Origin: Pseudomonas grandcourensis
GTDB taxonomy: Bacteria > Pseudomonadota > Gammaproteobacteria > Pseudomonadales > Pseudomonadaceae
NCBI RefSeq assembly: GCF_039909015.1
Contig: NZ_CP150919.1
Location: 3,696,501-3,760,500, forward strand
Direction of reading: 5' to 3'
DNA: 64,000 nucleotides
The position numbers and the translations under genes were made by a program. Below the pieces are notes generated by a model, which made no database searches, was not told where the DNA came from, and saw nothing but the letters and a program-made list of their open reading frames with translations. Below are positions 1 to 64,000 of the stretch, piece after piece. Within the stretch, counting starts at the first letter, position 1; each line of letters opens with the position of its first letter.

Positions 1-214
1 TCCGAGGCACGCCGCCATAAGCCTTATACCTAGTGGTTTGAGATTTTTTTGCGGCATCTTCTCGAGGTCGTGTCGAGATATGGCAAAAATCAGGACATAC
101 GTTCTGTAACACGATGAATTACAGGTTGATTTTCAGGTTCTTACTTTCTGGTCATCCACCGTCTGGCTAGATGTCTACTTCAGCGCCAAGTCCAGGCCGG
201 GGTCCATGACGCTC

Positions 215-244
215 TATAATTTAGTGTAGGGGGACCGTCGGAGG
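215..244 (+). promoter_or_regulatory. -10 box and Shine-Dalgarno of the small secreted-protein gene
   Basis: A perfect TATAAT lies at 215-220 and a GGAGG at 240-244, seven bases before the ATG at 252. I see no good -35 hexamer at the usual distance. The two signals together mark 252 as the original start of the broken gene that follows. The upstream 1-214 holds no ORF or element that I can name. Confidence 0.5.
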
Positions 245-251
245 TGGCGCT

Positions 252-640
252 ATGCGTATCTTCAAGCAGCCCTGCTCCTGATCGCAGGGCTTTTGGCAAG
301 CAGCCTCTCCCTGGAGGCAACCAGCGGTGGCAGCCCAGGTCAAAATCCTCACCCGGCTTTTATGGTCAGTGGGCAGCCACAGCAATGCGGGCAATTCCAC
401 CATTCCCACACGGGCCCGTTTCATATGGGAAACCGGCATTTCGTACCAATGAACAACCAGCATTTCGTACCAATGGATAACCGACACTTCATACCGATCC
501 ACCGGATGGACAGCTTCAAGGTGATCAGGGGGCCCGGGGTCAGCGATCAGCCCTTCGGTTCCAGGCACGTTCACTTTGTGCGCCACTTCGATCCGCGGAC
601 GGGGCAGTTTCTGAGTCAACCGGCAACATCCGGGAGGTAA
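252..640 (+). pseudogene. Frameshifted small secreted protein with octapeptide repeats
   Basis: The ATG at 252 has a good Shine-Dalgarno but hits a stop after nine codons. Restoring one base near 258-260 joins it to an open frame ending at TAA 638-640. The restored N-terminus, MRILQAALLLIAGLLASS, is a textbook signal peptide. The body then holds three tandem octapeptides, NRHFVPMN, NQHFVPMD and NRHFIPIH. The third copy differs from the others mainly at silent third positions, as expected for a sequence once selected as protein. The C-terminal dozen codons run into the integrase fragment, so the native end may be lost too. I do not recognise the family. The missing base could also be a sequencing error, in which case the gene is intact and codes for about 130 residues. 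Confidence 0.5.
431..499 (+). repeat. Three 24-bp tandem repeats coding for an octapeptide
   Basis: Copies begin at 431, 455 and 479 with the core CATTTCGTACCAATG. Copies 1 and 2 are nearly identical, while copy 3 has diverged mostly at third codon positions. The 24-bp period equals eight codons, so the repeat belongs to the protein frame and not to an iteron or CRISPR array. Confidence 0.75.
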
Positions 641-783
641 TGGACCAACTTGGTCACACCACCGTAGTGATGACTGAGCAATACATCCGCAACCGCAAAG
701 GGAAGAAGGTGACGTCTACAAAACAGGAATTGCGGCAAGAAAAAACTAAGGGCCTGCATGAGGTATCTCATGCAAGCCCTTGA
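613..783 (+). pseudogene. 3' fragment of a tyrosine recombinase (phage/island integrase)
   Basis: The frame reads a typical recombinase C-terminus: VMDQLGHTTVVMTEQY supplies the conserved LGH box and, 12 residues after its His, the nucleophilic Tyr, followed by a basic RNRKGKK tail. Nothing upstream supplies the catalytic Arg boxes, so only about 50 codons remain. The stop codon falls inside the terminator stem of the neighbouring tRNA-Leu, as happens when an element integrates at the 3' end of a tRNA gene and then decays. It marks the edge of an old or adjacent genomic island. Confidence 0.75.
739..781 (-). terminator. Rho-independent terminator of tRNA-Leu
   Basis: On the minus strand a 15-bp stem (arms 767-781 and 748-762, loop GTAT) is followed by a short spacer and a T-run at 740-745. 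It lies nine bases after the tRNA-Leu CCA end. Confidence 0.85.
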
Positions 784-789
784 TATTCG

Positions 790-876
790 TGGTGCCCGAA
801 GCCGGAATCGAACCGGCACGCCCTTACGAGCGGGGGATTTTAAGTCCCATGCGTCTACCAGTTTCGCCATTCGGGC
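790..876 (-). tRNA. tRNA-Leu (UAA)
   Basis: It is an 87-nt class II tRNA read on the minus strand. The acceptor stem pairs GCCCGAA with TTCGGGC, the anticodon loop contains TAA, there is a long variable arm and GGTTCGATTCC in the T arm, and the CCA end is encoded. It has its own promoter upstream and its own terminator. The integrase fragment lies just past its 3' end, so this tRNA is the likely attachment site. Confidence 0.97.
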
Positions 877-950
877 GGTAGCGCGGTGAAGCGTCCAGGT
901 TTTGCCAGACAACGATCCGGCAGTTCTGACGCTTGTGCAGCAGAGGTGGA

Positions 951-979
951 AATATATACATCCCGCCCCGGTGAAGCAA
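951..979 (-). promoter_or_regulatory. Sigma70-type promoter of tRNA-Leu
   Basis: On the minus strand TTGCTT (974-979) and TATATT (951-956) are separated by 17 bp, about 75 bp before the tRNA-Leu 5' end. This makes tRNA-Leu a separate transcription unit from tRNA-Gly and tRNA-Cys. Confidence 0.65.
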
Positions 980-1023
980 GTTCGCAAATACCCTTTTCAA
1001 GACTAAATCTTGCAGGCCATTGC

Positions 1024-1062
1024 AAATAAAAAAGCTCCGTAAATCATAGATCTACGGAGCTT
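1024..1062 (-). terminator. Terminator after tRNA-Cys
   Basis: A perfect 10-bp stem pairs 1032-1041 with 1053-1062. On the minus strand it is followed by a T-rich run (1024-1033). It ends the tRNA-Gly/tRNA-Cys transcript. Confidence 0.85.
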
Positions 1063-1071
1063 GTTTATTAG

Positions 1072-1145
1072 TGGAGGCCGAGGTCGGAATCGAACCGGCG
1101 TAGGCGGATTTGCAATCCGCTGCATAACCATTTTGCTACTCGGCC
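1072..1145 (-). tRNA. tRNA-Cys (GCA)
   Basis: It is a 74-nt cloverleaf on the minus strand with acceptor GGCCGAG/CTCGGCC, anticodon GCA in the loop between paired GCGGA and TCCGC, and an encoded CCA. It lies 46 bp downstream of tRNA-Gly and is probably cotranscribed with it. Confidence 0.97.
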
Positions 1146-1191
1146 TCAAAACATTTGCTGTCAGTAGCTCGACATCAAATGCGTACAAACT

Positions 1192-1267
<76 letters not shown>

Positions 1268-1282
1268 GTCTTGGTGTGGCGC

Positions 1283-1310
1283 ATTCTATAGAATCCAGAA
1301 GCCCCGTCAA
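1283..1310 (-). promoter_or_regulatory. Promoter of the tRNA-Gly/tRNA-Cys unit
   Basis: On the minus strand TTGACG (1305-1310) and TAGAAT (1283-1288) are spaced 16 bp apart, 15 bp before the tRNA-Gly 5' end. It sits in the short gap after the pgsA stop codon. Confidence 0.7.
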
Positions 1311-1330
1311 CCCCTTGATTCAAAAAAGTT

Positions 1331-1891
1331 TTATTTCTTTTCAACGTCGGTCTTCAGATGTGGCCAGGCAGCCCGCAGGTACTGGACCATCGACCACAAA
1401 GTCAGGCCAGCCGACACCATCAGCAAGGTGTAGCCCAGCAAGACCCAGAAACTGAAATCCTTGGGATTGGCCAGCAGGATCACCAGCGCCAGCATTTGCG
1501 CGGCGGTTTTCCATTTGCCCAGGTTCGATACGGCGACGTGGGCACGAGCGCCCAGTTCGGCCATCCATTCGCGCAGTGCCGAGACGACAATCTCACGACC
1601 GATGATCACGGCGGCTGGCAGCGTGAGCCACAGGTTTCCGTGTTCCTGCACCAACAGGACCAATGCAACCGCAACCATCAGCTTGTCGGCAACCGGATCG
1701 AGGAAAGCCCCGAACGGTGTGCTTTGTTCCAGGCGGCGGGCCAGATACCCGTCCAGCCAGTCGGTCGCGGCAGCGAATGCGAAGACCGAGGCGGAGGCCA
1801 TGTAGCTCCACTGGTAAGGCAGGTAGAACAGCAAAATGAAGATCGGTATGAGCAGAACGCGTAGAACGGTAATCAGATTAGGGATATTCAT
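1331..1891 (-). CDS. pgsA: CDP-diacylglycerol--glycerol-3-phosphate 3-phosphatidyltransferase
   Basis: This inner-membrane enzyme makes phosphatidylglycerol phosphate from CDP-diacylglycerol and glycerol-3-phosphate, the first committed step to phosphatidylglycerol and cardiolipin. The 186-residue protein carries the full CDP-alcohol phosphotransferase motif: D44, D47-G48, A51-R52, G61, D65 and D69. Several hydrophobic membrane spans surround it. I start at the ATG whose product begins [12 protein letters not shown], as in homologues. A GTG two codons earlier is possible, and neither has a strong Shine-Dalgarno. It follows uvrC by about 30 bp in the conserved gacA-uvrC-pgsA order. Confidence 0.96.
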
Positions 1892-1923
1892 CGGCACAAC
1901 TGGCTACGAGGTGAGGGGGCATT

Positions 1924-3747
1924 CTACTCGCTGTGCAGATTTGCATAAATCAACTCTGCGAGCTTTTTACTGATCCCGGGGGCTTTGGCAATTTCTTCGA
2001 TGCTTGCACGAGACAGCTCCTGCAATCCACCAAAATGTTTCAACAAATCACGCCGACGTGTGGGTCCGACGCCAGCGACGCCTTCCAGTGTAGACGTCCG
2101 GCGGGTTTTTCCACGCCGGGCGCGGTGCCCGGTAATGGCAAACCGGTGGGCTTCGTCGCGAATCTGCTGGATCAGGTGCAGCGCGGGCGAATCGCCGCGC
2201 AAGGTGAACTCATGTGCAGCGTCGTTCAGGTACAGGGTTTCGAAACCGGCCTTGCGCGTTGCACCTTTCGCCACACCCAGCAGAATCAGGTCAGGCACGG
2301 CCAGTTCATCGAGCACGTCGCGGGCCATGGACAACTGACCTTTACCGCCGTCCACCAGCAGGATATCCGGCAGCTTGCCCTCCCCGTCCTTCAGTTTGCT
2401 GAAGCGTCGGGTCAGCGCCTGGTGCATCGCCGCGTAATCATCGCCGGGCGTAACGCCCTCGATGTTGTACCGGCGGTAATCGGCCTTGATCGGACCTTCG
2501 GGGCCGAAGACCACGCAGGACGCCACCGTCGCCTCGCCGCTGGAGTGACTGATGTCGTAGCACTCAAGTCTCTGTGGAGGCTCATCCAGCTTCAGCACCT
2601 CGGCCAGCGCATCGAAACGCGCCGTAATGTGCTGACGATTCGCCAGGCGCGCACTCAGTGCCTGCTCGGCATTGGTCACCGCCAATTGCTGCCAGCGCGC
2701 CCGCGTACCCCGCACGCGATGGCTGATGGTCAGTTCACGACCGCGCAACTCGTCGATGGCGGCGATCAGTGTAGGAAAGTCATCGTGGACCACATTGACG
2801 ATCAGTTCGCTGGGCAAGTCGCGTTCAGGGCTGCTGATGAAGTACTGACCGAGAAACGCGGCCATGACTTCAGAAACGTCTTCCTCAATACCGACCTGAG
2901 GAAAGAAGTTCTTGCTTCCCAGTACCCGCCCGCCCCGCACGCTGATCAAGTGAACACAGGCGCCACCCGGGTTGACGAAAGCGGCAATCACATCGACGTC
3001 CCCGGTCCCGCCTTCCATGCTCTGTTGATCCTGGACCCGGCGCAGTAACGCAATCTGGTCCCGCAACTCGGCTGCTCGTTCGAATTCGAGATTGATCGCC
3101 GCCTCTTCCATCCCGGCGGATAACTCGTCGGTCAGTGCATTGCTGCGACCTTCAAGAAACATCACCGAATGGCGCACGTCTTCGGCGTACACCTGGGGCT
3201 CCACCAGCCCGACACAGGGCGCCTTGCAGCGTTTGATCTGGTATTGCAGGCAAGGGCGCGTGCGGTTCTTGTAATAACTGTCTTCGCATTGCCGAACGAA
3301 AAACGTCTTTTGCAGCAGGCTCAGGCTTTCGCGGATCGCACCGGCGCTCGGGTAAGGCCCGAAGTACTTGCCCTTGGCCTTTTTCGCGCCGCGATGAATG
3401 CTCAGGCGCGGAAACTCTCCGTCGGAGAGAAAGACGTAGGGGTAGGATTTATCGTCGCGCAGCAGGATGTTATAGGGCGGGCGCCATTCCTTGATCAGCG
3501 TCTGCTCAAGCAACAAGGCTTCGGTTTCGTTGGCGGTGATCGTCGTCTCGACCTGGGCGATACGCGCTACCAGTGCGGCGGTCTTGGGGGCAAGCCCGGT
3601 CTTGCGAAAGTAACTCGACAGGCGATTTTTGAGGTTCTTCGCCTTGCCGACATAGAGCAACCGCGCTTCGCTGTCGAACATGCGGTACACGCCAGGGCGC
3701 CCGCTAACGGTCGACAGAAAGGCGCTCGGATCAAAGGTGTCGTTCAT
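1924..3747 (-). CDS. uvrC: UvrABC excinuclease subunit C
   Basis: This is the nuclease subunit of nucleotide excision repair. It makes the 3' and 5' incisions around lesions marked by UvrA/UvrB. The 607-residue protein has an N-terminal GIY-YIG nuclease domain (GVYRMF, then [13 protein letters not shown]), a central UVR motif that binds UvrB (around 205-240), an RNase-H-like 5' nuclease domain ([15 protein letters not shown]), and a C-terminal helix-hairpin-helix pair ([11 protein letters not shown] and [11 protein letters not shown]). It starts two bases after the gacA stop codon, the gammaproteobacterial gacA/uvrY-uvrC arrangement, so it is cotranscribed with gacA. Confidence 0.97.
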
Positions 3748-3749
3748 TT

Positions 3750-4391
3750 TCAGAGGCTGGCGTCGACCATGCCATGACGAACCGCCAACAGCGTCAACTC
3801 GACATCACTGCTGATCGAAAGCTTTTCGAAGATGCGGTAACGGTAGGTGTTCACGGTTTTCGGGGACAGGCACAATTTGTCGGAAATGATCTGTACTTTC
3901 TGGCAGCCGACGATCATCAGCGCGATCTGGATTTCCCGCTCCGACAAGGCATCGAAAGGCGAATCGTTGGTGGGCTGGAAGGACTTGATCGCCAGTTGCT
4001 GGGCAATTTGCGGGCTGATGTAGCGTTGCCCGGCGAACACCAGGCGGATGGCCTGGACCATTTCCGGCAAACCTGCCCCCTTGGTCAGGTACCCGGCCGC
4101 ACCGGCCTGCAACAACCGCGTCGGAAACGGGTCCTCCTCACACACGGTCACCGCGACGACCTTGATATCCGGATGACTGCGCAATAATTTGCGAGTGGCT
4201 TCAAGGCCGCCGATACCCGGCATCTTGACGTCCATCAGCACCACATCGGGTTTCAGCTCACGCGCCTTGAGCAGGGATTCCTCACCTGACTCGGCCTGGC
4301 CGACTACTTGCAGGCCATCGATGTCAGCCAGCATTCGTGTAATGCCTGTACGAACGAGATCATGGTCATCGACTACTAGCACCCTAATCAA
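3750..4391 (-). CDS. gacA: Response regulator GacA
   Basis: GacA is the NarL/FixJ-type regulator of the GacS/GacA system, which in pseudomonads switches on Rsm small RNAs and through them secondary metabolism and biocontrol traits. The 213-residue protein has a receiver domain with phospho-acceptor D54 (VVLMD), acidic pocket D8-D9 and K103 region, and a C-terminal LuxR-type HTH ([12 protein letters not shown], then [17 protein letters not shown]). The start codon is TTG at 4389-4391, with a GAGGT Shine-Dalgarno six bases upstream. A TTG start is characteristic of gacA in fluorescent pseudomonads. It heads the gacA-uvrC-pgsA operon. Confidence 0.95.
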
Positions 4392-4488
4392 GCAGACACC
4401 TCGCGATATGGTCTTATTGGGTTGCCAGACACCTTAGCAAAAAGCATCTGGCAGACCTAGCGGAAAGCGTCAGATTAAAAGTTTCAAT

Positions 4489-4965
4489 TCATCTTGAAAG
4501 GCTTGTCGCAAGCGTGTTGCAGCGATCCAGGCCGGGGATATCCAGCTGCATCCTCAGGAAACACTCGTCCTTGCCTACCACCCTCAATCCCTTGCGCTCG
4601 TACAACGTTCGCGCCGGGTTGTTTTCGAAAACCGTCAGGCGCAACGCCGGGCGCCGCTCCTGGCGCGCCAGTGCCAGTACCTGATCGATCGCCCAGGATC
4701 CGGCGCCCTGCCCACGAAACGCTTCGACGATATGCAATTCGCGGATATACAAGGCTCTGGCGTCACGGCTCAGGCTGACATAACCCAGCACGTTGTCGCC
4801 CGATGCAATCACGCGGTTGTCCCGCCCGGCCCAGGCCACGTCAAACGCTTCGTCCTGCCACAACAGGTCATGCTGTATGTAGTATCGCAGCATGCCTCTA
4901 CAGGTCAGTTCGCGGACGAATTCGAGGTTATCCTGTGTTGCCGGGCGCCATTGGCGCTCCATCAT
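4489..4965 (-). CDS. GNAT family N-acetyltransferase
   Basis: A 158-residue single-domain GNAT protein that would transfer an acetyl group from acetyl-CoA to an unknown amine. The acetyl-CoA pyrophosphate loop is visible as FRGQGAGSW after the beta strand ALYIRELHIV, and the C-terminal NNPARTLYERKGL strand-helix is typical of the fold. The first ATG (4963-4965) overlaps the stop codon of the upstream nitrilase-family gene as ATGA. The two genes are therefore translationally coupled and probably share a substrate. Substrate unknown. Confidence 0.85.
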   Translation of the reverse strand: MMERQWRPATQDNLEFVRELTCRGMLRYYIQHDLLWQDEAFDVAWAGRDNRVIASGDNVLGYVSLSRDARALYIRELHIVEAFRGQGAGSWAIDQVLALARQERRPALRLTVFENNPARTLYERKGLRVVGKDECFLRMQLDIPGLDRCNTLATSLSR

Positions 4966-5720
4966 TCCAGCTCCACCGCCAATACCTCCCCGGTCCAGCC
5001 CAAGGGATTACGCCGGGCAACCACCATCAGGTTGCCAGTACCGGAGGCGGCCGCAATCAGCGAACCGTCCGGCGCCCACACTGCGCTACGTCCTGCCGAC
5101 TCCCAACCGCCCGTTGCACCGCCATGGTTGGCCATCAACACCACCATCGAATGGCCAGCAGCGTAGCCCTGCAACAAGGCGGTATCCGGGTCGTAACCTT
5201 TTGCCGTGATCAGCACACCAGCGGCATATATGCCAGCGCCTTTCAGTGCAGCCATGGCCGCATGATCGGCATGGTTGAAATCGGCGCACACTGCCAACGC
5301 AATCGTGTCGGCACCAATTGTCAGCGGCTCGCCCCCCGTTCCCGGCGCAAACGCCTCCTCCTCCCCCGGATGCAGATGCTGTTTGCTGTAGACCCCGAGA
5401 GAGCCATCGGCGCCGAGTATCAGCGCGCCAATCAGCACCGGCGATGTGTCCGTCAGCCGAATCGGCATGCCGACGACGGCCGTCACGCCGACTTCCCGGG
5501 CAAAATCACGTAGCGGCTGAAGTACGGCCGCGTCCGGCGCAATCGCCAATTGCGCCGCAAGCCCCCGTTCGTAGCCGGTCAGCGACAATTCAGGGAACAC
5601 CAGCAATTGCACGCCCTGCTCCGCAGCCGCCTGCATGAAACGTTGATGTCGGGCGATATTGCCGGCGAGATCTCCAGCGATGGAGATCGATTGGGCAGCG
5701 GCGAGGGTGAGTGCCGTCAT
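4962..5720 (-). CDS. Carbon-nitrogen hydrolase (nitrilase superfamily)
   Basis: A 252-residue amidohydrolase of the nitrilase superfamily, which cleaves non-peptide C-N bonds through a Glu-Lys-Cys triad. All three residues are present: E44 in FPELSLTGY, K113 in YSKQHLHPGE and C145 in LAVCADFNH. The size fits the omega-amidase/carbamoylputrescine-amidase size class, but the loops give no clear substrate. It is coupled by a 4-bp overlap to the GNAT acetyltransferase downstream, suggesting joint handling of a small amide or amine. Confidence 0.9.
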   Translation of the reverse strand: MTALTLAAAQSISIAGDLAGNIARHQRFMQAAAEQGVQLLVFPELSLTGYERGLAAQLAIAPDAAVLQPLRDFAREVGVTAVVGMPIRLTDTSPVLIGALILGADGSLGVYSKQHLHPGEEEAFAPGTGGEPLTIGADTIALAVCADFNHADHAAMAALKGAGIYAAGVLITAKGYDPDTALLQGYAAGHSMVVLMANHGGATGGWESAGRSAVWAPDGSLIAAASGTGNLMVVARRNPLGWTGEVLAVELE

Positions 5721-5882
5721 GGTGCGTCCTTGTGACGATGTGTTTTTTATTGAGGCGCAGAGTGTGTCACAACCTTCCGAGCGCTCAAGCGATAGAAAGC
5801 GCCGTCGTTAGCCGATAGCATTTTCTGATTGAATGTGCGTACCGGCCTCTAGTAAGCTCGGACCATCCATCGGAGACAGACC

Positions 5883-6011
5883 ATGTTCAACGCCCTCTTA
5901 CAGCTTCGTACCGCCAGCGCCCCGCGCTCGGTTGCGGCTGCCCGGGTGAACGACGGTTGTGCTCCGGTCAGCTTTTATTTTGGGTATTGGTTTAGCCACT
6001 GGCGCGCCTGA
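5883..6011 (+). CDS. Aromatic-rich leader peptide 1 upstream of DAHP synthase
   Basis: A 42-codon ORF with a good Shine-Dalgarno (GGAGA at 5872-5876). Its last 12 residues are FYFGYWFSHWRA, so seven of ten consecutive codons (31-40) specify Phe, Tyr or Trp. It stops 50 bp before an intrinsic terminator and lies upstream of the gene for the first enzyme of aromatic amino acid synthesis. This is the anatomy of an attenuation leader: ribosomes stalled at Phe/Tyr/Trp codons change RNA folding. The segment TGGGTAT inside the stall codons (5981-5987) is complementary to ATACCCA just after the stop (6011-6017), so a ribosome there would disrupt a hairpin. Function is inferred from layout and codon content. 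Confidence 0.75.
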   Translation: MFNALLQLRTASAPRSVAAARVNDGCAPVSFYFGYWFSHWRA

Positions 6012-6060
6012 TACCCACACGGCGCCCACTTTAAACGGGTCGCCACCAGAGAATTCTCAA

Positions 6061-6097
6061 CCCCCGGTCGGCCTCCCGACCGGGGGTTTTGTTTTTT
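6061..6097 (+). terminator. Intrinsic terminator/attenuator in the DAHP synthase leader
   Basis: An 11-bp perfect GC-rich stem (6061-6071 with 6076-6086, loop CCTC) is followed by TTTTGTTTTTT. It sits between two aromatic-rich mini-ORFs and upstream of the DAHP synthase gene, so it must be read through for the gene to be expressed from the distal promoter. Confidence 0.9.
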
Positions 6098-6146
6098 CAG
6101 CCCCAACACTTTTAGCGACACACCAGACATTCAGAGGATTCAACAC

Positions 6147-6299
6147 ATGAACTACGCCACTTATTACCGTTACGACAGTTTTACCGCCTGGCGATTTACC
6201 ACCCTCCGCTCGGGACAGCCTGCCGCCTCCGATCGGTCACCCACAGGTGGCAAGCACACACGCGCAGCCAATCCGGCCAATTGTCGAACACCCCAGTAG
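6147..6299 (+). CDS. Aromatic-rich leader peptide 2 upstream of DAHP synthase
   Basis: A 50-codon ORF starting after AGAGGA (6133-6138) with eight bases of spacing. Its first 17 residues, MNYATYYRYDSFTAWRF, contain four Tyr, two Phe and one Trp. The rest is unremarkable and ends at TAG 6297-6299, 49 bp before the DAHP synthase ATG. It lies after the attenuator and has no terminator of its own. It may therefore act at the level of translation or transcript folding around the synthase start, where GCGGG and CCCGC near 6310-6330 can pair. I infer a second sensor of charged Tyr/Phe/Trp tRNA. No homology is claimed. Confidence 0.6.
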   Translation: MNYATYYRYDSFTAWRFTTLRSGQPAASDRSPTGGKHTRAANPANCRTPQ

Positions 6300-6348
6300 G
6301 GCCGAGCGCGCGGGCACGAACCCGCCGCCAGCCCAGGAAGCCTTGAAT

Positions 6349-7428
6349 ATGAACTCGTCCGTCTCTGCACTGCCGCTGTCCACCTTGAGCCCTGCCAATG
6401 AAGCGCTGACCCTGCGCCTGCCCAGTTCATCGCAACTTAAACAGCAATTGCCCCTCAGCAACGCCCTGACCCGGCAAGTCGCCGACCACCGCCAGGCGGT
6501 TCGCGCGATCCTCAACGGTGAAGATTCCCGCCTGCTGGTCATCGTCGGCCCCTGCTCGATACACGATCCGAAATCGGCCCTCGAATACGCCGGCAACCTT
6601 GCCCGCCTCGCCGCCGAAGTCAGCGACGAAATGCTGCTGGTGATGCGCGCCTACGTCGAAAAACCCCGCACCACGGTTGGCTGGAAAGGCCTGGCCTACG
6701 ACCCGCACCTCGATGGCAGCGATGACATGGCCGCTGGCCTGACGCTGTCCCGCGAGCTGATGCGCGAAATGCTCCGCCTGGGTCTTCCTGTTGCCACTGA
6801 ACTGCTGCAACCGATGGCCGCCGGCTACTTCGACGATCTGTTGAGCTGGGTGGCGATCGGCGCCCGGACCACGGAGTCGCAGATCCACCGGGAAATGGCC
6901 AGCGGCCTGGGCATGCCGGTAGGGTTCAAGAACGGGACAGACGGCGGTGTCGGCGTCGCCAGCGACGCCATGCGTTCCGCCGCCCATCCCCATCGCCATT
7001 TCGGTGTCGATAGCCAGGGACATCCAGCGATCATCCAAACCCCAGGTAATGCGGACACCCACCTGGTATTGCGCGGCGGCCATCGCGGGCCGAACTACGA
7101 CAGCGCCAGCGTCGCCCAGGTGAACAGCGACCTGACCAGACTGAGGATTCCGGCTCGAATCATGGTCGATTGCAATCACGCCAACAGCGGCAAAGACCCG
7201 TTGCGCCAGCCAGCCGTGTTCCAGGATGTACTTGAACAGCGTCTGCAAGGTGATCGTTCGCTGATCGGCATGATGATCGAGAGTCATTTGTTCGAAGGCT
7301 GCCAGCCGTTGAGCTCGTCATTGAAGTACGGTGTGTCGGTAACCGATGGTTGCCTCGGTTGGGCCGGGACAGAACAACTGTTGCTTGAAGCGGCAGACCG
7401 GCTGCGAGCGTCAAACAACGCCCGATAA
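6349..7428 (+). CDS. 3-deoxy-7-phosphoheptulonate (DAHP) synthase, class I
   Basis: This enzyme condenses phosphoenolpyruvate with erythrose-4-phosphate to give DAHP, the entry step of the shikimate pathway. The 359-residue protein has the class I (AroFGH) signatures GPCSIHDP, RAYVEKPRTTVGWKG and GFKNGTDG, plus a conserved C-terminal HANSGKDP/MIESH block. I start at the ATG preceded by AGGAAG (6335-6340). An upstream in-frame extension to 6247 would swallow leader peptide 2 and is unlikely. Feedback type (Phe, Tyr or Trp) cannot be read from sequence alone. Expression is probably controlled by the two aromatic leader ORFs and the attenuator. Confidence 0.95.
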   Translation: MNSSVSALPLSTLSPANEALTLRLPSSSQLKQQLPLSNALTRQVADHRQAVRAILNGEDSRLLVIVGPCSIHDPKSALEYAGNLARLAAEVSDEMLLVMRAYVEKPRTTVGWKGLAYDPHLDGSDDMAAGLTLSRELMREMLRLGLPVATELLQPMAAGYFDDLLSWVAIGARTTESQIHREMASGLGMPVGFKNGTDGGVGVASDAMRSAAHPHRHFGVDSQGHPAIIQTPGNADTHLVLRGGHRGPNYDSASVAQVNSDLTRLRIPARIMVDCNHANSGKDPLRQPAVFQDVLEQRLQGDRSLIGMMIESHLFEGCQPLSSSLKYGVSVTDGCLGWAGTEQLLLEAADRLRASNNAR

Positions 7429-7444
7429 TCGGCATCATCCGTGC

Positions 7445-7476
7445 GCCCTCCGGTCTTCATGGAAGGACTGGAGGGC
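7445..7476. terminator. Hairpin between convergent genes
   Basis: A 14-bp imperfect stem (GCCCTCC arm at 7445-7451, GGAGGGC arm at 7470-7476) lies between the convergent DAHP synthase and hypothetical genes. There is no clear T-tract on either strand, so termination activity is only probable. Confidence 0.45.
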
Positions 7477-7485
7477 AAATGGCAG

Positions 7486-8550
7486 TCAATGCCCCATCAG
7501 GGACTGCACTTGAACCAGTGTCACCCCCGATTGCTGGCGGGTGCCGTCAAGGCGCTCGGCTAAACAGGAAACACGAATCGCGGAATCTCGATGTTCCCTC
7601 CAGAACGGGTAGGGAACGATGAACACCAACGGCTCGCCCGCGTTGTCCCGGGTTACTTCACGGTCGTCACCGTGATTGAAATTCTCCCCCTCGCATGTCA
7701 GGTAAATCCGTTCTCCTTTTTCAGCGCTGACGTTTTCGATGATGACAGTCACGCCATCCTGCGCATCATGCAGATCCACCCAACCTTCGTTGGCTTCCAG
7801 TACAGTGGGTGCTCGCAATGGTCGCCGCTCCAGGATGCCGATCATCAGTGCCGTTACTTCAGAGTAACGAGGCCCCTGCCCTGCTTGCTTGACGCAATAG
7901 TCGACGGACACGGAGGAGCCCAGATTGAGCGCAATGCACTCCGGGCTGACCCAAAACGACAGTTCCTCCCCCACCGCGAAGGACTCGACCTTGAGTGCAT
8001 CACTGTAACTTGCTTCGGCCGAAACGCCGGCCCAGGTCAGCAACACCCAGTCGCCCGCCGCCATGCGCGCATAGGGCTTGATCGTAACGATCGCCCCTTC
8101 CTTCACCCAATCCGGATCAAGCGTTCTGCCCACCGCATCGTTCACCGTCGCGGGCAACAGCTCGCATTGAACGTCACCGACACTCAGTTGCAATCGCTGA
8201 GAATGCACAGGCTCGGCCAATCGGACGCTCGTGAGTGAGTAACCGATTTCCAGTGAACCACCCTCAAGCGCCGCGATATGTGCGCTACCTACGGCAAAGA
8301 TTATCTCCTCGCCGACCCGGTCCTCACTGACAAAACGCGCCACATGGTGATTGCAGGCGAGGCCATCGGCATCCAGCCCCGTCCAATTCAATACCAGTTT
8401 GTCGCCGCAGGTCATGCCTGGATAAGGCTGGATCCTGATGACGGCTTTTTTGTCAGAGGGGTTCAGAACGCCGTTTTGCGCCTGCTCAAGCATGGGAGGT
8501 GGTAATGGTTGCTGCACGAGATTCAAGGTGTCGGGTTCATAAACAGTCAT
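7486..8550 (-). CDS. Hypothetical protein with three Ig-like repeats
   Basis: I do not recognise a named family. The 354-residue protein contains three related beta-rich segments of about 105 residues. Each opens with a strand and a turn of the pattern I-x-P-Y-x-x-M-x-x-G-D-x-x-x-L-x-W-x-G: first IRIQPYPGMTCGDKLVLNW, second VTIKPYARMAAGDWVLLTW, third a divergent VIIENVSAEKGERIYLTC. They look like tandem Ig-fold modules as found in pseudomonad surface or secreted proteins. There is no signal peptide or membrane span at the ATG used (MTVYEPDTLNL), so export would have to be unconventional. It is transcribed alone, divergent from the lipase gene. Confidence 0.7.
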   Translation of the reverse strand: MTVYEPDTLNLVQQPLPPPMLEQAQNGVLNPSDKKAVIRIQPYPGMTCGDKLVLNWTGLDADGLACNHHVARFVSEDRVGEEIIFAVGSAHIAALEGGSLEIGYSLTSVRLAEPVHSQRLQLSVGDVQCELLPATVNDAVGRTLDPDWVKEGAIVTIKPYARMAAGDWVLLTWAGVSAEASYSDALKVESFAVGEELSFWVSPECIALNLGSSVSVDYCVKQAGQGPRYSEVTALMIGILERRPLRAPTVLEANEGWVDLHDAQDGVTVIIENVSAEKGERIYLTCEGENFNHGDDREVTRDNAGEPLVFIVPYPFWREHRDSAIRVSCLAERLDGTRQQSGVTLVQVQSLMGH

Positions 8551-8885
8551 TCATTCGCTCCATTCCCTGGAATACACACCGGTCGGTTGGCCGGCTCCGG
8601 ACGGCTATTTAACCTCAAGGCAAACAGTTGTGATGTCGGCCTCTCACTCTGGCCCGCTCGGAAAATCGATACATGCAAAGTAGGTCTTTGATCAGCAGCA
8701 AGCTGATTGCAGCGAAAACTCCACGAATTATTCCGACTAAGGCTTCAGCCACTCTTGAGCATTCGCACTTGTTCTATTCCGTTTTCCGCAAGTTTCGGCG
8801 GACTTTTCATACATCGCGCCAACCTCGAGTGTTTTAGAGTGAAGCGCCATGCAGTCCCAATGAACTTCTGCGTAAAGGTATGAAC
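8551..8885. other. Intergenic region between divergent genes
   Basis: These 335 bases separate the divergent hypothetical and lipase genes and must hold both promoters. I see a short hairpin, ATCAGC-AGCAA-GCTGAT, near 8690-8708, but no convincing -35/-10 pair, operator or small ORF. Confidence 0.4.
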
Positions 8886-9764
8886 ATGCAAAGGAATGCA
8901 AGCACTCGTTACCCAATACTGCTGGTCCACGGCCTTTTCGGCTTCGAAAAAATCGGCAAGTTCGAACTCTTTCACGACATCAGGCAGGCGCTGAGGAACG
9001 CCGGAGCCCGGGTGTTCGTTCCCCACTTGTCGGCCATCCATGACAACGAAGTACGCGGCGACCAATTGCTCGCACAGATCGAGCGGGTACTGGAAGGAAC
9101 CGGTGCACGCAAAGTCAACCTCATAGGTCATAGCCAGGGCGCACTGACCGCACGTTATGCCGCAGCGATTGCGCCACACAGCGTGGCGTCGGTCACCTCC
9201 GTCAGCGGGCCGAACCATGGTTCGGAACTGGCCGATTTCCTGCGCAAGGCATTGACACCGGGCAGCCTGCCGGAACATGTGGCCGAGACGGTGGTGACCC
9301 TGTTCGCCGACTTCCTCGCGACCTTGAGCGGCAATCAGTATCAACCGCGGAACGCCATTTCCGCGCTCAATGCCCTGACCACCGAAGGCGTAGGCGCATT
9401 CAACGACAAATACCCCCAAGGACTGCCCACCACCTGGGGCGGCAAGGGCTGCGAACAGGTCAACGGTGTTCGTTACTACTCGTGGAGCGGCGTGCTGGCG
9501 TCGAATGTTCTCGAAGAAGGGCTCTACGCGCTCGATCCGCTCAACGCCTTTTGCCGGGCCCTTTCCGGTTATTTCGTCACGGAAAGCGAGAACGACGGTC
9601 TGGTCGGTCGCTTCAGTTCCCACCTGGGCACGGTTATCCGGTCCGACTATGCGCTGGATCATCTGGACGCCATTGGCCAGCCGGCCGGTCAACTGCGCAC
9701 AGGTGTCGACCCGATTGATCTGTATGTCCAGCATGCCAGGCGCTTGAGGGGCGCCGGCCTTTGA
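8886..9764 (+). CDS. Triacylglycerol lipase, family I.1-like without signal peptide
   Basis: An alpha/beta hydrolase that hydrolyses long-chain acylglycerols. From the ATG at 8886 it is 292 residues with the oxyanion-region motif LLVHGLFG, nucleophile S83 in GHSQG, D237 in ENDGLV and H259 in YALDHLD. It matches the short family I.1 group, which unlike P. aeruginosa LipA starts directly at the hydrolase core. No signal peptide is seen and no lif foldase gene is adjacent, so it is probably intracellular or exported by another route. ATG 8886 is preferred over ATG 8880 because AAAGG (8874-8878) is properly spaced only from the former. Confidence 0.9.
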   Translation: MQRNASTRYPILLVHGLFGFEKIGKFELFHDIRQALRNAGARVFVPHLSAIHDNEVRGDQLLAQIERVLEGTGARKVNLIGHSQGALTARYAAAIAPHSVASVTSVSGPNHGSELADFLRKALTPGSLPEHVAETVVTLFADFLATLSGNQYQPRNAISALNALTTEGVGAFNDKYPQGLPTTWGGKGCEQVNGVRYYSWSGVLASNVLEEGLYALDPLNAFCRALSGYFVTESENDGLVGRFSSHLGTVIRSDYALDHLDAIGQPAGQLRTGVDPIDLYVQHARRLRGAGL

Positions 9765-9871
9765 GGTGTCACCTGCCGTGGATCCCGCGCGGAACGGAAC
9801 TTTGAGGAGAAATCGCTCACTGAATCCGGTAGGCTCAGCACTTTATCGAGTATTGAAAGGAGTATTTTCCC

Positions 9872-10153
9872 ATGGCTAAAGCCACTGCCCGTCACATCCT
9901 TGTTGCCTCCGAAGCCAAGTGCAACGAACTCAAGGCCCAAATCGAGGCTGGCGCCGATTTCGCCGAAGTTGCCAAGGCAAACTCCACTTGCCCATCCAGC
10001 CGCCAGGGCGGTGACCTGGGTTCGTTCGGTCCGGGCCAGATGGTCAAGGAATTCGACACCGTGGTCTTCAGCGCACCGCTCAACGTGGTCCAGGGCCCGG
10101 TCAAGACCCAGTTCGGTTTCCACCTGCTGGAAGTGACCAGCCGTCAGGACTGA
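9872..10153 (+). CDS. ppiC: Parvulin-type peptidyl-prolyl isomerase (PpiC-like)
   Basis: A 93-residue stand-alone parvulin that catalyses cis-trans isomerisation of prolyl bonds. It has the fold's markers: ARHILVA at the start, CPSSRQGGDLGSFGPGQMV in the middle and TQFGFHLLEV at the end. There is no signal peptide, so it acts in the cytoplasm, unlike PpiD/SurA. A paralogue lies at 24634-24909. It has its own terminator and appears monocistronic. Confidence 0.94.
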   Translation: MAKATARHILVASEAKCNELKAQIEAGADFAEVAKANSTCPSSRQGGDLGSFGPGQMVKEFDTVVFSAPLNVVQGPVKTQFGFHLLEVTSRQD

Positions 10154-10171
10154 TCGACGCCTGAGCTATTC

Positions 10172-10212
10172 ACACGACGGCCCGCCTATTGGTGGGCCGT
10201 TGTGTTTGTGAT
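10172..10212 (+). terminator. Terminator after ppiC
   Basis: A 15-bp stem with G-T pairs (10172-10186 with 10191-10205, loop TATT) is followed by a T-rich stretch. It insulates ppiC from the transporter operon downstream. Confidence 0.75.
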
Positions 10213-10288
10213 GCGCAATACGGCTGGCGAGGGACGCGCCGCTAGCGTACAAATTGTCGTTAACGACCACCCGGCTCTAAGGCTGACA

Positions 10289-12157
10289 ATGCGACTGGCT
10301 TTCCCTACCTTGCTGTTCACGGCCGTGGCCCTGCTGATGGGTGTCTCGGGGGTGCATGCGGCACCGCAACCGGCAATGACCGTGTACGGCGAACCGGCGA
10401 AATACCCTGCCGGTTTCAGTCATTTCGCCTACACCAACCCGCAGGCCCCCAAGGGAGGCACGATGCGGCGCTCAGCGATCGAAATCGGTCAGTTCGACCA
10501 TGTCTTGCCCTACATCGACAAAGGCATCGGCGTCACACAGATCGACGGCTTGCTCTACTCACCACTGGCCCAGCGTTCGCTGGACGAGCCTTACACCGTG
10601 TACGGTCTGGTGGCGGAGAAGATGGAGCGCTCCGAGGACGGCCTGTCCCTGCGCTTTTACCTCAACCCCAAGGCGCGTTTTGCCGATGGCAAACCCATTA
10701 CCGCCGAAGACGTGCGCTACACCTTCGACCTGCTGATGACCCAGGGCAGCCTGCGCTACCGCACCCAGTTCGCCGACGTCAAAGGCGTCGAAGTGGAATC
10801 GCCACTGACCATCCGCTTTGATTTCAAGAACAACGAAAACCGCACCCTGCCTCTGGATATCGCAACCTTGCCGGTGTTTCCCGAACACTGGTGGAAGAGC
10901 CGCGATTTCGCCGGTGGCGGCGGCTATGAAGCGCCGTTGGGCAGCGGCCCCTACAAAGTCGGCAAGATCGATTCGGGGCGTAGCATCACCTTCGAGCGCA
11001 ATCCCGACTGGTGGGGCAAGGACCTGCCGGTCAGCCGTGGCCTGTACAACTTCGATCATTTCAGCATCGAGTACTTTGGCGATACCGACGTGGCGCGCCA
11101 GGTCCTGCGCGGTGGCGCCTTTGACTACAATCGCGAATTTTCCGCCACCGGCTATTCCATCGGCTACGACAGCCCGGCCCTGAGCGACGGGCGCCTGCAA
11201 AAGGCCCACCTCGCCACCGAGGCGCCGCAGCCAGCCCAAGGTTTTGTGTTCAATCTGCAAAAGCCCATGTTCCAGGACCGTCGTGTGCGCCAGGCGCTGG
11301 TGATGCTGTGGGACTTCGAGTGGAGCAACCGGCAGATGATGCGCGACATGTACATCCGCCAGCAGAGCTTCTTTTCCAACACCGACCTCGCGGCCCGGCA
11401 ACTGCCGGATTCCGGTGAGCTGGCGATTCTCGAACCGCTGCGCGGGCAGATTCCCGACGAAGTCTTCACCCAGGTGTTCGAAGCGCCGAAGACCGATGGC
11501 AGCGGCGTGATTCGCGACAAGCAGTTGCAAGCCCTGGACCTGCTCGAACAGGCCGGCTGGAAACCCGATGGCGACCAACTGGTCAATGCCGATGGCGAGC
11601 CGTTGAGCTTCACCTTCCTGGTCAGCCAGAACGGCATGGACCGCCTGCTGTTGCCCTATAAACGCACGTTGAAACAGATCGGCATCGACCTGAACATCCG
11701 CCGCATCGACTCGTCCCAGTACGTCAACCGCCTGATGAGCCGCGACTACGACATGATCGTCACCGGCTACCCGGTCACCACCTCTCCGGGGGGCGAACTG
11801 GTCAATTACTTCGGTTCGGCGGCGGCCACCGACCCAGGTTCCAACAACTACATGGTGTTGAAGAACCCGGCGGTGGACACCCTGATCACCGGGCTGATCC
11901 GCGCCAATACCCAGGCTGACATGCTGCATTACGCCCATGCCCTGGACCGGGTGCTGCAATGGAACTACTACTGGATTCCCAACTATTACCCACCGGGCAC
12001 CTCGACGGTGTGGTGGAACCGCTTCGGTATCCCGAACGTGCAAGCGAGCAATGACGAAGCCGTCGAGAGCTGGTGGGAGATGAGCACCACGCCATTGACC
12101 AACCAACAGATGACGGCCGAGCGTATCAGCCGTGGCAAACCCGGAGGGCCGCACTGA
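10289..12157 (+). CDS. yejA: Peptide ABC transporter, periplasmic binding protein (YejA type)
   Basis: This is the solute-binding subunit of an oligopeptide-type importer. The ATG at 10289 follows TAAGG (10278-10282) and gives a clear signal peptide, [21 protein letters not shown], cut near VHA-AP. The mature 600-residue chain is a family 5 (DppA/OppA) binding protein with the YejA traits [16 protein letters not shown] near the N-terminus and [16 protein letters not shown] in the core. Relatives import microcin C and, in P. aeruginosa (Npp), peptidyl-nucleoside antibiotics. It heads a four-gene operon with overlapping stops and starts. Confidence 0.93.
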
Positions 12158-13218
12158 TGTGGGCTTACATATTGCGGCGCCTGCTGCTGATCATTCCGAC
12201 GCTGGTGATCATTCTCCTGGTCAACTTTGTCATCGTCCAGGCGGCGCCAGGCGGGCCGGTCGAACAGGCCATCGCGCACCTGCAAGGCATTGGCGGCGCC
12301 GCGGTTGGCGGCAGTTCCAGCGAAGCCATGAGCGGCAAGTCCCGGTCCAGTCGCGGGCTCGATCCGCAACTGATCAAGGACATTGAAAAACAGTACGGCT
12401 TCGACAAGCCGGCACACGAACGCCTCTGGCTGATGCTCACCAGCTACGCGCGCCTGGACTTCGGCAAGAGCTTCTTCCGCGGCGCCACTGTCACCGACCT
12501 GATCCTCGAAAAAATGCCCGTGACCATATCCCTCGGGCTCTGGGCGACGCTGATCACTTACCTGGTGTCGATTCCCCTGGGTATCCGCAAGGCCGTGCAC
12601 CATGGCAGCCATTTCGACATCTGGAGCAGTACCGCGATCATCATCGGCTACGCCATGCCGGCGTTCCTGTTTGCGATGTTCCTGATCGTGGTCTTTGCCG
12701 GCGGTACTTCGCTGAACTGGTTTCCGGTTCGCGGGCTGGTCTCGGACAACTTCGAATCACTGTCGACCCTTGGCAAAGTGGCCGACTATTTCTGGCATCT
12801 GGTGTTGCCGGTGACTTCGCTGGTGATCGGTGGTTTCGCCACACTGACCATCCTGACCAAGAACTCGTTCCTCAATGAAATCACGCGCCAGTACGTGGTC
12901 ACCGCCCGGGCCAAGGGCTTGAGTGAACGACGGGTGCTCTATGGACACGTGTTCCGCAACGCCATGCTACTGGTGGTGTCGGGCATTCCCCAGGCCTTTA
13001 TCAGCGTGTTTTTTGCCGGCTCCCTGCTGATCGAGGTGATCTTCTCCCTCGACGGCCTGAGCCGCATGAGCTACGAAGCGGCGGTATCCCGAGACTATCC
13101 GGTGGTGTTCGGCTCGCTGTTCATCTTCACCCTGTTCGGCCTTCTGATAAAACTGGTCGGCGACCTCTGCTACACCCTGGTCGACCCGCGTATCGACTTC
13201 GCCGCGAGGAACGCCTGA
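12157..13218 (+). CDS. yejB: Peptide ABC transporter permease (YejB type)
   Basis: A 353-residue inner-membrane permease. It begins with the typical N-terminal span [20 protein letters not shown], followed by a long periplasmic loop and five more spans. The cytoplasmic EAA loop, which docks the ATPase, reads [21 protein letters not shown] in part (about 275-300). Its ATG overlaps the yejA stop codon by one base (TGATG), so translation is coupled. It pairs with YejE to form the channel. Confidence 0.94.
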
Positions 13219-14240
13219 TGCTCAAGCTTTCACCGCTGGCCCGTCGCCGCTTCGAACGCTTCAAGAAAAACCGTCGAGGCTGGTGGTCGCTCTGGCTGTT
13301 TATCGGCCTGTTCCTGATGACCCTGGGCGGAGAACTGATCGCCAACGACAAACCGCTGATGGTCAGCTATCAGGGCCAGTGGTACTTCCCGGTCTTCAAG
13401 CGCCACACCGAACAGGCGTTCGGCGGGCAACTGCCGTTCCAGGCCGACTACCGCAGCGACTACGTGCAGAAACTGATCAAGAAGGACGGCGGCTGGCTGC
13501 TGTTCCCACCGATTCCGTTCAGTGACGACACACCCAACTACGACCTGAACACACCCGCCCCCAGCCCGCCCACCAGCGTCAATTGGCTGGGCACCGACGA
13601 CCAGGCGCGGGACGTTCTGGCCCGGGTGATCTTCGGTGCCCGGGTATCGATCCTGTTTGCCCTGATGCTGACCTTTGTCAGTGCCCTGATCGGCATCGCC
13701 GCCGGGGCCCTGCAAGGCTATTACGGTGGCTGGGTGGATTTGCTCGGCCAGCGTCTGCTGGAGGTGTGGTCCGGGTTGCCGGTGCTGTACCTGCTGATCA
13801 TCCTGTCAGGCTTCGTCGAGCCGAATTTCTGGTGGCTGCTGGGGATCATGGCGCTGTTTACCTGGCTGGCCCTGGTGGACGTGGTGCGCGCCGAGTTCCT
13901 GCGCGGGCGCAACCTGGAATACGTCAAGGCCGCCCGCGCGTTGGGCCTGACCGACCGCAAGGTCATCGTGCGGCACATTCTGCCCAACGCCATGAACGCG
14001 ACCTTGAGCTACCTGCCGTTCATTCTCACCGGGGCGATTTCCACCCTGACGGCGCTGGACTTCCTCGGCTTCGGCATGCCTGCGGGCAGCGCTTCCCTGG
14101 GCGAACTGATCGGCCAGGGCAAGCAGAACCTGCAAGCGCCGTGGCTGGGGCTGACGGCGTTTTTCACCCTGGCGCTGATTCTTTCTTTACTGGTGTTCAT
14201 TGGCGAAGCCTTGCGCGACGCCTTTGATCCGCGCTCTTGA
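13218..14240 (+). CDS. yejE: Peptide ABC transporter permease (YejE type)
   Basis: A 340-residue second permease. The basic N-terminus (RRRFERFKKNRRGWWSLW) precedes the first span. A long periplasmic segment with DYRSDYVQKLIKKDGGW is the marker of YejE proteins. The core has five spans and the EAA loop KAARALGLTDRKVIVRHILP. The ATG overlaps the yejB stop codon by one base. It forms the heterodimeric channel with YejB. Confidence 0.94.
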   Translation: MLKLSPLARRRFERFKKNRRGWWSLWLFIGLFLMTLGGELIANDKPLMVSYQGQWYFPVFKRHTEQAFGGQLPFQADYRSDYVQKLIKKDGGWLLFPPIPFSDDTPNYDLNTPAPSPPTSVNWLGTDDQARDVLARVIFGARVSILFALMLTFVSALIGIAAGALQGYYGGWVDLLGQRLLEVWSGLPVLYLLIILSGFVEPNFWWLLGIMALFTWLALVDVVRAEFLRGRNLEYVKAARALGLTDRKVIVRHILPNAMNATLSYLPFILTGAISTLTALDFLGFGMPAGSASLGELIGQGKQNLQAPWLGLTAFFTLALILSLLVFIGEALRDAFDPRS

Positions 14241-14254
14241 TTCGGAATGTAGAG

Positions 14255-15832
14255 ATGACCAACCTGATCGAAATCCGTGACCTCAGCGTGGCCTTCAGCG
14301 GCCAGACCGTGGTGCGCAATCTGTGCCTGGACATCCGCCCCGGCGAGTGCCTGGCGCTGGTGGGCGAATCGGGCTCGGGCAAGTCGGTGACGGCCCACTC
14401 GATCCTGCAACTGCTGCCGCAAACCGATACACAAACGACGGGCAGCATCCGCTATCGCGGCCAGGAACTGGTGGGCGCCGATACCGGCAAGTTGCGACAA
14501 CTGCGCGGCAATCGCATCGCGATGATCTTCCAGGAGCCGATGACCTCCCTCAACCCGCTGCACAGCATCGAAAAACAGATCGGCGAAACGCTGCTGGTGC
14601 ACAAAGGCCTGGCGGGCAAGGCGGCACAAGCGCGGATCCTCGAACTGCTGCACCTGGTGGGCATCCAGAAACCCGAGGAACGCCTCAAGGCCTATCCCCA
14701 TCAATTGTCCGGCGGGCAGCGCCAGCGGGTGATGATCGCCATGGCCCTGGCGTGCGAGCCGGAGCTGTTGATTGCCGACGAACCGACCACCGCACTGGAT
14801 GTGACGGTGCAGCGCAAGATCCTGCTGCTACTCAAATCCCTGCAACAGCGACTGGGTATGTCGCTGCTACTGATCAGCCATGACCTCAATCTGGTGCGCA
14901 GCATCGCCCAGCGGGTGTGCGTGATGAAGGCCGGGGAAATCGTCGAGCAGGCGGCTTGCGAAACCCTGTTCACCGAACCCAAGCACCCTTACAGCTGCGT
15001 ATTGCTGCACGCCGAACCCGAGGGCGAAGCCTTGCCCCGGGACGAGCGCGAAAACGTACTGGAGGTGGACAACCTGCAGGTGCGGTTTCCCGTCGGTGGC
15101 GGCTTGTTTCAGCGCAAGACCTGGCTGCGTGCCGTCGATGGCATCAGCCTGAATATTCAGCGCGGCAAGACGCTGGGCATCGTCGGTGAGTCCGGTTCCG
15201 GCAAGTCCACGCTCGGCCAGGCGATCCTGCGTTTGCTCGACTCCGAAGGCGGTATTCGCTTTCAAGGCCAGGCCCTGGACGGCCTGACGCAAAAACAGCT
15301 ACGGCCGTGGCGCAAGAAGATGCAGGTGGTGTTCCAGGACCCCTTCGGCAGCCTCAGCCCGCGAATGTCGGTCGCACAGATCATCAGCGAAGGCCTGGAA
15401 GTGCACAGCCAGTTGAGCACTGAAGAGTGCAACGCCGAAGTGATCCGGGCACTGACCGAAGTCGGCCTTGACCCACAAAGTCGCCATCGCTATCCCCACG
15501 AATTTTCTGGCGGCCAGCGTCAACGCATCGCCATCGCCCGGGCACTGGTGCTGAAACCGGCGTTGATCCTGCTCGACGAACCGACCTCGGCGCTGGATCG
15601 CACGGTGCAGAAACAGGTGGTCGCCCTGCTCCGCCAGCTTCAGGAAAAACACGGGCTGACCTATCTGTTCATCAGCCATGACCTGGCGGTGGTGCGCGCC
15701 CTGGCCCACGACATGATCGTGATCAAGGACGGCAAAGTGGTGGAACGCGGCGCCAGCCATGAGGTGTTTGACTCACCGCAGCATCCGTACACCAAGGAGT
15801 TGTTGGCGGCGGCGATGTTGGGGCAGGCATAA
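14255..15832 (+). CDS. yejF: Peptide ABC transporter, fused double ATPase (YejF type)
   Basis: A 525-residue fusion of two ATP-binding domains that energises the YejBE channel. Each half has a Walker A (GESGSGKS), a signature (LSGGQRQRV and FSGGQRQRI) and a Walker B (LLIADEPT and LILLDEPT). The second half resembles OppF with a C-terminal HPYT oligopeptide-binding extension. I use the ATG at 14255; an in-frame TTG at 14237 lacks a better ribosome site. It lies 14 bp after yejE and ends the operon. Confidence 0.95.
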
Positions 15833-15896
15833 TCTGGCCGTTGGACCGCATCGCGAAGAGGCCGGCACAGACAAAACATAATCAGGATCAGCCCCC

Positions 15897-17312
15897 ATGA
15901 ACACCACCGAAAGCCTCAAGGACTACCAGCGCGTTCGCTTGCTGGCGATCCGTTCGTTGTTCGAAATCATCGAGCAATCGAGTGAAGGCACGGTGATTGT
16001 CGACCGCGATGCCAACATCGTCTGGATGAATGAGCGCTATGCCCGGCGCTTCGGACTGCAATCGGCCGAAGGCGCGATCGGCAAGCCCTGCGAAAGCGTA
16101 ATCCCCGGCAGCCTGCTGCGTGAGGTGGTGCGCACCGGTCGGCCGATTCTGCTGGATATGCAAGACACCCCCAAAGAGCCGCTGGTGGTGATGCGCTTGC
16201 CGATTCACGACGATGCCGGTGTAGTCATCGGCGCCATCGGGTTCGCCCTGTTCGACGAATTGCGCAGCCTGTCGCCGATGCTCAAGCGCTACATGAGCAT
16301 GCAGGAAGAACTGGCCTCCACCCGCTCGCTGCTGCGCGCGCGGCAGACCAAGTACAACTTCGCCCACTTCATCGGCACCAGCGCCGCCAGCCTGGAAGTC
16401 AAACGCCGCGCCCGGCGCAGTGCGAGTACCGAATCGCCAGTATTGCTGCTCGGCGAAACCGGCACTGGCAAGGAGTTGCTGGCCCAGGCGATCCACAATG
16501 CCTCGCCCCGTGCGCACAAGGCGTTTGTCAGCATCAACAGCGCGGCGATTCCCGAGTCGTTGCTGGAGGCCGAATTCTTCGGCACCGCCCCCGGCGCGTT
16601 TACCGGTGCCGACCGCAAGGGCCGCGCCGGCAAATTGCAGATCGCCCAGGGCGGCACGCTGTTCCTCGACGAAATCGGCGACATGCCTCTGCCACTACAA
16701 AGCAAACTGTTACGGGTGCTTCAGGAAAAGGAATTCGAGCCGGTGGGCTCCAACGAGGTGATCCAGAGCGATGTGCGGGTGATTGCCGCGACCTCCACGG
16801 ACCTGGAAGCAGCCATCAAGCGCGGCGAATTCCGCGCCGACTTGTACTACCGGCTCAACGTGCTGCCGATCCAGGTTCCGCCCCTGCGCGACCGCCTCGA
16901 TGACGTGCCGGCGCTCAGCGAAGCCATTCTCGAAGAACTGCGCAGCCAGCATGAACTGCACCACGAAGCCCTGGAACTGTTGGGCCAACACGCCTGGCCG
17001 GGGAACATCCGGGAACTGCGCAATGTGCTGGAACGGGCCGCGCTGCTCAGTGATGACTTGCGCCTGACGACAGCGGATATCCGCGCGGCGATTGGTACGT
17101 TCACGCCGGTGGAGCGCGTGGCACCCTTGACCATCGAACCGCTTGCCCATGAGACGTTCAGTGCAGCGCGGGAGCGATTTGACCGGCAACTGATCGAAAC
17201 CACCCTCGCGCAATGCGGGGGCAAGGTGGTTGATGCGGCGGCGCGACTGGGGCTTGGCCGGTCGACCTTGTACAAGAAGATGGTGGCGTTGGGGATTGTC
17301 GAGTCTCAATAA
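15897..17312 (+). CDS. hbcR: Sigma54-dependent activator, HbcR-like
   Basis: An enhancer-binding activator of sigma54 RNA polymerase. The 471 residues comprise an N-terminal PAS domain (about 20-130, EGTVIVDRDANIVWMNERYA), a linker coiled coil, an AAA+ domain (Walker A GETGTGKE near 185, GAFTGA loop near 233, Walker B LFLDEIGDM) and a C-terminal Fis-type HTH (VVDAAARLGLGRSTLYKKM). The next gene has a consensus sigma54 promoter, and the following three genes form the 3-hydroxybutyrate pathway. This matches P. aeruginosa HbcR (PA2005), so 3-hydroxybutyrate or acetoacetate is the likely signal sensed through PAS. Confidence 0.87.
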   Translation: MNTTESLKDYQRVRLLAIRSLFEIIEQSSEGTVIVDRDANIVWMNERYARRFGLQSAEGAIGKPCESVIPGSLLREVVRTGRPILLDMQDTPKEPLVVMRLPIHDDAGVVIGAIGFALFDELRSLSPMLKRYMSMQEELASTRSLLRARQTKYNFAHFIGTSAASLEVKRRARRSASTESPVLLLGETGTGKELLAQAIHNASPRAHKAFVSINSAAIPESLLEAEFFGTAPGAFTGADRKGRAGKLQIAQGGTLFLDEIGDMPLPLQSKLLRVLQEKEFEPVGSNEVIQSDVRVIAATSTDLEAAIKRGEFRADLYYRLNVLPIQVPPLRDRLDDVPALSEAILEELRSQHELHHEALELLGQHAWPGNIRELRNVLERAALLSDDLRLTTADIRAAIGTFTPVERVAPLTIEPLAHETFSAARERFDRQLIETTLAQCGGKVVDAAARLGLGRSTLYKKMVALGIVESQ

Positions 17313-17342
17313 GGAGACATGCATCTCCATTGTTAGACAGAC

Positions 17343-17425
17343 CTTCGCGAGCAGGCTCGCTCCTACAAGAGACGACACTCTACTGATCAACTCGGTCAAC
17401 TGTAGGAGCGAGCCTGCTCGCGAAG
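17343..17425. repeat. REPIN (type 1 REP pair)
   Basis: Inverted 25-bp arms at 17343-17367 and 17401-17425 carry the core GTAGGAGCGAGCCTGCTCGCGA. It lies between hbcR and the sigma54 promoter of the permease gene. Confidence 0.9.
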
Positions 17426-17525
17426 AGGCCAGCACTGCCAAAGAAAGTCTCAAACCAGAGACAGAAACACCCGGCAAACTCACAGAACTTAAAATATATT
17501 CTTATATTTCAATAACTTAACCATC

Positions 17526-17541
17526 TGGCACAAAACTCGCT
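17526..17541 (+). promoter_or_regulatory. Sigma54 (-24/-12) promoter of the 3-hydroxybutyrate operon
   Basis: TGGCACAAAACTCGCT matches the TGGCAC-N5-TTGCW consensus with intact GG (-24) and GC (-12) doublets. Transcription should start near 17552, about 45 bp before the permease ATG. The regulator gene immediately upstream codes for a sigma54 activator. The AT-rich stretch 17490-17520 may hold the activator or IHF site. Confidence 0.88.
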
Positions 17542-17597
17542 ATACGCCTCTCCCACCAGGCTTCACCCAACAAAAATAACAACCCAGGAGACACACC

Positions 17598-18989
17598 ATG
17601 AGTGTGATCATTGCCTTGGCAGCCCTCGCGCTGCTGATGCTGGCTGCCTATCGTGGCTACAGCGTTATCCTTTTTGCCCCGATTGCCGCCCTCGGCGCTG
17701 TCCTGCTGACTGACCCGTCTGCCGTCGCCCCCGCTTTCACCGGGGTGTTCATGGAAAAAATGGTCGGCTTCATCAAACTGTATTTCCCGGTGTTCCTGCT
17801 CGGCGCGGTGTTCGGCAAGCTGATCGAACTGTCCGGTTTCTCGCGCTCCATCGTCGCGGCGGCCATTCGCCTGCTCGGCACCCGCCAGGCGATGCTGGTG
17901 ATTGTGCTGGTCTGCGCCCTGCTGACCTACGGCGGCGTATCGTTGTTCGTGGTGGTGTTCGCGGTCTATCCGTTTGCCGCTGAAATGTTCCGCCAGAGCA
18001 ACATCCCCAAGCGGCTGATCCCGGCGACCATTGCCTTGGGCGCATTCTCGTTCACCATGGACGCCCTGCCCGGCACGCCACAAATCCAGAACATCATCCC
18101 CAGCACCTTCTTCAACACCACCGCCTGGGCGGCGCCGTGGCTGGGGGTGATCGGCACGATCTTTGTGTTCTGTGCCGGCATGCTGTTTCTCCAGCGCCAG
18201 CGCAACAAGGCCCAGCGTGCCGGTGAAGGCTATGGTTCGGACCTGCGCAACGAGCCGGAAACCGCCGCCGACCTCAAGTTGCCCAACCCGTGGCTGGCGC
18301 TCTCGCCCCTTTTGGCGGTGGGCATCATGAACCTGCTGTTCACCCACTGGATTCCGCAGGTGTACGGCAAGACCCACAGCCTCGCGCTGCCGGGCATGGC
18401 CGCGCCGGTGACCACGGAAATCGCCAAGCTCACGGCGATCTGGGCGGTACAGGCCGCCTTGCTGGTCGGCATTCTCATGGTGCTGGTGTTTGGCTTCCAG
18501 GCGATCCGCAGCAAACTCGCCGAAGGCAGTAAAAGTGCGGTCAGCGGTGCGTTGCTGGCGGCGATGAACACGGCCTCGGAATATGGTTTCGGTGCCGTGA
18601 TCGCGTCCTTGCCCGGCTTTCTGGTATTGGCCGACTGGCTCAAGAGCATTCCCAACCCACTGGTCAACGAAGCGATTACCGTGACCCTGCTGGCCGGCAT
18701 CACCGGCTCCGCCTCGGGCGGCATGAGCATCGCGCTGGCGGCGATGTCCGAGCAGTTCATCAGCGCCGCCCATGCGGCGAACATTCCGCTGGAAGTGCTG
18801 CACCGGGTCGCCGCGATGGCCAGCGGCGGCATGGACACTCTGCCGCACAACGGCGCGGTGATTACCCTGCTGGCGGTCACCGGGCTGACCCACCGCGAAG
18901 CCTATAAAGACATTTTCTGTATTACGCTGATCAAGACCCTGGCGGTTTTCGTGGTGATCGGCACTTTCTACGCCACTGGCATTGTGTGA
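17598..18989 (+). CDS. GntP-family permease, probable 3-hydroxybutyrate transporter
   Basis: A 463-residue polytopic inner-membrane carrier with about 12 hydrophobic spans and the GntP-family segments TYGGVSLFVVVFAVYPFA and MDALPGTPQIQNIIPS. Its Shine-Dalgarno is GGAG at 17587. It is the first gene after the sigma54 promoter and lies directly upstream of bdhA, as PA2004 does in P. aeruginosa, so it most likely imports D-3-hydroxybutyrate. Direct substrate evidence is absent in the sequence. Confidence 0.88.
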   Translation: MSVIIALAALALLMLAAYRGYSVILFAPIAALGAVLLTDPSAVAPAFTGVFMEKMVGFIKLYFPVFLLGAVFGKLIELSGFSRSIVAAAIRLLGTRQAMLVIVLVCALLTYGGVSLFVVVFAVYPFAAEMFRQSNIPKRLIPATIALGAFSFTMDALPGTPQIQNIIPSTFFNTTAWAAPWLGVIGTIFVFCAGMLFLQRQRNKAQRAGEGYGSDLRNEPETAADLKLPNPWLALSPLLAVGIMNLLFTHWIPQVYGKTHSLALPGMAAPVTTEIAKLTAIWAVQAALLVGILMVLVFGFQAIRSKLAEGSKSAVSGALLAAMNTASEYGFGAVIASLPGFLVLADWLKSIPNPLVNEAITVTLLAGITGSASGGMSIALAAMSEQFISAAHAANIPLEVLHRVAAMASGGMDTLPHNGAVITLLAVTGLTHREAYKDIFCITLIKTLAVFVVIGTFYATGIV

Positions 18990-18996
18990 GGTATTC

Positions 18997-19770
18997 ATGA
19001 CGACTCTTTCGGGCAAGACCGCACTGGTCACCGGCTCCACCAGCGGCATCGGCCTGGGGATCGCCCTAAGCCTGGCCAAGGCCGGGGCCGACCTGATCCT
19101 CAACGGCTTCGGCGATGCCTCCCAAGTGATCGCCCAGGTGCAACAGTTTGGTGGCAAGGTCGGCCATCACCCGGCCGATGTCAGCGATCCGGCACAGATT
19201 GCCGACATGATCGCCTACGCCGAGCGCGAGTTTGGCGGCGTCGACATCCTGGTCAACAACGCAGGCATTCAACACGTGGCTGCGGTGGATGAGTTCCCTG
19301 TTGAACGCTGGGATTCGATCATTGCCATTAACCTGTCGTCGGTGTTCCACAGCATTCGATTGAGCCTGCCGGGCATGCGTGCCAAGGGCTGGGGCCGGGT
19401 GATCAACATTGCCTCGGTGCATGGCCTGGTGGGCTCGGTGGGCAAGTCAGCCTATGTCGCCGCCAAGCACGGGGTGATCGGCTTGACCAAGGTGGTCGCG
19501 CTGGAAACCGCGACCACCCAGGTCACCTGCAACGCGATTTGCCCAGGCTGGGTATTGACGCCGCTGGTGCAGAAGCAGATTGATGATCGTGCCGCCAGTG
19601 GGGTTGACCCGCAGCAGGCGCAACACGATTTGCTCGCGGAAAAGCAGCCATCGCTGGAGTTCGTGACACCGCCGCAATTGGGTGAACTGGTGCTGTTCTT
19701 GTGCAGCGAGGCCGGCAGCCAGGTGCGGGGTGCGGCATGGAATGTTGATGGTGGGTGGTTGGCGCAGTGA
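18997..19770 (+). CDS. bdhA: 3-hydroxybutyrate dehydrogenase
   Basis: A cytoplasmic short-chain dehydrogenase that oxidises D-3-hydroxybutyrate to acetoacetate with NAD+. The 257 residues include the nucleotide-binding TGSTSGIGLGIA, the NNAGIQH segment, catalytic Ser in INIASVHG, and the YxxxK pair in SAYVAAKHG, followed by GWVLTPLVQKQ, diagnostic of 3-hydroxybutyrate dehydrogenases. The start is the ATG at 18997 with GAGG at 18988-18991 overlapping the permease stop. It forms an operon with the permease and probably the CoA ligase. Confidence 0.95.
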   Translation: MTTLSGKTALVTGSTSGIGLGIALSLAKAGADLILNGFGDASQVIAQVQQFGGKVGHHPADVSDPAQIADMIAYAEREFGGVDILVNNAGIQHVAAVDEFPVERWDSIIAINLSSVFHSIRLSLPGMRAKGWGRVINIASVHGLVGSVGKSAYVAAKHGVIGLTKVVALETATTQVTCNAICPGWVLTPLVQKQIDDRAASGVDPQQAQHDLLAEKQPSLEFVTPPQLGELVLFLCSEAGSQVRGAAWNVDGGWLAQ

Positions 19771-19779
19771 CTGTCGTTT

Positions 19780-19819
19780 GCTTTTGTGGCGAGGGAGCTT
19801 GCTCCCTCGCCACAAAAGC
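19780..19819. repeat. Perfect 19-bp inverted repeat, REP-like
   Basis: Arms 19780-19798 and 19801-19819 (core GTGGCGAGGGAGC) are separated by TT. It is a compact variant of the GTGGCGAGGGGG type 2 REP seen elsewhere in the window. It could also attenuate transcription between bdhA and the CoA ligase gene. Confidence 0.8.
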
Positions 19820-19868
19820 CTGCTCCACATCAGCCTGTGTGAAGGCATAAAAAAAGAAGAGGCAAACC

Positions 19869-21824
19869 ATGTCCGACATCCTCTGGCAACCCGACGCCAA
19901 ACGCATTGGCAAGACCCGCATGGAGGCCTTTCGGCGCTTCGTCAATCAGCGGCATCATCTCAAGATCGACGACTACCCTGCCCTGCACCAGTGGTCCATC
20001 GATCAACGCGCGGACTTCTGGCAAGCCATCGTCGATTTCTTCGACATCCGCTTCCACGAACAACCCGACGCCGTGCTGCTCGAAGGCCCCCGGATGCCCA
20101 GCGCCCAGTGGTTCCCCGGCGCAACGCTGAACTTTGCCGAACACCTGCTACAGCGTCGCGACGATGCGATTGCCGTGATAGCCGTTGGCGAAAACGGCCG
20201 GCGTGAACATTTGACCTGGGCCGAACTGGCCGAACAGGTCGCCGGTTTCCAGAATGGCTTGATCGCCGCCGGCGTCAGTGTGGGTGACCGGGTCGCCGCG
20301 TGCATGCCCAACACCTGGCAAACCCTGGTGGCCATGCTCGCCACCACCAGCCTTGGCGCCATCTGGTCATGCTCTTCGCCGGACTTTGGCACCCAAGGGG
20401 TGGTTGACCGTTTCGGCCAGATCGAACCGAAAGTGCTGGTGACCTGCGCCGGCTATCGCTATGCCGGCAAAGAGATCGACCAGACCGCCAAGGTCAACGA
20501 AATCCTCGAACGCCTGCCGTCATTGCAGCAGTTGATCGTCGTGCCTTACACACGTCCACACGCACACATCGAAGAATTCCGCACCCAGGCCAACGTGACG
20601 CTGTGGGACGATTTCTACGAACCCGGCGGCGAACCGGATTTCGTCCCGGTGCCCTTCGCCCATCCGCTGTACATCCTCTACTCCAGCGGCACCACCGGCG
20701 TGCCCAAATGCATCATCCACAGCACCGGAGGCGTGCTGCTGCAACACGTCAAGGAACACGGCCTGCATGGCGATCTCGGCCCCGGTGAACGGCTGTTCTA
20801 CTACACGACCTGTGGCTGGATGATGTGGAACTGGCTGGTGTCGGCGCTGGCGACAGGCAGCTCCGTGGTGCTGTACGACGGCTCGCCGTTCCACCCCGAG
20901 CCGCAACGCTTGATCGACCTGCTCGACGACGAACGCATCTGCGTCTTCGGCACCAGCCCCAAATACCTCGCGACCCTGGAAAGCTGCGGTATCAAGCCGC
21001 GAGAAAGTCACGACCTGGGCAGCCTCAAGACATTGCTCTGCACCGGCTCGGCGCTGTCGCCGAACAGTTACGACTACGTCTATCGCGACTTCAAGGCTGA
21101 CGTGTGCCTGGCCTCGATGTCCGGCGGCACCGACATCGTCTCGTGCTTCGTCAACGGCAACCCGATGTCGCCCGTGCGGCGCGGCGAAATCATGGGCAAG
21201 AGCCTGGGCATGGCCGTCGAAGTGTGGAACGACGAAGGCCACCCGGTGATCGGCGAAAAAGGCGAGCTGGTCTGCACCCGGCATTTCCCGGCGATGCCCA
21301 TTGGCCTGTGGAACGACCCCGATGGCGAGAAACTGCGCCAATCCTATTTCAGCCTGTTCCCCGGCGTCTGGGCCCAGGGTGATTACGCCGAACAACTGCC
21401 CCATGGCGGGATGATGATCCATGGTCGCTCCGATGCCGTGCTCAACCCCGGCGGCGTGCGCATCGGCACGGCGGAAATCTATCGTCAGGTGGAGAAAGTC
21501 CCCCAGGTGCTCGACAGCGTGGCCATTGGTCAGCATTGGCAGGATGACGTGCGGGTGGTGCTGTTCGTACGCTTGCGCGACGGGCTTGAACTGGACGAGG
21601 CTCTGCAACAGCAGATCCGCGAGACGATTCGCGCCAACACCACGCCGCGTCATGTGCCGGCTAAGATTGTCGCGGTGACCGACATTCCCCGGACCATCAG
21701 CGGCAAGGTCGTCGAGTTGGCGGTGCGCAACGTGGTGCATGGGCAGAAGGTGAAGAACACCGATGCCCTGGCCAATCCCGAAGCGCTGGAACAGTACCGA
21801 AACAGGCCCGAACTCCTGGATTGA
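19869..21824 (+). CDS. Acetoacetyl-CoA synthetase
   Basis: An AMP-forming ligase that activates acetoacetate to acetoacetyl-CoA, completing conversion of 3-hydroxybutyrate to a thiolase substrate. The 651 residues match the family length. It has the acyl-adenylate core YSSGTTGVPKCIIHS, the GRSDAVLNPGGVRIGTAEIY hinge, and the acyl-adenylating Lys in ISGKVVELAV near the C-terminus. The N-terminal FRRFVNQRHHLKIDDYPALH block is typical of acetoacetyl-CoA rather than acetyl-CoA synthetases. It follows bdhA by about 100 bp and corresponds to PA1997 in function. Confidence 0.93.
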   Translation: MSDILWQPDAKRIGKTRMEAFRRFVNQRHHLKIDDYPALHQWSIDQRADFWQAIVDFFDIRFHEQPDAVLLEGPRMPSAQWFPGATLNFAEHLLQRRDDAIAVIAVGENGRREHLTWAELAEQVAGFQNGLIAAGVSVGDRVAACMPNTWQTLVAMLATTSLGAIWSCSSPDFGTQGVVDRFGQIEPKVLVTCAGYRYAGKEIDQTAKVNEILERLPSLQQLIVVPYTRPHAHIEEFRTQANVTLWDDFYEPGGEPDFVPVPFAHPLYILYSSGTTGVPKCIIHSTGGVLLQHVKEHGLHGDLGPGERLFYYTTCGWMMWNWLVSALATGSSVVLYDGSPFHPEPQRLIDLLDDERICVFGTSPKYLATLESCGIKPRESHDLGSLKTLLCTGSALSPNSYDYVYRDFKADVCLASMSGGTDIVSCFVNGNPMSPVRRGEIMGKSLGMAVEVWNDEGHPVIGEKGELVCTRHFPAMPIGLWNDPDGEKLRQSYFSLFPGVWAQGDYAEQLPHGGMMIHGRSDAVLNPGGVRIGTAEIYRQVEKVPQVLDSVAIGQHWQDDVRVVLFVRLRDGLELDEALQQQIRETIRANTTPRHVPAKIVAVTDIPRTISGKVVELAVRNVVHGQKVKNTDALANPEALEQYRNRPELLD

Positions 21825-21836
21825 AACAAGGCAACT

Positions 21837-21926
21837 TGTAGGAGCGAGCCTGCTCGCGATAGCGGAGTGTCAGTTGACATCAATGCAAATTGACCCGACG
21901 CCATCGCGAGCAAGCTCGCTCCTACA
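21837..21926. repeat. REPIN (type 1 REP pair)
   Basis: Inverted arms 21837-21860 and 21903-21926 flank an insert containing GTGTCAGTTGACATCAATG, the same insert core as in the REPIN inside cobN. It lies between the CoA ligase and kinase genes. Confidence 0.9.
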
Positions 21927-22027
21927 GGGTACTGTGTCGCCTACCGCTCACCCTGACGGGGCCTTCACAATCGACCACCTGTGCAAGAATAGACGCCAGC
22001 TATAGCGAATTGGCGCAGGACACCCAG

Positions 22028-24565
22028 ATGAACGCAACACCAACCGCCAGCGATGCCCAGGCCTTGATCGCCCGAATCGACTGGGCAAGCAGCCCGCTGG
22101 GCGCTGCCAGCACTTGGCCACAAAGCCTGCGAACCGCCGTGGATATCGTCATCCACTCACCGATGCCGATGCTGCTGCTATGGGGCCCGCAACTGACGCA
22201 GATCTACAACGACGGCTTCGCCCTGCTCGCCGGGAGCAAACATCCACACGCCTTCGGCCAACCGACGCACCTGATCTGGCCAGAGTTGCAAGACTTTACC
22301 GACCCGATCTACAGCGCCGTCCTTCAAGGTCAGGTGCGAACCTACAGCGAGCAGCGCTTTACCCTGCAACGCGGGGGCCGGGAGTCTGACGTCTGGCTCG
22401 ACCTGACCTACAGCCCGATCCGCGACGAAAGTGCCGAGGTGTCCGGGATCCTGGTCACCGCCATCGAAACCAACGAACGCCGACGCATCGCCCTCGAACT
22501 CGAACAGCGCTCGGCGGCCAGCCTCAAGGCCCAGCGTGAAACCGAGGAGCGCCTGCAACTGGCCCTCGCCGCCACCGATGCGGTCGGCACCTGGGACTGG
22601 GACATCAGCGAGGACCGTTTCATCGCCGATGCGCATTTTGCCCAGTTGCACGGCATCGACCCGGCCATGGCCAGTCAGTTGCCGATCACTGAATACCTGC
22701 ACGGTGTACACCCCGAAGACCGCGCCCTGATCGCCCGCAGCATCAAGCATTGCATCACCCACGGCAGCGAATACGCCGAGGAATATCGCCTGTTGCAAAC
22801 CGACGGCCACATGCGCTGGGTGTTTGCCCGCGGTCGCTGCTACAAAGATCACCACGGCCGGCCGATGCGTTTCCTCGGCGCCGCCCTGGACCTGACCGAA
22901 CGCAAACACACCGAACAGGCCCTGCGCCAGAGCCAGACCGAGCTGCAACTGATCATCAATGCCATGCCGATCCTGATCAGCTACGTCGACCGCGAAGAAC
23001 GCTTTCGCCTGAACAATGCGGCGTACCTCGACTGGTACGGGCTGACGCCGCAAGAGCTTTACGGGCGAACCATTCTTGAAGTGATTGGCGAAGAAGCCTA
23101 TGCACTGCGCGCGCCGTACATCACTGAGGCACTGTCCGGCCGGCCCTGCTGCTTCAGCATCAGCACACCGCACCGCGACGGCAGCATCCGCCAGGCCTTG
23201 ATGAATTACCTGCCACGCCACGGCGCGGATGGCGCGGTGAACGGTTTCTACATCTTTGTGATCGACGAAACCGAACGCAAAAAGACCGAAGAAGCCCTGC
23301 GCAACCTCAACGAAACCCTTGAAGAACGGGTTGGCGCCCGCACCCGACAGCTGGCCGAGGCCAACGAGCGCCTGCAAAACGAGATGTTCGAGCGCGAACG
23401 TGCCGAAGACGCCCTGCGCCATGCGCAGAAAATGGAAGCGGTCGGCCAGCTGACCGGCGGCATCGCCCATGACTTCAACAACATGCTCACCGGCATCATC
23501 GGCAGCCTCGACCTGATGCAACGCTACATTGCCGACGGCCGCGCCAGCGAGATCGGCCGGTTCACCGAGGCGGCCGTGTCCTCGGCCAACCGTGCCGCCG
23601 CCCTCACCCATCGCTTGCTGGCGTTCTCCCGGCGTCAGTCGCTCAACCGCAAGCCGCTGAACCCCAACGAGTTGATTCATTCGCTCGAAGACTTGTTCAG
23701 GCGTACCAAGGGCGACCACATCGAACTCAAACTGCAACTGGCCGAGGACATCTGGCGGGTCAGCACCGATGTCAGCCAGCTGGAAAACGCCTTGCTCAAC
23801 CTGGTGATCAACGCCCGGGACGCCATGCCCGAAGGCGGCGAGTTGCAGATCGAAACCGCCAACCTGTACCTCGACGGCAACGACATCACCACCCTGGAAC
23901 CGGTCAAGGCCGGTGACTACGTGATGATTGCCGTCAGCGACAACGGCACCGGCATGACGCCCTCGGTGCTGGCCAAGGCATTCGACCCGTTCTTCACCAC
24001 CAAGCCCATCGGCCAGGGCACCGGTTTGGGCTTGTCGATGATTTACGGTTTTGCCCAACAAACTGGGGGCCACGTCAGCCTGTTCAGCCTGCCCGGACGG
24101 GGCACCAGCGTGCGTTTGTACCTGCCGCGCCTGCATTCGAACGAGCCGGAACAAGTCCTGTCGCCCCTCATCGGCGAGGCACCGGCGGCGATTGCCGGCG
24201 AAACCGTGATGCTGGTCGAGGACGATGCAGCGGTGCGCATGCTGGTGCTGGACCTGCTCAAGGAGCTCGGTTACCGCGCCCATGAAGCCAAAGATGCCAA
24301 GGGCGCCCTGCCGGTACTCGAGTCGGACCTGCGGGTGGACCTGCTGGTGACCGACGTGGGGTTGCCGGGCATGAACGGCCGCCAACTGGCGGAAATCGCC
24401 CGCCAGCACCGTCCCGAACTGAAGGTGCTGTTCATGACTGGTTACGCCGAAATCGCCGCTGAACGCCAGGGCTTCCTCGAAGAAGGCATGGACATGGTGG
24501 CCAAGCCGTTTTCCATCGACCTGCTGGCCAACAAGATTCGCACGATGATCAGTCAACCGGACTGA
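22028..24565 (+). CDS. Soluble hybrid sensor histidine kinase
   Basis: An 845-residue cytoplasmic kinase with no membrane span. In order it has a PAS-like N-terminal sensor (1-155), a PAS_3 domain (about 180-295, [12 protein letters not shown]), a PAS_4 domain (about 305-415), a coiled coil ([19 protein letters not shown]), a HisKA dimerisation helix with the phospho-acceptor His in GGIAHDFNN (near 480), an HATPase domain ([26 protein letters not shown]), and a C-terminal receiver with Asp in [13 protein letters not shown] (near 774). The HDFNN box places it among multi-PAS kinases that lack a linked regulator. Signal and target are unknown. Confidence 0.93.
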
Positions 24566-24633
24566 GTTGAGGCATAATCGCGCGCCCCCCGCTGCCACCC
24601 ACATAGCCACCACCGTTGCAAGGTAACCGCCAC

Positions 24634-24909
24634 ATGAAAGCTCAAGCCCGCCATATCCTGGTGAAAACCTCGGAAGAAGCCGAGCAGCTCAAACAACGCA
24701 TCGCCAAGGGCGAAGCGTTCGACGTGCTGGCCAAGAAGTATTCGACCTGCCCATCGGGCAAGCGCGGCGGCGATCTCGGTGAAGTGCGGCCAGGGCAGAT
24801 GGTCGGCGTGATCGATGCAGTGATCTTCAAGAAACCGCTGCGGGTGGTGCACGGGCCGATCAAGAGCAAGTTCGGGTATCACCTGGTGCAGGTGTTTTAC
24901 CGGGATTGA
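24634..24909 (+). CDS. Parvulin-type peptidyl-prolyl isomerase, second copy
   Basis: A 91-residue stand-alone parvulin with ARHILVKTSEEAEQL, CPSGKRGGDLGEVRPGQMV and SKFGYHLVQVFY. It is a clear paralogue of the gene at 9872-10153 but shares only about half its residues, so the duplication is old. There is no signal peptide. The ATG follows AAGG with ten bases of spacing. It lies about 70 bp after the hybrid kinase gene. Confidence 0.94.
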   Translation: MKAQARHILVKTSEEAEQLKQRIAKGEAFDVLAKKYSTCPSGKRGGDLGEVRPGQMVGVIDAVIFKKPLRVVHGPIKSKFGYHLVQVFYRD

Positions 24910-24926
24910 GTGGCTGATCAGGCCCC

Positions 24927-25060
24927 TGTGGCGAGGGGGCTTGCCCCCGTTCGAGTGCGCAGCAGTCGCAAACCCTGCACACTCGGTGTGTCATCAAAAT
25001 CAGATCCAGCAGGTTTTGGGGCTGCTTCGCAACCCAACGGGGGCAAGCCCCCTCGCCACA
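24927..25060. repeat. REPIN (type 2 REP pair)
   Basis: Inverted arms 24927-24951 and 25036-25060 carry GTGGCGAGGGGGCTTGCCCCC. The pair lies between convergent genes and may serve as a bidirectional transcript end. Confidence 0.88.
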
Positions 25061-25087
25061 AAAGCTCCCTCTCCACAGATAATGGAT

Positions 25088-26023
25088 TCAATCCCTTGGA
25101 ATCAGCGCCCCCGGCACCTGAATCACCCGGCTCGCCAACAGATGCCCGGCCTCGGCGGCGTCCGCCGGGCTGCCGCCCTTGAGCCGCGAAGCCAGATACG
25201 CGGCGCTGAAGGAATCCCCCGCCGCCGTGGTGTCGACCACCCGCTCGACCTTCTGCGCCGGCACCTCGAATGACTCGCCATCACAACGAATCAGGCACGC
25301 TTGGGCACCGCGCTTGAGCACCACTTCCGGCGTACCGATCTGCTCGTACGCGGCAAACACCGCGTCACAATCGGCATAGCCAAACAATGCCTGTTCGTCC
25401 TCCACCGTCAGCAACGCCAGGTCGACATGTGGCAGCACACGGCGATACGCCGCCTGTGCCTCCTCGACCGATGCCCACAGCCGTGGCCGGTAGTTGTTGT
25501 CGAATACGATCCGCGCATCGCGCTGGCGGGCTTCGATCAGGGTTTCCAGCAGTTTTTCCCGGCCTTGCGCGCCGAGTACCGCCAGAGTGATGCCGCTGAA
25601 GTACAGCACGTCGTAATCCGGCAGCGCAGCGAGGATCGGCGCGGCGGCCGGGGTGGTGAAGCAATCGCGGACTGCGGCTTCGTTGCGCCAGTACAGAAAG
25701 CGCCGCTCACCGGCGGCGTCAGTCTGGATGCAATACAAACCCGGCAGGCGCCCAGGCAGACGCTGGACCATGCCGAGCCCGATATTTTCCGCCGCCCAGC
25801 TCTGGCACATCGCATCGCTGAAACTGTCATCGCCCAGGGCGGTGACGTAGTCCACGGAGCCGTCCTCTCCCAGTTCCCGGGACAGGTACACGGCCGTATT
25901 CAAGGTGTCGCCGCCGAAGCTTTGTTGCAGGCTGCCGTCGGCGCGATGCTGCAACTCGATCATGCATTCGCCGATCAGGGCGATGCGTGGAGTGTTGGGG
26001 CCCAGGGTGTTGATGGTGTTCAT
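25088..26023 (-). CDS. kdgK: 2-dehydro-3-deoxygluconokinase (PfkB family)
   Basis: A sugar kinase that phosphorylates 2-keto-3-deoxygluconate to KDPG for the Entner-Doudoroff route. The 311 residues carry the PfkB first signature FGGDTLNTAVYLSREL and the catalytic anion-hole motif DTTAAGDSFSAAYLA near the C-terminus. FLYWRNEAAVRDCF is typical of KDG kinases and sets it apart from ribokinases. The ATG at 26021-26023 is preceded by AGAGAA. It is last in a minus-strand run of amino-acid-related genes, from which a REPIN separates it, so its metabolic link to them is uncertain. Confidence 0.85.
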   Translation of the reverse strand: MNTINTLGPNTPRIALIGECMIELQHRADGSLQQSFGGDTLNTAVYLSRELGEDGSVDYVTALGDDSFSDAMCQSWAAENIGLGMVQRLPGRLPGLYCIQTDAAGERRFLYWRNEAAVRDCFTTPAAAPILAALPDYDVLYFSGITLAVLGAQGREKLLETLIEARQRDARIVFDNNYRPRLWASVEEAQAAYRRVLPHVDLALLTVEDEQALFGYADCDAVFAAYEQIGTPEVVLKRGAQACLIRCDGESFEVPAQKVERVVDTTAAGDSFSAAYLASRLKGGSPADAAEAGHLLASRVIQVPGALIPRD

Positions 26024-26053
26024 ACGCGGTTTCTCTTTTGTCTGGTAGGGCCT

Positions 26054-26130
26054 CTTCGCGAGCAAGCCCGCTCCCACATTGGATCTTCGGTGTACACAAA
26101 ACCCTGTGGGAGCGGGCGTGCTCGCGAAAG
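26054..26130. repeat. REPIN (type 1 REP pair)
   Basis: Inverted arms near 26054-26078 and 26105-26130 (core GTGGGAGCGGGCTTGCTCGCGAA with one mismatch) lie between the dehydratase and kinase genes. Confidence 0.88.
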
Positions 26131-26149
26131 CCGCGCCGCGGTTTCAGTC

Positions 26150-27367
26150 TTAGAAACAGGTTTCCATGGTCTCGATGACGTTCAGTTGCTCATCCACCAG
26201 GCAACCGACACGCCACTTGTCGAACGTCAGGCACGGGTGCGAAGTCCCGAACGAAATGATGTCGCCCACCCGCAGATCAACCCCCGGCGCGACGGTCATG
26301 AACGCATGCTGGTCCATCACAGCAGTCACTTTGCAGGCGCTCACATCATCGCCTTTGGCCGGCACGGCGCCCGCCTTATAACGCAGCAATGGCACCGGCA
26401 AACCGGCGTCGTAGGCCACATCGCGCTTGCCCAGGGCAATCACCGCAAACCCCGGCTCCGGCAATGACTGCACGTGCGCCCACACTTCCAGCGCCGGACG
26501 CAGGCCTTCGTGCAGGTCGCTGCGACGGTCGAGCACGCAGCACTGCGCTTCCTTGTAGATGCCATGGTCATGGGCCACGTAACTGCCGGGACGCAGCACA
26601 CTGAGGAAACGCCCGGCGGCGTTCTGCGCTTCGAAGGACTCGGCAATCAGGTCATACCAGGCCGACCCCGACGCGGTGATGATCGGCTTGGCAATGGCGA
26701 AGGCTCCGCTGTCCTGCAACTGCACCGCCAGGCGCACCAGTGACGCGGCGAAATCGCGAATGCCGGTCACCGCGTGATCGCCATGGATCACCCCTTCGTA
26801 GCCTTCGATCCCGGTCAGGGCCAGCGCCGGTTGCGCGGCGATGGCCTTGGCCAGATCGAGCACTTCCTGCTCGCTGCGGCAACCGCAACGACCACCAACC
26901 ACGCCGTATTCGATCATGACGTTCAGGCGCACGCCGCGGGAGGCGAAATAGGCGCCGAGGTCGGCGACGTTGTCCGGGTGATCGACCATGCAATAGAAGT
27001 CGAACGTCGGGTCAGCCAGCAGGTCGGCGATCAATGCCATGTTCGGCGTACCGACCAGCTGGTTGGCCATCAGCACCCGGCGCACGCCATGGGCGTAGGC
27101 CGCTCGGGTTTGCGTGGCGCTGGCCAGGGTGATGCCCCAGGCACCGGCGTCCAGTTGGCGGCGGAACAACGCCGGGGTCATGCTGGTTTTGCCATGGGGT
27201 GCAAGTTCGGCGCCGCTGTCGCTGACGAACGCCTGCATCCAGCGGATGTTGTGTTCCAGCGCCTCGCGGTGCAATACCAGCGCAGGCAGGCTGACGTCAC
27301 GCACCAGGCTCGCTCCGATCGCGGCGGTGCCTTTGTCCACGTTGGCAGTATGGGGGGCAGAAGACAT
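26150..27367 (-). CDS. PLP enzyme of the DSD1/D-threonine aldolase fold, probable D-serine-type dehydratase
   Basis: A 405-residue fold type III PLP enzyme. The PLP Lys is K60 in APHGKTSMTP, and the N-terminal alanine-racemase barrel is followed by the DSD1-like beta domain. The metal site reads SFGTSHPCLTF, giving H377-x-C379. Zinc-dependent D-serine dehydratases (chicken, yeast) use His and Cys here, whereas D-threonine aldolases use His and Asp. The sequence therefore favours a dehydratase that deaminates a D-hydroxyamino acid via an enamine. RidA, which hydrolyses such enamines, is coded two genes upstream, and an amino-acid ABC importer lies beyond. The exact substrate is unknown. Confidence 0.82.
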   Translation of the reverse strand: MSSAPHTANVDKGTAAIGASLVRDVSLPALVLHREALEHNIRWMQAFVSDSGAELAPHGKTSMTPALFRRQLDAGAWGITLASATQTRAAYAHGVRRVLMANQLVGTPNMALIADLLADPTFDFYCMVDHPDNVADLGAYFASRGVRLNVMIEYGVVGGRCGCRSEQEVLDLAKAIAAQPALALTGIEGYEGVIHGDHAVTGIRDFAASLVRLAVQLQDSGAFAIAKPIITASGSAWYDLIAESFEAQNAAGRFLSVLRPGSYVAHDHGIYKEAQCCVLDRRSDLHEGLRPALEVWAHVQSLPEPGFAVIALGKRDVAYDAGLPVPLLRYKAGAVPAKGDDVSACKVTAVMDQHAFMTVAPGVDLRVGDIISFGTSHPCLTFDKWRVGCLVDEQLNVIETMETCF

Positions 27368-27406
27368 GGTCGAACTCCTCGTTCACGCGGCCGCGGGCAG
27401 CCGCTG

Positions 27407-28186
27407 TTATTCGTTGATGCGACGGGCCAGGCTGTTGGCGCTGTCGATCAGCACCCGGCGGTAGTCGTTGTAGTTTTTCTTCGCATCGGCCCGTGGCGCG
27501 ACGATGCAAAGGGTCGCGATGGCCACGCCGTTGGGGTCTTTGACCGGCGCGGCGAAGCAATGGGTAAAGGTGTCGGCGACGCTATCGAAGGAAAAGAAAC
27601 CATCGATACCGGCCTGGCGGATTTCCTTGAGAAACTGCGCAAGTTCCAAGCGTTCGCCATCGGGCAGGATGAAGTCGTCGTGGTCGATCAGGTCAACGAT
27701 TGCCTGGTCGCTCAGGTGCGCCAGCAGCAGGCGTCCGGAGGCGGTCCAGGGGATGGGCGCGTTTTCGCCGATGTCCGAGGAAATGCGGAAATGCCGCTCA
27801 CCTTCCTTCATCAGCGCCACGGTGTACTTGCGCCCGTTGAGCAGGCACATCTGTGCGGTTTCATGGGTCTGGCTGACGATGTCCTGCAAGGCGTGATCGG
27901 CCTCGCGGGTCAGGTCGAAATGGCGCAGGTGTGCCTGCCCGAGAAAATACAACTGGCGACCGAGGTAGACATGACCGTCCTTGCCCACCGGCTCCAGGAT
28001 CCGTCGCTCCAGCAGCGAGGCCACCAGTTCGTAGACCGTGGATTTGGGGCTGCCGATGCCGTTGGCGATGTCGTTCGGGCGCAGGGGCTGGCCGATCTCC
28101 TTGAGGAAATCGAGGATATCGAACGCCCGGTCCAGCCCGCGTGCCCGGCGCTTGATGGTGTCTTCGGTCATTTCAGTGGTTCCCAT
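27407..28186 (-). CDS. IclR family transcriptional regulator
   Basis: A 259-residue regulator with an N-terminal winged HTH (NDIANGIGSPKSTVYELVASLL, residues about 35-60 in part) and the IclR effector domain (SSDIGENAPIPWTASGRLLLAHL and the C-terminal FCIVAP-like strands). It lies inside the operon between ridA and the dehydratase gene, so it probably controls this cluster in response to its substrate or product. The operator is not evident. Confidence 0.92.
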   Translation of the reverse strand: MGTTEMTEDTIKRRARGLDRAFDILDFLKEIGQPLRPNDIANGIGSPKSTVYELVASLLERRILEPVGKDGHVYLGRQLYFLGQAHLRHFDLTREADHALQDIVSQTHETAQMCLLNGRKYTVALMKEGERHFRISSDIGENAPIPWTASGRLLLAHLSDQAIVDLIDHDDFILPDGERLELAQFLKEIRQAGIDGFFSFDSVADTFTHCFAAPVKDPNGVAIATLCIVAPRADAKKNYNDYRRVLIDSANSLARRINE

Positions 28187-28198
28187 TCAAAGTCGCCC

Positions 28199-28289
28199 GT
28201 AGGAGCTGCCGCAGGCTGCGATCTTTTGATCTTGCCTTGGCAGCACCCATAAAAAACGCCAGAAGATCGCAGCCTTCGGCAGCTCCTAC
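28199..28289. repeat. REPIN-like inverted pair (type 3 REP)
   Basis: Inverted 27-bp arms at 28199-28225 and 28263-28289 carry GTAGGAGCTGCCGCAGGC with one mismatch. It is a third REP family, distinct from types 1 and 2, and lies between ridA and the IclR gene. Confidence 0.87.
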
Positions 28290-28304
28290 AAGAGCAACCG
28301 CCGA

Positions 28305-28694
28305 TCAAGCCTTTTTCTTGTACGCAATACAGTCGATCTCGACCTTGCAGTCGACCATCATGTTCGCCTGCACGCAGGCCCGCGCCGGGGCGTGTTCAGG
28401 TTTGAAATACTCGGAGAACACCTTGTTGAAACTCGTGAAATCCCGCGGATCCTCCAGCCACACGCCGGCACGCACCACGTCTTCCAGGCCGAAACCTGCC
28501 TCTTCGAGAATCGCGATCAGGTTCTTCATGGTCTGGTGAGTCTGTTCGACAATGCCACCGACAATGATCTCGCCATCCAGCGCCGGCACCTGACCAGACA
28601 CGTGCAGCCAGCCGTCGGCTTCGACAGCGCGGGCGAATGGACGAGGCTGACCGCCAGCGGCGGTGCTGCCGGTGCCGTAACGAGTAATGCTCAT
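28305..28694 (-). CDS. ridA: RidA family enamine/imine deaminase
   Basis: A 129-residue Rid protein that hydrolyses reactive enamines and imines released by PLP dehydratases to 2-oxoacids and ammonia. The active-site Arg is R105 in HAPARACVQA, and the conserved Glu is E119 in KVEIDCIA, as in canonical RidA. The ATG at 28692-28694 excludes an upstream open extension. It sits between the ABC transporter genes and the regulator, which supports a dedicated role behind the dehydratase of this cluster. Confidence 0.92.
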   Translation of the reverse strand: MSITRYGTGSTAAGGQPRPFARAVEADGWLHVSGQVPALDGEIIVGGIVEQTHQTMKNLIAILEEAGFGLEDVVRAGVWLEDPRDFTSFNKVFSEYFKPEHAPARACVQANMMVDCKVEIDCIAYKKKA

Positions 28695-28723
28695 GAGTGT
28701 TTCTCCTGATTGAAAATTGAAGG

Positions 28724-29514
<791 letters not shown>

Positions 29515-29518
<4 letters not shown>

Positions 29519-30177
29519 GGCAAAGCCACCCGCTTTTCAATGTGCCGGCCGAGTAACTCGATGCCGTAGTTGATGACGAAGAACAGGAATCCGGCGAACA
29601 GGTAAAACTCCAGGGTCATGAACGTCCGGGCAATGATCTGCTGGGTACTGAGCAGCAATTCCGCCACGCCGATCACCGACAACAGGGTCGAGGCCTTGAC
29701 GATCTCGGTGGACGAGTTGACCCAGGTCGGCAGGATCTGCCGCAACGCCTGGGGCAACAGCACGTAGCCGAGAGCCTGGTAGAACGTCAGGCCGATGGCC
29801 TTGCTCGCCTCCATCTGCCCGCGCGGCAATGCCTGCAACGCACCGCGCACGATCTCGGCAACGTGGGAGCCGCAGAACAGCGTCAAACCCAGCGCACCGG
29901 CCTGGAAGGCGCTGATCTGCCAGCCAAGTGCCGGCGCCATGTAGAAGCACGCCAGCACCAACACAAACACCGGCGTGCCGCGAATCACATCGACATAAAA
30001 ACGAAACGGCGCGCGCATCCAGAATTTGCCGTAAGTCAGCACCAGACCGGTGACGACGCCAACGAGCGTGCCGAACAAAATCGCCAGCACCGACACCTGG
30101 ACACTGGTCAGAAAGCCGTGCCACAACACTTCCCGCGCCACCCACAACTCATGCAACCAACTGGGGGATTCGTACAT
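29515..30177 (-). CDS. Polar amino acid ABC transporter, permease 2
   Basis: A 220-residue inner-membrane permease of the His/Glu/Gln type with about five spans and the EAA-type loop [19 protein letters not shown], which contacts the ATPase. It overlaps the ATPase gene by four bases and follows permease 1 by nine bases. Together they form the heterodimeric channel. Confidence 0.94.
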
Positions 30178-30186
30178 GGGGGCCTC

Positions 30187-30849
30187 CTATCGGCGAATTG
30201 CCAGACGCTGTTCGAGGTAACGCAGCATCATGGCAATGAGGTAACAGGCCGCGACATACAACGCCGTGGTCACCAGCCAGGTTTCAATCACCCGGTAGCT
30301 CTCGACATTGATCTTGCGCGCGTAATAGGTCAGCTCGGGTACCGCAATCGCGGCCGCCAGCGAGGTGTCCTTGAACAGCGAAATGAAGTTGTTCGACAGC
30401 GCCGGCAACACATTGCGCAGCATCACCGGCACGGTGACGTAGGCCTTGACCTGCCACTCGCCCAGGCCAATGGCCAACCCTGCTTCACGCAGGCCCTTGG
30501 GAATGCTCAGCAAACCGCCACGGAACACTTCGGTCAGGTACGCCCCGGCATACAGCGACAGCGTGATGATGAACGAGGGGATCTTGTCCAGCCGGATCCC
30601 CAGGCTCGGCAACGCAAAGTAGATCAACAGGATCAACACCAGGATCGGCGTGTTACGGATCACCGTGACATACACCGACGCCAGCACCCGCAATGCGCGG
30701 TGCTTCGACAGCAAAGCGAACGCCATCATCAGGCCGATCACGCAGCCGATGGCGATCGACACCAGGGCCAGCTCAAGGCCCATGCCGAGCCCCGCCAGCA
30801 AGGTGTCGAAATCGCGCCACACGGCGGCAAAGTTCAACTGATAGTTCAT
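30187..30849 (-). CDS. Polar amino acid ABC transporter, permease 1
   Basis: A 220-residue partner permease with about five membrane spans and the loop RGGLLSIPKGLREAGLAIGL. It lies between the binding-protein and second permease genes and has the same length as its partner, as is usual for this transporter class. Confidence 0.94.
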   Translation of the reverse strand: MNYQLNFAAVWRDFDTLLAGLGMGLELALVSIAIGCVIGLMMAFALLSKHRALRVLASVYVTVIRNTPILVLILLIYFALPSLGIRLDKIPSFIITLSLYAGAYLTEVFRGGLLSIPKGLREAGLAIGLGEWQVKAYVTVPVMLRNVLPALSNNFISLFKDTSLAAAIAVPELTYYARKINVESYRVIETWLVTTALYVAACYLIAMMLRYLEQRLAIRR

Positions 30850-30900
30850 GGTCAGCAGTACCTTGAGCGGGGCGCACTTCGGCGCCCCACTCTCACGGGA

Positions 30901-31749
30901 TCATTTGAATTCGACGGGGAAACCGATGGCCGGGGTAGGCAGGTCCACACCAAACCATTGCTTGAACGATGCGGCATAAGCCGGGAACTCAACGCCGGTC
31001 ATGGCTTCATGCAGGGTGGTGTTGACGAAGTTCAGCCAGTCCTGGTCGCCGCGCTTGACCGCGCAGGCATAGGTCTGCGGACTCCAGGCGTAGGCCGGGC
31101 TGCGGTAACGGCCAGGGTTCTGCACCATCAGGTACTTCACCGAAGACTGGTCGGTGGCTGCCGCGTCGGCGCGGCCGGAGTTCACGGCCTGGTACATCAG
31201 GTCCACGCTGTCGTACTGATCGACCTTGGCCTTGGGCAATGCCTGGTGCACCAGTTCTTCGGCATAGACGTTTTGCAGCACCGCCACGGTGAGACTGTCA
31301 CCGGCGGCCTGCATGTCATCGATTTCCTGGTACTTGCTGTTCGCCGGCAGCAGCAGGCCGACACCTTCGCGGTAGTACGGCAGCGTGAACGCCACTTGCT
31401 GGGCGCGGCTGGCGGTCACGGTGATGAACTGGCAGCTGATGTCGACCTTGTCGGTCAGCAGGTTGGGAATCCGCGCATCGGACGACTGCACCACGTACTC
31501 GACCTTGGTCGGGTCGTTGAACAAACCCTTGGCGATCATGTGTCCGATATCGATATCGAACCCCTGCAACTTGCCGTCCGCGCCCTGGAAATGCCACGGC
31601 GCGTTGGTGCTGCCGGTACCTACAATCAATTTGCCACGGGCCAGAACGCTATCGAGCTTGCTGTCCGCCGCCTGGGCCACGCCCACGGCAGCGGCGGTAG
31701 CCGCGAATAGAAAAACACACGCTTTGAACAAGGAAGGACGGCGATGCAT
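30901..31749 (-). CDS. Polar amino acid ABC transporter, periplasmic binding protein
   Basis: A 282-residue family 3 solute-binding protein. The ATG at 31747-31749, with GGAG nine bases upstream, gives a signal peptide ending VGVAQA-ADS. The mature protein has APWHFQGADGKLQGFDIDI, SDARIPNLLTDKVDI and ITVTASRAQQV, the ligand-pocket segments of this family. Given the downstream dehydratase and RidA, the ligand may be a D-hydroxyamino acid. That is inference from context. Confidence 0.93.
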   Translation of the reverse strand: MHRRPSLFKACVFLFAATAAAVGVAQAADSKLDSVLARGKLIVGTGSTNAPWHFQGADGKLQGFDIDIGHMIAKGLFNDPTKVEYVVQSSDARIPNLLTDKVDISCQFITVTASRAQQVAFTLPYYREGVGLLLPANSKYQEIDDMQAAGDSLTVAVLQNVYAEELVHQALPKAKVDQYDSVDLMYQAVNSGRADAAATDQSSVKYLMVQNPGRYRSPAYAWSPQTYACAVKRGDQDWLNFVNTTLHEAMTGVEFPAYAASFKQWFGVDLPTPAIGFPVEFK

Positions 31750-32121
31750 GGCAAGCACTCCAGGGTGATGTTTATTCCGCTATACCGGAACATGGTATGT
31801 AACAACGGAATAGACAGCAGAAAGTGTGCCATAGGATGTGGAGGGAATGTGAGGGAGATTGAAATTTGTTTTGAATCAGGGGGATGCGTACAAACAGGAA
31901 AAAACGTTACCAAACGCACGGGCAGACTGGCGCTACCGTTGGCTACAGGGGACGGGTATCAGATTCTCAATTGGGTGCACTTGAACCCATTCGAAGCAAA
32001 ACCCGCGACTCAGAGCCGCATCATTGGACAACCGCCCGTCCGACTGCTTTATTGTATGTCCAAGAAATTACCGGTTTTAGCAGCCGCGACGTATTCGGCG
32101 TGTGCGGTCCCAGGAGGGTTG
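31750..32121 (+). promoter_or_regulatory. Divergent intergenic region upstream of the nfr-like cluster
   Basis: These 372 bases separate the importer (minus) from the wecB/nfrC gene (plus). A possible promoter for the latter is TTGGAC at 32024-32029 and TTTATT at 32048-32053 with an 18-bp spacer. AGGAGGGT at 32112-32119 is a strong ribosome site. The rest is open in one frame but lacks convincing coding features. I see no other element. Confidence 0.4.
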
Positions 32122-33273
32122 ATGTCATTTAAAGTCATGATGGTTTTCGGCACGCGTCCGGAGGCCATCAAGATGGCCCCCCTGGCTCGAGTCCTGCGCA
32201 ATTGGCCGGGTATCACCCTGAACATCTGCTCCACCGGCCAGCATCGGGAAATGCTCAAGCAGGTCCTCGACTCGTTCGAACTGACGGTCGATGAAGACTT
32301 GCAGGTGATGACCCAGGGACAGACCCTCAATGGTCTCTCCGAACAATTGCTGGGGCATCTCGACAAAGCCTACGAGCGGGTGCATCCGGATATCGTGCTG
32401 GTACACGGCGACACCACCACCAGCTTCATTGCCGCCCTCGCCGCCTTCAATCGCCAGATACCCATCGGCCACGTCGAAGCCGGCTTGCGTACCGGCAACT
32501 TGCGCGCACCCTGGCCGGAGGAAGCCAACCGACACCTGACCGGTGTCATCGCCGACCTGCATTTCGCGCCGACCCTCATCAACCAGGACAATCTGCTGCG
32601 CGAAGGTGTGTCCAAGGCCAACATCGAGATCACCGGTAACACGGTGATCGACGCACTGGTATGGATGCGCAAACACCAACAGGAAGTCCATTGGCACCCT
32701 GCCGCCGATTCGCCGCTGGCCGTGCTCGACGACAACCGGCGCATGGTGCTGATCACCGGGCATCGCCGGGAGAACTTCGGCGGCGGTTTTCGCAACATCT
32801 GCCAGGCCCTGGCCACCCTCGCCGAACGTTATCCCGATGTGCAATTCGTCTACCCGGTGCACCTCAATCCGCAGGTGCAAAAGGCGGTCTACAGCGTTCT
32901 CTCGGACAAACCCAATATCTATCTGGTGGCGCCGCAGGATTACCAGCACTTCGTCTGGCTGATGGACCGCGCATATTTCATTCTCACCGATTCCGGTGGC
33001 ATCCAGGAGGAAGCCCCGGCCATTGGCAAGCCGTTGTTGGTACTGCGCGATGTCACGGAGCGGCCATCGGCGCTCGAAGGCGGAACGGTGGTGCTGGTGG
33101 GCACTGACACCGACCGCATCGTCAATGAATCGAGCCTGCTGTTCGATGATGAAGCCACCTTTGAGCGCATGAGCCGGGTCCACAGTCCGTATGGCGACGG
33201 ACACGCCAGCGAACGCATCGCCAACCGCCTCGGCATCTGGCTGAAACACCGTACGGCTGGTAAAGCCGTATGA
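32122..33273 (+). CDS. wecB: UDP-N-acetylglucosamine 2-epimerase (non-hydrolysing)
   Basis: It interconverts UDP-GlcNAc and UDP-ManNAc in the cytoplasm. The 383 residues show the family motifs FGTRPEAIKMAPL, VLVHGDTTTS, HVEAGLRTGN, ITGHRRENFG and ILTDSGGIQEEAP. The ATG at 32122 follows a near-perfect Shine-Dalgarno. In E. coli this enzyme is also called NfrC because phage N4 adsorption needs it. Here it lies directly upstream of and overlapping nfrB (stop/start overlap of four bases), so it probably supplies UDP-ManNAc to the NfrB glycosyltransferase. Confidence 0.94.
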   Translation: MSFKVMMVFGTRPEAIKMAPLARVLRNWPGITLNICSTGQHREMLKQVLDSFELTVDEDLQVMTQGQTLNGLSEQLLGHLDKAYERVHPDIVLVHGDTTTSFIAALAAFNRQIPIGHVEAGLRTGNLRAPWPEEANRHLTGVIADLHFAPTLINQDNLLREGVSKANIEITGNTVIDALVWMRKHQQEVHWHPAADSPLAVLDDNRRMVLITGHRRENFGGGFRNICQALATLAERYPDVQFVYPVHLNPQVQKAVYSVLSDKPNIYLVAPQDYQHFVWLMDRAYFILTDSGGIQEEAPAIGKPLLVLRDVTERPSALEGGTVVLVGTDTDRIVNESSLLFDDEATFERMSRVHSPYGDGHASERIANRLGIWLKHRTAGKAV

Positions 33274-35444
33274 GCCTGGTGTTTGTCGACTTCTTTGCCT
33301 ATGTGTTGTTCGGACTCAAATACCTCGCAATTACCCTGGCCCTGCTGATGTTCATACTCGGGCTCGATGACCTGTTCATCGACCTCGTGTACTGGAGCCG
33401 CAAACTGATCCGGCGCTGGCGGATCTATGAAAAATTCGACCGTGCCGATGAGCAACGGCTGTACTCCATCAGCGAAAAACCCCTGGCGATCATGGTGCCT
33501 GCGTGGAACGAAGTCGGCGTGGTCGGCGAAATGGCGCGCCTGGCCGCCTCGACCATCGACTACGAGAACTATCAGATTTTCGTCGGCACCTACCCCAACG
33601 ACGCCGAGACCCAGGCCGACGTCGATGCGGTGTGCCGGCATTATCCCAACGTGCACAAAGTGGTGTGTGCCCGCCCCGGCCCGACCAGCAAGGCTGACTG
33701 CCTGAACAACGTGATCGACGCCATCCTGCGTTTTGAAAACGATGCAAAGATCCAGTTCGCCGGCTTCATCCTGCACGATGCCGAGGACGTGATTTCGCCC
33801 ATGGAGTTGCGTCTGTTCAACTACCTGCTGCCGGCCAAGGACCTGATCCAGATTCCGGTCTATCCCTACGCGCCGGAATGGAATGGCTTCACCGCCGGGC
33901 ACTACGTCGACGAGTTCGCCGAGAACCATGGCAAGGACGTCATCGTGCGTGAAGCACTGACCGGGCAAGTGCCCAGCGCCGGGGTCGGCACCTGCTTCAG
34001 CCGTAAAGCCATCAGTGCCCTGCTCGAGGACGGTGACGGTATCGCCTTCGACGTGCAGAGCCTGACCGAAGACTACGACATCGGTTTCCGCCTCAAGCAA
34101 AAAGGCATGAAGTGCATCTTTGCCCGCTATTCGGTGACCGATCCGAAACTGGCACTGGAGCAACCCTGGGCGTTCGGCATGGACCGCGCATTTTCCCAGG
34201 TGATCTGCGTGCGCGAGCACTTTCCCCGAGACTTGCAGTACGCGATCCGGCAGAAGTCGCGCTGGATCGTCGGCATTGTGTTCCAGGGCACCAAGAATCT
34301 TGGCTGGAGCAGCAAAGGCATGCTCAATTATTTTCTTTGGCGCGACCGCCGTGGCCTGATTGCGTACCTGTTGAGCTTCCTGGTGAACATACTGCTGGTG
34401 GTGTTGCTGGCGATGTGGCTGGTCACCGTGATCGCACCGAATGCCTGGCGGTTCCCGTCGATCCTCTCTGACAGCACGTTATTGGCGGGCCTGCTGTGGC
34501 TCAATGGTTTCATGCTGCTCAATCGGCTATTCCAGCGCGGTTGGTTTGTCACCCGCTTTTACGGACTGGGCGAAGGACTGCTGTCGGCCCCCCGGATGGT
34601 GTGGAGCAATTTCGTCAATTTCTTCGCCAACCTTCGGGCGTTGCGCCAGGTGATGGAAATGGGCGATTCGCGTCGCGTCGCCTGGGACAAGACCACTCAT
34701 GAGTTTCCGGCCCTGGCCGAGGCCCAGCGCACCCCGCTGGGCCATCGCCTGGTGGAAAAAGGTCTGCTCTCTGAAGATCAACTCGAAGCCGCGATCACCA
34801 ACCCGGTACGCCGACGCCTGGGTCAGGAGCTGCTGCTGCGCGGGCACATCGACACCACGCAACTGGTACAGGCCCTGGCCGAACAAATGGACCTGGAATG
34901 GGCGCCACTCAATCCGTTCAAGCTCGACAAGCGCCTGATCGACGCCGTTCCACGCAAAATCGCCACACACTACGGCGTGCTGCCGGTCGGCGAGGAAAAC
35001 GAAACCCTGGTGCTGGCCTCCGAAGGTCCGGTGAGCCAGGTGTCCCTGGGAGCCATCAGCCGCCAACTGAAACGCAAGGTGCGTTGCCGCCTTGCCCCAC
35101 AAGGCCGGGTGACGCTGGGGATCCGCTACTGGTACGCCAGCCCTCGTCAAACCGAGGAAGTACATCAAATGCTTGAGGTGCTTGAGAAAAATCAGGACGA
35201 CGAAGACCTGATCGAGCGCGTCAGCCATCACCAGGTGTTGCTGGGCAATCTGTTGCAAGTACGCGGCATGGTGCCGCCTACCCTGTTCAATCAGGCGCTG
35301 ATCGATTTCGATGCGGAAAAAATGTCTCTAGGTGAACACTTGATTGAACGCGGCATGATCACACAGGAAATCCTCGAACAGGCCTTGGTCGATCAGGCGA
35401 GCGAGCAGCACGCTGCCTACTGCATTGCCCGGGAGGCCGCATGA
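33270..35444 (+). CDS. nfrB: NfrB-like glycosyltransferase with c-di-GMP-binding MshEN repeats
   Basis: A 724-residue inner-membrane GT2 synthase. N-terminal spans (7-45) precede the catalytic domain: MVPAWNEVGVVG near 75, HDAEDV near 168, LTEDYDIGFRL near 266 and QKSRW near 327. Two further membrane blocks follow (about 360-430). The C-terminal 250 residues carry MshEN-type repeats (LGHRLVEKGLLSEDQLEAA, LGQELLLRGHIDTTQLVQAL, LGNLLQVRGMV, LGEHLIERGMITQEILEQAL), the fold that binds c-di-GMP in E. coli NfrB and MshE. It should polymerise a sugar, probably ManNAc, when c-di-GMP is bound. It is flanked by wecB and nfrA with four-base overlaps. Confidence 0.9.
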   Translation: MSLVFVDFFAYVLFGLKYLAITLALLMFILGLDDLFIDLVYWSRKLIRRWRIYEKFDRADEQRLYSISEKPLAIMVPAWNEVGVVGEMARLAASTIDYENYQIFVGTYPNDAETQADVDAVCRHYPNVHKVVCARPGPTSKADCLNNVIDAILRFENDAKIQFAGFILHDAEDVISPMELRLFNYLLPAKDLIQIPVYPYAPEWNGFTAGHYVDEFAENHGKDVIVREALTGQVPSAGVGTCFSRKAISALLEDGDGIAFDVQSLTEDYDIGFRLKQKGMKCIFARYSVTDPKLALEQPWAFGMDRAFSQVICVREHFPRDLQYAIRQKSRWIVGIVFQGTKNLGWSSKGMLNYFLWRDRRGLIAYLLSFLVNILLVVLLAMWLVTVIAPNAWRFPSILSDSTLLAGLLWLNGFMLLNRLFQRGWFVTRFYGLGEGLLSAPRMVWSNFVNFFANLRALRQVMEMGDSRRVAWDKTTHEFPALAEAQRTPLGHRLVEKGLLSEDQLEAAITNPVRRRLGQELLLRGHIDTTQLVQALAEQMDLEWAPLNPFKLDKRLIDAVPRKIATHYGVLPVGEENETLVLASEGPVSQVSLGAISRQLKRKVRCRLAPQGRVTLGIRYWYASPRQTEEVHQMLEVLEKNQDDEDLIERVSHHQVLLGNLLQVRGMVPPTLFNQALIDFDAEKMSLGEHLIERGMITQEILEQALVDQASEQHAAYCIAREAA

Positions 35445-38400
35445 AGCCTGTCCATCGTCAGACCTTGATGGCCGGTAGCCTGTTGCTCTGCCTGAACACG
35501 ACGGCGTGGGTGCAAGCCGAACCCTTGACCGATTTCGATCAGTTCCGCAGTTATCCCTATATGGACCGCAGTTACCGCGAAGCGAAAAACGGCAACTGGA
35601 AGGAAGTCGAACGGCTGATGTGTCACCTGCTGGGCCAAGTGCCAGGAAACGATGAAGCACGGGCACTGCTGGTGCAATCGCTGGTCAAGCAGCAACGCTA
35701 CGAAGACGCCGTGCAAGCGCTGCAGGATACCCCGGCCAACAGCGAAGCCCTGCTTAACCTGCGCCTGGCCTGGATCGAACAGGATCCGCCGGACAGAAAA
35801 CAGGTGGAGCAATGGATAGCCTCCAGCAATCTGGAGCATCGCGTGCGCCTGTGGCAGGCCTACAGCGCGAGCCTGGCCAAGCGCGGTGGCGCTGCCTCGG
35901 CCCATGACTGGCTGGCGCAACTGCCACCCAAGGGTGATGAGCAAGCGCTGCAACAGGCCCGGGCCAACTGGTCCGAGCAATTGCGCGATTGGGATGGCAC
36001 CATCAAGGAGCTGGCGCCCCTGGCCGCGAAACAACAACTCGACGCCCAAAGCTGGCAGCGCCTGGCCAACGCCTACGTGCAACGCCTCGACGAGCAACCC
36101 TTGCAGCAATTGCTGCAAACAGCGCCCAGCCCCGAGGCGGCGCGCAAGGCTCGACTGGCCATGGTCGACCGGGCGATCGCCATGGGCCACATCCAGTTGG
36201 CGCAGCGCTGGATGCAATCGCTGCCGCCTGCCGATCTTGCCGATCCGGCGCAACGCCAGCGTCTGTGGGAACTGGCCCGGCAAACCGGCGACAGCGCCAC
36301 GGTACAACGCCTGAGCGGTGAGTTGCAGCGGCCCTGCCTTGAGACCGCCGACTGGCTGTCGCGTCGTGATCCGCAAGCGGCGCTGACCCAGTTGAAAGGT
36401 TGCCAACCCGAAGAAAATCCGCAGGCCTGGCTGGTACTCGCCCAGCGCCTGCAAGCCACCGACCTGCTGCAAACGACCCATCTGCCGGAACCCTGGGACA
36501 CGCGACGCCGCGAACAGCTGCTCGACGTCTGGCAGGTTGAAGGCCGTAGCGACAAAGTCATGGCCTACCTCGCCAGCCAGCCGCAGACCGCCGACGTGGT
36601 CAAACGTCGCGCTGAACTGCTCCAGGCATCGGATCACGATACCGAAGCGGCGACCTTCTGGGAGCGGCATTACCAGCAGACCGGCAACCTCAACTCGCTG
36701 AATCAGGCGACCTACCTGGCACTGAAAGCCGGCCAGCGGGAGCATGCGCAACAGTTGATCGAGAGCGCCTTCGACCGCCACGGCGGCAAGCTGCCGACGC
36801 CCCTGCTGCAACGTTTGGCAGGGTTGTATGCCGCATCGACACCGACCGCGGCACAACAACAACGCATCGTTTCATTGCTCAACCGCGTCGACTCCGCCAC
36901 TCGCGGGCAACTGCTGGCGCAACTGGCGGAAAACGGCCAGTGCAGCGCGGTTCAACAGACGATTGGCGATCACCCGCAAGTCGCAGGCGACTACCGCGCC
37001 CTCGGCCGCTGTGCAATGCCCGAGCGCCCCGGCGAAGCGGTGGTGTACTACCAGACCACGGAAAAAATGGGGGACCGTAACAGTCGCCTGCCACTCGCCT
37101 ACGCCATGGAAGCCTCCGGAGACTCGGCGGGTGCCCTGGCCATCTGGCGCAGCATTCCGGACGCTGAACTCAGCGACAATGCCCGCCTAACTGCCAGCCG
37201 CGGCGCCCTGAATATCGGCGACACGCAAACGGCCGAACGCTACTGGCAACTAAGCCGCACCCGTGGCGCCAATGAGTGGACGTTGGGCGCGGCGATTGCC
37301 GATGCCCGGGGCGATCACGCGCTCGCGCTGCAACGCCAGCGTTCCGCCCTGCAGTTGGTACCGGATGCCGAGCATTACTATGCGGCTTCGGTCACGGCAC
37401 AAAAGGCCGGCGACCTGCAGCAAAGTAACGAATGGCTTGCCGAAGTGGTGCGCCGAGAACCGGACAATCCCCGTTATCGTGCCGACTACGGCGTGCGCCT
37501 GGCCGGCGCCGAGACCAAGGCAGAACGCGCCCGCTCCATCCCGTATTTGCAACGCGCCACCCAGGATTTCCCGGAAGACTATCGTCTCGGCGAAACACTG
37601 GCCTGGCGTTACGACGAGGTCGAGGACAGCGCCTCGGCGCGCAAGGAACTGGAACGCGTGATCGACCTGGAGCAGAACCCGGTGGCCGCCGATGACGAGG
37701 AAGGCAGCATGGAGGCACGGCGCTATCGCCAGCGTCGCGCTCACGAAAGCCTGTCCCGTCGCGACTCGGTCACCATCGCCAGCACCTGGTCGCCGGCCGG
37801 GATATCGACCAACGACTTCGTGCGCCCTGACCAGAGCACCGGCACGCAGCGACGCTCCAGCTCGCAGAACGTGCAACTGGCCATGTGGGACCACGCATTG
37901 GGCGATGAACCCAGTCGCGCAGGCAGTTCGCTGTCGGTCTATGGCCGTGTATTGCTTGGCGGCGTGGGCAGGTCGAGCTATGCCGAATCCCTCGGCACCG
38001 GCGTCGGCCTGCGCTACAAGCCCTGGGGCACCGCCAACATCAACTTCTACGGTGAGATCTACAAGCAAAGCCAGTTCGATGATCAGGACAATCACGGCTT
38101 GAGCCTGGGCCAGATGCTGATCCCCGAGAAGCTCTCCGATCAAGTCAACGACCATCGTGACGATGGACACACCACCACCGACTACCTGCTGCGGTCAACG
38201 GCGTCGTTCCTTGATCAGGGTCGATTCCGCAACGATTGGCGGGTCGATGAAAGCGATTGGGAGGAGCGCTTCCTCTACCTCGACGCGGCGTGGTGGACCA
38301 AGGCCGGCGACCATCAATGGCTGTCGCGCTTCCAGCAAGGTCACACCTGGAAGCTGCCGTTCAACGGCGCGCAAACGATCATGCCGTACGGTTTCCTCGA

Positions 38401-38605
38401 ATTCGCCAGCCAGGACCCGAGCAACGACTGGCGCCAGGATCTGCGCACCGGTCTGGGCCTGCGTTGGCAATGGTGGTTCAACGATGACATTTACAACGCC
38501 TATCGCGCGCACCTGACGGTGCGCACCGAGTATCAACAAGCGTTGGGCGGCAATCTGTATGACGGCGGCAACGGCGTGCTGGTGGGCGTGGAGTTGAATT
38601 TCTGA
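35441..38605 (+). CDS. nfrA: NfrA-like outer-membrane protein with TPR domain
   Basis: A 1054-residue protein with a signal peptide (LMAGSLLLCLNTTAWVQA), a long periplasmic helical region of TPR-like repeats (about 30-760), and a beta-rich C-terminal 280 residues ending in VLVGVELNF, a terminal aromatic as in outer-membrane barrels. E. coli NfrA is the outer-membrane partner of NfrB and the phage N4 receptor. This layout also resembles exopolysaccharide exporters such as PgaA, which join TPRs to a barrel. It overlaps nfrB by four bases. Confidence 0.86.
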   Translation: MKPVHRQTLMAGSLLLCLNTTAWVQAEPLTDFDQFRSYPYMDRSYREAKNGNWKEVERLMCHLLGQVPGNDEARALLVQSLVKQQRYEDAVQALQDTPANSEALLNLRLAWIEQDPPDRKQVEQWIASSNLEHRVRLWQAYSASLAKRGGAASAHDWLAQLPPKGDEQALQQARANWSEQLRDWDGTIKELAPLAAKQQLDAQSWQRLANAYVQRLDEQPLQQLLQTAPSPEAARKARLAMVDRAIAMGHIQLAQRWMQSLPPADLADPAQRQRLWELARQTGDSATVQRLSGELQRPCLETADWLSRRDPQAALTQLKGCQPEENPQAWLVLAQRLQATDLLQTTHLPEPWDTRRREQLLDVWQVEGRSDKVMAYLASQPQTADVVKRRAELLQASDHDTEAATFWERHYQQTGNLNSLNQATYLALKAGQREHAQQLIESAFDRHGGKLPTPLLQRLAGLYAASTPTAAQQQRIVSLLNRVDSATRGQLLAQLAENGQCSAVQQTIGDHPQVAGDYRALGRCAMPERPGEAVVYYQTTEKMGDRNSRLPLAYAMEASGDSAGALAIWRSIPDAELSDNARLTASRGALNIGDTQTAERYWQLSRTRGANEWTLGAAIADARGDHALALQRQRSALQLVPDAEHYYAASVTAQKAGDLQQSNEWLAEVVRREPDNPRYRADYGVRLAGAETKAERARSIPYLQRATQDFPEDYRLGETLAWRYDEVEDSASARKELERVIDLEQNPVAADDEEGSMEARRYRQRRAHESLSRRDSVTIASTWSPAGISTNDFVRPDQSTGTQRRSSSQNVQLAMWDHALGDEPSRAGSSLSVYGRVLLGGVGRSSYAESLGTGVGLRYKPWGTANINFYGEIYKQSQFDDQDNHGLSLGQMLIPEKLSDQVNDHRDDGHTTTDYLLRSTASFLDQGRFRNDWRVDESDWEERFLYLDAAWWTKAGDHQWLSRFQQGHTWKLPFNGAQTIMPYGFLEFASQDPSNDWRQDLRTGLGLRWQWWFNDDIYNAYRAHLTVRTEYQQALGGNLYDGGNGVLVGVELNF

Positions 38606-39483
38606 TGAAGCGACTTCTTTTGGCTTTGTGCCTGTTGCTGGGCGCCACGGCGCCCCATGCCGACGAACGGATTTTCTATCAGCCGCTCAATGTTGATGCC
38701 AACCTGAGCCAGGCGCAATGGCAGCGGATCTGGCAGGACAGCGCCCGCCAAGGCGTGCACACGGTGATCGTACAGTGGACGGCCTACGGCGACTCGGACT
38801 TCGGCGGCGCCGACGGCTGGCTCGCCGCAAGCCTGAAACAGGCCCAGGCCCAGGGCCTGAAGCTGGTGCTGGGCCTGTACATGGACCCGGCCTATTACCA
38901 GCGCATCAATGAGCTGGACAGTGCCGGGCTGGCAACCTACTGGCAGACGCAACTGGGGCAGTCGCTGGCCCGGCAGCAAAAGCTGCGCAAGGACTGGAAA
39001 CTCCCGGTCAGCGGCTGGTATCTGCCCATGGAGCTGGATGACCTACACTTTCTACCACTGGATCGCCGGCAACGGTTGCAACGCCAGCTCAAGGACTTTT
39101 CCGCCAAGCTCGACGCGCCGTTGCACATCAGTGTGTTCAACGTCGGCAAACTCGCGCCGCAAGTGAATGGCCAATGGCTGGGGGACTTGGCGAACGCCGG
39201 AATCCAGGTGTGGTGGCAGGACGGCGCCGGCACTGGTCGCTTGCCACCATTGATTCGCAATGGCTACGCCAATGCACTGCCCTGCTCCATCGGTATCGTC
39301 AGGGAAGCCTTCCGGCAAGTCAGCGCTGCCGGGCAACCCTTCCGTGCCGAAGCGATGGCCCCGCAAACTTCTTCGCCGGGTTGCCATCCGACGTCGGTTT
39401 TCTCCCTGCGCTACCGACCCTGGGGCAAGGTGATTCTCGACAACCAGCACAACGGCAAGGTCGGCGATGTACAAAACCATTGA
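38605..39483 (+). CDS. Periplasmic DUF4434/YbcH-like protein
   Basis: A 292-residue protein with a signal peptide (MKRLLLALCLLLGATAPHA) and a probable TIM-barrel body: IFYQPLNVDANLSQAQWQ, VHTVIVQWTAYGDSDFGG, LKLVLGLYMDPAYY and GWYLPMELDDLHF. The acidic EL-DD end of the last strand resembles a glycoside-hydrolase active site. In E. coli a secreted protein, YbcH, follows nfrA in the same order. It may trim or modify the exported polysaccharide. Its ATG overlaps the nfrA stop by one base, and its 3' end overlaps the cyclase gene by 17 bases. Function is inferred. Confidence 0.7.
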   Translation: MKRLLLALCLLLGATAPHADERIFYQPLNVDANLSQAQWQRIWQDSARQGVHTVIVQWTAYGDSDFGGADGWLAASLKQAQAQGLKLVLGLYMDPAYYQRINELDSAGLATYWQTQLGQSLARQQKLRKDWKLPVSGWYLPMELDDLHFLPLDRRQRLQRQLKDFSAKLDAPLHISVFNVGKLAPQVNGQWLGDLANAGIQVWWQDGAGTGRLPPLIRNGYANALPCSIGIVREAFRQVSAAGQPFRAEAMAPQTSSPGCHPTSVFSLRYRPWGKVILDNQHNGKVGDVQNH

Positions 39484-40549
39484 AGACGACGTGTTGAAAA
39501 AATCGGTGCCAGCTGAGCTTAAGGCCGAGTTTCTCCAGCATGAATTCGATCGGCTACACACCTTTTGCGTACTGATCTACATCGCCAGCATCGTGGTCTG
39601 GATTACTTACGACCTGATCCTGAGCTTCATCGGCGGGCAGCCATTCACCTGGCGTTCGCTGGTGTTCTTCGGTGTCTTCACGATTCTCGTCATCATTTTG
39701 CTGCTTATCCGCGACGCCCGGCATTTCCAGAAGCTCAACCTGCTGTTTGTGCTCACCATTGCCTTCGGCACGCGGTTGCTCACCGAAGGGCTGCCCAACG
39801 ATCACCAACCCGCCTGGCTGTTGCTGGCGGCTTCGACCACCCTGTTTACCGCCTCGGTATTACCGCTGAGCCGCTGGTCATTCTTTGCCGCGCAAATCAT
39901 TGCCTGGTCGTTTCTCAACCCGTTCTACAACACAGGTATCGAACACATGGAGTTGAGGGGGGTGATGGCCATCAGTTACTCGGCATTCATCTGCGGCCTG
40001 ACCCTCTACAGCTTCCTGACACTGCGCAAGGCCAAGCTTTACAACTTCATCATGTCCAAGCTGCTGCTGGACCAGGCCTACATCGACACGCTCACCGAAA
40101 TCCCCAATCGCCGCTCGTTCATGACCCGCGCCAACCAGCAGTTGAACAAAGTGCCGCGAGAAAACGACCACTACCTGGCGATGGTCGATATCGACAATTT
40201 CAAGAAGGTCAACGACGTCTACGGCCACGACATCGGCGATGAAGTGCTCAATCGCATAGCGCAGGACATCAAGTCGGTGATGGCCCACTTCGAATACGCG
40301 CGGTTGGGTGGCGAGGAGTTCGCGATTTACCTGACCGGGGTACGTCGCGAAGACGTCGATACGCTGGCAGGTGAGTTGTGTCGGGTGGTGCGCGAGCGAC
40401 CCACTCAACACCCGGTGACCATCAGCATCGGCCTGGCCCGGGTGCTCGACGGGGACACACTGAACCAGGCACTGGTCAAGGCCGATGATGCCTTGTATGA
40501 GTCAAAACATACCGGGAAGGATCGGTATACCTTTCATAGTCAGACTTGA
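39467..40549 (+). CDS. Membrane-bound diguanylate cyclase (GGDEF)
   Basis: A 360-residue protein with about six N-terminal membrane spans (residues 30-190) and a GGDEF domain (about 205-355) that makes c-di-GMP from two GTP. The active-site loop is GGEEF in YARLGGEEFAIYL, with the metal ligands in MVDIDNFKKVND. The RxxD inhibitory site expected nine residues before GGEEF is replaced by MAHF, so product inhibition is probably absent. It ends the wecB-nfrB-nfrA-ybcH-like operon and is the natural local c-di-GMP source for the MshEN repeats of NfrB. Confidence 0.92.
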   Translation: MYKTIEDDVLKKSVPAELKAEFLQHEFDRLHTFCVLIYIASIVVWITYDLILSFIGGQPFTWRSLVFFGVFTILVIILLLIRDARHFQKLNLLFVLTIAFGTRLLTEGLPNDHQPAWLLLAASTTLFTASVLPLSRWSFFAAQIIAWSFLNPFYNTGIEHMELRGVMAISYSAFICGLTLYSFLTLRKAKLYNFIMSKLLLDQAYIDTLTEIPNRRSFMTRANQQLNKVPRENDHYLAMVDIDNFKKVNDVYGHDIGDEVLNRIAQDIKSVMAHFEYARLGGEEFAIYLTGVRREDVDTLAGELCRVVRERPTQHPVTISIGLARVLDGDTLNQALVKADDALYESKHTGKDRYTFHSQT

Positions 40550-40573
40550 GTTATCTGGCGTCCATTACGCCGC

Positions 40574-40597
40574 CATCGCGAGCAGGCTCGCTCCCAC
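40574..40597. repeat. Single type 1 REP
   Basis: ATCGCGAGCAGGCTCGCTCC occurs once without an inverted partner, between the cyclase gene and the convergent merR gene. Confidence 0.8.
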
Positions 40598-40622
40598 CCA
40601 GGGTGTCGTGTCCCTGGCTGAC

Positions 40623-41027
40623 CTAGTGCTTGAATGACGTCATCACCCGCTCGGCATTTTCATCGCAGTTCATGCCCTCGGGCCGGGCCTGGATGGTGTC
40701 GATCCAGCCCAGCAACTGCGCCTTGCTGTGGGCCAGGTGCCGTTGCATCTCTTCGATCTGCTCGATTTTGCGATGCAGGCCGGCCATCAACTCATCGTGC
40801 TTGAACGCGCCCGTCACATTATCCGGCAGTAACTGCTTGAGCTCTTCCAGGCTGAAACCCGCTTGCTGCGCGCACTGGATGATTTGCAGGGTCTGCAGCG
40901 CCTGTTCCGAGTAACGCCGATAACCGTTGGCAGAGCGCTCGACCTGGCGGATCAAGCCCTGAGACTCGTAAAAACGGATCCGCGATGCGGTCAACCCGCT
41001 CAACTGCGCCAATTCACCAATCTTCAT
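40623..41027 (-). CDS. MerR family transcriptional regulator
   Basis: A 134-residue MerR protein. It has an N-terminal HTH (MKIGELAQLSGLTASRIRFYE and SANGYRRYS), a long dimerisation helix (LHRKIEQIEEMQRHLAHSK in part), and a short C-terminus with one Cys in EGMNCDENAE. A single C-terminal Cys suits thiol or electrophile sensing more than metal binding. It is divergent from the flavin oxidoreductase gene and shares the 76-bp intergenic region with its palindromic operator. Confidence 0.92.
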   Translation of the reverse strand: MKIGELAQLSGLTASRIRFYESQGLIRQVERSANGYRRYSEQALQTLQIIQCAQQAGFSLEELKQLLPDNVTGAFKHDELMAGLHRKIEQIEEMQRHLAHSKAQLLGWIDTIQARPEGMNCDENAERVMTSFKH

Positions 41028-41046
41028 TGCGGCCTCGTTTACCTGC

Positions 41047-41077
41047 TTGACATTAAAGTTAACTTTAAGCTTAGCCT
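41047..41077 (+). promoter_or_regulatory. MerR-type promoter/operator of the flavin oxidoreductase gene
   Basis: A consensus -35 TTGACA (41047-41052) is followed by a 19-bp spacer and a weak -10 (TAGCCT, 41072-41077). The overlong spacer holds a perfect 16-bp palindrome TTAAAGTTAACTTTAA (41053-41068), where MerR proteins twist the promoter into an active shape. It closely resembles operators of the AdhR/NmlR group. Confidence 0.85.
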
Positions 41078-41103
41078 CTGCTCATCACTTCGAGGAGTCA
41101 AGC

Positions 41104-42327
41104 ATGTCGCCCTTCCAAATACTGAAATTGCCCAACGGCCAGACCATCGGCAATCGTATTGCCAAAGCCGCGATGGAAGAGAACCTCGCCAACACCGATC
41201 AGGTGCCCGACCAGGCGCTGTTGCGCCTGTATCAGGCCTGGGCCGAGGGTGAGGCCGGCTTGCTGCTGACCGGCAATGTGATGATCGACAGCCGCGCCAT
41301 GACCGGCCCCGGCGGTGTAGCGCTGGAAGACGAGCGCCACCTGGAGCGTTTCCGCCAGTGGGCCAGCGTCGGCCGGGCCGGCGGTGCGCATTTCTGGGCG
41401 CAGCTCAACCATCCTGGCCGCCAGACCATGGCCAACCTCGGCCAGCAAGCGCTGGCGCCGTCGGCGGTTGCGCTGGATCTGGGTCAGTTCTCGAAGATGT
41501 TCGCCGAACCCAAGCCCATGACCGAGGACGATATCCGGGAGGTGATCCGACGCTTCGCCACCAGCGCCGCACTGGCCGAGAAAGCCGGTTTTACCGGGGT
41601 GCAGGTCCACGCCGCCCACGGCTACCTGATCAGCCAGTTCCTTTCGCCGCTCACCAATCGGCGCACCGATCAATGGGGCGGCGCCCTGGAAAATCGTGCG
41701 CGCCTGCTGTTGTCCGTTGTCGAGGCGGTTCGCCAAGCGGTGTCGCCGCAATTTTGTGTGTCGGTGAAACTCAACTCAGCGGATTTCCAGCGCGGTGGTT
41801 TCGATGCCGATGATGCACGGCAAGTGATCCAGTGGCTGAACGAACAACCGATCGACCTGCTGGAACTCTCCGGCGGCAGTTACGAAGCACCGGCCATGCA
41901 AGGCGAAGCGCGCGACGGCCGGACCCTGGCGCGGGAGGCGTACTTTCTGGAAATGGCCGGTGAACTGGCCAGCGTTGCGCGGATGCCGGTGATGGTGACC
42001 GGCGGGATCCGCCGTTTGGCGATCGTCGAACAGGTCCTCGACAGCGGCCTTGCCATGGCCGGCATCGGCACCGCGCTGGCCGTGGAGCCGCACCTGGTCA
42101 AGCACTGGCGCGAAGGCCGGGACAGTCATCCGCAACTGCCGCCGATCCGCTGGAAGCGCAAACCCCTGGCGGCGCTGGCGGGCATGGCGGTGGTCAAATT
42201 CCAGCTGCATCGCTTGAGCCGTGGGCGCAAAACCCGACCTGAAGTCTCGGCGTTGTGGGCGTTGATTCTCGACCGGTTATACATTGGCAAGCGCACCCGG
42301 CAGTATCGGCAGGCGATGGGTAAGTAA
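41104..42327 (+). CDS. NADH:flavin oxidoreductase (old yellow enzyme family)
   Basis: A 407-residue FMN TIM-barrel enzyme that reduces activated C=C bonds of enones, quinones or similar electrophiles using NAD(P)H. It has the family's AQLNHPGRQ, the active-site HAAHGYLISQFLSPLTNRR and the FMN-phosphate region VMVTGGIR. The ATG follows GAGGAG with six bases of spacing. The divergent MerR gene and the operator in between indicate induction by a reactive substrate, with this enzyme as the detoxifying response. Confidence 0.92.
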   Translation: MSPFQILKLPNGQTIGNRIAKAAMEENLANTDQVPDQALLRLYQAWAEGEAGLLLTGNVMIDSRAMTGPGGVALEDERHLERFRQWASVGRAGGAHFWAQLNHPGRQTMANLGQQALAPSAVALDLGQFSKMFAEPKPMTEDDIREVIRRFATSAALAEKAGFTGVQVHAAHGYLISQFLSPLTNRRTDQWGGALENRARLLLSVVEAVRQAVSPQFCVSVKLNSADFQRGGFDADDARQVIQWLNEQPIDLLELSGGSYEAPAMQGEARDGRTLAREAYFLEMAGELASVARMPVMVTGGIRRLAIVEQVLDSGLAMAGIGTALAVEPHLVKHWREGRDSHPQLPPIRWKRKPLAALAGMAVVKFQLHRLSRGRKTRPEVSALWALILDRLYIGKRTRQYRQAMGK

Positions 42328-42356
42328 TCCGGAATTGATGGTGGCTGACACGCCGC

Positions 42357-42448
42357 TATCGCGAGCAAGCTCGCTCCCACAGGGGTCATTCGGTGTTCAC
42401 AGACGCTGTGTTCACCCGGACCAATGTGGGAGCGAGCTTGCTCGCGAT
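42357..42448. repeat. REPIN (type 1 REP pair)
   Basis: Inverted arms 42357-42381 and 42425-42448 carry TGTGGGAGCGAGCTTGCTCG. It lies between the convergent flavin oxidoreductase and chlD genes. Confidence 0.9.
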
Positions 42449-42473
42449 GAGGTCCGTGTAGACAAAGTAAACT

Positions 42474-43019
42474 TCAGCCAGAAAGCAGTTCGTCAATGTG
42501 CCGATACTCGGCCTGCAACTGCGCCGCCAACACCCTGCTGCGCCCAAGCCGAATCGGCCCGCGCTCGATGTCGATCAACAGCCCCGGGCACTCCAGCACA
42601 GGCAACAACGGCCAGTCCTTCAGCCGGCCATCGGTCACCAGCAACAACCGCTGCTGCTCTGCCGGAAAACGCTTTTGCCGTGCCGCGAGCCACTGCTCCG
42701 CTTCACCCAATGCTGCCAGCAACGGCGTGCCGCCACCGGCGCCAAGGCCATCGAGCCACTGGCGCAACCCGGTCGAGGCCTTCAATCCCTGCACCTGCCA
42801 CTTGGGTGCAGCACCGCTGGCTGTGAGCAGAGCCAGACGCGCACGCTGGCGATAGGCATCGTCGAACAACTGCGCCAGCAAGCCCTTGGCATCACTCAAT
42901 GCCTGATGACGGCGGGTCGAAGCGGAGGCATCCACGATCACCAGCCACAGTTCATGAGGGGAGCGAGTACGCAGCTGAAACAACAGGTCGTCGCGCTGAC
43001 GCGGTCGGCCATTGAGCAA
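42474..43019 (-). CDS. chlD: VWA-domain subunit of a ChlI/ChlD-type cobalt chelatase
   Basis: It codes for a von Willebrand A domain with the metal-site motif VIVDASAST (DxSxS) and LLLVTDGRLKD, as in BchD/ChlD. With ChlI and CobN it should insert cobalt into hydrogenobyrinate a,c-diamide. The start is problematic. The frame given opens at a TTG, but it continues upstream with coding character (basic, Arg-rich) to about 43137, where it meets the chlI stop, and no ATG, GTG or TTG occurs in that stretch. A CTG or ATT start near 43125-43160, or loss of the start, must be considered. It is last in the cobW-cobN-chlI-chlD operon. Confidence 0.85.
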   Translation of the reverse strand: MLNGRPRQRDDLLFQLRTRSPHELWLVIVDASASTRRHQALSDAKGLLAQLFDDAYRQRARLALLTASGAAPKWQVQGLKASTGLRQWLDGLGAGGGTPLLAALGEAEQWLAARQKRFPAEQQRLLLVTDGRLKDWPLLPVLECPGLLIDIERGPIRLGRSRVLAAQLQAEYRHIDELLSG

Positions 43020-43138
43020 AGTGCCGGGCCAGTTGACCGTGCCGCTGCGGGCTACGTGACGCTTGCCCTGTCTGCCGTGGTCCAGCCGCCCGGCTCGGGG
43101 TCTGGCATTCGCCCCCGCGTCGCAGCGAGGGCGAATGC

Positions 43139-44146
43139 CTAGGGCTTTTTTGGCCAGCTCGGCACTTCACGTCGTGCGCCGACCGCCAGCGTCTGGGCAG
43201 GCAACTCGCCCCACTGGCCCTGCCCTTCGCCCGGGTTGGCGTTCTGTGGCTCGGAGGATTGCGCCGCTTGGGATTGCGGAGGAACCGGTGGTGAGTGCTC
43301 GCGACGACGATGGCGCAAGGCGAACTCGGCGACGGCGTCGATATCTTCCTCGGCGATGGCGTTCGCCCCGCGCCAGGCGGCGTGCGCCCGGGCGGCACGC
43401 AGCCAGACCAGATCGGCGCGCAAGCCATCGACACCGGCGGCAAAGCAGCGTTCGGTGATGTGTGCCAACGCCTGGTCGTCGAGGGGAATGTTTGCCAGCG
43501 CATTGCGTGCGTTCTGGCAACGTTCGCGCAGAGACGCCTGCGCGGATTCCCATTCGGCGCAGAAACCTTGCGGATCGCTGTCGAAATCCAGGCGACGGCG
43601 AATGATCTGGCCGCGCTCGGCCGGCGCGGTGTGGCCACCGAGGGCGACGTTCAAGCCGAAACGGTCAAGCAATTGCGGACGCAGTTCACCCTCTTCCGGA
43701 TTCATGGTGCCGATCAGCACAAACTTCGCCGAATGCCGATGGGAAATGCCGTCACGCTCCACCAGATTGGTGCCGCTGGCGGCCACATCGAGCAACAGGT
43801 CAACGAGGTGATCGGGCAACAGATTGACCTCGTCGACATAGAGCACGCCACCATCAGCCTTGGCCAGTACGCCGGGGGAAAACTGCGCGCGACCTTCGCC
43901 CAGCGCCGCGTCGAGATCAAGGGTGCCGACCAGGCGCTCCTCGGTGGCGCCCAGCGGCAAGGTGACGAACTGACCGCTGGCCAGCAGGTCCGCCAGACCG
44001 CGGGCCAGGGTCGACTTGGCCATGCCCCGTGGGCCTTCGATCAGCACGCCGCCGATTTTCGGGTCGATGGCGGTCAGGCACAGGGCCAGCTTCAAATCGT
44101 CGGCACCGACCACGGCGGAGAGCGGGAAATGCGGGGTGTCGGTCAT
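43139..44146 (-). CDS. chlI: AAA+ subunit of a ChlI-type cobalt/magnesium chelatase
   Basis: A 335-residue AAA+ ATPase. It has Walker A-like GPRGMAKSTLARG, Walker B GGVLYVDEVNLL, sensor 1 FVLIGTMNPEEGELRPQLLDR, and the insert typical of BchI/ChlI. Pseudomonads lack the CobST pair next to cobN and use this ChlID pair with CobN to chelate cobalt, so I assign it to cobalamin rather than chlorophyll-type chemistry. A REPIN lies in the 148-bp gap after cobN. Confidence 0.92.
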   Translation of the reverse strand: MTDTPHFPLSAVVGADDLKLALCLTAIDPKIGGVLIEGPRGMAKSTLARGLADLLASGQFVTLPLGATEERLVGTLDLDAALGEGRAQFSPGVLAKADGGVLYVDEVNLLPDHLVDLLLDVAASGTNLVERDGISHRHSAKFVLIGTMNPEEGELRPQLLDRFGLNVALGGHTAPAERGQIIRRRLDFDSDPQGFCAEWESAQASLRERCQNARNALANIPLDDQALAHITERCFAAGVDGLRADLVWLRAARAHAAWRGANAIAEEDIDAVAEFALRHRRREHSPPVPPQSQAAQSSEPQNANPGEGQGQWGELPAQTLAVGARREVPSWPKKP

Positions 44147-44193
44147 TGTTTTATCTCGGTCATGGTCGGTGATCTCACAGGCGCCGCTATCCG

Positions 44194-44283
44194 TGTGGGA
44201 GCGAGCTTGCTCGCGATGGCGGAATGTCAGGCAACATTTTTGTCGACTGAGCGAATGTCATCGCGAGCAGGCTCGCTCCTACA
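44194..44283. repeat. REPIN (type 1 REP pair)
   Basis: Inverted arms 44194-44217 and 44260-44283 with the core GGGAGCGAGCTTGCTCGCGA lie in the gap between cobN and chlI. Confidence 0.9.
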
Positions 44284-44294
44284 GGGGGAACAGG

Positions 44295-47200
44295 TCAGCC
44301 GTCTTCTTCTATATCCAGCAAAAGATTCTCCAGCGCCTCGCGGTATTCGCCGGGGTCCTTCCACATCCCCCGCTGTTGCGCCTCAAGCATGCGCTCGGTC
44401 ATGTCGCGCAAGGCATGGGGATTGTGTTCGCGAACAAAATCCCGGGTGTCCGGATCAAGCAAGTAGGCATCGGCCAACAACGCGTACTGGTGATCGTCGA
44501 TCAACTGCGTGGTGGCGTCGAAGGCGAACAGGTTGTCGACCGTCGCGGCCATTTCGAACGCACCTTTGTAGCCGTGACGTTTAACGCCTTCGAGCCACTT
44601 CGGGTTGGCCGCCCGGGAGCGGATCACCCGGTTCAGCTCTTCCTTCAAGGTGCGAATCTTCGGCAGGTCCGGCTGGCTGTGGTCGCCATGATAACTGGCC
44701 GCCGCCTCGCCTTTCAGGCTTTCCACCGCTGCGAGCATACCGCCCTGGAACTGGTAGTAATCGTTGGAGTCGAGCAGATCGTGCTCGCGGTTATCCTGGT
44801 TTTGCAGCACCGCCTGTACCTGGCTCAGGCGCTGGCTGAACTGTTCGCGAGCGGCGGTGCCTTCGTCAGAACCGCCGTAAGCGTAGCCGCCCCAGTTGAG
44901 GTAAACCTCGGCCAAGTCCTCGCGGCTCTGCCACAGGCGACCGTCGATGGCGCCCTGCACTCCCGCACCGTAGGCACCGGGTTTGGCCCCGAAAATCCGC
45001 CAGCCGGCCTGGCGTCGCGCAGCGTCTTCATCGAGCCCTGACTGCAGCAAGGCTGCACGCTCGGCGCGGACCTTGGCCGCCAATGGGTTGAGGTCGTCCG
45101 GCTCATCGAGGTCGGCCACCGCTTGCACTGCCGCGTCGAACAAGCGAATCAGATTGGCAAAGGCATCACGGAAGAAACCGGACACACGCAAGGTCACGTC
45201 CACCCTCGGGCGGTCGAGCAAACTCAACGGCAGAATCTCGAAATCATCGACCCGCTGGCTGCCGGTGGCCCACACCGGACGCACGCCCATCAGCGCCATC
45301 GCCTGGGCGATGTCATCGCCGCCGGTGCGCATGGTCGCGGTGCCCCACACCGACAGGCCGAGCTGGCGCAAATGATCGCCGTGGTCTTGCAGGTGCCGTT
45401 CGAGAATCAGGTTGGCCGACTGGAAACCGATGCGCCACGCCGTGGTGGTCGGCAGGTTGCGCACGTCCACGGAATAGAAGTTGCGACCGGTGGGCAGCAC
45501 GTCCAGGCGACCACGACTCGGCGCGCCGCTGGGACCGGCCGGGACGAAGCGACCGCTCAGGGCGTCGAGCAATCCGCACATTTCCGCCGGACCGCAGGCG
45601 TCCAGACGCGGAGCGACCACCTCGCGCAGGTTGTCGATGATGGCTTGCACCTCGATCCAGTCCACATCCTGTAGGAGCGAGCCTGCTCGCGATGGTGTGT
45701 CAGTTGACATCAATGTGGCTGACACACCATCGCGAGCAGGCTCGCTCCTACAGGGGCTATTCAAAGCGTCCGAAATCAACTGCGCGGCGAACAATTCCAG
45801 GCGCTCGCGGGTATCACCCGCCGTGCGCCATGTCTCATTGCTGATAAGCAAAAGTGAATCGGGACGCGGCCCGGTCCACGGCTCGGCCAGCGCACAATCC
45901 AGCGGATCGAACCCCAGCCTGAAAGCCTTGGCCAGTGCCCGCAGCAAACTCGACTGCCCGCCCCGCCCATCGCCCCGTGGAATGCGCAACAACGCCAGCA
46001 AGGTATCGATACGCAAACGCCCGGTGGGAGATTCGCCGAACACATGCAGGCCGTCGCGGATCTGCGACTCCTTCAAATCGCACAGATAGGTGTCGAGTCG
46101 CGGCAACCAGATCGCTGCGTCGGCATCACTGTCGAGTTGTTCGTCCAGTTGCAGTTCACGGTCGATGTGGGTGTCACGCACCAGTTGCAGGATGTCACGC
46201 TGCAACTCTCGGGCGCGACGCGGATCGAGCAACTGCGCTTCGTAATATTCGTCGGCCAACAGTTCGAGGTTGCGCAGCGGGCCGTAGGTTTCGGCGCGGG
46301 TCAGCGGCGGCATCAGGTGATCGATGATCACGGCCTGGGTACGCCGTTTGGCCTGGGCACCCTCGCCCGGGTCGTTGACGATGAACGGATAGATGTTCGG
46401 CAGCGGCCCGAGCAGTGCGTCCGGCCAGCAGTTTTCCGAAAGTCCCACGCCTTTGCCCGGCAGCCATTCGAGGTTGCCGTGCTTGCCGACGTGGATCACA
46501 CCGTGGGCGCCGTAGGTGTTGCGCAGCCAGAAGTAGAACGCCAGGTAGCCGTGGGGCGGCACCAGGTCCGGGTCGTGATACACCGAGCTCGGGTCGACCT
46601 GATAACCCCTGGCCGGCTGAATGCCGACGAAGGTCAGGCCAAAACGCAGGCCAGCGATCATCATCCGTCCGCTGCGGCACATCGGGTCGCTTTCCGGCGC
46701 ACCCCAACGTTCGAGCACCGCCGCACGGTTGGCTTCGGGCAGTGCGTTGAACATCACCAGATAATCATCCATGCCCAGGCTTTGCTGGCACGGACGCAGG
46801 TCGAGGGTCTCGAGGTCGTTGCTGACGCCGCCCAGTAACTGCTGGATCAATGCGGTGCCGCTGTCCGGCAACTCAGCCGGCAATGGATAACCTTCGGCAT
46901 GCAGCGCCCGCAGGATATTCAGCGCAGCCGCCGGGGTATCGAGGCCAACGCCGTTGCCGATGCGACCGTCGCGCGTCGGGTAATTGGCGAGAATCAAGGC
47001 AATGCGTTTTTCCGCATTGGGCACCCGCGCCAGTTCGACCCAACGCCGCGCCAGTTCGGCAACGAAATCCATGCGTTCCGGTTGTGGCCGGTAGCAGACC
47101 ACATCCGACTGACTGCGCTCACTGCGCCACGCCAGGTCCTTGAAACTGATCGGGCGGCTGATGATGCGTCCGTCCAGCTCCGGCAAGGCGATGTGCATCG

Positions 47201-48137
47201 CCAGGTCTCGGGGGCCAAGCCCCTGTTCGCTGGCGCGCCAGCCGGGTTCGTTGTCTTGGGCGCAAATGGCCTGGATCACCGGAATATTGCGGCGAAACGG
47301 GCGCAGATGCGGTGCTTCTGGACTGGATTGGGCGAAGCCGGTGGTGTTCAAAATCACCGAGACGCTGCCCTCATCCAGCCAGTCCTCGACCACGCAAAGA
47401 CAACCGGGCTCCTTCAGGCTGGCCAGCGCTATCGGCAACGGATTCAACCCCGCAGCCTGCAAGCGCTGGCAAAAAACATCAATGAACGCGGTGTTCGCCG
47501 CCTGCAAATGCGAGCGGTAGAACAGCACCGCCGCCACCGGTTGATCGGCGTGCCAGTCGGCCTGCCAGTCGCTCAGTGCAGCGGAGTGTTTGTGCGGATG
47601 GTAAATCGCCGTGCGTGGCAGGGTTTGCGGCTCGCCCCAGGTGTAATCACGGGCCAGCCAGCGGTTGGCCAGGCAGCGGAAGAAATCGAGGGCGTTGCCC
47701 ATACCGCCCTGGCGCAGAAACTGCCAGAGACGGTCGCGATCCTCGGCGCCGACGGTGCTCAGGTCACTGAGCTCCGGGTCCGGGCGATCATCACCCGGCA
47801 CCAGAATCACCTGCACGCCGCGCTGAGACAGTTCGACCAGGCGCTCGATGCCGTAACGCCAATAGGCGATGCCGCCGTGCAGCGAAATCAGGATCACCTT
47901 GGCGTGACGCAGCACTTCATCGACGTACAAGTCGACCGAGGCATGGTTCTGCACCTGCATCGGGTTGGCCAGGCGCACGCTCGGGTAATCGTCGGGCAAC
48001 TGCTGCGCCGCTTCGGCGAGCAGTGCCAGGCTGGAATCGCCGCTGCACAGGACCACCAGTTCGGCGGGGGTTTGTCCAAGGTCGGCAATGTTGTCATCCG
48101 ACACGAAACCGCCGGGCTGGGTCCTGAGCAGGTGCAT
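44295..48137 (-). CDS. cobN: Cobaltochelatase subunit CobN, with in-frame REPIN insertion
   Basis: This is the large subunit that binds the corrin and inserts Co2+ in aerobic cobalamin synthesis. The 1280-residue protein spans the whole family length, with the conserved [34 protein letters not shown]-type and [19 protein letters not shown] segments. Around 45668-45754 a complete REPIN is read through in frame, adding 29 codons ([11 protein letters not shown], then PSRAGSLLQ). Without it the protein would be 1251 residues, nearer the usual size. The frame stays open on both sides, so the protein may still work. It starts three bases after the cobW stop. Confidence 0.95.
   Translation of the reverse strand: [1280 protein letters not shown]
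45668..45754. repeat. REPIN inserted inside cobN
   Basis: Two perfect 36-bp inverted arms (45668-45703, 45719-45754) with the core GTAGGAGCGAGCCTGCTCGC flank a 15-bp loop. The length of 87 bp is exactly 29 codons. The perfect arms suggest a recent insertion. The insert matches that of the REPIN at 21837-21926, and all other REPINs here are intergenic. Confidence 0.95.
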
Positions 48138-48140
48138 GGC

Positions 48141-49211
48141 TTACACGCTGAGCGCGGCGCGCAATTGCGCTTCGAGAACAGTGGCGTCCAGTTCCTGGCC
48201 GATCAGCACCAGACGGGTGACTCGTGCTTCTTCAGCGCCCCACTGGCGGTCGAAATGCTTGTCGAAACGCGTGCCCACGCCCTGGATCAGCAGGCGCATC
48301 GGTTTGTTCGGGATCGCCGCAAAACCCTTGACCCGCAGGATGCCGTGTTGGACCACCAGTTGGGTCAGCGCGTCCAGCAGCAGGCTTTCGTCGGCTTGCG
48401 GCAGCTCGATGGAGATCGAGTCGAAGGCGTCGTGATCGTGGTCATCATGATCGTCGTCGCCATCGTGATGGTGGTCGTGGTGGCTGTGACGGCTGTCGAT
48501 GTGTTCTTCGGAGCCGGCCCCCAGGCCGATCAGCACGTCCAGCGGCAGGCGACCGCTGCTGGCTTCGACGATTTTCACCGCTGGTGGCAATTCCTCGGCG
48601 ACTTCCATGCGCACACGGGCCAAGTCCGCCGGGTTGATCAGGTCGGTTTTGTTGAGGATCACCAGATCAGCGCTGGCCAGTTGGTCGGCGAACAGTTCGT
48701 GCAGCGGCGATTCGTGGTCCAGGTTCGGGTCGAGTTTGCGCTGGGCGTCGACCTGATCCGGGAACGCGGCGAAGGTGCCGGCGGCCACGGCCGGGCTGTC
48801 GACCACGGTGATCACCGCATCCACCGTGCAGGCACTGCGGATTTCCGGCCACTGGAAGGCCTGCACCAGCGGCTTGGGCAGGGCCAGACCGGAAGTTTCG
48901 ATCAGAATGTGGTCAAGATCACCGCGACGGGCCACCAGTTCGCGCATCACCGGGAAGAATTCTTCCTGGACGGTGCAGCACAGGCAGCCGTTTGCCAGCT
49001 CATAGACACGGCCGTTGGCTTCTTCTTCGGTGCAACCGATGGAGCACTGCTTGAGGATTTCGCCATCGATGCCCAACTCACCAAATTCGTTGACGATCAC
49101 CGCGATGCGGCGACCCTGGGCGTTGTCGAGCATGTGCCGCAACAGCGTGGTCTTGCCCGAGCCGAGAAAGCCGGTGACGATGGTGACGGGGAGTTTGGCC
49201 AGTGTTTTCAT
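48141..49211 (-). CDS. cobW: CobW-type GTPase metallochaperone
   Basis: A 356-residue G3E-family GTPase that is thought to deliver cobalt for cobalamin synthesis. It has P-loop GFLGSGKTT (14-22), the metal-binding CxCC in ANGCLCCTVQ, the switch residues in ILIETSGLALP and the NKTD box. A His/Asp-rich loop (HSHHDHHHDGDDDHDDHDHD, around 240-260) gives extra metal-binding capacity. I start at the ATG 49209-49211, which yields MKTLAKLPVTIV. It heads the cobN-chlI-chlD operon behind a cobalamin riboswitch. Confidence 0.94.
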   Translation of the reverse strand: MKTLAKLPVTIVTGFLGSGKTTLLRHMLDNAQGRRIAVIVNEFGELGIDGEILKQCSIGCTEEEANGRVYELANGCLCCTVQEEFFPVMRELVARRGDLDHILIETSGLALPKPLVQAFQWPEIRSACTVDAVITVVDSPAVAAGTFAAFPDQVDAQRKLDPNLDHESPLHELFADQLASADLVILNKTDLINPADLARVRMEVAEELPPAVKIVEASSGRLPLDVLIGLGAGSEEHIDSRHSHHDHHHDGDDDHDDHDHDAFDSISIELPQADESLLLDALTQLVVQHGILRVKGFAAIPNKPMRLLIQGVGTRFDKHFDRQWGAEEARVTRLVLIGQELDATVLEAQLRAALSV

Positions 49212-49328
49212 CGGATGCCCTATGGCTAATGTGGCGGGCATACGGGACGACGACCGGCAACGCGGACGCGCGTGCCTGAAGAGTTCGCCACCGGATCACC
49301 CCGCCCGGTTGAAATTGAGAATCTGTGA

Positions 49329-49510
49329 CGAGGCAGGTCTCCTGGCTGACGGTGTGCCGGCCTTGAGCCTGGCATTCGCTGCGCCTTCCCGCCGGCCTCA
49401 TGGATTGAGCCTGCAGTGGCGTGGCAACGAACATCACCGTTCACAGTTGCGGGGGCAGCCGCGGCATCGACCGCGTTCCCTTCTTAGCTTCGGCAAACAC
49501 CGAAGAACCT
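49329..49510 (-). ncRNA. Cobalamin riboswitch upstream of cobW
   Basis: Read on the minus strand it has the class features in order: GGGAACGCGGT, CGCGGCTGCCCCCGCAACTG, GCCACGCCACTG, and the B12 box GCCAGGAGACCTGCC (about 49330-49347). It ends about 118 bases before the cobW ATG and should repress the cobalt-chelation operon when adenosylcobalamin is plentiful. Confidence 0.95.
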
Positions 49511-49572
49511 CGAAAGCGCAAGGCTACGCATGGTATTGGGGCGGGTCAATGTTCATGCTGAGAATGCGATCA

Positions 49573-49697
49573 CTTGTGGCGAGGGGGCTTGCCCCCGTTC
49601 GGCGGCGCAGCCGTCGCAAGACCTGAGTGCAGGATTTATCAGTAAGATTGCCGGGGGCCGCTTCGCAGCCCAACGGGGGCAAGCCCCCTCGCCACAA
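49573..49697. repeat. REPIN (type 2 REP pair)
   Basis: Inverted arms 49573-49599 and 49671-49697 carry GTGGCGAGGGGGCTTGCCCC. It sits between the two divergent cobalamin riboswitches. I see no gene in the 49511-49769 stretch. Confidence 0.9.
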
Positions 49698-49769
49698 TGT
49701 GCTGTGCGAACCTTAAATGCGAACCCTTGCCAATTGACGCCCAACCCCCGCCCATGCTCTCCTACACAC

Positions 49770-49975
49770 CTTGTTACGGGTGCCCTTCACAGGGTGAAAC
49801 GGGAAACCGGTGAATCATGTGCTTTACTCTTAAGCCATGTCAGTCCGGTGCTGCCCCCGCAACGGTAAGCGAGCGAAGCATCAGATCCACTGTGCCACTA
49901 CGGCATGGGAAGGTGATGTTTTCAGGTTCAGGCCCAAGCCTTTACCCCTCGTGAGCCCGGAGACCGGCCCGCAAC
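49770..49975 (+). ncRNA. Cobalamin riboswitch upstream of cbtB
   Basis: It shows GGTGCCCTTCACAGGGTG, GGGAAACCGGTGAA, GGTGCTGCCCCCGCAACGG, GCCACTACGGCATGGGAAGG and the B12 box GAGCCCGGAGACCGGC (about 49953-49968). It ends about 130 bases before cbtB and should switch off the cobalt-uptake operon when cobalamin is plentiful. It is divergent from and independent of the riboswitch at 49329-49510. Confidence 0.95.
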
Positions 49976-50107
49976 ACAAAGTGACCAGTACGATCACTGA
50001 ACCAACAAACCCGCGGTGGGCGGGCGCTGTTTGAAACCTTGCGCGCCTGGTCGTGCGGGTTTTTGCATGCGCTCTTATTCCCCGCTGACAGACCAGAGGG
50101 AAACGCC

Positions 50108-50299
50108 ATGTCGATCATCAGCAGCGCCGAACACACAGCCGCGAGCACCACCTCAACCCTGACTCAACGTCTGACCGCCGCCGTCTGCGCGTCGATTCTG
50201 GGCGCCTGCCTTGTTTATTTCGCCGGTTTCTCGCACATCGAAGCGGTGCACAACGCCGCCCACGATACCCGCCACAGCTCCGCGTTCCCGTGCCATTGA
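50108..50299 (+). CDS. cbtB: Cobalt transporter subunit CbtB
   Basis: A 63-residue small membrane protein with one span (AAVCASILGACLVYFAGF) and a His-containing C-terminus, HIEAVHNAAHDTRH, thought to bind cobalt. AGAGGGA (50093-50099) precedes the ATG. It works with CbtA, coded 11 bp downstream, as a riboswitch-controlled cobalt importer. Confidence 0.93.
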   Translation: MSIISSAEHTAASTTSTLTQRLTAAVCASILGACLVYFAGFSHIEAVHNAAHDTRHSSAFPCH

Positions 50300-50310
50300 G
50301 AGCTGTCGAC

Positions 50311-51018
50311 ATGATCAAGCGTATTGCGCAAACCGCAGGTTTCACCGGGCTGCTGGCCGCCCTGTTGCTGACCCTGCTGCAAAGCTTCTGGGTCGCTCCG
50401 CTGATTTTGCAGGCCGAGACCTACGAAAAATCCGAACCGGCCGCTGTTGAAATGCATGAGCACGCCGACGGTGCGATGGCTGCCCACACTCACGATGCCG
50501 AGGCCTGGGAGCCGGAAGACGGCTGGCAGCGCGTGCTGTCGACCACCGGCGGTAACCTGGTGGTGGCCGTCGGTTTCGCCCTGATGCTGGCCGGCCTGTA
50601 CACCTTGCGTGCGCCGACCAAAACCTCCCAGGGCCTGCTCTGGGGCCTGGCCGGTTACGCGACCTTCGTGCTCGCGCCGACCCTCGGCCTGCCTCCTGAA
50701 TTGCCTGGCACTGCCGCCGCCGACCTGGCACAGCGGCAACTGTGGTGGATCGGTACGGCCGCCTCCACTGCCGTCGGTATCGCCCTGATCGTATTCAGCC
50801 GTCACTGGCTGATGAAAGTCCTCGGTGTGGCAATCCTTGCCGTTCCCCATGTGATTGGCGCGCCGCAACCGGAAGTGCATTCGATGCTCGCTCCGGAGGC
50901 GCTGGAAGCCCAGTTCAAAATCGCTTCGCAACTGACCAACGTGGCGTTCTGGCTGGCCCTGGGCCTGATCAGCGCCTGGTTGTTCCGTCGCAAAAGCGAT
51001 GGTCAATACCACGCATGA
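50311..51018 (+). CDS. cbtA: Cobalt transporter CbtA
   Basis: A 235-residue membrane protein with about five to six spans. The first (TGLLAALLLTLLQSFWVAPL) is followed by a His-rich periplasmic loop, HEHADGAMAAHTHDAEAWEP, which suits metal capture. The ATG at 50311 is used; an in-frame TTG at 50290 would overlap the end of cbtB. The stop overlaps the cobE start as ATGA. Confidence 0.92.
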   Translation: MIKRIAQTAGFTGLLAALLLTLLQSFWVAPLILQAETYEKSEPAAVEMHEHADGAMAAHTHDAEAWEPEDGWQRVLSTTGGNLVVAVGFALMLAGLYTLRAPTKTSQGLLWGLAGYATFVLAPTLGLPPELPGTAAADLAQRQLWWIGTAASTAVGIALIVFSRHWLMKVLGVAILAVPHVIGAPQPEVHSMLAPEALEAQFKIASQLTNVAFWLALGLISAWLFRRKSDGQYHA

Positions 51019-51428
51019 CTGACGTCAGCACAGCGCCGACCCTGGTGGTCGGCCTGGGCTGCCAACGGGGCTGCCCCGTCAGCACGTTGCTGGCGCTGCT
51101 CGATCAGGCGCTGGAGGCACACCAGATTGCTCGCCATGAAATCAAGGCGCTGGCCAGCATCGATTCGAAGCGCGACGAACCTGCGTTAATCGAACTGGCT
51201 CAGCAGCTTGGCCTGGAAATGATGTATTTCAGCAGTGAACAACTGGCCGCTTATGAACCGCAACTCAGTCATCAATCGCAGATAGCGTTTGAACGCACCG
51301 GTTGCTACGGCGTGGCGGAAAGCGCCGCACTGGCCCTGGCGGAACAACTGGCCCAGGCTCCGGCAAAACTGCTGATTCCACGACAAAAATACGCCCAGGC
51401 AACCCTGGCATTGGCTGGCGCTGCGTAA
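51015..51428 (+). CDS. cobE: CobE / CbiG C-terminal-like protein
   Basis: A 137-residue cytoplasmic protein homologous to the C-terminal part of CbiG, needed for aerobic cobalamin synthesis with an imprecisely known role around the C-20 extrusion or precorrin steps. It has VVGLGCQRGCPVSTLLALLD, SIDSKRDEPAL and GVAESAALALA, all typical of CobE. It is coupled to cbtA by a four-base overlap and followed by cobM. Confidence 0.9.
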   Translation: MTDVSTAPTLVVGLGCQRGCPVSTLLALLDQALEAHQIARHEIKALASIDSKRDEPALIELAQQLGLEMMYFSSEQLAAYEPQLSHQSQIAFERTGCYGVAESAALALAEQLAQAPAKLLIPRQKYAQATLALAGAA

Positions 51429-51511
51429 AAAACCGATAATCCCCGCCTTCGATCATGAACATTCTTCATCTGAAGCCCTGTTCAGTCCCTTTTTCCCCAC
51501 AGGAACCGACG

Positions 51512-52258
51512 ATGACCGTCTACTTCATTGGCGCAGGTCCCGGCGACCCCGAACTGATTACCGTCAAGGGCCAGCGGCTGATTCGCAACTGCCCGGTGAT
51601 CATTTATGCCGGTTCTCTGGTACCTGCCGCCGTACTGGAAGGTCACCGTGCCGAACAGGTGGTCAACAGTGCCGAACTGCATCTGGAACAGATCATCGAC
51701 CTGATCAAGAGCGCCCACGCCAAGGGCCAGGATGTGGCCCGGGTGCACTCCGGCGATCCGAGCCTGTATGGCGCCATTGGCGAGCAGATTCGCTATCTGC
51801 GTGAGCTGGGCATTGCGTTCGAAATCGTACCTGGCGTCACTGCGACAGCCGCTTGCGCAGCGCTTTTGGGTGCGGAACTGACGCTGCCGGACATTTCGCA
51901 GAGCGTGATCCTGACGCGCTACGCCGACAAGACCGCCATGCCACCGGGAGAGGAATTCTCCAGCCTGGCGCAACACGGCGCGACCATGGCGATTCACTTG
52001 GGGGTCAGTCACCTGGCGAAGATAGTTGAGGAACTGCTGCCCCATTACGGCGCCGATTGCCCGATTGCGGTGGTTCACCGCGCGAGTTGGCCGGATCAGG
52101 ATTGGGTGGTGGGCACGCTTGAGGATATTGCCGGGAAGGTTGAAGCCAAGGGCTTTCGCCGTACGGCGTTGATTCTGGTGGGTCGGGTGTTGGGCAGCGA
52201 TCACTTTAGCGAGTCATCGCTGTATCGCGCAGGGCATGCGCACCTCTATCGCCCTTAA
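51512..52258 (+). CDS. cobM: Precorrin-4 C11-methyltransferase
   Basis: A 248-residue SAM-dependent uroporphyrinogen-III-methylase-fold enzyme that methylates C11 of precorrin-4. It has FIGAGPGDPELITVKG at the N-terminus, YAGSLVP, VHSGDPSLYGAIGEQ and the CobM/CbiF-specific segment PGVTATAACAALLGAELTLP. The ATG follows CAGGAA (51500-51505). It is the last gene of the cbtB-cbtA-cobE-cobM operon and is followed by a strong terminator. Confidence 0.95.
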   Translation: MTVYFIGAGPGDPELITVKGQRLIRNCPVIIYAGSLVPAAVLEGHRAEQVVNSAELHLEQIIDLIKSAHAKGQDVARVHSGDPSLYGAIGEQIRYLRELGIAFEIVPGVTATAACAALLGAELTLPDISQSVILTRYADKTAMPPGEEFSSLAQHGATMAIHLGVSHLAKIVEELLPHYGADCPIAVVHRASWPDQDWVVGTLEDIAGKVEAKGFRRTALILVGRVLGSDHFSESSLYRAGHAHLYRP

Positions 52259-52279
52259 AATCTTTTATGCTTCACCCAC

Positions 52280-52310
52280 AAAAAACGGCGCTCACGGGGC
52301 GCCGTTTTTT
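52280..52310. terminator. Bidirectional terminator between cobM and nfuA
   Basis: A 12-bp stem, AAAAAACGGCGC (52280-52291) with GCGCCGTTTTTT (52299-52310), has T-runs on both strands and lies between convergent genes. Confidence 0.93.
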
Positions 52311-52328
52311 CATTTCGCAGCGAACACC

Positions 52329-52970
<642 letters not shown>

Positions 52971-53017
52971 CTAGTATTTTTGTCGGGAAAGATTCCGACA
53001 ATTCCCCCTGTGGGGTT

Positions 53018-55327
53018 TCAGAGGTTCTCGTAGCGATTCATGTCCAGCACGCCCTCTTCCACCGGATCGTTTTCGTGAATGTAACGGCTCAGGTCATGGA
53101 AATAGAACCAGAATTGCGGATGACTGCGACGTACTCCCCAACGTTCGACGATTTTCTCGAAGCTGTCGGTGTCCTTGGCGCTTTCCATCGCATCCACAAA
53201 GGCCGGCACTTGCCCGGCCGGGATGTTGAACATGAAGTTCGGGTAGCTGCTGAGTACACCCGGGAAAATCGTCAGGGTATCTAGCCCTGGCTGGTAGCGC
53301 AGTGATTCACCGAGCAAAAACGCCACGTTGCTATGGGCCCGGTTACGCAACAGGCTGTAGACCTCACGCTTGCCGCTGCTGGTTTCGATCCGCAGCAGGG
53401 TGGCCTCCGGCAACTGATCGATGACCTTCAGCCCCGCTGCCGGACGCGCAGTCAGACGACTCAGCGCCTGCTCGGCACTTTGCAGGTCCGGATCGATGTT
53501 CGGCCGCGAACAGTAGGCGCCGTCGCAGCGATTGATCGGGTCGGGCCTGGCATTGAGGTCGCCGTATCGGGCCAGCAGCTGATTGGCGAAGTCACGCTTG
53601 GGATCAGCCGGGTTGAGTTTCAGCGCGGTCGGCGTGTCGTCGTCGATGGTTTCGTAGTCGAGCCACATCTTGAATTTGCCACTGTTCTGATACCAGTCGT
53701 CGAGGTAGCCATCCCGGGAGTCGGCGGGCATCAGGCGCAGGAAGTTCTGCTCGGCGCCGTTGCGGATCAGGTCGAAATACAGGCGCGTCTGGGCCTGGTG
53801 GGACACGTTACCGAACACATCGAAGTTCACTGCCAGTTGATAGTAGGTGCGCTCCAGCAGCGGATAGTCGAACAGCCACATCGTTTGTGGCACCTCGCCG
53901 ATCAGGCCTTTGGTCACCGAAGCACTGTCGAAATGGCGGAATATACTCAGCAACGCATTGTCGTTGCCGGCCCACAGGGTCGACCAACTCGGCGCCGGCT
54001 GATCGGCGTAGCTGTCCCGGCGCAAGGCTTCGTATTCATTGCGTTTGTCGCGGTAGTCGTGCCACAGGCTGAGCACGCTGCCGACATCATCGTTCTGCCC
54101 CGGCATGGCCAGCAACGGCGTGGCCTGCCCGCGATAGTTCGGATCGGTGACATACAGGTCGTGCTCGGGCGCCTGGAACAGCGCCCAGAAATTATCGCGG
54201 ATCACGTCCGTGGCGATCTGACCCCGACACACCGGCCCACGGATAAAGGTGCGCACGAAGTACTCGGCGTTATCGAGCATGAACTGATAGCGCGCCTGGG
54301 CCGGAATCGCTTCGAAGGTAGCAAACGGGTTGGCCCGGCTCTGCGGCCCATAGCCCGGCAATGCGTCAACCTGCCAGTTGCCGCTGTAGAACAGGCTCTT
54401 GACCCGCGCCAGCTTCGCCGAACTCAGCGGATAGGTGATGTGGGTCTTGTGCACGATCACGCCCTGCACCGGCCACAAGCGATAGTAGAACTGTGTGCCC
54501 GGATCATCGTTTGGGCGACGGGTGTTGATCAGGTCAATCGGCTGGCCGGTCGGGGTGCGTGAGCGTACCCACTGGAAGAAATGCCCCGGCTCGCCATCCT
54601 TGAAGTAGAGATGGGCGAGAAACCAGTGCTCGTACAGCCAGCGCCCCACCAGGCTTTCCCGGGCGCCCGGCGAATTGAGCAGGTTTTCCCATTGCACCAC
54701 CTCCAGGGCCTCACTGGCGCTGGGCGCCAGCGCCTGCTGATCGATCGGTGCGCCCGCCGCCAGCCAGCGTTGCAGCGTCTGGTACTGCTGGTCGGTCAGG
54801 CCGGTCACTGCCAGCGGCATACCCTCCTTCGGATGCCTGGCGGCGTAGCCGTCGAACTCCGCGGGCATCGCACACATGTTTTCCCGGTTCAGGCCCAGGA
54901 CGATGTCTTCCGGCAGCTTCGCGTTGGGTTGCAACGGAGTCTTGTGGCCAAGCTCCAGCATCCGCGCCATCAGTGCAGCCTGGCTGCCCTGGGCATCGAG
55001 CACCGAAAAGAAACCCTTTTGCTGCCAGGCCTGTTTGCCGGAAGCGTCATAGAACAGTCGGGTCGGAGCAACCGCCTGGCGACGATCACCGTCGTAGACC
55101 GGGACTTTGGTTGCGCCACGTGCCGCGCCCTCACCGCTGCCCAGGTTGAGCTGACAGGCGGCGTCGTTGCAGGCGTGGCAGGCCACGCACTTTTCAGTGA
55201 AGATCGGTTGGATGTCGCGGCTGTAGGAAATAGCAGGTGAATTGGCAGAGGAAATCGCCGGACTTTGCGCCAGAGCGCCCCAGCTTAAAAACAACAACAA
55301 TGTGCCGATGACGAAGCGATACGACAT
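53018..55327 (-). CDS. cti: Fatty acid cis/trans isomerase
   Basis: A periplasmic cytochrome-c-type enzyme that converts cis to trans unsaturated fatty acids in membrane phospholipids, a rapid solvent and heat stress response in Pseudomonas. The 769 residues start with a signal peptide (FVIGTLLLFLSWGALA) followed by the haem-binding CVACH (C47-C50-H51). The rest matches the Cti length and includes CRGQIATDVIRDNFWALF. It is divergent from metH, with which it has frequently been found adjacent in pseudomonads. Confidence 0.95.
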   Translation of the reverse strand: MSYRFVIGTLLLFLSWGALAQSPAISSANSPAISYSRDIQPIFTEKCVACHACNDAACQLNLGSGEGAARGATKVPVYDGDRRQAVAPTRLFYDASGKQAWQQKGFFSVLDAQGSQAALMARMLELGHKTPLQPNAKLPEDIVLGLNRENMCAMPAEFDGYAARHPKEGMPLAVTGLTDQQYQTLQRWLAAGAPIDQQALAPSASEALEVVQWENLLNSPGARESLVGRWLYEHWFLAHLYFKDGEPGHFFQWVRSRTPTGQPIDLINTRRPNDDPGTQFYYRLWPVQGVIVHKTHITYPLSSAKLARVKSLFYSGNWQVDALPGYGPQSRANPFATFEAIPAQARYQFMLDNAEYFVRTFIRGPVCRGQIATDVIRDNFWALFQAPEHDLYVTDPNYRGQATPLLAMPGQNDDVGSVLSLWHDYRDKRNEYEALRRDSYADQPAPSWSTLWAGNDNALLSIFRHFDSASVTKGLIGEVPQTMWLFDYPLLERTYYQLAVNFDVFGNVSHQAQTRLYFDLIRNGAEQNFLRLMPADSRDGYLDDWYQNSGKFKMWLDYETIDDDTPTALKLNPADPKRDFANQLLARYGDLNARPDPINRCDGAYCSRPNIDPDLQSAEQALSRLTARPAAGLKVIDQLPEATLLRIETSSGKREVYSLLRNRAHSNVAFLLGESLRYQPGLDTLTIFPGVLSSYPNFMFNIPAGQVPAFVDAMESAKDTDSFEKIVERWGVRRSHPQFWFYFHDLSRYIHENDPVEEGVLDMNRYENL

Positions 55328-55389
55328 GTCCCTGGTCCCGAATCCTGAAAAAACGCCGCGATTCTACCGGTCTGTCATCCTTACCAACA

Positions 55390-55402
55390 TGAACGATATT
55401 CA
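55390..55402 (+). promoter_or_regulatory. Probable MetR box upstream of metH
   Basis: TGAACGATATTCA fits the MetR consensus TGAANNTNNTTCA, read with A at the symmetric centre. It lies about 40 bp upstream of a possible -10, TATCAT (55442-55447), and about 82 bp before the metH ATG. MetR with homocysteine activates metH in enterobacteria. Confidence 0.6.
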
Positions 55403-55483
55403 TGCAAATTCGAGTCATGCTCCAAAAGCGCACAGGTTTGCTATCATCCCGGCCCTTCGTCATGGTCTTACCGAGTAGTCCAA

Positions 55484-58400
55484 ATGTCCGATCGCAGCGT
55501 TCGCCTTCAAGCTCTCAAGCACGCCCTCAAAGAGCGCATCCTGATTCTCGATGGCGGTATGGGCACGATGATCCAGAGCTACAAGCTCGAAGAGCAGGAT
55601 TACCGTGGCAAACGCTTCGCTGACTGGCCAAGCGATGTCAAAGGCAACAACGACCTGTTGGTACTGACTCGCCCGGACGTGATTGGCGGCATTGAAAAAG
55701 CCTACCTGGACGCCGGCGCCGACATTCTGGAAACCAACACCTTCAACGCCACCCAGATTTCCCTGGCTGATTACGGCATGCAAGGCCTGGCGTATGAGTT
55801 AAACGTAGAGGGCGCACGCCTGGCGCGCAAGGTCGCCGACGCCAAGACTCTGGAAACCCCGGACAAGCCGCGCTTCGTTGCCGGCGTGCTCGGTCCTACA
55901 AGTCGCACCTGCTCGTTGTCCCCGGATGTGAACAACCCCGGCTACCGCAACGTGACCTTCGATGAACTGGTGGAGAACTACACCGAGTCCACCAAAGGCC
56001 TGATTGAAGGCGGCGCCGACCTGATCCTGATCGAAACCATTTTCGACACCCTCAACGCCAAGGCCGCGATCTTCGCCGTACAAGGCGTGTTCGAGGAATT
56101 GGGCATTGAATTGCCGATCATGATTTCCGGCACCATCACCGACGCCTCGGGCCGCACCCTGTCGGGCCAGACCACCGAAGCGTTCTGGAACTCCGTGGCC
56201 CACGCCAAGCCGATTTCCGTCGGCCTGAACTGCGCCCTCGGCGCCAGCGAGTTGCGCCCATACCTCGAAGAGCTGTCGAACAAGGCCAACACCCACGTTT
56301 CCGCGCACCCGAACGCCGGCCTGCCGAACGAGTTCGGCGAGTACGACGAATTGCCGTCGGAAACCGCCAAGGTCATCGAAGAGTTCGCCCAGAGCGGCTT
56401 CCTCAACATCGTCGGCGGCTGCTGCGGCACCACGCCGGGTCACATCGAAGCCATCGCCAAGGCCGTGGCCGGTTATGCGCCGCGCGAGATTCCGGACATT
56501 CCGAAAGCTTGCCGCCTCTCGGGCCTTGAGCCGTTCACCATCGATCGCAACTCGCTGTTCGTCAACGTCGGCGAGCGCACCAACATCACCGGTTCCGCCA
56601 AGTTCGCCCGCCTGATCCGTGAAGACAACTACACCGAAGCCCTGGAAGTCGCCCTGCAGCAGGTCGAAGCCGGCGCCCAGGTGATCGACATCAACATGGA
56701 CGAAGGGATGCTCGATTCGAAGAAGGCCATGGTGACCTTCCTCAATCTGATTGCCGGCGAACCGGACATCTCCCGCGTACCGATCATGATCGACTCCTCC
56801 AAGTGGGAAGTGATCGAAGCCGGCCTCAAGTGCATCCAGGGCAAGGGCATCGTCAACTCGATCAGCATGAAAGAAGGCGTCGAGCAGTTCATCCATCACG
56901 CCAAGCTGTGCAAGCGCTACGGCGCCGCCGTGGTGGTGATGGCCTTCGACGAAGCCGGCCAGGCCGACACCGAAGCGCGCAAGAAGGAAATCTGCAAACG
57001 CTCCTACGACATCCTGGTCAACGAAGTCGGCTTCCCGCCAGAAGACATCATCTTCGACCCGAACATCTTCGCCGTCGCCACTGGTATCGAAGAACACAAC
57101 AACTACGCCGTCGATTTCATCAATGCGTGCGCCTACATCCGTGATGAGCTGCCGTATGCGCTGACCTCCGGTGGCGTGTCCAACGTGTCGTTCTCGTTCC
57201 GTGGCAACAACCCGGTGCGCGAGGCGATCCACTCGGTGTTCCTGCTGTACGCGATCCGCGCCGGGCTGACCATGGGTATCGTCAACGCCGGGCAACTGGA
57301 GATCTACGACCAGATCCCGGTGGAACTGCGCGATGCCGTTGAAGACGTTGTTCTCAACCGCACCCCGGAAGGCACTGACGCCCTCCTCGCCATCGCCGAC
57401 AAATACAAGGGCGACGGCAGCGTCAAGGAAGCCGAGACCGAAGAGTGGCGCAACTGGGACGTCAACAAGCGTCTGGAGCACGCTCTGGTCAAGGGCATCA
57501 CCACCCACATCGTCGAAGACACCGAAGAGTCGCGCCAGTCCTTCGCTCGCCCGATCGAAGTGATCGAAGGCCCGCTGATGTCCGGCATGAACATCGTCGG
57601 CGACCTGTTCGGCGCCGGCAAAATGTTCCTGCCGCAGGTGGTGAAATCCGCCCGCGTCATGAAACAGGCCGTGGCCCACTTGATCCCGTTCATCGAACTT
57701 GAAAAAGGCGACAAACCGCAAGCCAAGGGCAAGATTCTGATGGCCACGGTGAAAGGCGATGTGCACGACATCGGCAAGAACATCGTTGGCGTGGTGTTGG
57801 GTTGCAACGGCTATGACATCGTCGACCTCGGCGTGATGGTGCCGGCGGAAAAAATCCTGCAAGTGGCCAAGGAACAGAAGTGCGACATCATTGGCCTGTC
57901 CGGTCTGATCACCCCGTCGCTGGATGAGATGGTCCACGTTGCCCGCGAAATGCAGCGCCAGGACTTCCACCTGCCGTTGATGATCGGTGGTGCCACCACC
58001 TCCAAGGCGCACACGGCGGTGAAGATCGAGCCCAAGTACAGCAACGATGCGGTGATCTACGTCACCGACGCCTCCCGCGCCGTGGGCGTGGCGACGCAGC
58101 TGCTGTCCAAGGAGCTCAAGGCCGGTTTCGTCGAGAAAACCCGCCAGGACTACATCGAAGTTCGCGAGCGCACCGCCAACCGCAGCGCCCGCACCGAGCG
58201 CCTGAGCTATGGCGCGGCCATCGCCAAGAAGCCGCAATTCGACTGGGCGGGCTACACGCCGGTCACGCCGACCTTCACCGGCACCCGGGTGCTGGACAAC
58301 ATCGACCTCAACGTTCTGGCCGAGTACATCGACTGGACGCCGTTCTTCATTTCCTGGGACCTGGCCGGCAAGTTCCCGCGCATCCTCCAGGACGAAGTGG

Positions 58401-59194
58401 TCGGTGAAGCCGCCACCTCGCTGTACAACGATGCCCGGGAAATGCTGACCAAACTGATCGACGAGAAGCTGATCAGCGCCCGCGCGGTATTCGGTTTCTG
58501 GCCGGCCAACCAGGTGCATGACGACGACATTGAGCTCTACGGCGATGACGGCAAGCCAATGGCCAAGCTGCATCACCTGCGCCAGCAGATCATCAAGACC
58601 GACGGCAAGCCGAACTTCTCCCTGGCCGACTTTGTTGCGCCAAAGGACAGCGAAGTGACTGACTACGTGGGTGGCTTCATCACCACCGCGGGGATCGGCG
58701 CCGAAGAAGTGGCCAAGGCCTACCAGGACGCCGGCGACGATTACAACTCGATCATGGTCAAGGCCCTGGCCGACCGTCTGGCCGAGGCCTGCGCCGAGTG
58801 GCTGCACCAGCAGGTGCGTAAGGACTACTGGGGTTACGCCAGGGATGAGGCGCTGGATAACGAAGCGCTGATCAAGGAGCAGTACAGCGGTATTCGTCCG
58901 GCACCGGGCTACCCGGCTTGCCCGGACCACACCGAGAAAGCCCAGCTGTTCGCCCTGCTCGACCCAGAAGCCCAGGAAATGCGCGCAGGCCGCAGCGGCG
59001 TGTTCCTCACTGAACACTACGCGATGTTCCCGGCGGCAGCGGTCAGCGGCTGGTACTTCGCTCACCCGCAAGCGCAATACTTTGCCGTGGGCAAAGTCGA
59101 CAAGGACCAGGTGCAGAGCTACACCTCGCGTAAAGGCCAGGAATTGAGCGTGACCGAACGCTGGCTGGCGCCGAACCTGGGTTACGACAACTAA
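55484..59194 (+). CDS. metH: Cobalamin-dependent methionine synthase
   Basis: It transfers the methyl group of 5-methyltetrahydrofolate to homocysteine through methylcobalamin. The 1236-residue protein has all modules. The homocysteine-binding barrel has zinc Cys residues in [10 protein letters not shown] and [10 protein letters not shown]. The folate domain has [16 protein letters not shown]. The cobalamin domain has the cobalt-ligand His in [12 protein letters not shown]. The SAM-binding reactivation domain is C-terminal, ending [11 protein letters not shown]. It links functionally to the riboswitch-controlled cobalamin genes nearby. A MetR box lies upstream. Confidence 0.97.
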
Positions 59195-59234
59195 ACAGCA
59201 TTGCCAACCACTGCATTGTGGTTGGCAAGGCTTC

Positions 59235-59324
59235 TGTGGGAGCGAACCTGCTCGCGAAAGTGGTCTATCAGTCAACATCGATGTTGAATGTTATTCCGCA
59301 ATCGCGAGCAGGCTCGCTCCTACA
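59235..59324. repeat. REPIN (type 1 REP pair)
   Basis: Inverted arms 59235-59258 and 59301-59324 carry type 1 cores with a few mismatches between arms. It lies between the convergent metH and NEL-protein genes. Confidence 0.87.
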
Positions 59325-59344
59325 ATAGTTAACCAGGGGCTGAT

Positions 59345-62300
59345 TCAGCTGTTCCTTGCCAATGTCCCCGGCTGTGGCTCCCCACCCGCTACCTCCTTGC
59401 GGGACAACTCGATCATCTTCGCGTTGCGCGCCGCCGTCTGTTCGAACATCTGAGTCAAAAGAGCAGCGTCATCAACACCGTCATCCTCCGCCGCCTGACT
59501 TTCCGCCTCATCAAGTGCCGCGAACTCTTCAGGGTATTTCTCCTTGAGATAACTCACCCAATAGTCGCGCTGGATCAAGTCTTCGAAAAACCCGTCGGAC
59601 CGTTCCGCATTGACGATTTCCACGCGCGCGTCCGCCAATTGTTGCCGCGTAACGCCCGAGGCATAGGTCATGTGCTTCGGCTGCCCCGGCAGGACAAGGC
59701 CGTCATCCCAGCCCTCCGTCAGGCCGATTCGATAACCCAGGCGCACCTCGGCCTCATCCTCACCGGTTTGCGCCGCGGCCTTGGTCGCCAGATCATCGAT
59801 CTTGTCCAGTCGAAACAGCTGCCTGGAGAGTTTCAGCAGTGCCTGGCCCTTCACACTCAGGCCCCCAGGCGGAATGTCGAGCAAGGCATTGTGGGTGAAC
59901 ACCTTGCTTTCCAGCCCGCTGAACGTGAGGATTCGCCCGTCGACACAGGTGCCATGGGTACTCGAACTGGCGAACAGCACTTCCCGAAGTTCGCTGTTGC
60001 CGGCCGCGGCTTCCATCACGGTCCAGACCCGTCGCGTCAAATCGGCACTGGCCACCCGAAACTCCTGAGTGTCCTGCAATCGCGAGAGCAAATGAAAGAA
60101 CGCCGCATTGTCCGGCTCGGCCGCCAGCTGATTCCAGATTTCGCTTTTACCGGCCAGTTCCTCCGGGGGCACATTGGCCAGCCAAGGGGCCTGTTGTGTG
60201 GAATCAGGCTCAACGTCAGGGAGCTCTTCATCCGACTCGACGCTGTCACTGTCGTCCTGGTCGTGAGCGTCATCCAGCAATTCGTCGAGTTCAGCCCGCG
60301 AGAGCCCAAGCACCGTATCCCGCGCTCCTGAATCACGGTAAGCCCTCAAGCGCTCGAGACTCTCAAGCGCCAGGTTGTTGTCGCTCAGATCGATGCCGAT
60401 CATCAGGACGTTGTGATCGCCATCCAGAGCCTGCGCCGGAACCGATGTGATCTCGTTACCACTCAGATTCAGGACTCTGAGGCGGGAGGTCTCCAGCACG
60501 CCGCCCGGCCATTGCGTCAGATTGTTATTGCGCAGATCGAGTGTCACCAGTGCTTCGAAAACGTCGAGATCGAAGGACTCCAGTTCGTTGTAGCCCAGGT
60601 CAAGCCGGTTCAGGCGCTCCAGATTGCTCAACGAAGCGTACAGGTGTTCGGCATCGCTCAGCCGGTTCGAAGACAGTTCCAGGCGCTCGAGCATCCCCAT
60701 GTGCGGGACCGGCTCGGGTATGGCCTCCAGCTCATTGCCATTGAGTTCCAGGGTCTTGAGCCGGGTAAAAGCGCTGAGGAACCCGTCGGAGCCTGTCCGG
60801 GTCAGTTTTACACCGGTCAGATTCAGCCTGCCGACGTGCTCGAACGTTGCCGGCATCTCCGGGAGATCGCCCAGTTGCAGACCGCTCAGATCCAAAACGG
60901 CATTGGCAACGCCCTGCACACCGGTCAGGCCCTGGCGCCAGCATTCGAGGATGCGCAAGGCGCCCAGCCTGCGAATGCTTGAAGACATCATCCAACCTGT
61001 GCCGCGGGCTCCTCGTGTGAAGATCCAGCCGTTCAACTGACGCGTAAGCGCTTCGTAGGTCTGTTCCCAACCAGCAAGACGCGCGCTGATTTGCACCTCG
61101 CTTGCCCCGCCCTCGCGCATCTGTTCCAGCGCTTGCAAGGCTTCATCATCCGCCAGTGTCGGCTTCAAACGTTGCAGACGCCTTGTGAAAACCTCGGCCC
61201 CTTCTCCCGCCGGAATCTCAGGCAGCGCCAGCAAATGCTGCGCAATGGAAAGCCCACTCTCGGACGGCGGGAACCCGAGCGGTATCGGCTCCATGGCGAA
61301 CTGCTGCAGGGCACCCTCTGGCAGCACCCTGGCAACTTCTATTTGGTGCCAGGCGGTCCGGAGCATTGCACCGGCCTGAGGGGTCAAGGGCGAGCCGCCG
61401 AGATTGGTTTTGAGCAACACCTCATTTTCCAGCACCGCCGCCGGCAGCTCGGAAATCTTGCTGTCGCGCAAATCCAGCCAGGTCAACTCCGGCAAATCCT
61501 GGGCACCTGCCGGCCACTCCCGCAGCCCTGTCGCGCGCAGGTTCAAGGCCTTGAGGTGAGTCATTGCGCTGACGTCCAGGGTGTTCAGGGGGTTGCTGCT
61601 CAGGTCCAGATGTTCAAGCGTTTGCAACCCATCGAGACCTTGCTGTACTCCCGGATCGACAACAATCCCGTTACTGGAGAGATCCAGCTGGGTCAACTTT
61701 CCGAGATCGTCGGGACCGATGGGAATTTCGCTCAGGCTGCAACTGCGCAAGTCGAGTGTTTGAAGTCCGGTAAACCCGCGGATGAAACCGCGAATCTGTG
61801 CTGCCGGTGCCTTGCTTCCCCTCAAATACAGCGTTTGCACCTCCGGGAAAGCACCGGCCGGCAGCTCGGGAAAATCACTCAGCCCCAGATTGGGCAAGTC
61901 CAGCACCGAAGCATTGACCGTAGCGCCGTAGCGTTTGAATACGCCGTTGCGCCAGCAGGCTCTCAGGGAATTTGCCGCTAATGTCCGACCTGTCATTTCG
62001 TTGATCGCTGTCGGCATTTCGCGCACACGATAGGACCAGTCATTGAGGTTGCGGTTGAGTGCATGGTGCTGATCACTCAAGGCTTCGATCGCCCCGTACC
62101 TCGCCTCGGCATCCTGCCACTGCTCGACAAAACGATTGAACAAGGCCTCGTGATTCTCGTTGAGACCCTCGCCAAGTCGTCTCAACTCACCCTTGCTGTA
62201 ATCCCTGACCATTTCCTCGAGATCGACAAGGTGTGGAGATTGCATTTTGGCGTACTCATATGCCGGCCTGAAATTTTCACGAAGGACATTCGACCAGTCC

Positions 62301-64000
62301 AGCGACAGTCCGGACCAGAGCTTTTCATGTCCGTTGAAAATGCCCTCGGGCAAGGTCCTGATCCCCGTGCCCTTGAGGTTCAATCGCTCAAGTCGCGGCA
62401 GTTCGAGAACTCCGGCGGGCCATTCAAACAACGAAGGTGCCAGCACTTCCAGCCGACGCAGATTGCGCAACTGGCTGACATCCAGCGCAATCGGCGTGAA
62501 CCCCGAACAATAGACATTAAGGTCCTCAAGCCTGGTCAACGCGCTCAGCCTCGATGGCATGTCGGCAGCGTAGGGAGCCGCTGAATACAGGCTCAGATCA
62601 GTGAGTTCCGGCATCCTGCCGATGACCTCGGGCACATTGCTGAACTGGTTGCCCGTGGCGTTGATACGCAGCTTTCTCAACCTGGGGAAATTCGCCAACA
62701 GTGCATCGGCATTGGCATCGGTGATGCACTTGCCCCGGACGTACAGATCCCGCACATGGGAAAAATCCGCCGACAACGAAGGCAGCGCCTCGTCGCAGGT
62801 CAGGTCAAGCAATGTGAAGCGCGCTTGCTCCGCGGCCAACGGCGAGTTGCGCCAGCTATCCTTGAGACTCTGCGCGACCGAGGCCTTGCCGCCCAGCATG
62901 CGCTCCAGGGCAGAGCTCGGTGATGGCTCGCCTACCCAATGATCGAGTGTCGCCTCCAGCGTCTGCCACTCGCGCAGGCGGGCCTGCAACAAACCGTAAA
63001 TCTGCGCATCGGTTTTTCCTGCACGCAAATGCGCCAGGATAAATCCGTCGGCCTGCTGTTCAGTCAGCGCCGGATAGACATCCCGAACCCGTATCGCCAG
63101 CGAAGGGTTGATCCCTTGCCCGCGCCCGCTGGCGTAGTAACCCACCAACCGTTCGTTGACCCGAACCGGAGGCTTGAACGTCGCCTGCTTGCCGATGCGT
63201 GTCTCCAAACGTTGTGCCAGCTCGGCACGATGGGTGGTGGCATAGTCGATGATTGCCGTGCGCAACTGGCTGCCCTGAGCCACATGGGGAACACCCAGCG
63301 CCTGGCGCGCCGAGTCGGGCAAGGCATGCATGATCGACGGGTAAAAGTTGTCGCCATTTCGAGGAATGCTGTTGAGCTCCTCGCCGCGCTCATCAAACGC
63401 CTGGTAAGCCGGTCCTTTCTTGACCACGTATTTGCGCGTGACGGCAGTCTGACTGCCAATGCCATCGATCAGCGGCCCCTCGACGTGACCGTCGCGCACT
63501 TCCAGGCGCACGCCGTCGGACCAGCCCGGCAGTTTTTCCAGGGAATGCAGTGCCAGCCATCGGCTGTCCGCCGACGCCATACGGTCTAGATGCAAGCCGG
63601 CAAAGGCTCGATTGACACGCCCTTGTCGTGCATACCAGCGGCCCTCCTCAAGCATGTTCAAGGGAATCCGCCGCGTCGTTTGCCACCGCGCCAGTTCTTC
63701 GGCATTGGCATCGAGCAACACCCTGTTGGCAGCGGATTCACTGAGCCCCGGGCAAGCACGCTGCAGCATCGCCACCGGTCCCTTGACCGCCTCGGTGTTC
63801 CCCGGGCCAGCCTCGAACGCCGACAACAACTCAGCCAGCCCGGGAGGTGGAGGCAGATGATCGAGGTGCATCTTGCGCAGGGCACTGTCACGGGTACCGC
63901 TGGCATCGGCGATGGTGAGCAGTTGTTCGTCGGTCAGGCCCTCGGTTCCATGGCCCATGCGCCGCAACAGGGTCAGGCGATCCCACTCAAGAGGACGTTC
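59345..64000 (-). CDS. Giant LRR protein with C-terminal NEL E3 ubiquitin ligase domain (5' end outside window)
   Basis: The frame is open to the window edge, so at least 1551 C-terminal residues are seen. Counting from the codon at 63965-63967, there are three modules, each a helical segment ending in an Arg-containing WR motif followed by leucine-rich repeats: about 330-550 (SWR), 617-870 (CWR) and 965-1210 (CWR). After an acidic linker (QDDSDSVESDEELPDVE) comes a NEL domain (about 1275-1535) with VMEAAAGNSELREVLF and the catalytic CxD as C1341-V-D1343 in THGTCVDGR. IpaH/SspH effectors have the same order, GTCEDR included, and ubiquitinate host proteins. The N-terminal part visible resembles large toxin-like pseudomonad NEL proteins. 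No secretion genes or chaperone are adjacent. Confidence 0.9.
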   Translation of the reverse strand, partial: ERPLEWDRLTLLRRMGHGTEGLTDEQLLTIADASGTRDSALRKMHLDHLPPPPGLAELLSAFEAGPGNTEAVKGPVAMLQRACPGLSESAANRVLLDANAEELARWQTTRRIPLNMLEEGRWYARQGRVNRAFAGLHLDRMASADSRWLALHSLEKLPGWSDGVRLEVRDGHVEGPLIDGIGSQTAVTRKYVVKKGPAYQAFDERGEELNSIPRNGDNFYPSIMHALPDSARQALGVPHVAQGSQLRTAIIDYATTHRAELAQRLETRIGKQATFKPPVRVNERLVGYYASGRGQGINPSLAIRVRDVYPALTEQQADGFILAHLRAGKTDAQIYGLLQARLREWQTLEATLDHWVGEPSPSSALERMLGGKASVAQSLKDSWRNSPLAAEQARFTLLDLTCDEALPSLSADFSHVRDLYVRGKCITDANADALLANFPRLRKLRINATGNQFSNVPEVIGRMPELTDLSLYSAAPYAADMPSRLSALTRLEDLNVYCSGFTPIALDVSQLRNLRRLEVLAPSLFEWPAGVLELPRLERLNLKGTGIRTLPEGIFNGHEKLWSGLSLDWSNVLRENFRPAYEYAKMQSPHLVDLEEMVRDYSKGELRRLGEGLNENHEALFNRFVEQWQDAEARYGAIEALSDQHHALNRNLNDWSYRVREMPTAINEMTGRTLAANSLRACWRNGVFKRYGATVNASVLDLPNLGLSDFPELPAGAFPEVQTLYLRGSKAPAAQIRGFIRGFTGLQTLDLRSCSLSEIPIGPDDLGKLTQLDLSSNGIVVDPGVQQGLDGLQTLEHLDLSSNPLNTLDVSAMTHLKALNLRATGLREWPAGAQDLPELTWLDLRDSKISELPAAVLENEVLLKTNLGGSPLTPQAGAMLRTAWHQIEVARVLPEGALQQFAMEPIPLGFPPSESGLSIAQHLLALPEIPAGEGAEVFTRRLQRLKPTLADDEALQALEQMREGGASEVQISARLAGWEQTYEALTRQLNGWIFTRGARGTGWMMSSSIRRLGALRILECWRQGLTGVQGVANAVLDLSGLQLGDLPEMPATFEHVGRLNLTGVKLTRTGSDGFLSAFTRLKTLELNGNELEAIPEPVPHMGMLERLELSSNRLSDAEHLYASLSNLERLNRLDLGYNELESFDLDVFEALVTLDLRNNNLTQWPGGVLETSRLRVLNLSGNEITSVPAQALDGDHNVLMIGIDLSDNNLALESLERLRAYRDSGARDTVLGLSRAELDELLDDAHDQDDSDSVESDEELPDVEPDSTQQAPWLANVPPEELAGKSEIWNQLAAEPDNAAFFHLLSRLQDTQEFRVASADLTRRVWTVMEAAAGNSELREVLFASSSTHGTCVDGRILTFSGLESKVFTHNALLDIPPGGLSVKGQALLKLSRQLFRLDKIDDLATKAAAQTGEDEAEVRLGYRIGLTEGWDDGLVLPGQPKHMTYASGVTRQQLADARVEIVNAERSDGFFEDLIQRDYWVSYLKEKYPEEFAALDEAESQAAEDDGVDDAALLTQMFEQTAARNAKMIELSRKEVAGGEPQPGTLARNS

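Follow-up and report, generated by a model that had tools for sequence, protein, structure and literature searches.

The stretch of DNA analysed here (64,000 nucleotides, hereafter the window) carries two leader ORFs in series upstream of aroF, their order and strand being read directly from the sequence. The following features make up the locus.

5872..5875, + strand: Shine-Dalgarno site GGAG of ORF1; GGAG-type sites also lie 5' of ORF1 in many relatives
5883..6011, + strand: leader ORF1, 42 aa, C-terminal end SFYFGYWFSHWRA, with aromatic codons near the stop; its GYW core is conserved
5969..6086, + strand: RF00627, 'Pseudomonas sRNA P15', read here as a transcription attenuator (Rfam match, alignment and structure)
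5981..6017, + strand: hairpin 1 (segments 1:2), its 5' arm on the Gly-Tyr-Trp codons of ORF1 (predicted folds)
6021..6044, + strand: hairpin 2 (segments 3:4), GGCGCCC pairing with GGGTCGCC (predicted folds)
6037..6073, + strand: predicted antiterminator, formed by segment 4 (6037-6044) and the 5' arm of the terminator (~6066-6073) (pairing probabilities)
6059..6096, + strand: intrinsic terminator, 13-bp stem at 6059-6088 and U-tract to ~6096 (terminator scan; compensatory changes)
6134..6138, + strand: Shine-Dalgarno site GAGGA of ORF2; GAGGA/AGGA-type sites lie 5' of ORF2 in relatives
6147..6299, + strand: leader ORF2, 50 aa, beginning MNYATYYRYDSFTAWRF with a Tyr-rich start and ending CRTPQ, stop codon TAG (sequence, conservation)
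6189..6197, + strand: nearly invariant TGGCGATTT, codons Trp15-Arg-Phe17, a candidate 5' arm for pairing with the aroF Shine-Dalgarno-to-start region (conservation; cross-lineage pairing)
6206..6251, + strand: conserved element of long-form ORF2, CCGCTCGG at 6206 against CCGATCGG at 6229 (one mismatch) and GCCGCC at 6222 against GGTGGC at 6246 (common to family f36)
6299..6334, + strand: GC-rich hairpin from the ORF2 stop to the aroF Shine-Dalgarno site (predicted, -24.1 kcal/mol in the window)
6335..6339, + strand: Shine-Dalgarno site AGGAA of aroF (sequence)
6349..7428, + strand: aroF, type I DAHP synthase, 359 aa, ATG at 6349 (NF009395, 521.7 bits; TIGR00034, 438.7 bits)

A first-pass annotation of this DNA had described two tandem leaders rich in Phe, Tyr and Trp codons around an attenuator before a DAHP synthase gene. 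Its counts are correct: seven of the ten residues in the ORF1 tail (FYFGYWFSHW) are aromatic, as are seven of the first 17 residues of ORF2 (Y3, Y6, Y7, Y9, F12, W15 and F17). The ribosome sites that it assigned to both ORFs are present, the predicted intrinsic terminator does follow ORF1, and the downstream gene is indeed a DAHP synthase, of type I. Two details have to be amended. ORF2 does not begin immediately after the terminator, its start lying about 50 nt past the U-tract, and the single promoter is not established, as a sigma-70 scan found none and a looser best-match scan returned two recurrent weak positions.

Among ATG-start ORFs of 15 to 60 aa on both strands of the window, only ORF1 and ORF2 reach at least seven F/W/Y per 17 residues, and 20 first-order-Markov sequences of 64 kb yielded two ORFs in total with at least seven in 17. 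The double aromatic leader before aroF is a confirmed observation. No second copy of ORF2 was detected in the same genome (next best match, E 1.2), and the second DAHP synthase of this genome (L088) has no aromatic leader by the filter used. Elsewhere, the window contains a divergent pair of cobalamin riboswitches close together (49315-49527, - strand, and 49761-49986, + strand) and three tRNA genes (793-1267, - strand).

Conservation of the leader and its linkage to aroF

The P15 element of the window scores 125.6 bits with the RF00627 covariance model against a gathering score of 70, which places it in this Rfam family. The ORF1 tail, the hairpins and the terminator all belong to the P15 family. 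RF00627 is present in 269 of 298 genomes sampled from the genus and in 200 of 248 from the family (14 of 19 genera). In the order, 25 of 244 genomes have a match (E up to 0.01), distributed among the family itself (nine), f36 (nine) and f43 (seven), and 12 of these 25 matches are above the cut-off. No match was found in the 14 control genomes. In all eight genomes found to have a second match among those checked, that match is the opposite strand at the terminator. Separately, in genome G557, contigs C5 and C15 each carry a full match with the same score, corresponding either to a duplication or to an assembly artefact.

P15 is tightly associated with the gene. A total of 277 loci entered annotation and 272 were annotated, of which 265 have a DAHP synthase downstream of P15 by tblastn. 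The seven others are L068, L070, L077, L082, L083, L250 (where the contig ends) and L272, the first five having originally been retrieved through their own DAHP synthase match. Moreover, four of 59 genomes of the same genus lack P15 (G014, G027, G041 and G042), and these same four are the only ones in which a distant paralogue is the sole DAHP synthase match. Thus, P15 travels with aroF. The set of P15, ORF1 tail, ORF2 and an aroF-like start was also found in a record labelled as an UNVERIFIED Pseudomonas phage (L302, OQ572414.1, 18856-23974), which for this reason probably contains host chromosome.

Rfam assigns P15 the type Gene, whereas at this locus it appears as a cis attenuator that overlaps a leader ORF and is followed by a second leader and aroF. 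That P15 is instead a trans-acting sRNA in which the ORFs are incidental seems extremely unlikely. The Rfam type is in line with this alternative, and an extract of PMC2375449 names P15 among the sRNAs detected by Livny et al., mentioning it only as not recovered; yet synteny with aroF, joint absence in 4 of 59 genomes, the overlap with an aromatic ORF1 and the predicted alternative antiterminator all speak against it. The terminated attenuator RNA could act in trans as well.

The first-pass annotation had proposed a comparison across relatives, and both ORFs, the terminator and the aromatic content prove to be kept family-wide. ORF2 followed by the aroF start was identified at 270 of the 272 annotated loci, with TAG (258), TAA (9) or TGA (3) as its stop codon and, for 264 of the 270, a gap of 35-49 nt to aroF. 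These ORF2s encode 199 distinct peptides of 27-51 aa, with at least four aromatics in the first 22 residues and, on average per distinct peptide, 3.6 Tyr, 1.8 Phe and 1.0 Trp; the corresponding means for the ORF1 end are 2.7 Y, 2.4 F and 1.3 W. The nine bases TGGCGATTT (Trp-Arg-Phe) are invariant in the 116 distinct ORF2s of 50 aa and recur in 10 of 16 loci from other families. The refuting test put forward with the annotation asked whether close relatives lose the aromatic codons or the frame, and such cases are nearly absent: only one locus of 272 (L004, in genome G046) is disrupted, by a 2-nt deletion in ORF2 downstream of the aromatic codons, and its new frame passes the aroF start. At L250, the contig ends too early to judge ORF2.

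Sixteen loci lie outside the family (L086 and L310-L324). By our reading, 11 of them have an ORF2, of 25-59 aa, and five do not. In four of the latter (L310, L314, L316 and L323), which are natural single-leader forms, aroF follows P15 and ORF1 directly and no space is left for ORF2; at L315, the filter found no ORF2. In six f36 loci, ORF2 keeps the pattern WRFS...RS...S[DG]R...GG, and in five of them (L318, L319, L320, L322 and L324) the ORF2 stop either overlaps the predicted start of aroF or is 2-5 nt away from it (L322 and L324 without tblastn confirmation of that start). At L091 (family f20), in a genome without any RF00627 match, a DAHP synthase is preceded by another type of aromatic leader (..SWWFGYGFYFSQYPGRP), accompanied by a hairpin that by eye resembles a terminator; it is apparently an independent single leader.

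The 6206-6251 element is present in long ORF2 forms and in f36, and absent from short ORF2 forms. In the six f36 loci its helices, CGGTCGG:CCGACCG and GCCACC:GGTGGC, are perfect or contain a wobble, and in the group of the window the first helix has one mismatch. As the two complementarities cross, the helices must be alternative or pseudoknotted. L086 and L321 have a different hairpin at the same position. The middle of long-form ORF2 was considered as a genus-specific insertion, an idea dropped on finding the same stretch in f36.

ORF2 could also encode a functional small protein. Eighty-seven database proteins resemble it, some annotated as hypothetical, a RS..SDR..GG stretch is common to ORF2 and f36, and in codons 19-32 third positions are no more conserved than first and second ones (0.98, 0.95 and 0.91, among the 116 distinct 50-aa forms). 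Outside the aromatic and WRF part, however, ORF2 is highly variable, both in length (27-51 aa within the family and 25-59 aa beyond it) and in sequence, and the crossing complementarities in the stretch common with f36 suggest RNA structure. We thus regard a small-protein function as most unlikely.

ORF1 and P15 as a predicted transcription attenuator

Enterobacterial his, trp and pheA attenuators combine a leader ORF containing regulatory codons, alternating helices and an intrinsic terminator. The aroF leader shares this organization, and the six-segment chain of P15 resembles the his leader. It differs in that Phe, Tyr and Trp codons are mixed in one run and in that a second aromatic leader ORF lies between the terminator and the gene.

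The P15 structure given by Rfam consists of hairpin 1, hairpin 2, a small hairpin and the terminator. Folding the RNA for alternative structures, as the earlier annotation had suggested, predicts that P15 behaves as an attenuator switch. When the 5' arm of hairpin 1 is removed, which mimics a ribosome on the Tyr-Trp codons, segment 2 is predicted to pair with segment 3, and segment 4 (GGGTCGCC) with the 5' arm of the terminator. Pairing probabilities were computed at the stage preceding synthesis of the terminator 3' arm, for the 172 distinct sequences matching our segment patterns. The mean antiterminator probability is 0.12 without a ribosome and rises to 0.70 and 0.58 with the A-site on Tyr and Trp, respectively; it is 0.25 at the Phe following Trp and 0.46 for a ribosome on the stop codon. 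The corresponding values for the window are 0.01 free, 0.88 at Tyr, 0.83 at Trp, 0.02 at the following Phe and 0.57 at the stop. In the 18 sequences of the 172 carrying the variant GGGACGCC, the antiterminator is weaker (0.43 at Tyr).

The switch is thus predicted for Tyr and Trp stalls, not for a stall at the Phe after Trp, so that Phe starvation is poorly explained. The probability computed for a ribosome on the stop codon implies that repression must rely on ribosome release. Finally, once complete, the terminator wins in all folds made of the window, so that the switch must be kinetic.

Sequence variation supports some of these elements. Compensatory changes were found at three pairs of the terminator stem (54 sequences), while hairpins 1 and 2 hardly vary, so that covariation says little about them. 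Just ahead of Gly-Tyr-Trp, ORF1 has three codons that mostly encode F or Y, the two being interchanged among 84 distinct sequences (FYF 26, YFY 12, YYF 8, YFF 6, FFY 6), a pattern suggesting that aromatic codons in general are under selection. Taken with the terminator, ORF1 is most likely a leader-peptide transcription attenuator, and this first step is well supported in silico. A further pairing noticed by eye, between GGGTCGCCA of P15 and TGGCGATTT of ORF2 (9 bp with wobbles), was rejected, as the P15 variants GGGACGCC and GGGCCGCC occur without matching changes in ORF2.

ORF2 and the aroF ribosome-binding site

A second intrinsic terminator after ORF2 was considered and rejected, the terminator scan having found no terminator-like site downstream of ORF2. 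ORF2 is thus more likely to act on aroF translation. A candidate means is provided by the Trp-Arg-Phe stretch, which is complementary to the aroF Shine-Dalgarno-to-start region in several lineages by differing sequences (GACTGGCG:CGCCAGTC and TTTTGCTTC:GAAGCAAAA). At L069, the ORF2 Trp stretch can form a long helix with an aroF region that includes the start codon, and the L239 type is another in which the predicted helix is strong. In the window, CCAGG at 6333-6337, on the aroF Shine-Dalgarno site, is complementary to CCTGG at 6187-6191 inside ORF2.

We evaluated this pairing with one representative per cluster and with the target limited to the Shine-Dalgarno-to-start region. The mean duplex energy of ORF2 stretches with their own aroF region is -10.22, against -9.05 (sd 0.28) for permuted pairs, and none of 5,000 permutations was as low (42 clusters). 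Better pairing than expected is shown by 64% of the 42 representatives, and 15 of the 42 do no better. After addition of the other families (49 clusters), 1 of 10,000 permutations was as low. Real spacers also pair better than shuffled ones (p 0.004, n=41; p 0.012, n=21; p 2e-5, n=75; and p 0.006, n=49, or 0.026 without the best three). For two control segments of ORF2, neither the permutation nor the shuffled-spacer test showed excess pairing with the aroF region, and the segment past the Trp stretch falls below chance in its pairing with the start region of aroF. An earlier duplex test using wider segments was almost flat (mean rank 0.42 for short and 0.46 for long forms).

Other predictions are less favourable. 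Across 238 sequences, a ribosome stalled at the ORF2 Trp codon brings no increase in the predicted accessibility of the Shine-Dalgarno site of aroF (mean 0.403, versus 0.424 free), and the smallest mean (0.348) is obtained when the ribosome sits at the stop codon of ORF2. The GC-rich hairpin before aroF is seen in most of the individual folds listed, whereas alignment folding of 60 sequences gave no consensus for it; nor did alignment folds of the ORF2-to-aroF region in short forms yield a consensus. Also rejected was a small hairpin, visible in some lineages and missing in others, that would close over the Shine-Dalgarno site of aroF. The helix of the window is itself short (CCTGG:CCAGG), with a duplex value of -6.3 for the segment starting at 6334; in L002, a near relative, these five pairs reach -8.2 kcal/mol. 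ORF2 is likely a second, translational attenuator, a step with moderate support overall that is weak in this window and not reflected in mean site accessibility.

Two alternatives bear on this step. First, only ORF1 may regulate. ORF2 would then be a coupling cistron, maintaining translation along the long read-through leader and supplying aroF with ribosomes, while its aromatic codons would contribute little sensing. The loci without room for ORF2 fit regulation by ORF1 alone, and the close or overlapping ORF2 stop and aroF start in five f36 loci fit coupling, as does the shifted frame of L004 extending past the aroF start; in most family loci the distance is the 35-49 nt given above. This explanation nevertheless accounts neither for the aromatic richness of 199 ORF2 peptides that vary in length and sequence nor for the near-invariance of TGGCGATTT, and we consider it unlikely.

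Secondly, ORF2 could control transcription rather than translation, through a Rho-dependent or pausing mechanism inside or after it. By eye, the second half of ORF2 is C-rich and G-poor, and the deficit of pairing past the Trp stretch relative to shuffled spacers is what would be expected of open RNA. Under a Rho mechanism, however, ribosome stalling would expose the C-rich stretch, so that starvation would promote termination, the opposite of what a biosynthetic gene requires. Control of this kind therefore appears very unlikely, and translational attenuation by ORF2 is the reading retained below.

A proposed two-step model for aroF and its relation to known leaders

We rather favour a model in which two ribosome-based aromatic sensors act in series on the aroF mRNA leader. 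In the first step, a ribosome would translate ORF1 and, when Tyr- or Trp-charged tRNA is scarce, would stall on the Tyr-Trp codons and open hairpin 1. The freed 3' arm of hairpin 1 would then pair with the 5' arm of hairpin 2, releasing GGGTCGCC to the 5' arm of the terminator and allowing read-through. With sufficient aromatics, hairpins 1 and 2 would form and the terminator would release a short RNA, presumably the one earlier seen as 'sRNA P15'. In the second step, the Trp-Arg-Phe stretch of ORF2 in the read-through mRNA would pair with the ribosome-binding and start region of aroF, the hairpin between ORF2 and aroF bringing the partners together. With a ribosome positioned at the final aromatic codons of ORF2, the Trp stretch would be covered, so that aroF translation would be highest when aromatics are limiting; a ribosome stalled earlier, at the initial Tyr codons, would leave this stretch uncovered.

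Translation of the two ORFs, ribosome stalling, the opening of ORF2 control under starvation and its action in this strain are what we infer from these predictions. The fully specified form of the model may hold but is put forward tentatively: a family-wide leader with two checkpoints, in which Phe, Tyr and Trp would be sensed by the six-segment transcription attenuator P15 and then by a Tyr-weighted translational attenuator whose Trp-Arg-Phe codons serve as anti-Shine-Dalgarno arm.

The earlier annotation had seen here one region sensing all three aromatic amino acids twice. Both leaders are aromatic-rich and conserved, and their codon content suggests that both sense aromatic amino acids; their roles, however, probably differ, and the Phe switch is poorly predicted. 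Their weighting differs as well: both contain Phe, Tyr and Trp codons, but ORF2 is Tyr-weighted (3.6 Y, compared with 2.7 Y at the ORF1 end).

The annotation had also been aware of no described double leader of this kind. Leaders with two ORFs are in fact known, although we found none sensing the products of one pathway at two levels. According to extracts of PMC3641672, the mgtCBR leader of Salmonella contains tandem attenuators in which mgtM and mgtP answer ATP and proline and control transcription. It shares with the aroF leader two short ORFs in one leader and tandem control. Unlike in mgtCBR, both aroF-leader ORFs are rich in the same amino acids, ORF2 being more Tyr-weighted, so that, judged by codon content, they do not seem to answer different signals, and the second ORF seems to be translational. 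The erythromycin-induced ermB gene, as presented in extracts of PMC8274638, depends on two leader peptides for its translational attenuation. The two systems have in common two leader peptides before one gene and translational attenuation, but ermB responds to erythromycin instead of amino acid supply and is a resistance gene, not a biosynthetic one.

Attenuation before DAHP synthase genes has been proposed in other bacterial groups: a putative Phe-Tyr-Phe leader peptide in Corynebacterium glutamicum (PMC4046766) and, in a Shewanella table that refers to work on E. coli, an 'Attenuator sensing tyr-tRNA' for aroF (PMC2659441). The extracts of both articles describe no double leader. The main text of a study of premature terminators (PMC2965389) contains none of the terms 'aromatic', 'Phe' and 'DAHP', and the open-access literature searched yielded no account of ORF2 or of attenuation of aroF by P15.

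The double aromatic leader is real and conserved, and most likely represents a novel form of leader-peptide attenuation. For an Rfam 'sRNA' family present in most of the pseudomonad genomes sampled, it suggests a concrete role in cis. It is also a candidate for RNA-level control of entry into the aromatic pathway in pseudomonads, where the TyrR homologue, according to extracts of PMC5343134, mostly controls degradation pathways. Relatives of the same order with a single leader provide natural controls. If both steps work, the aroF leader would be a natural serial circuit, in which one signal is checked at transcription and again at translation.
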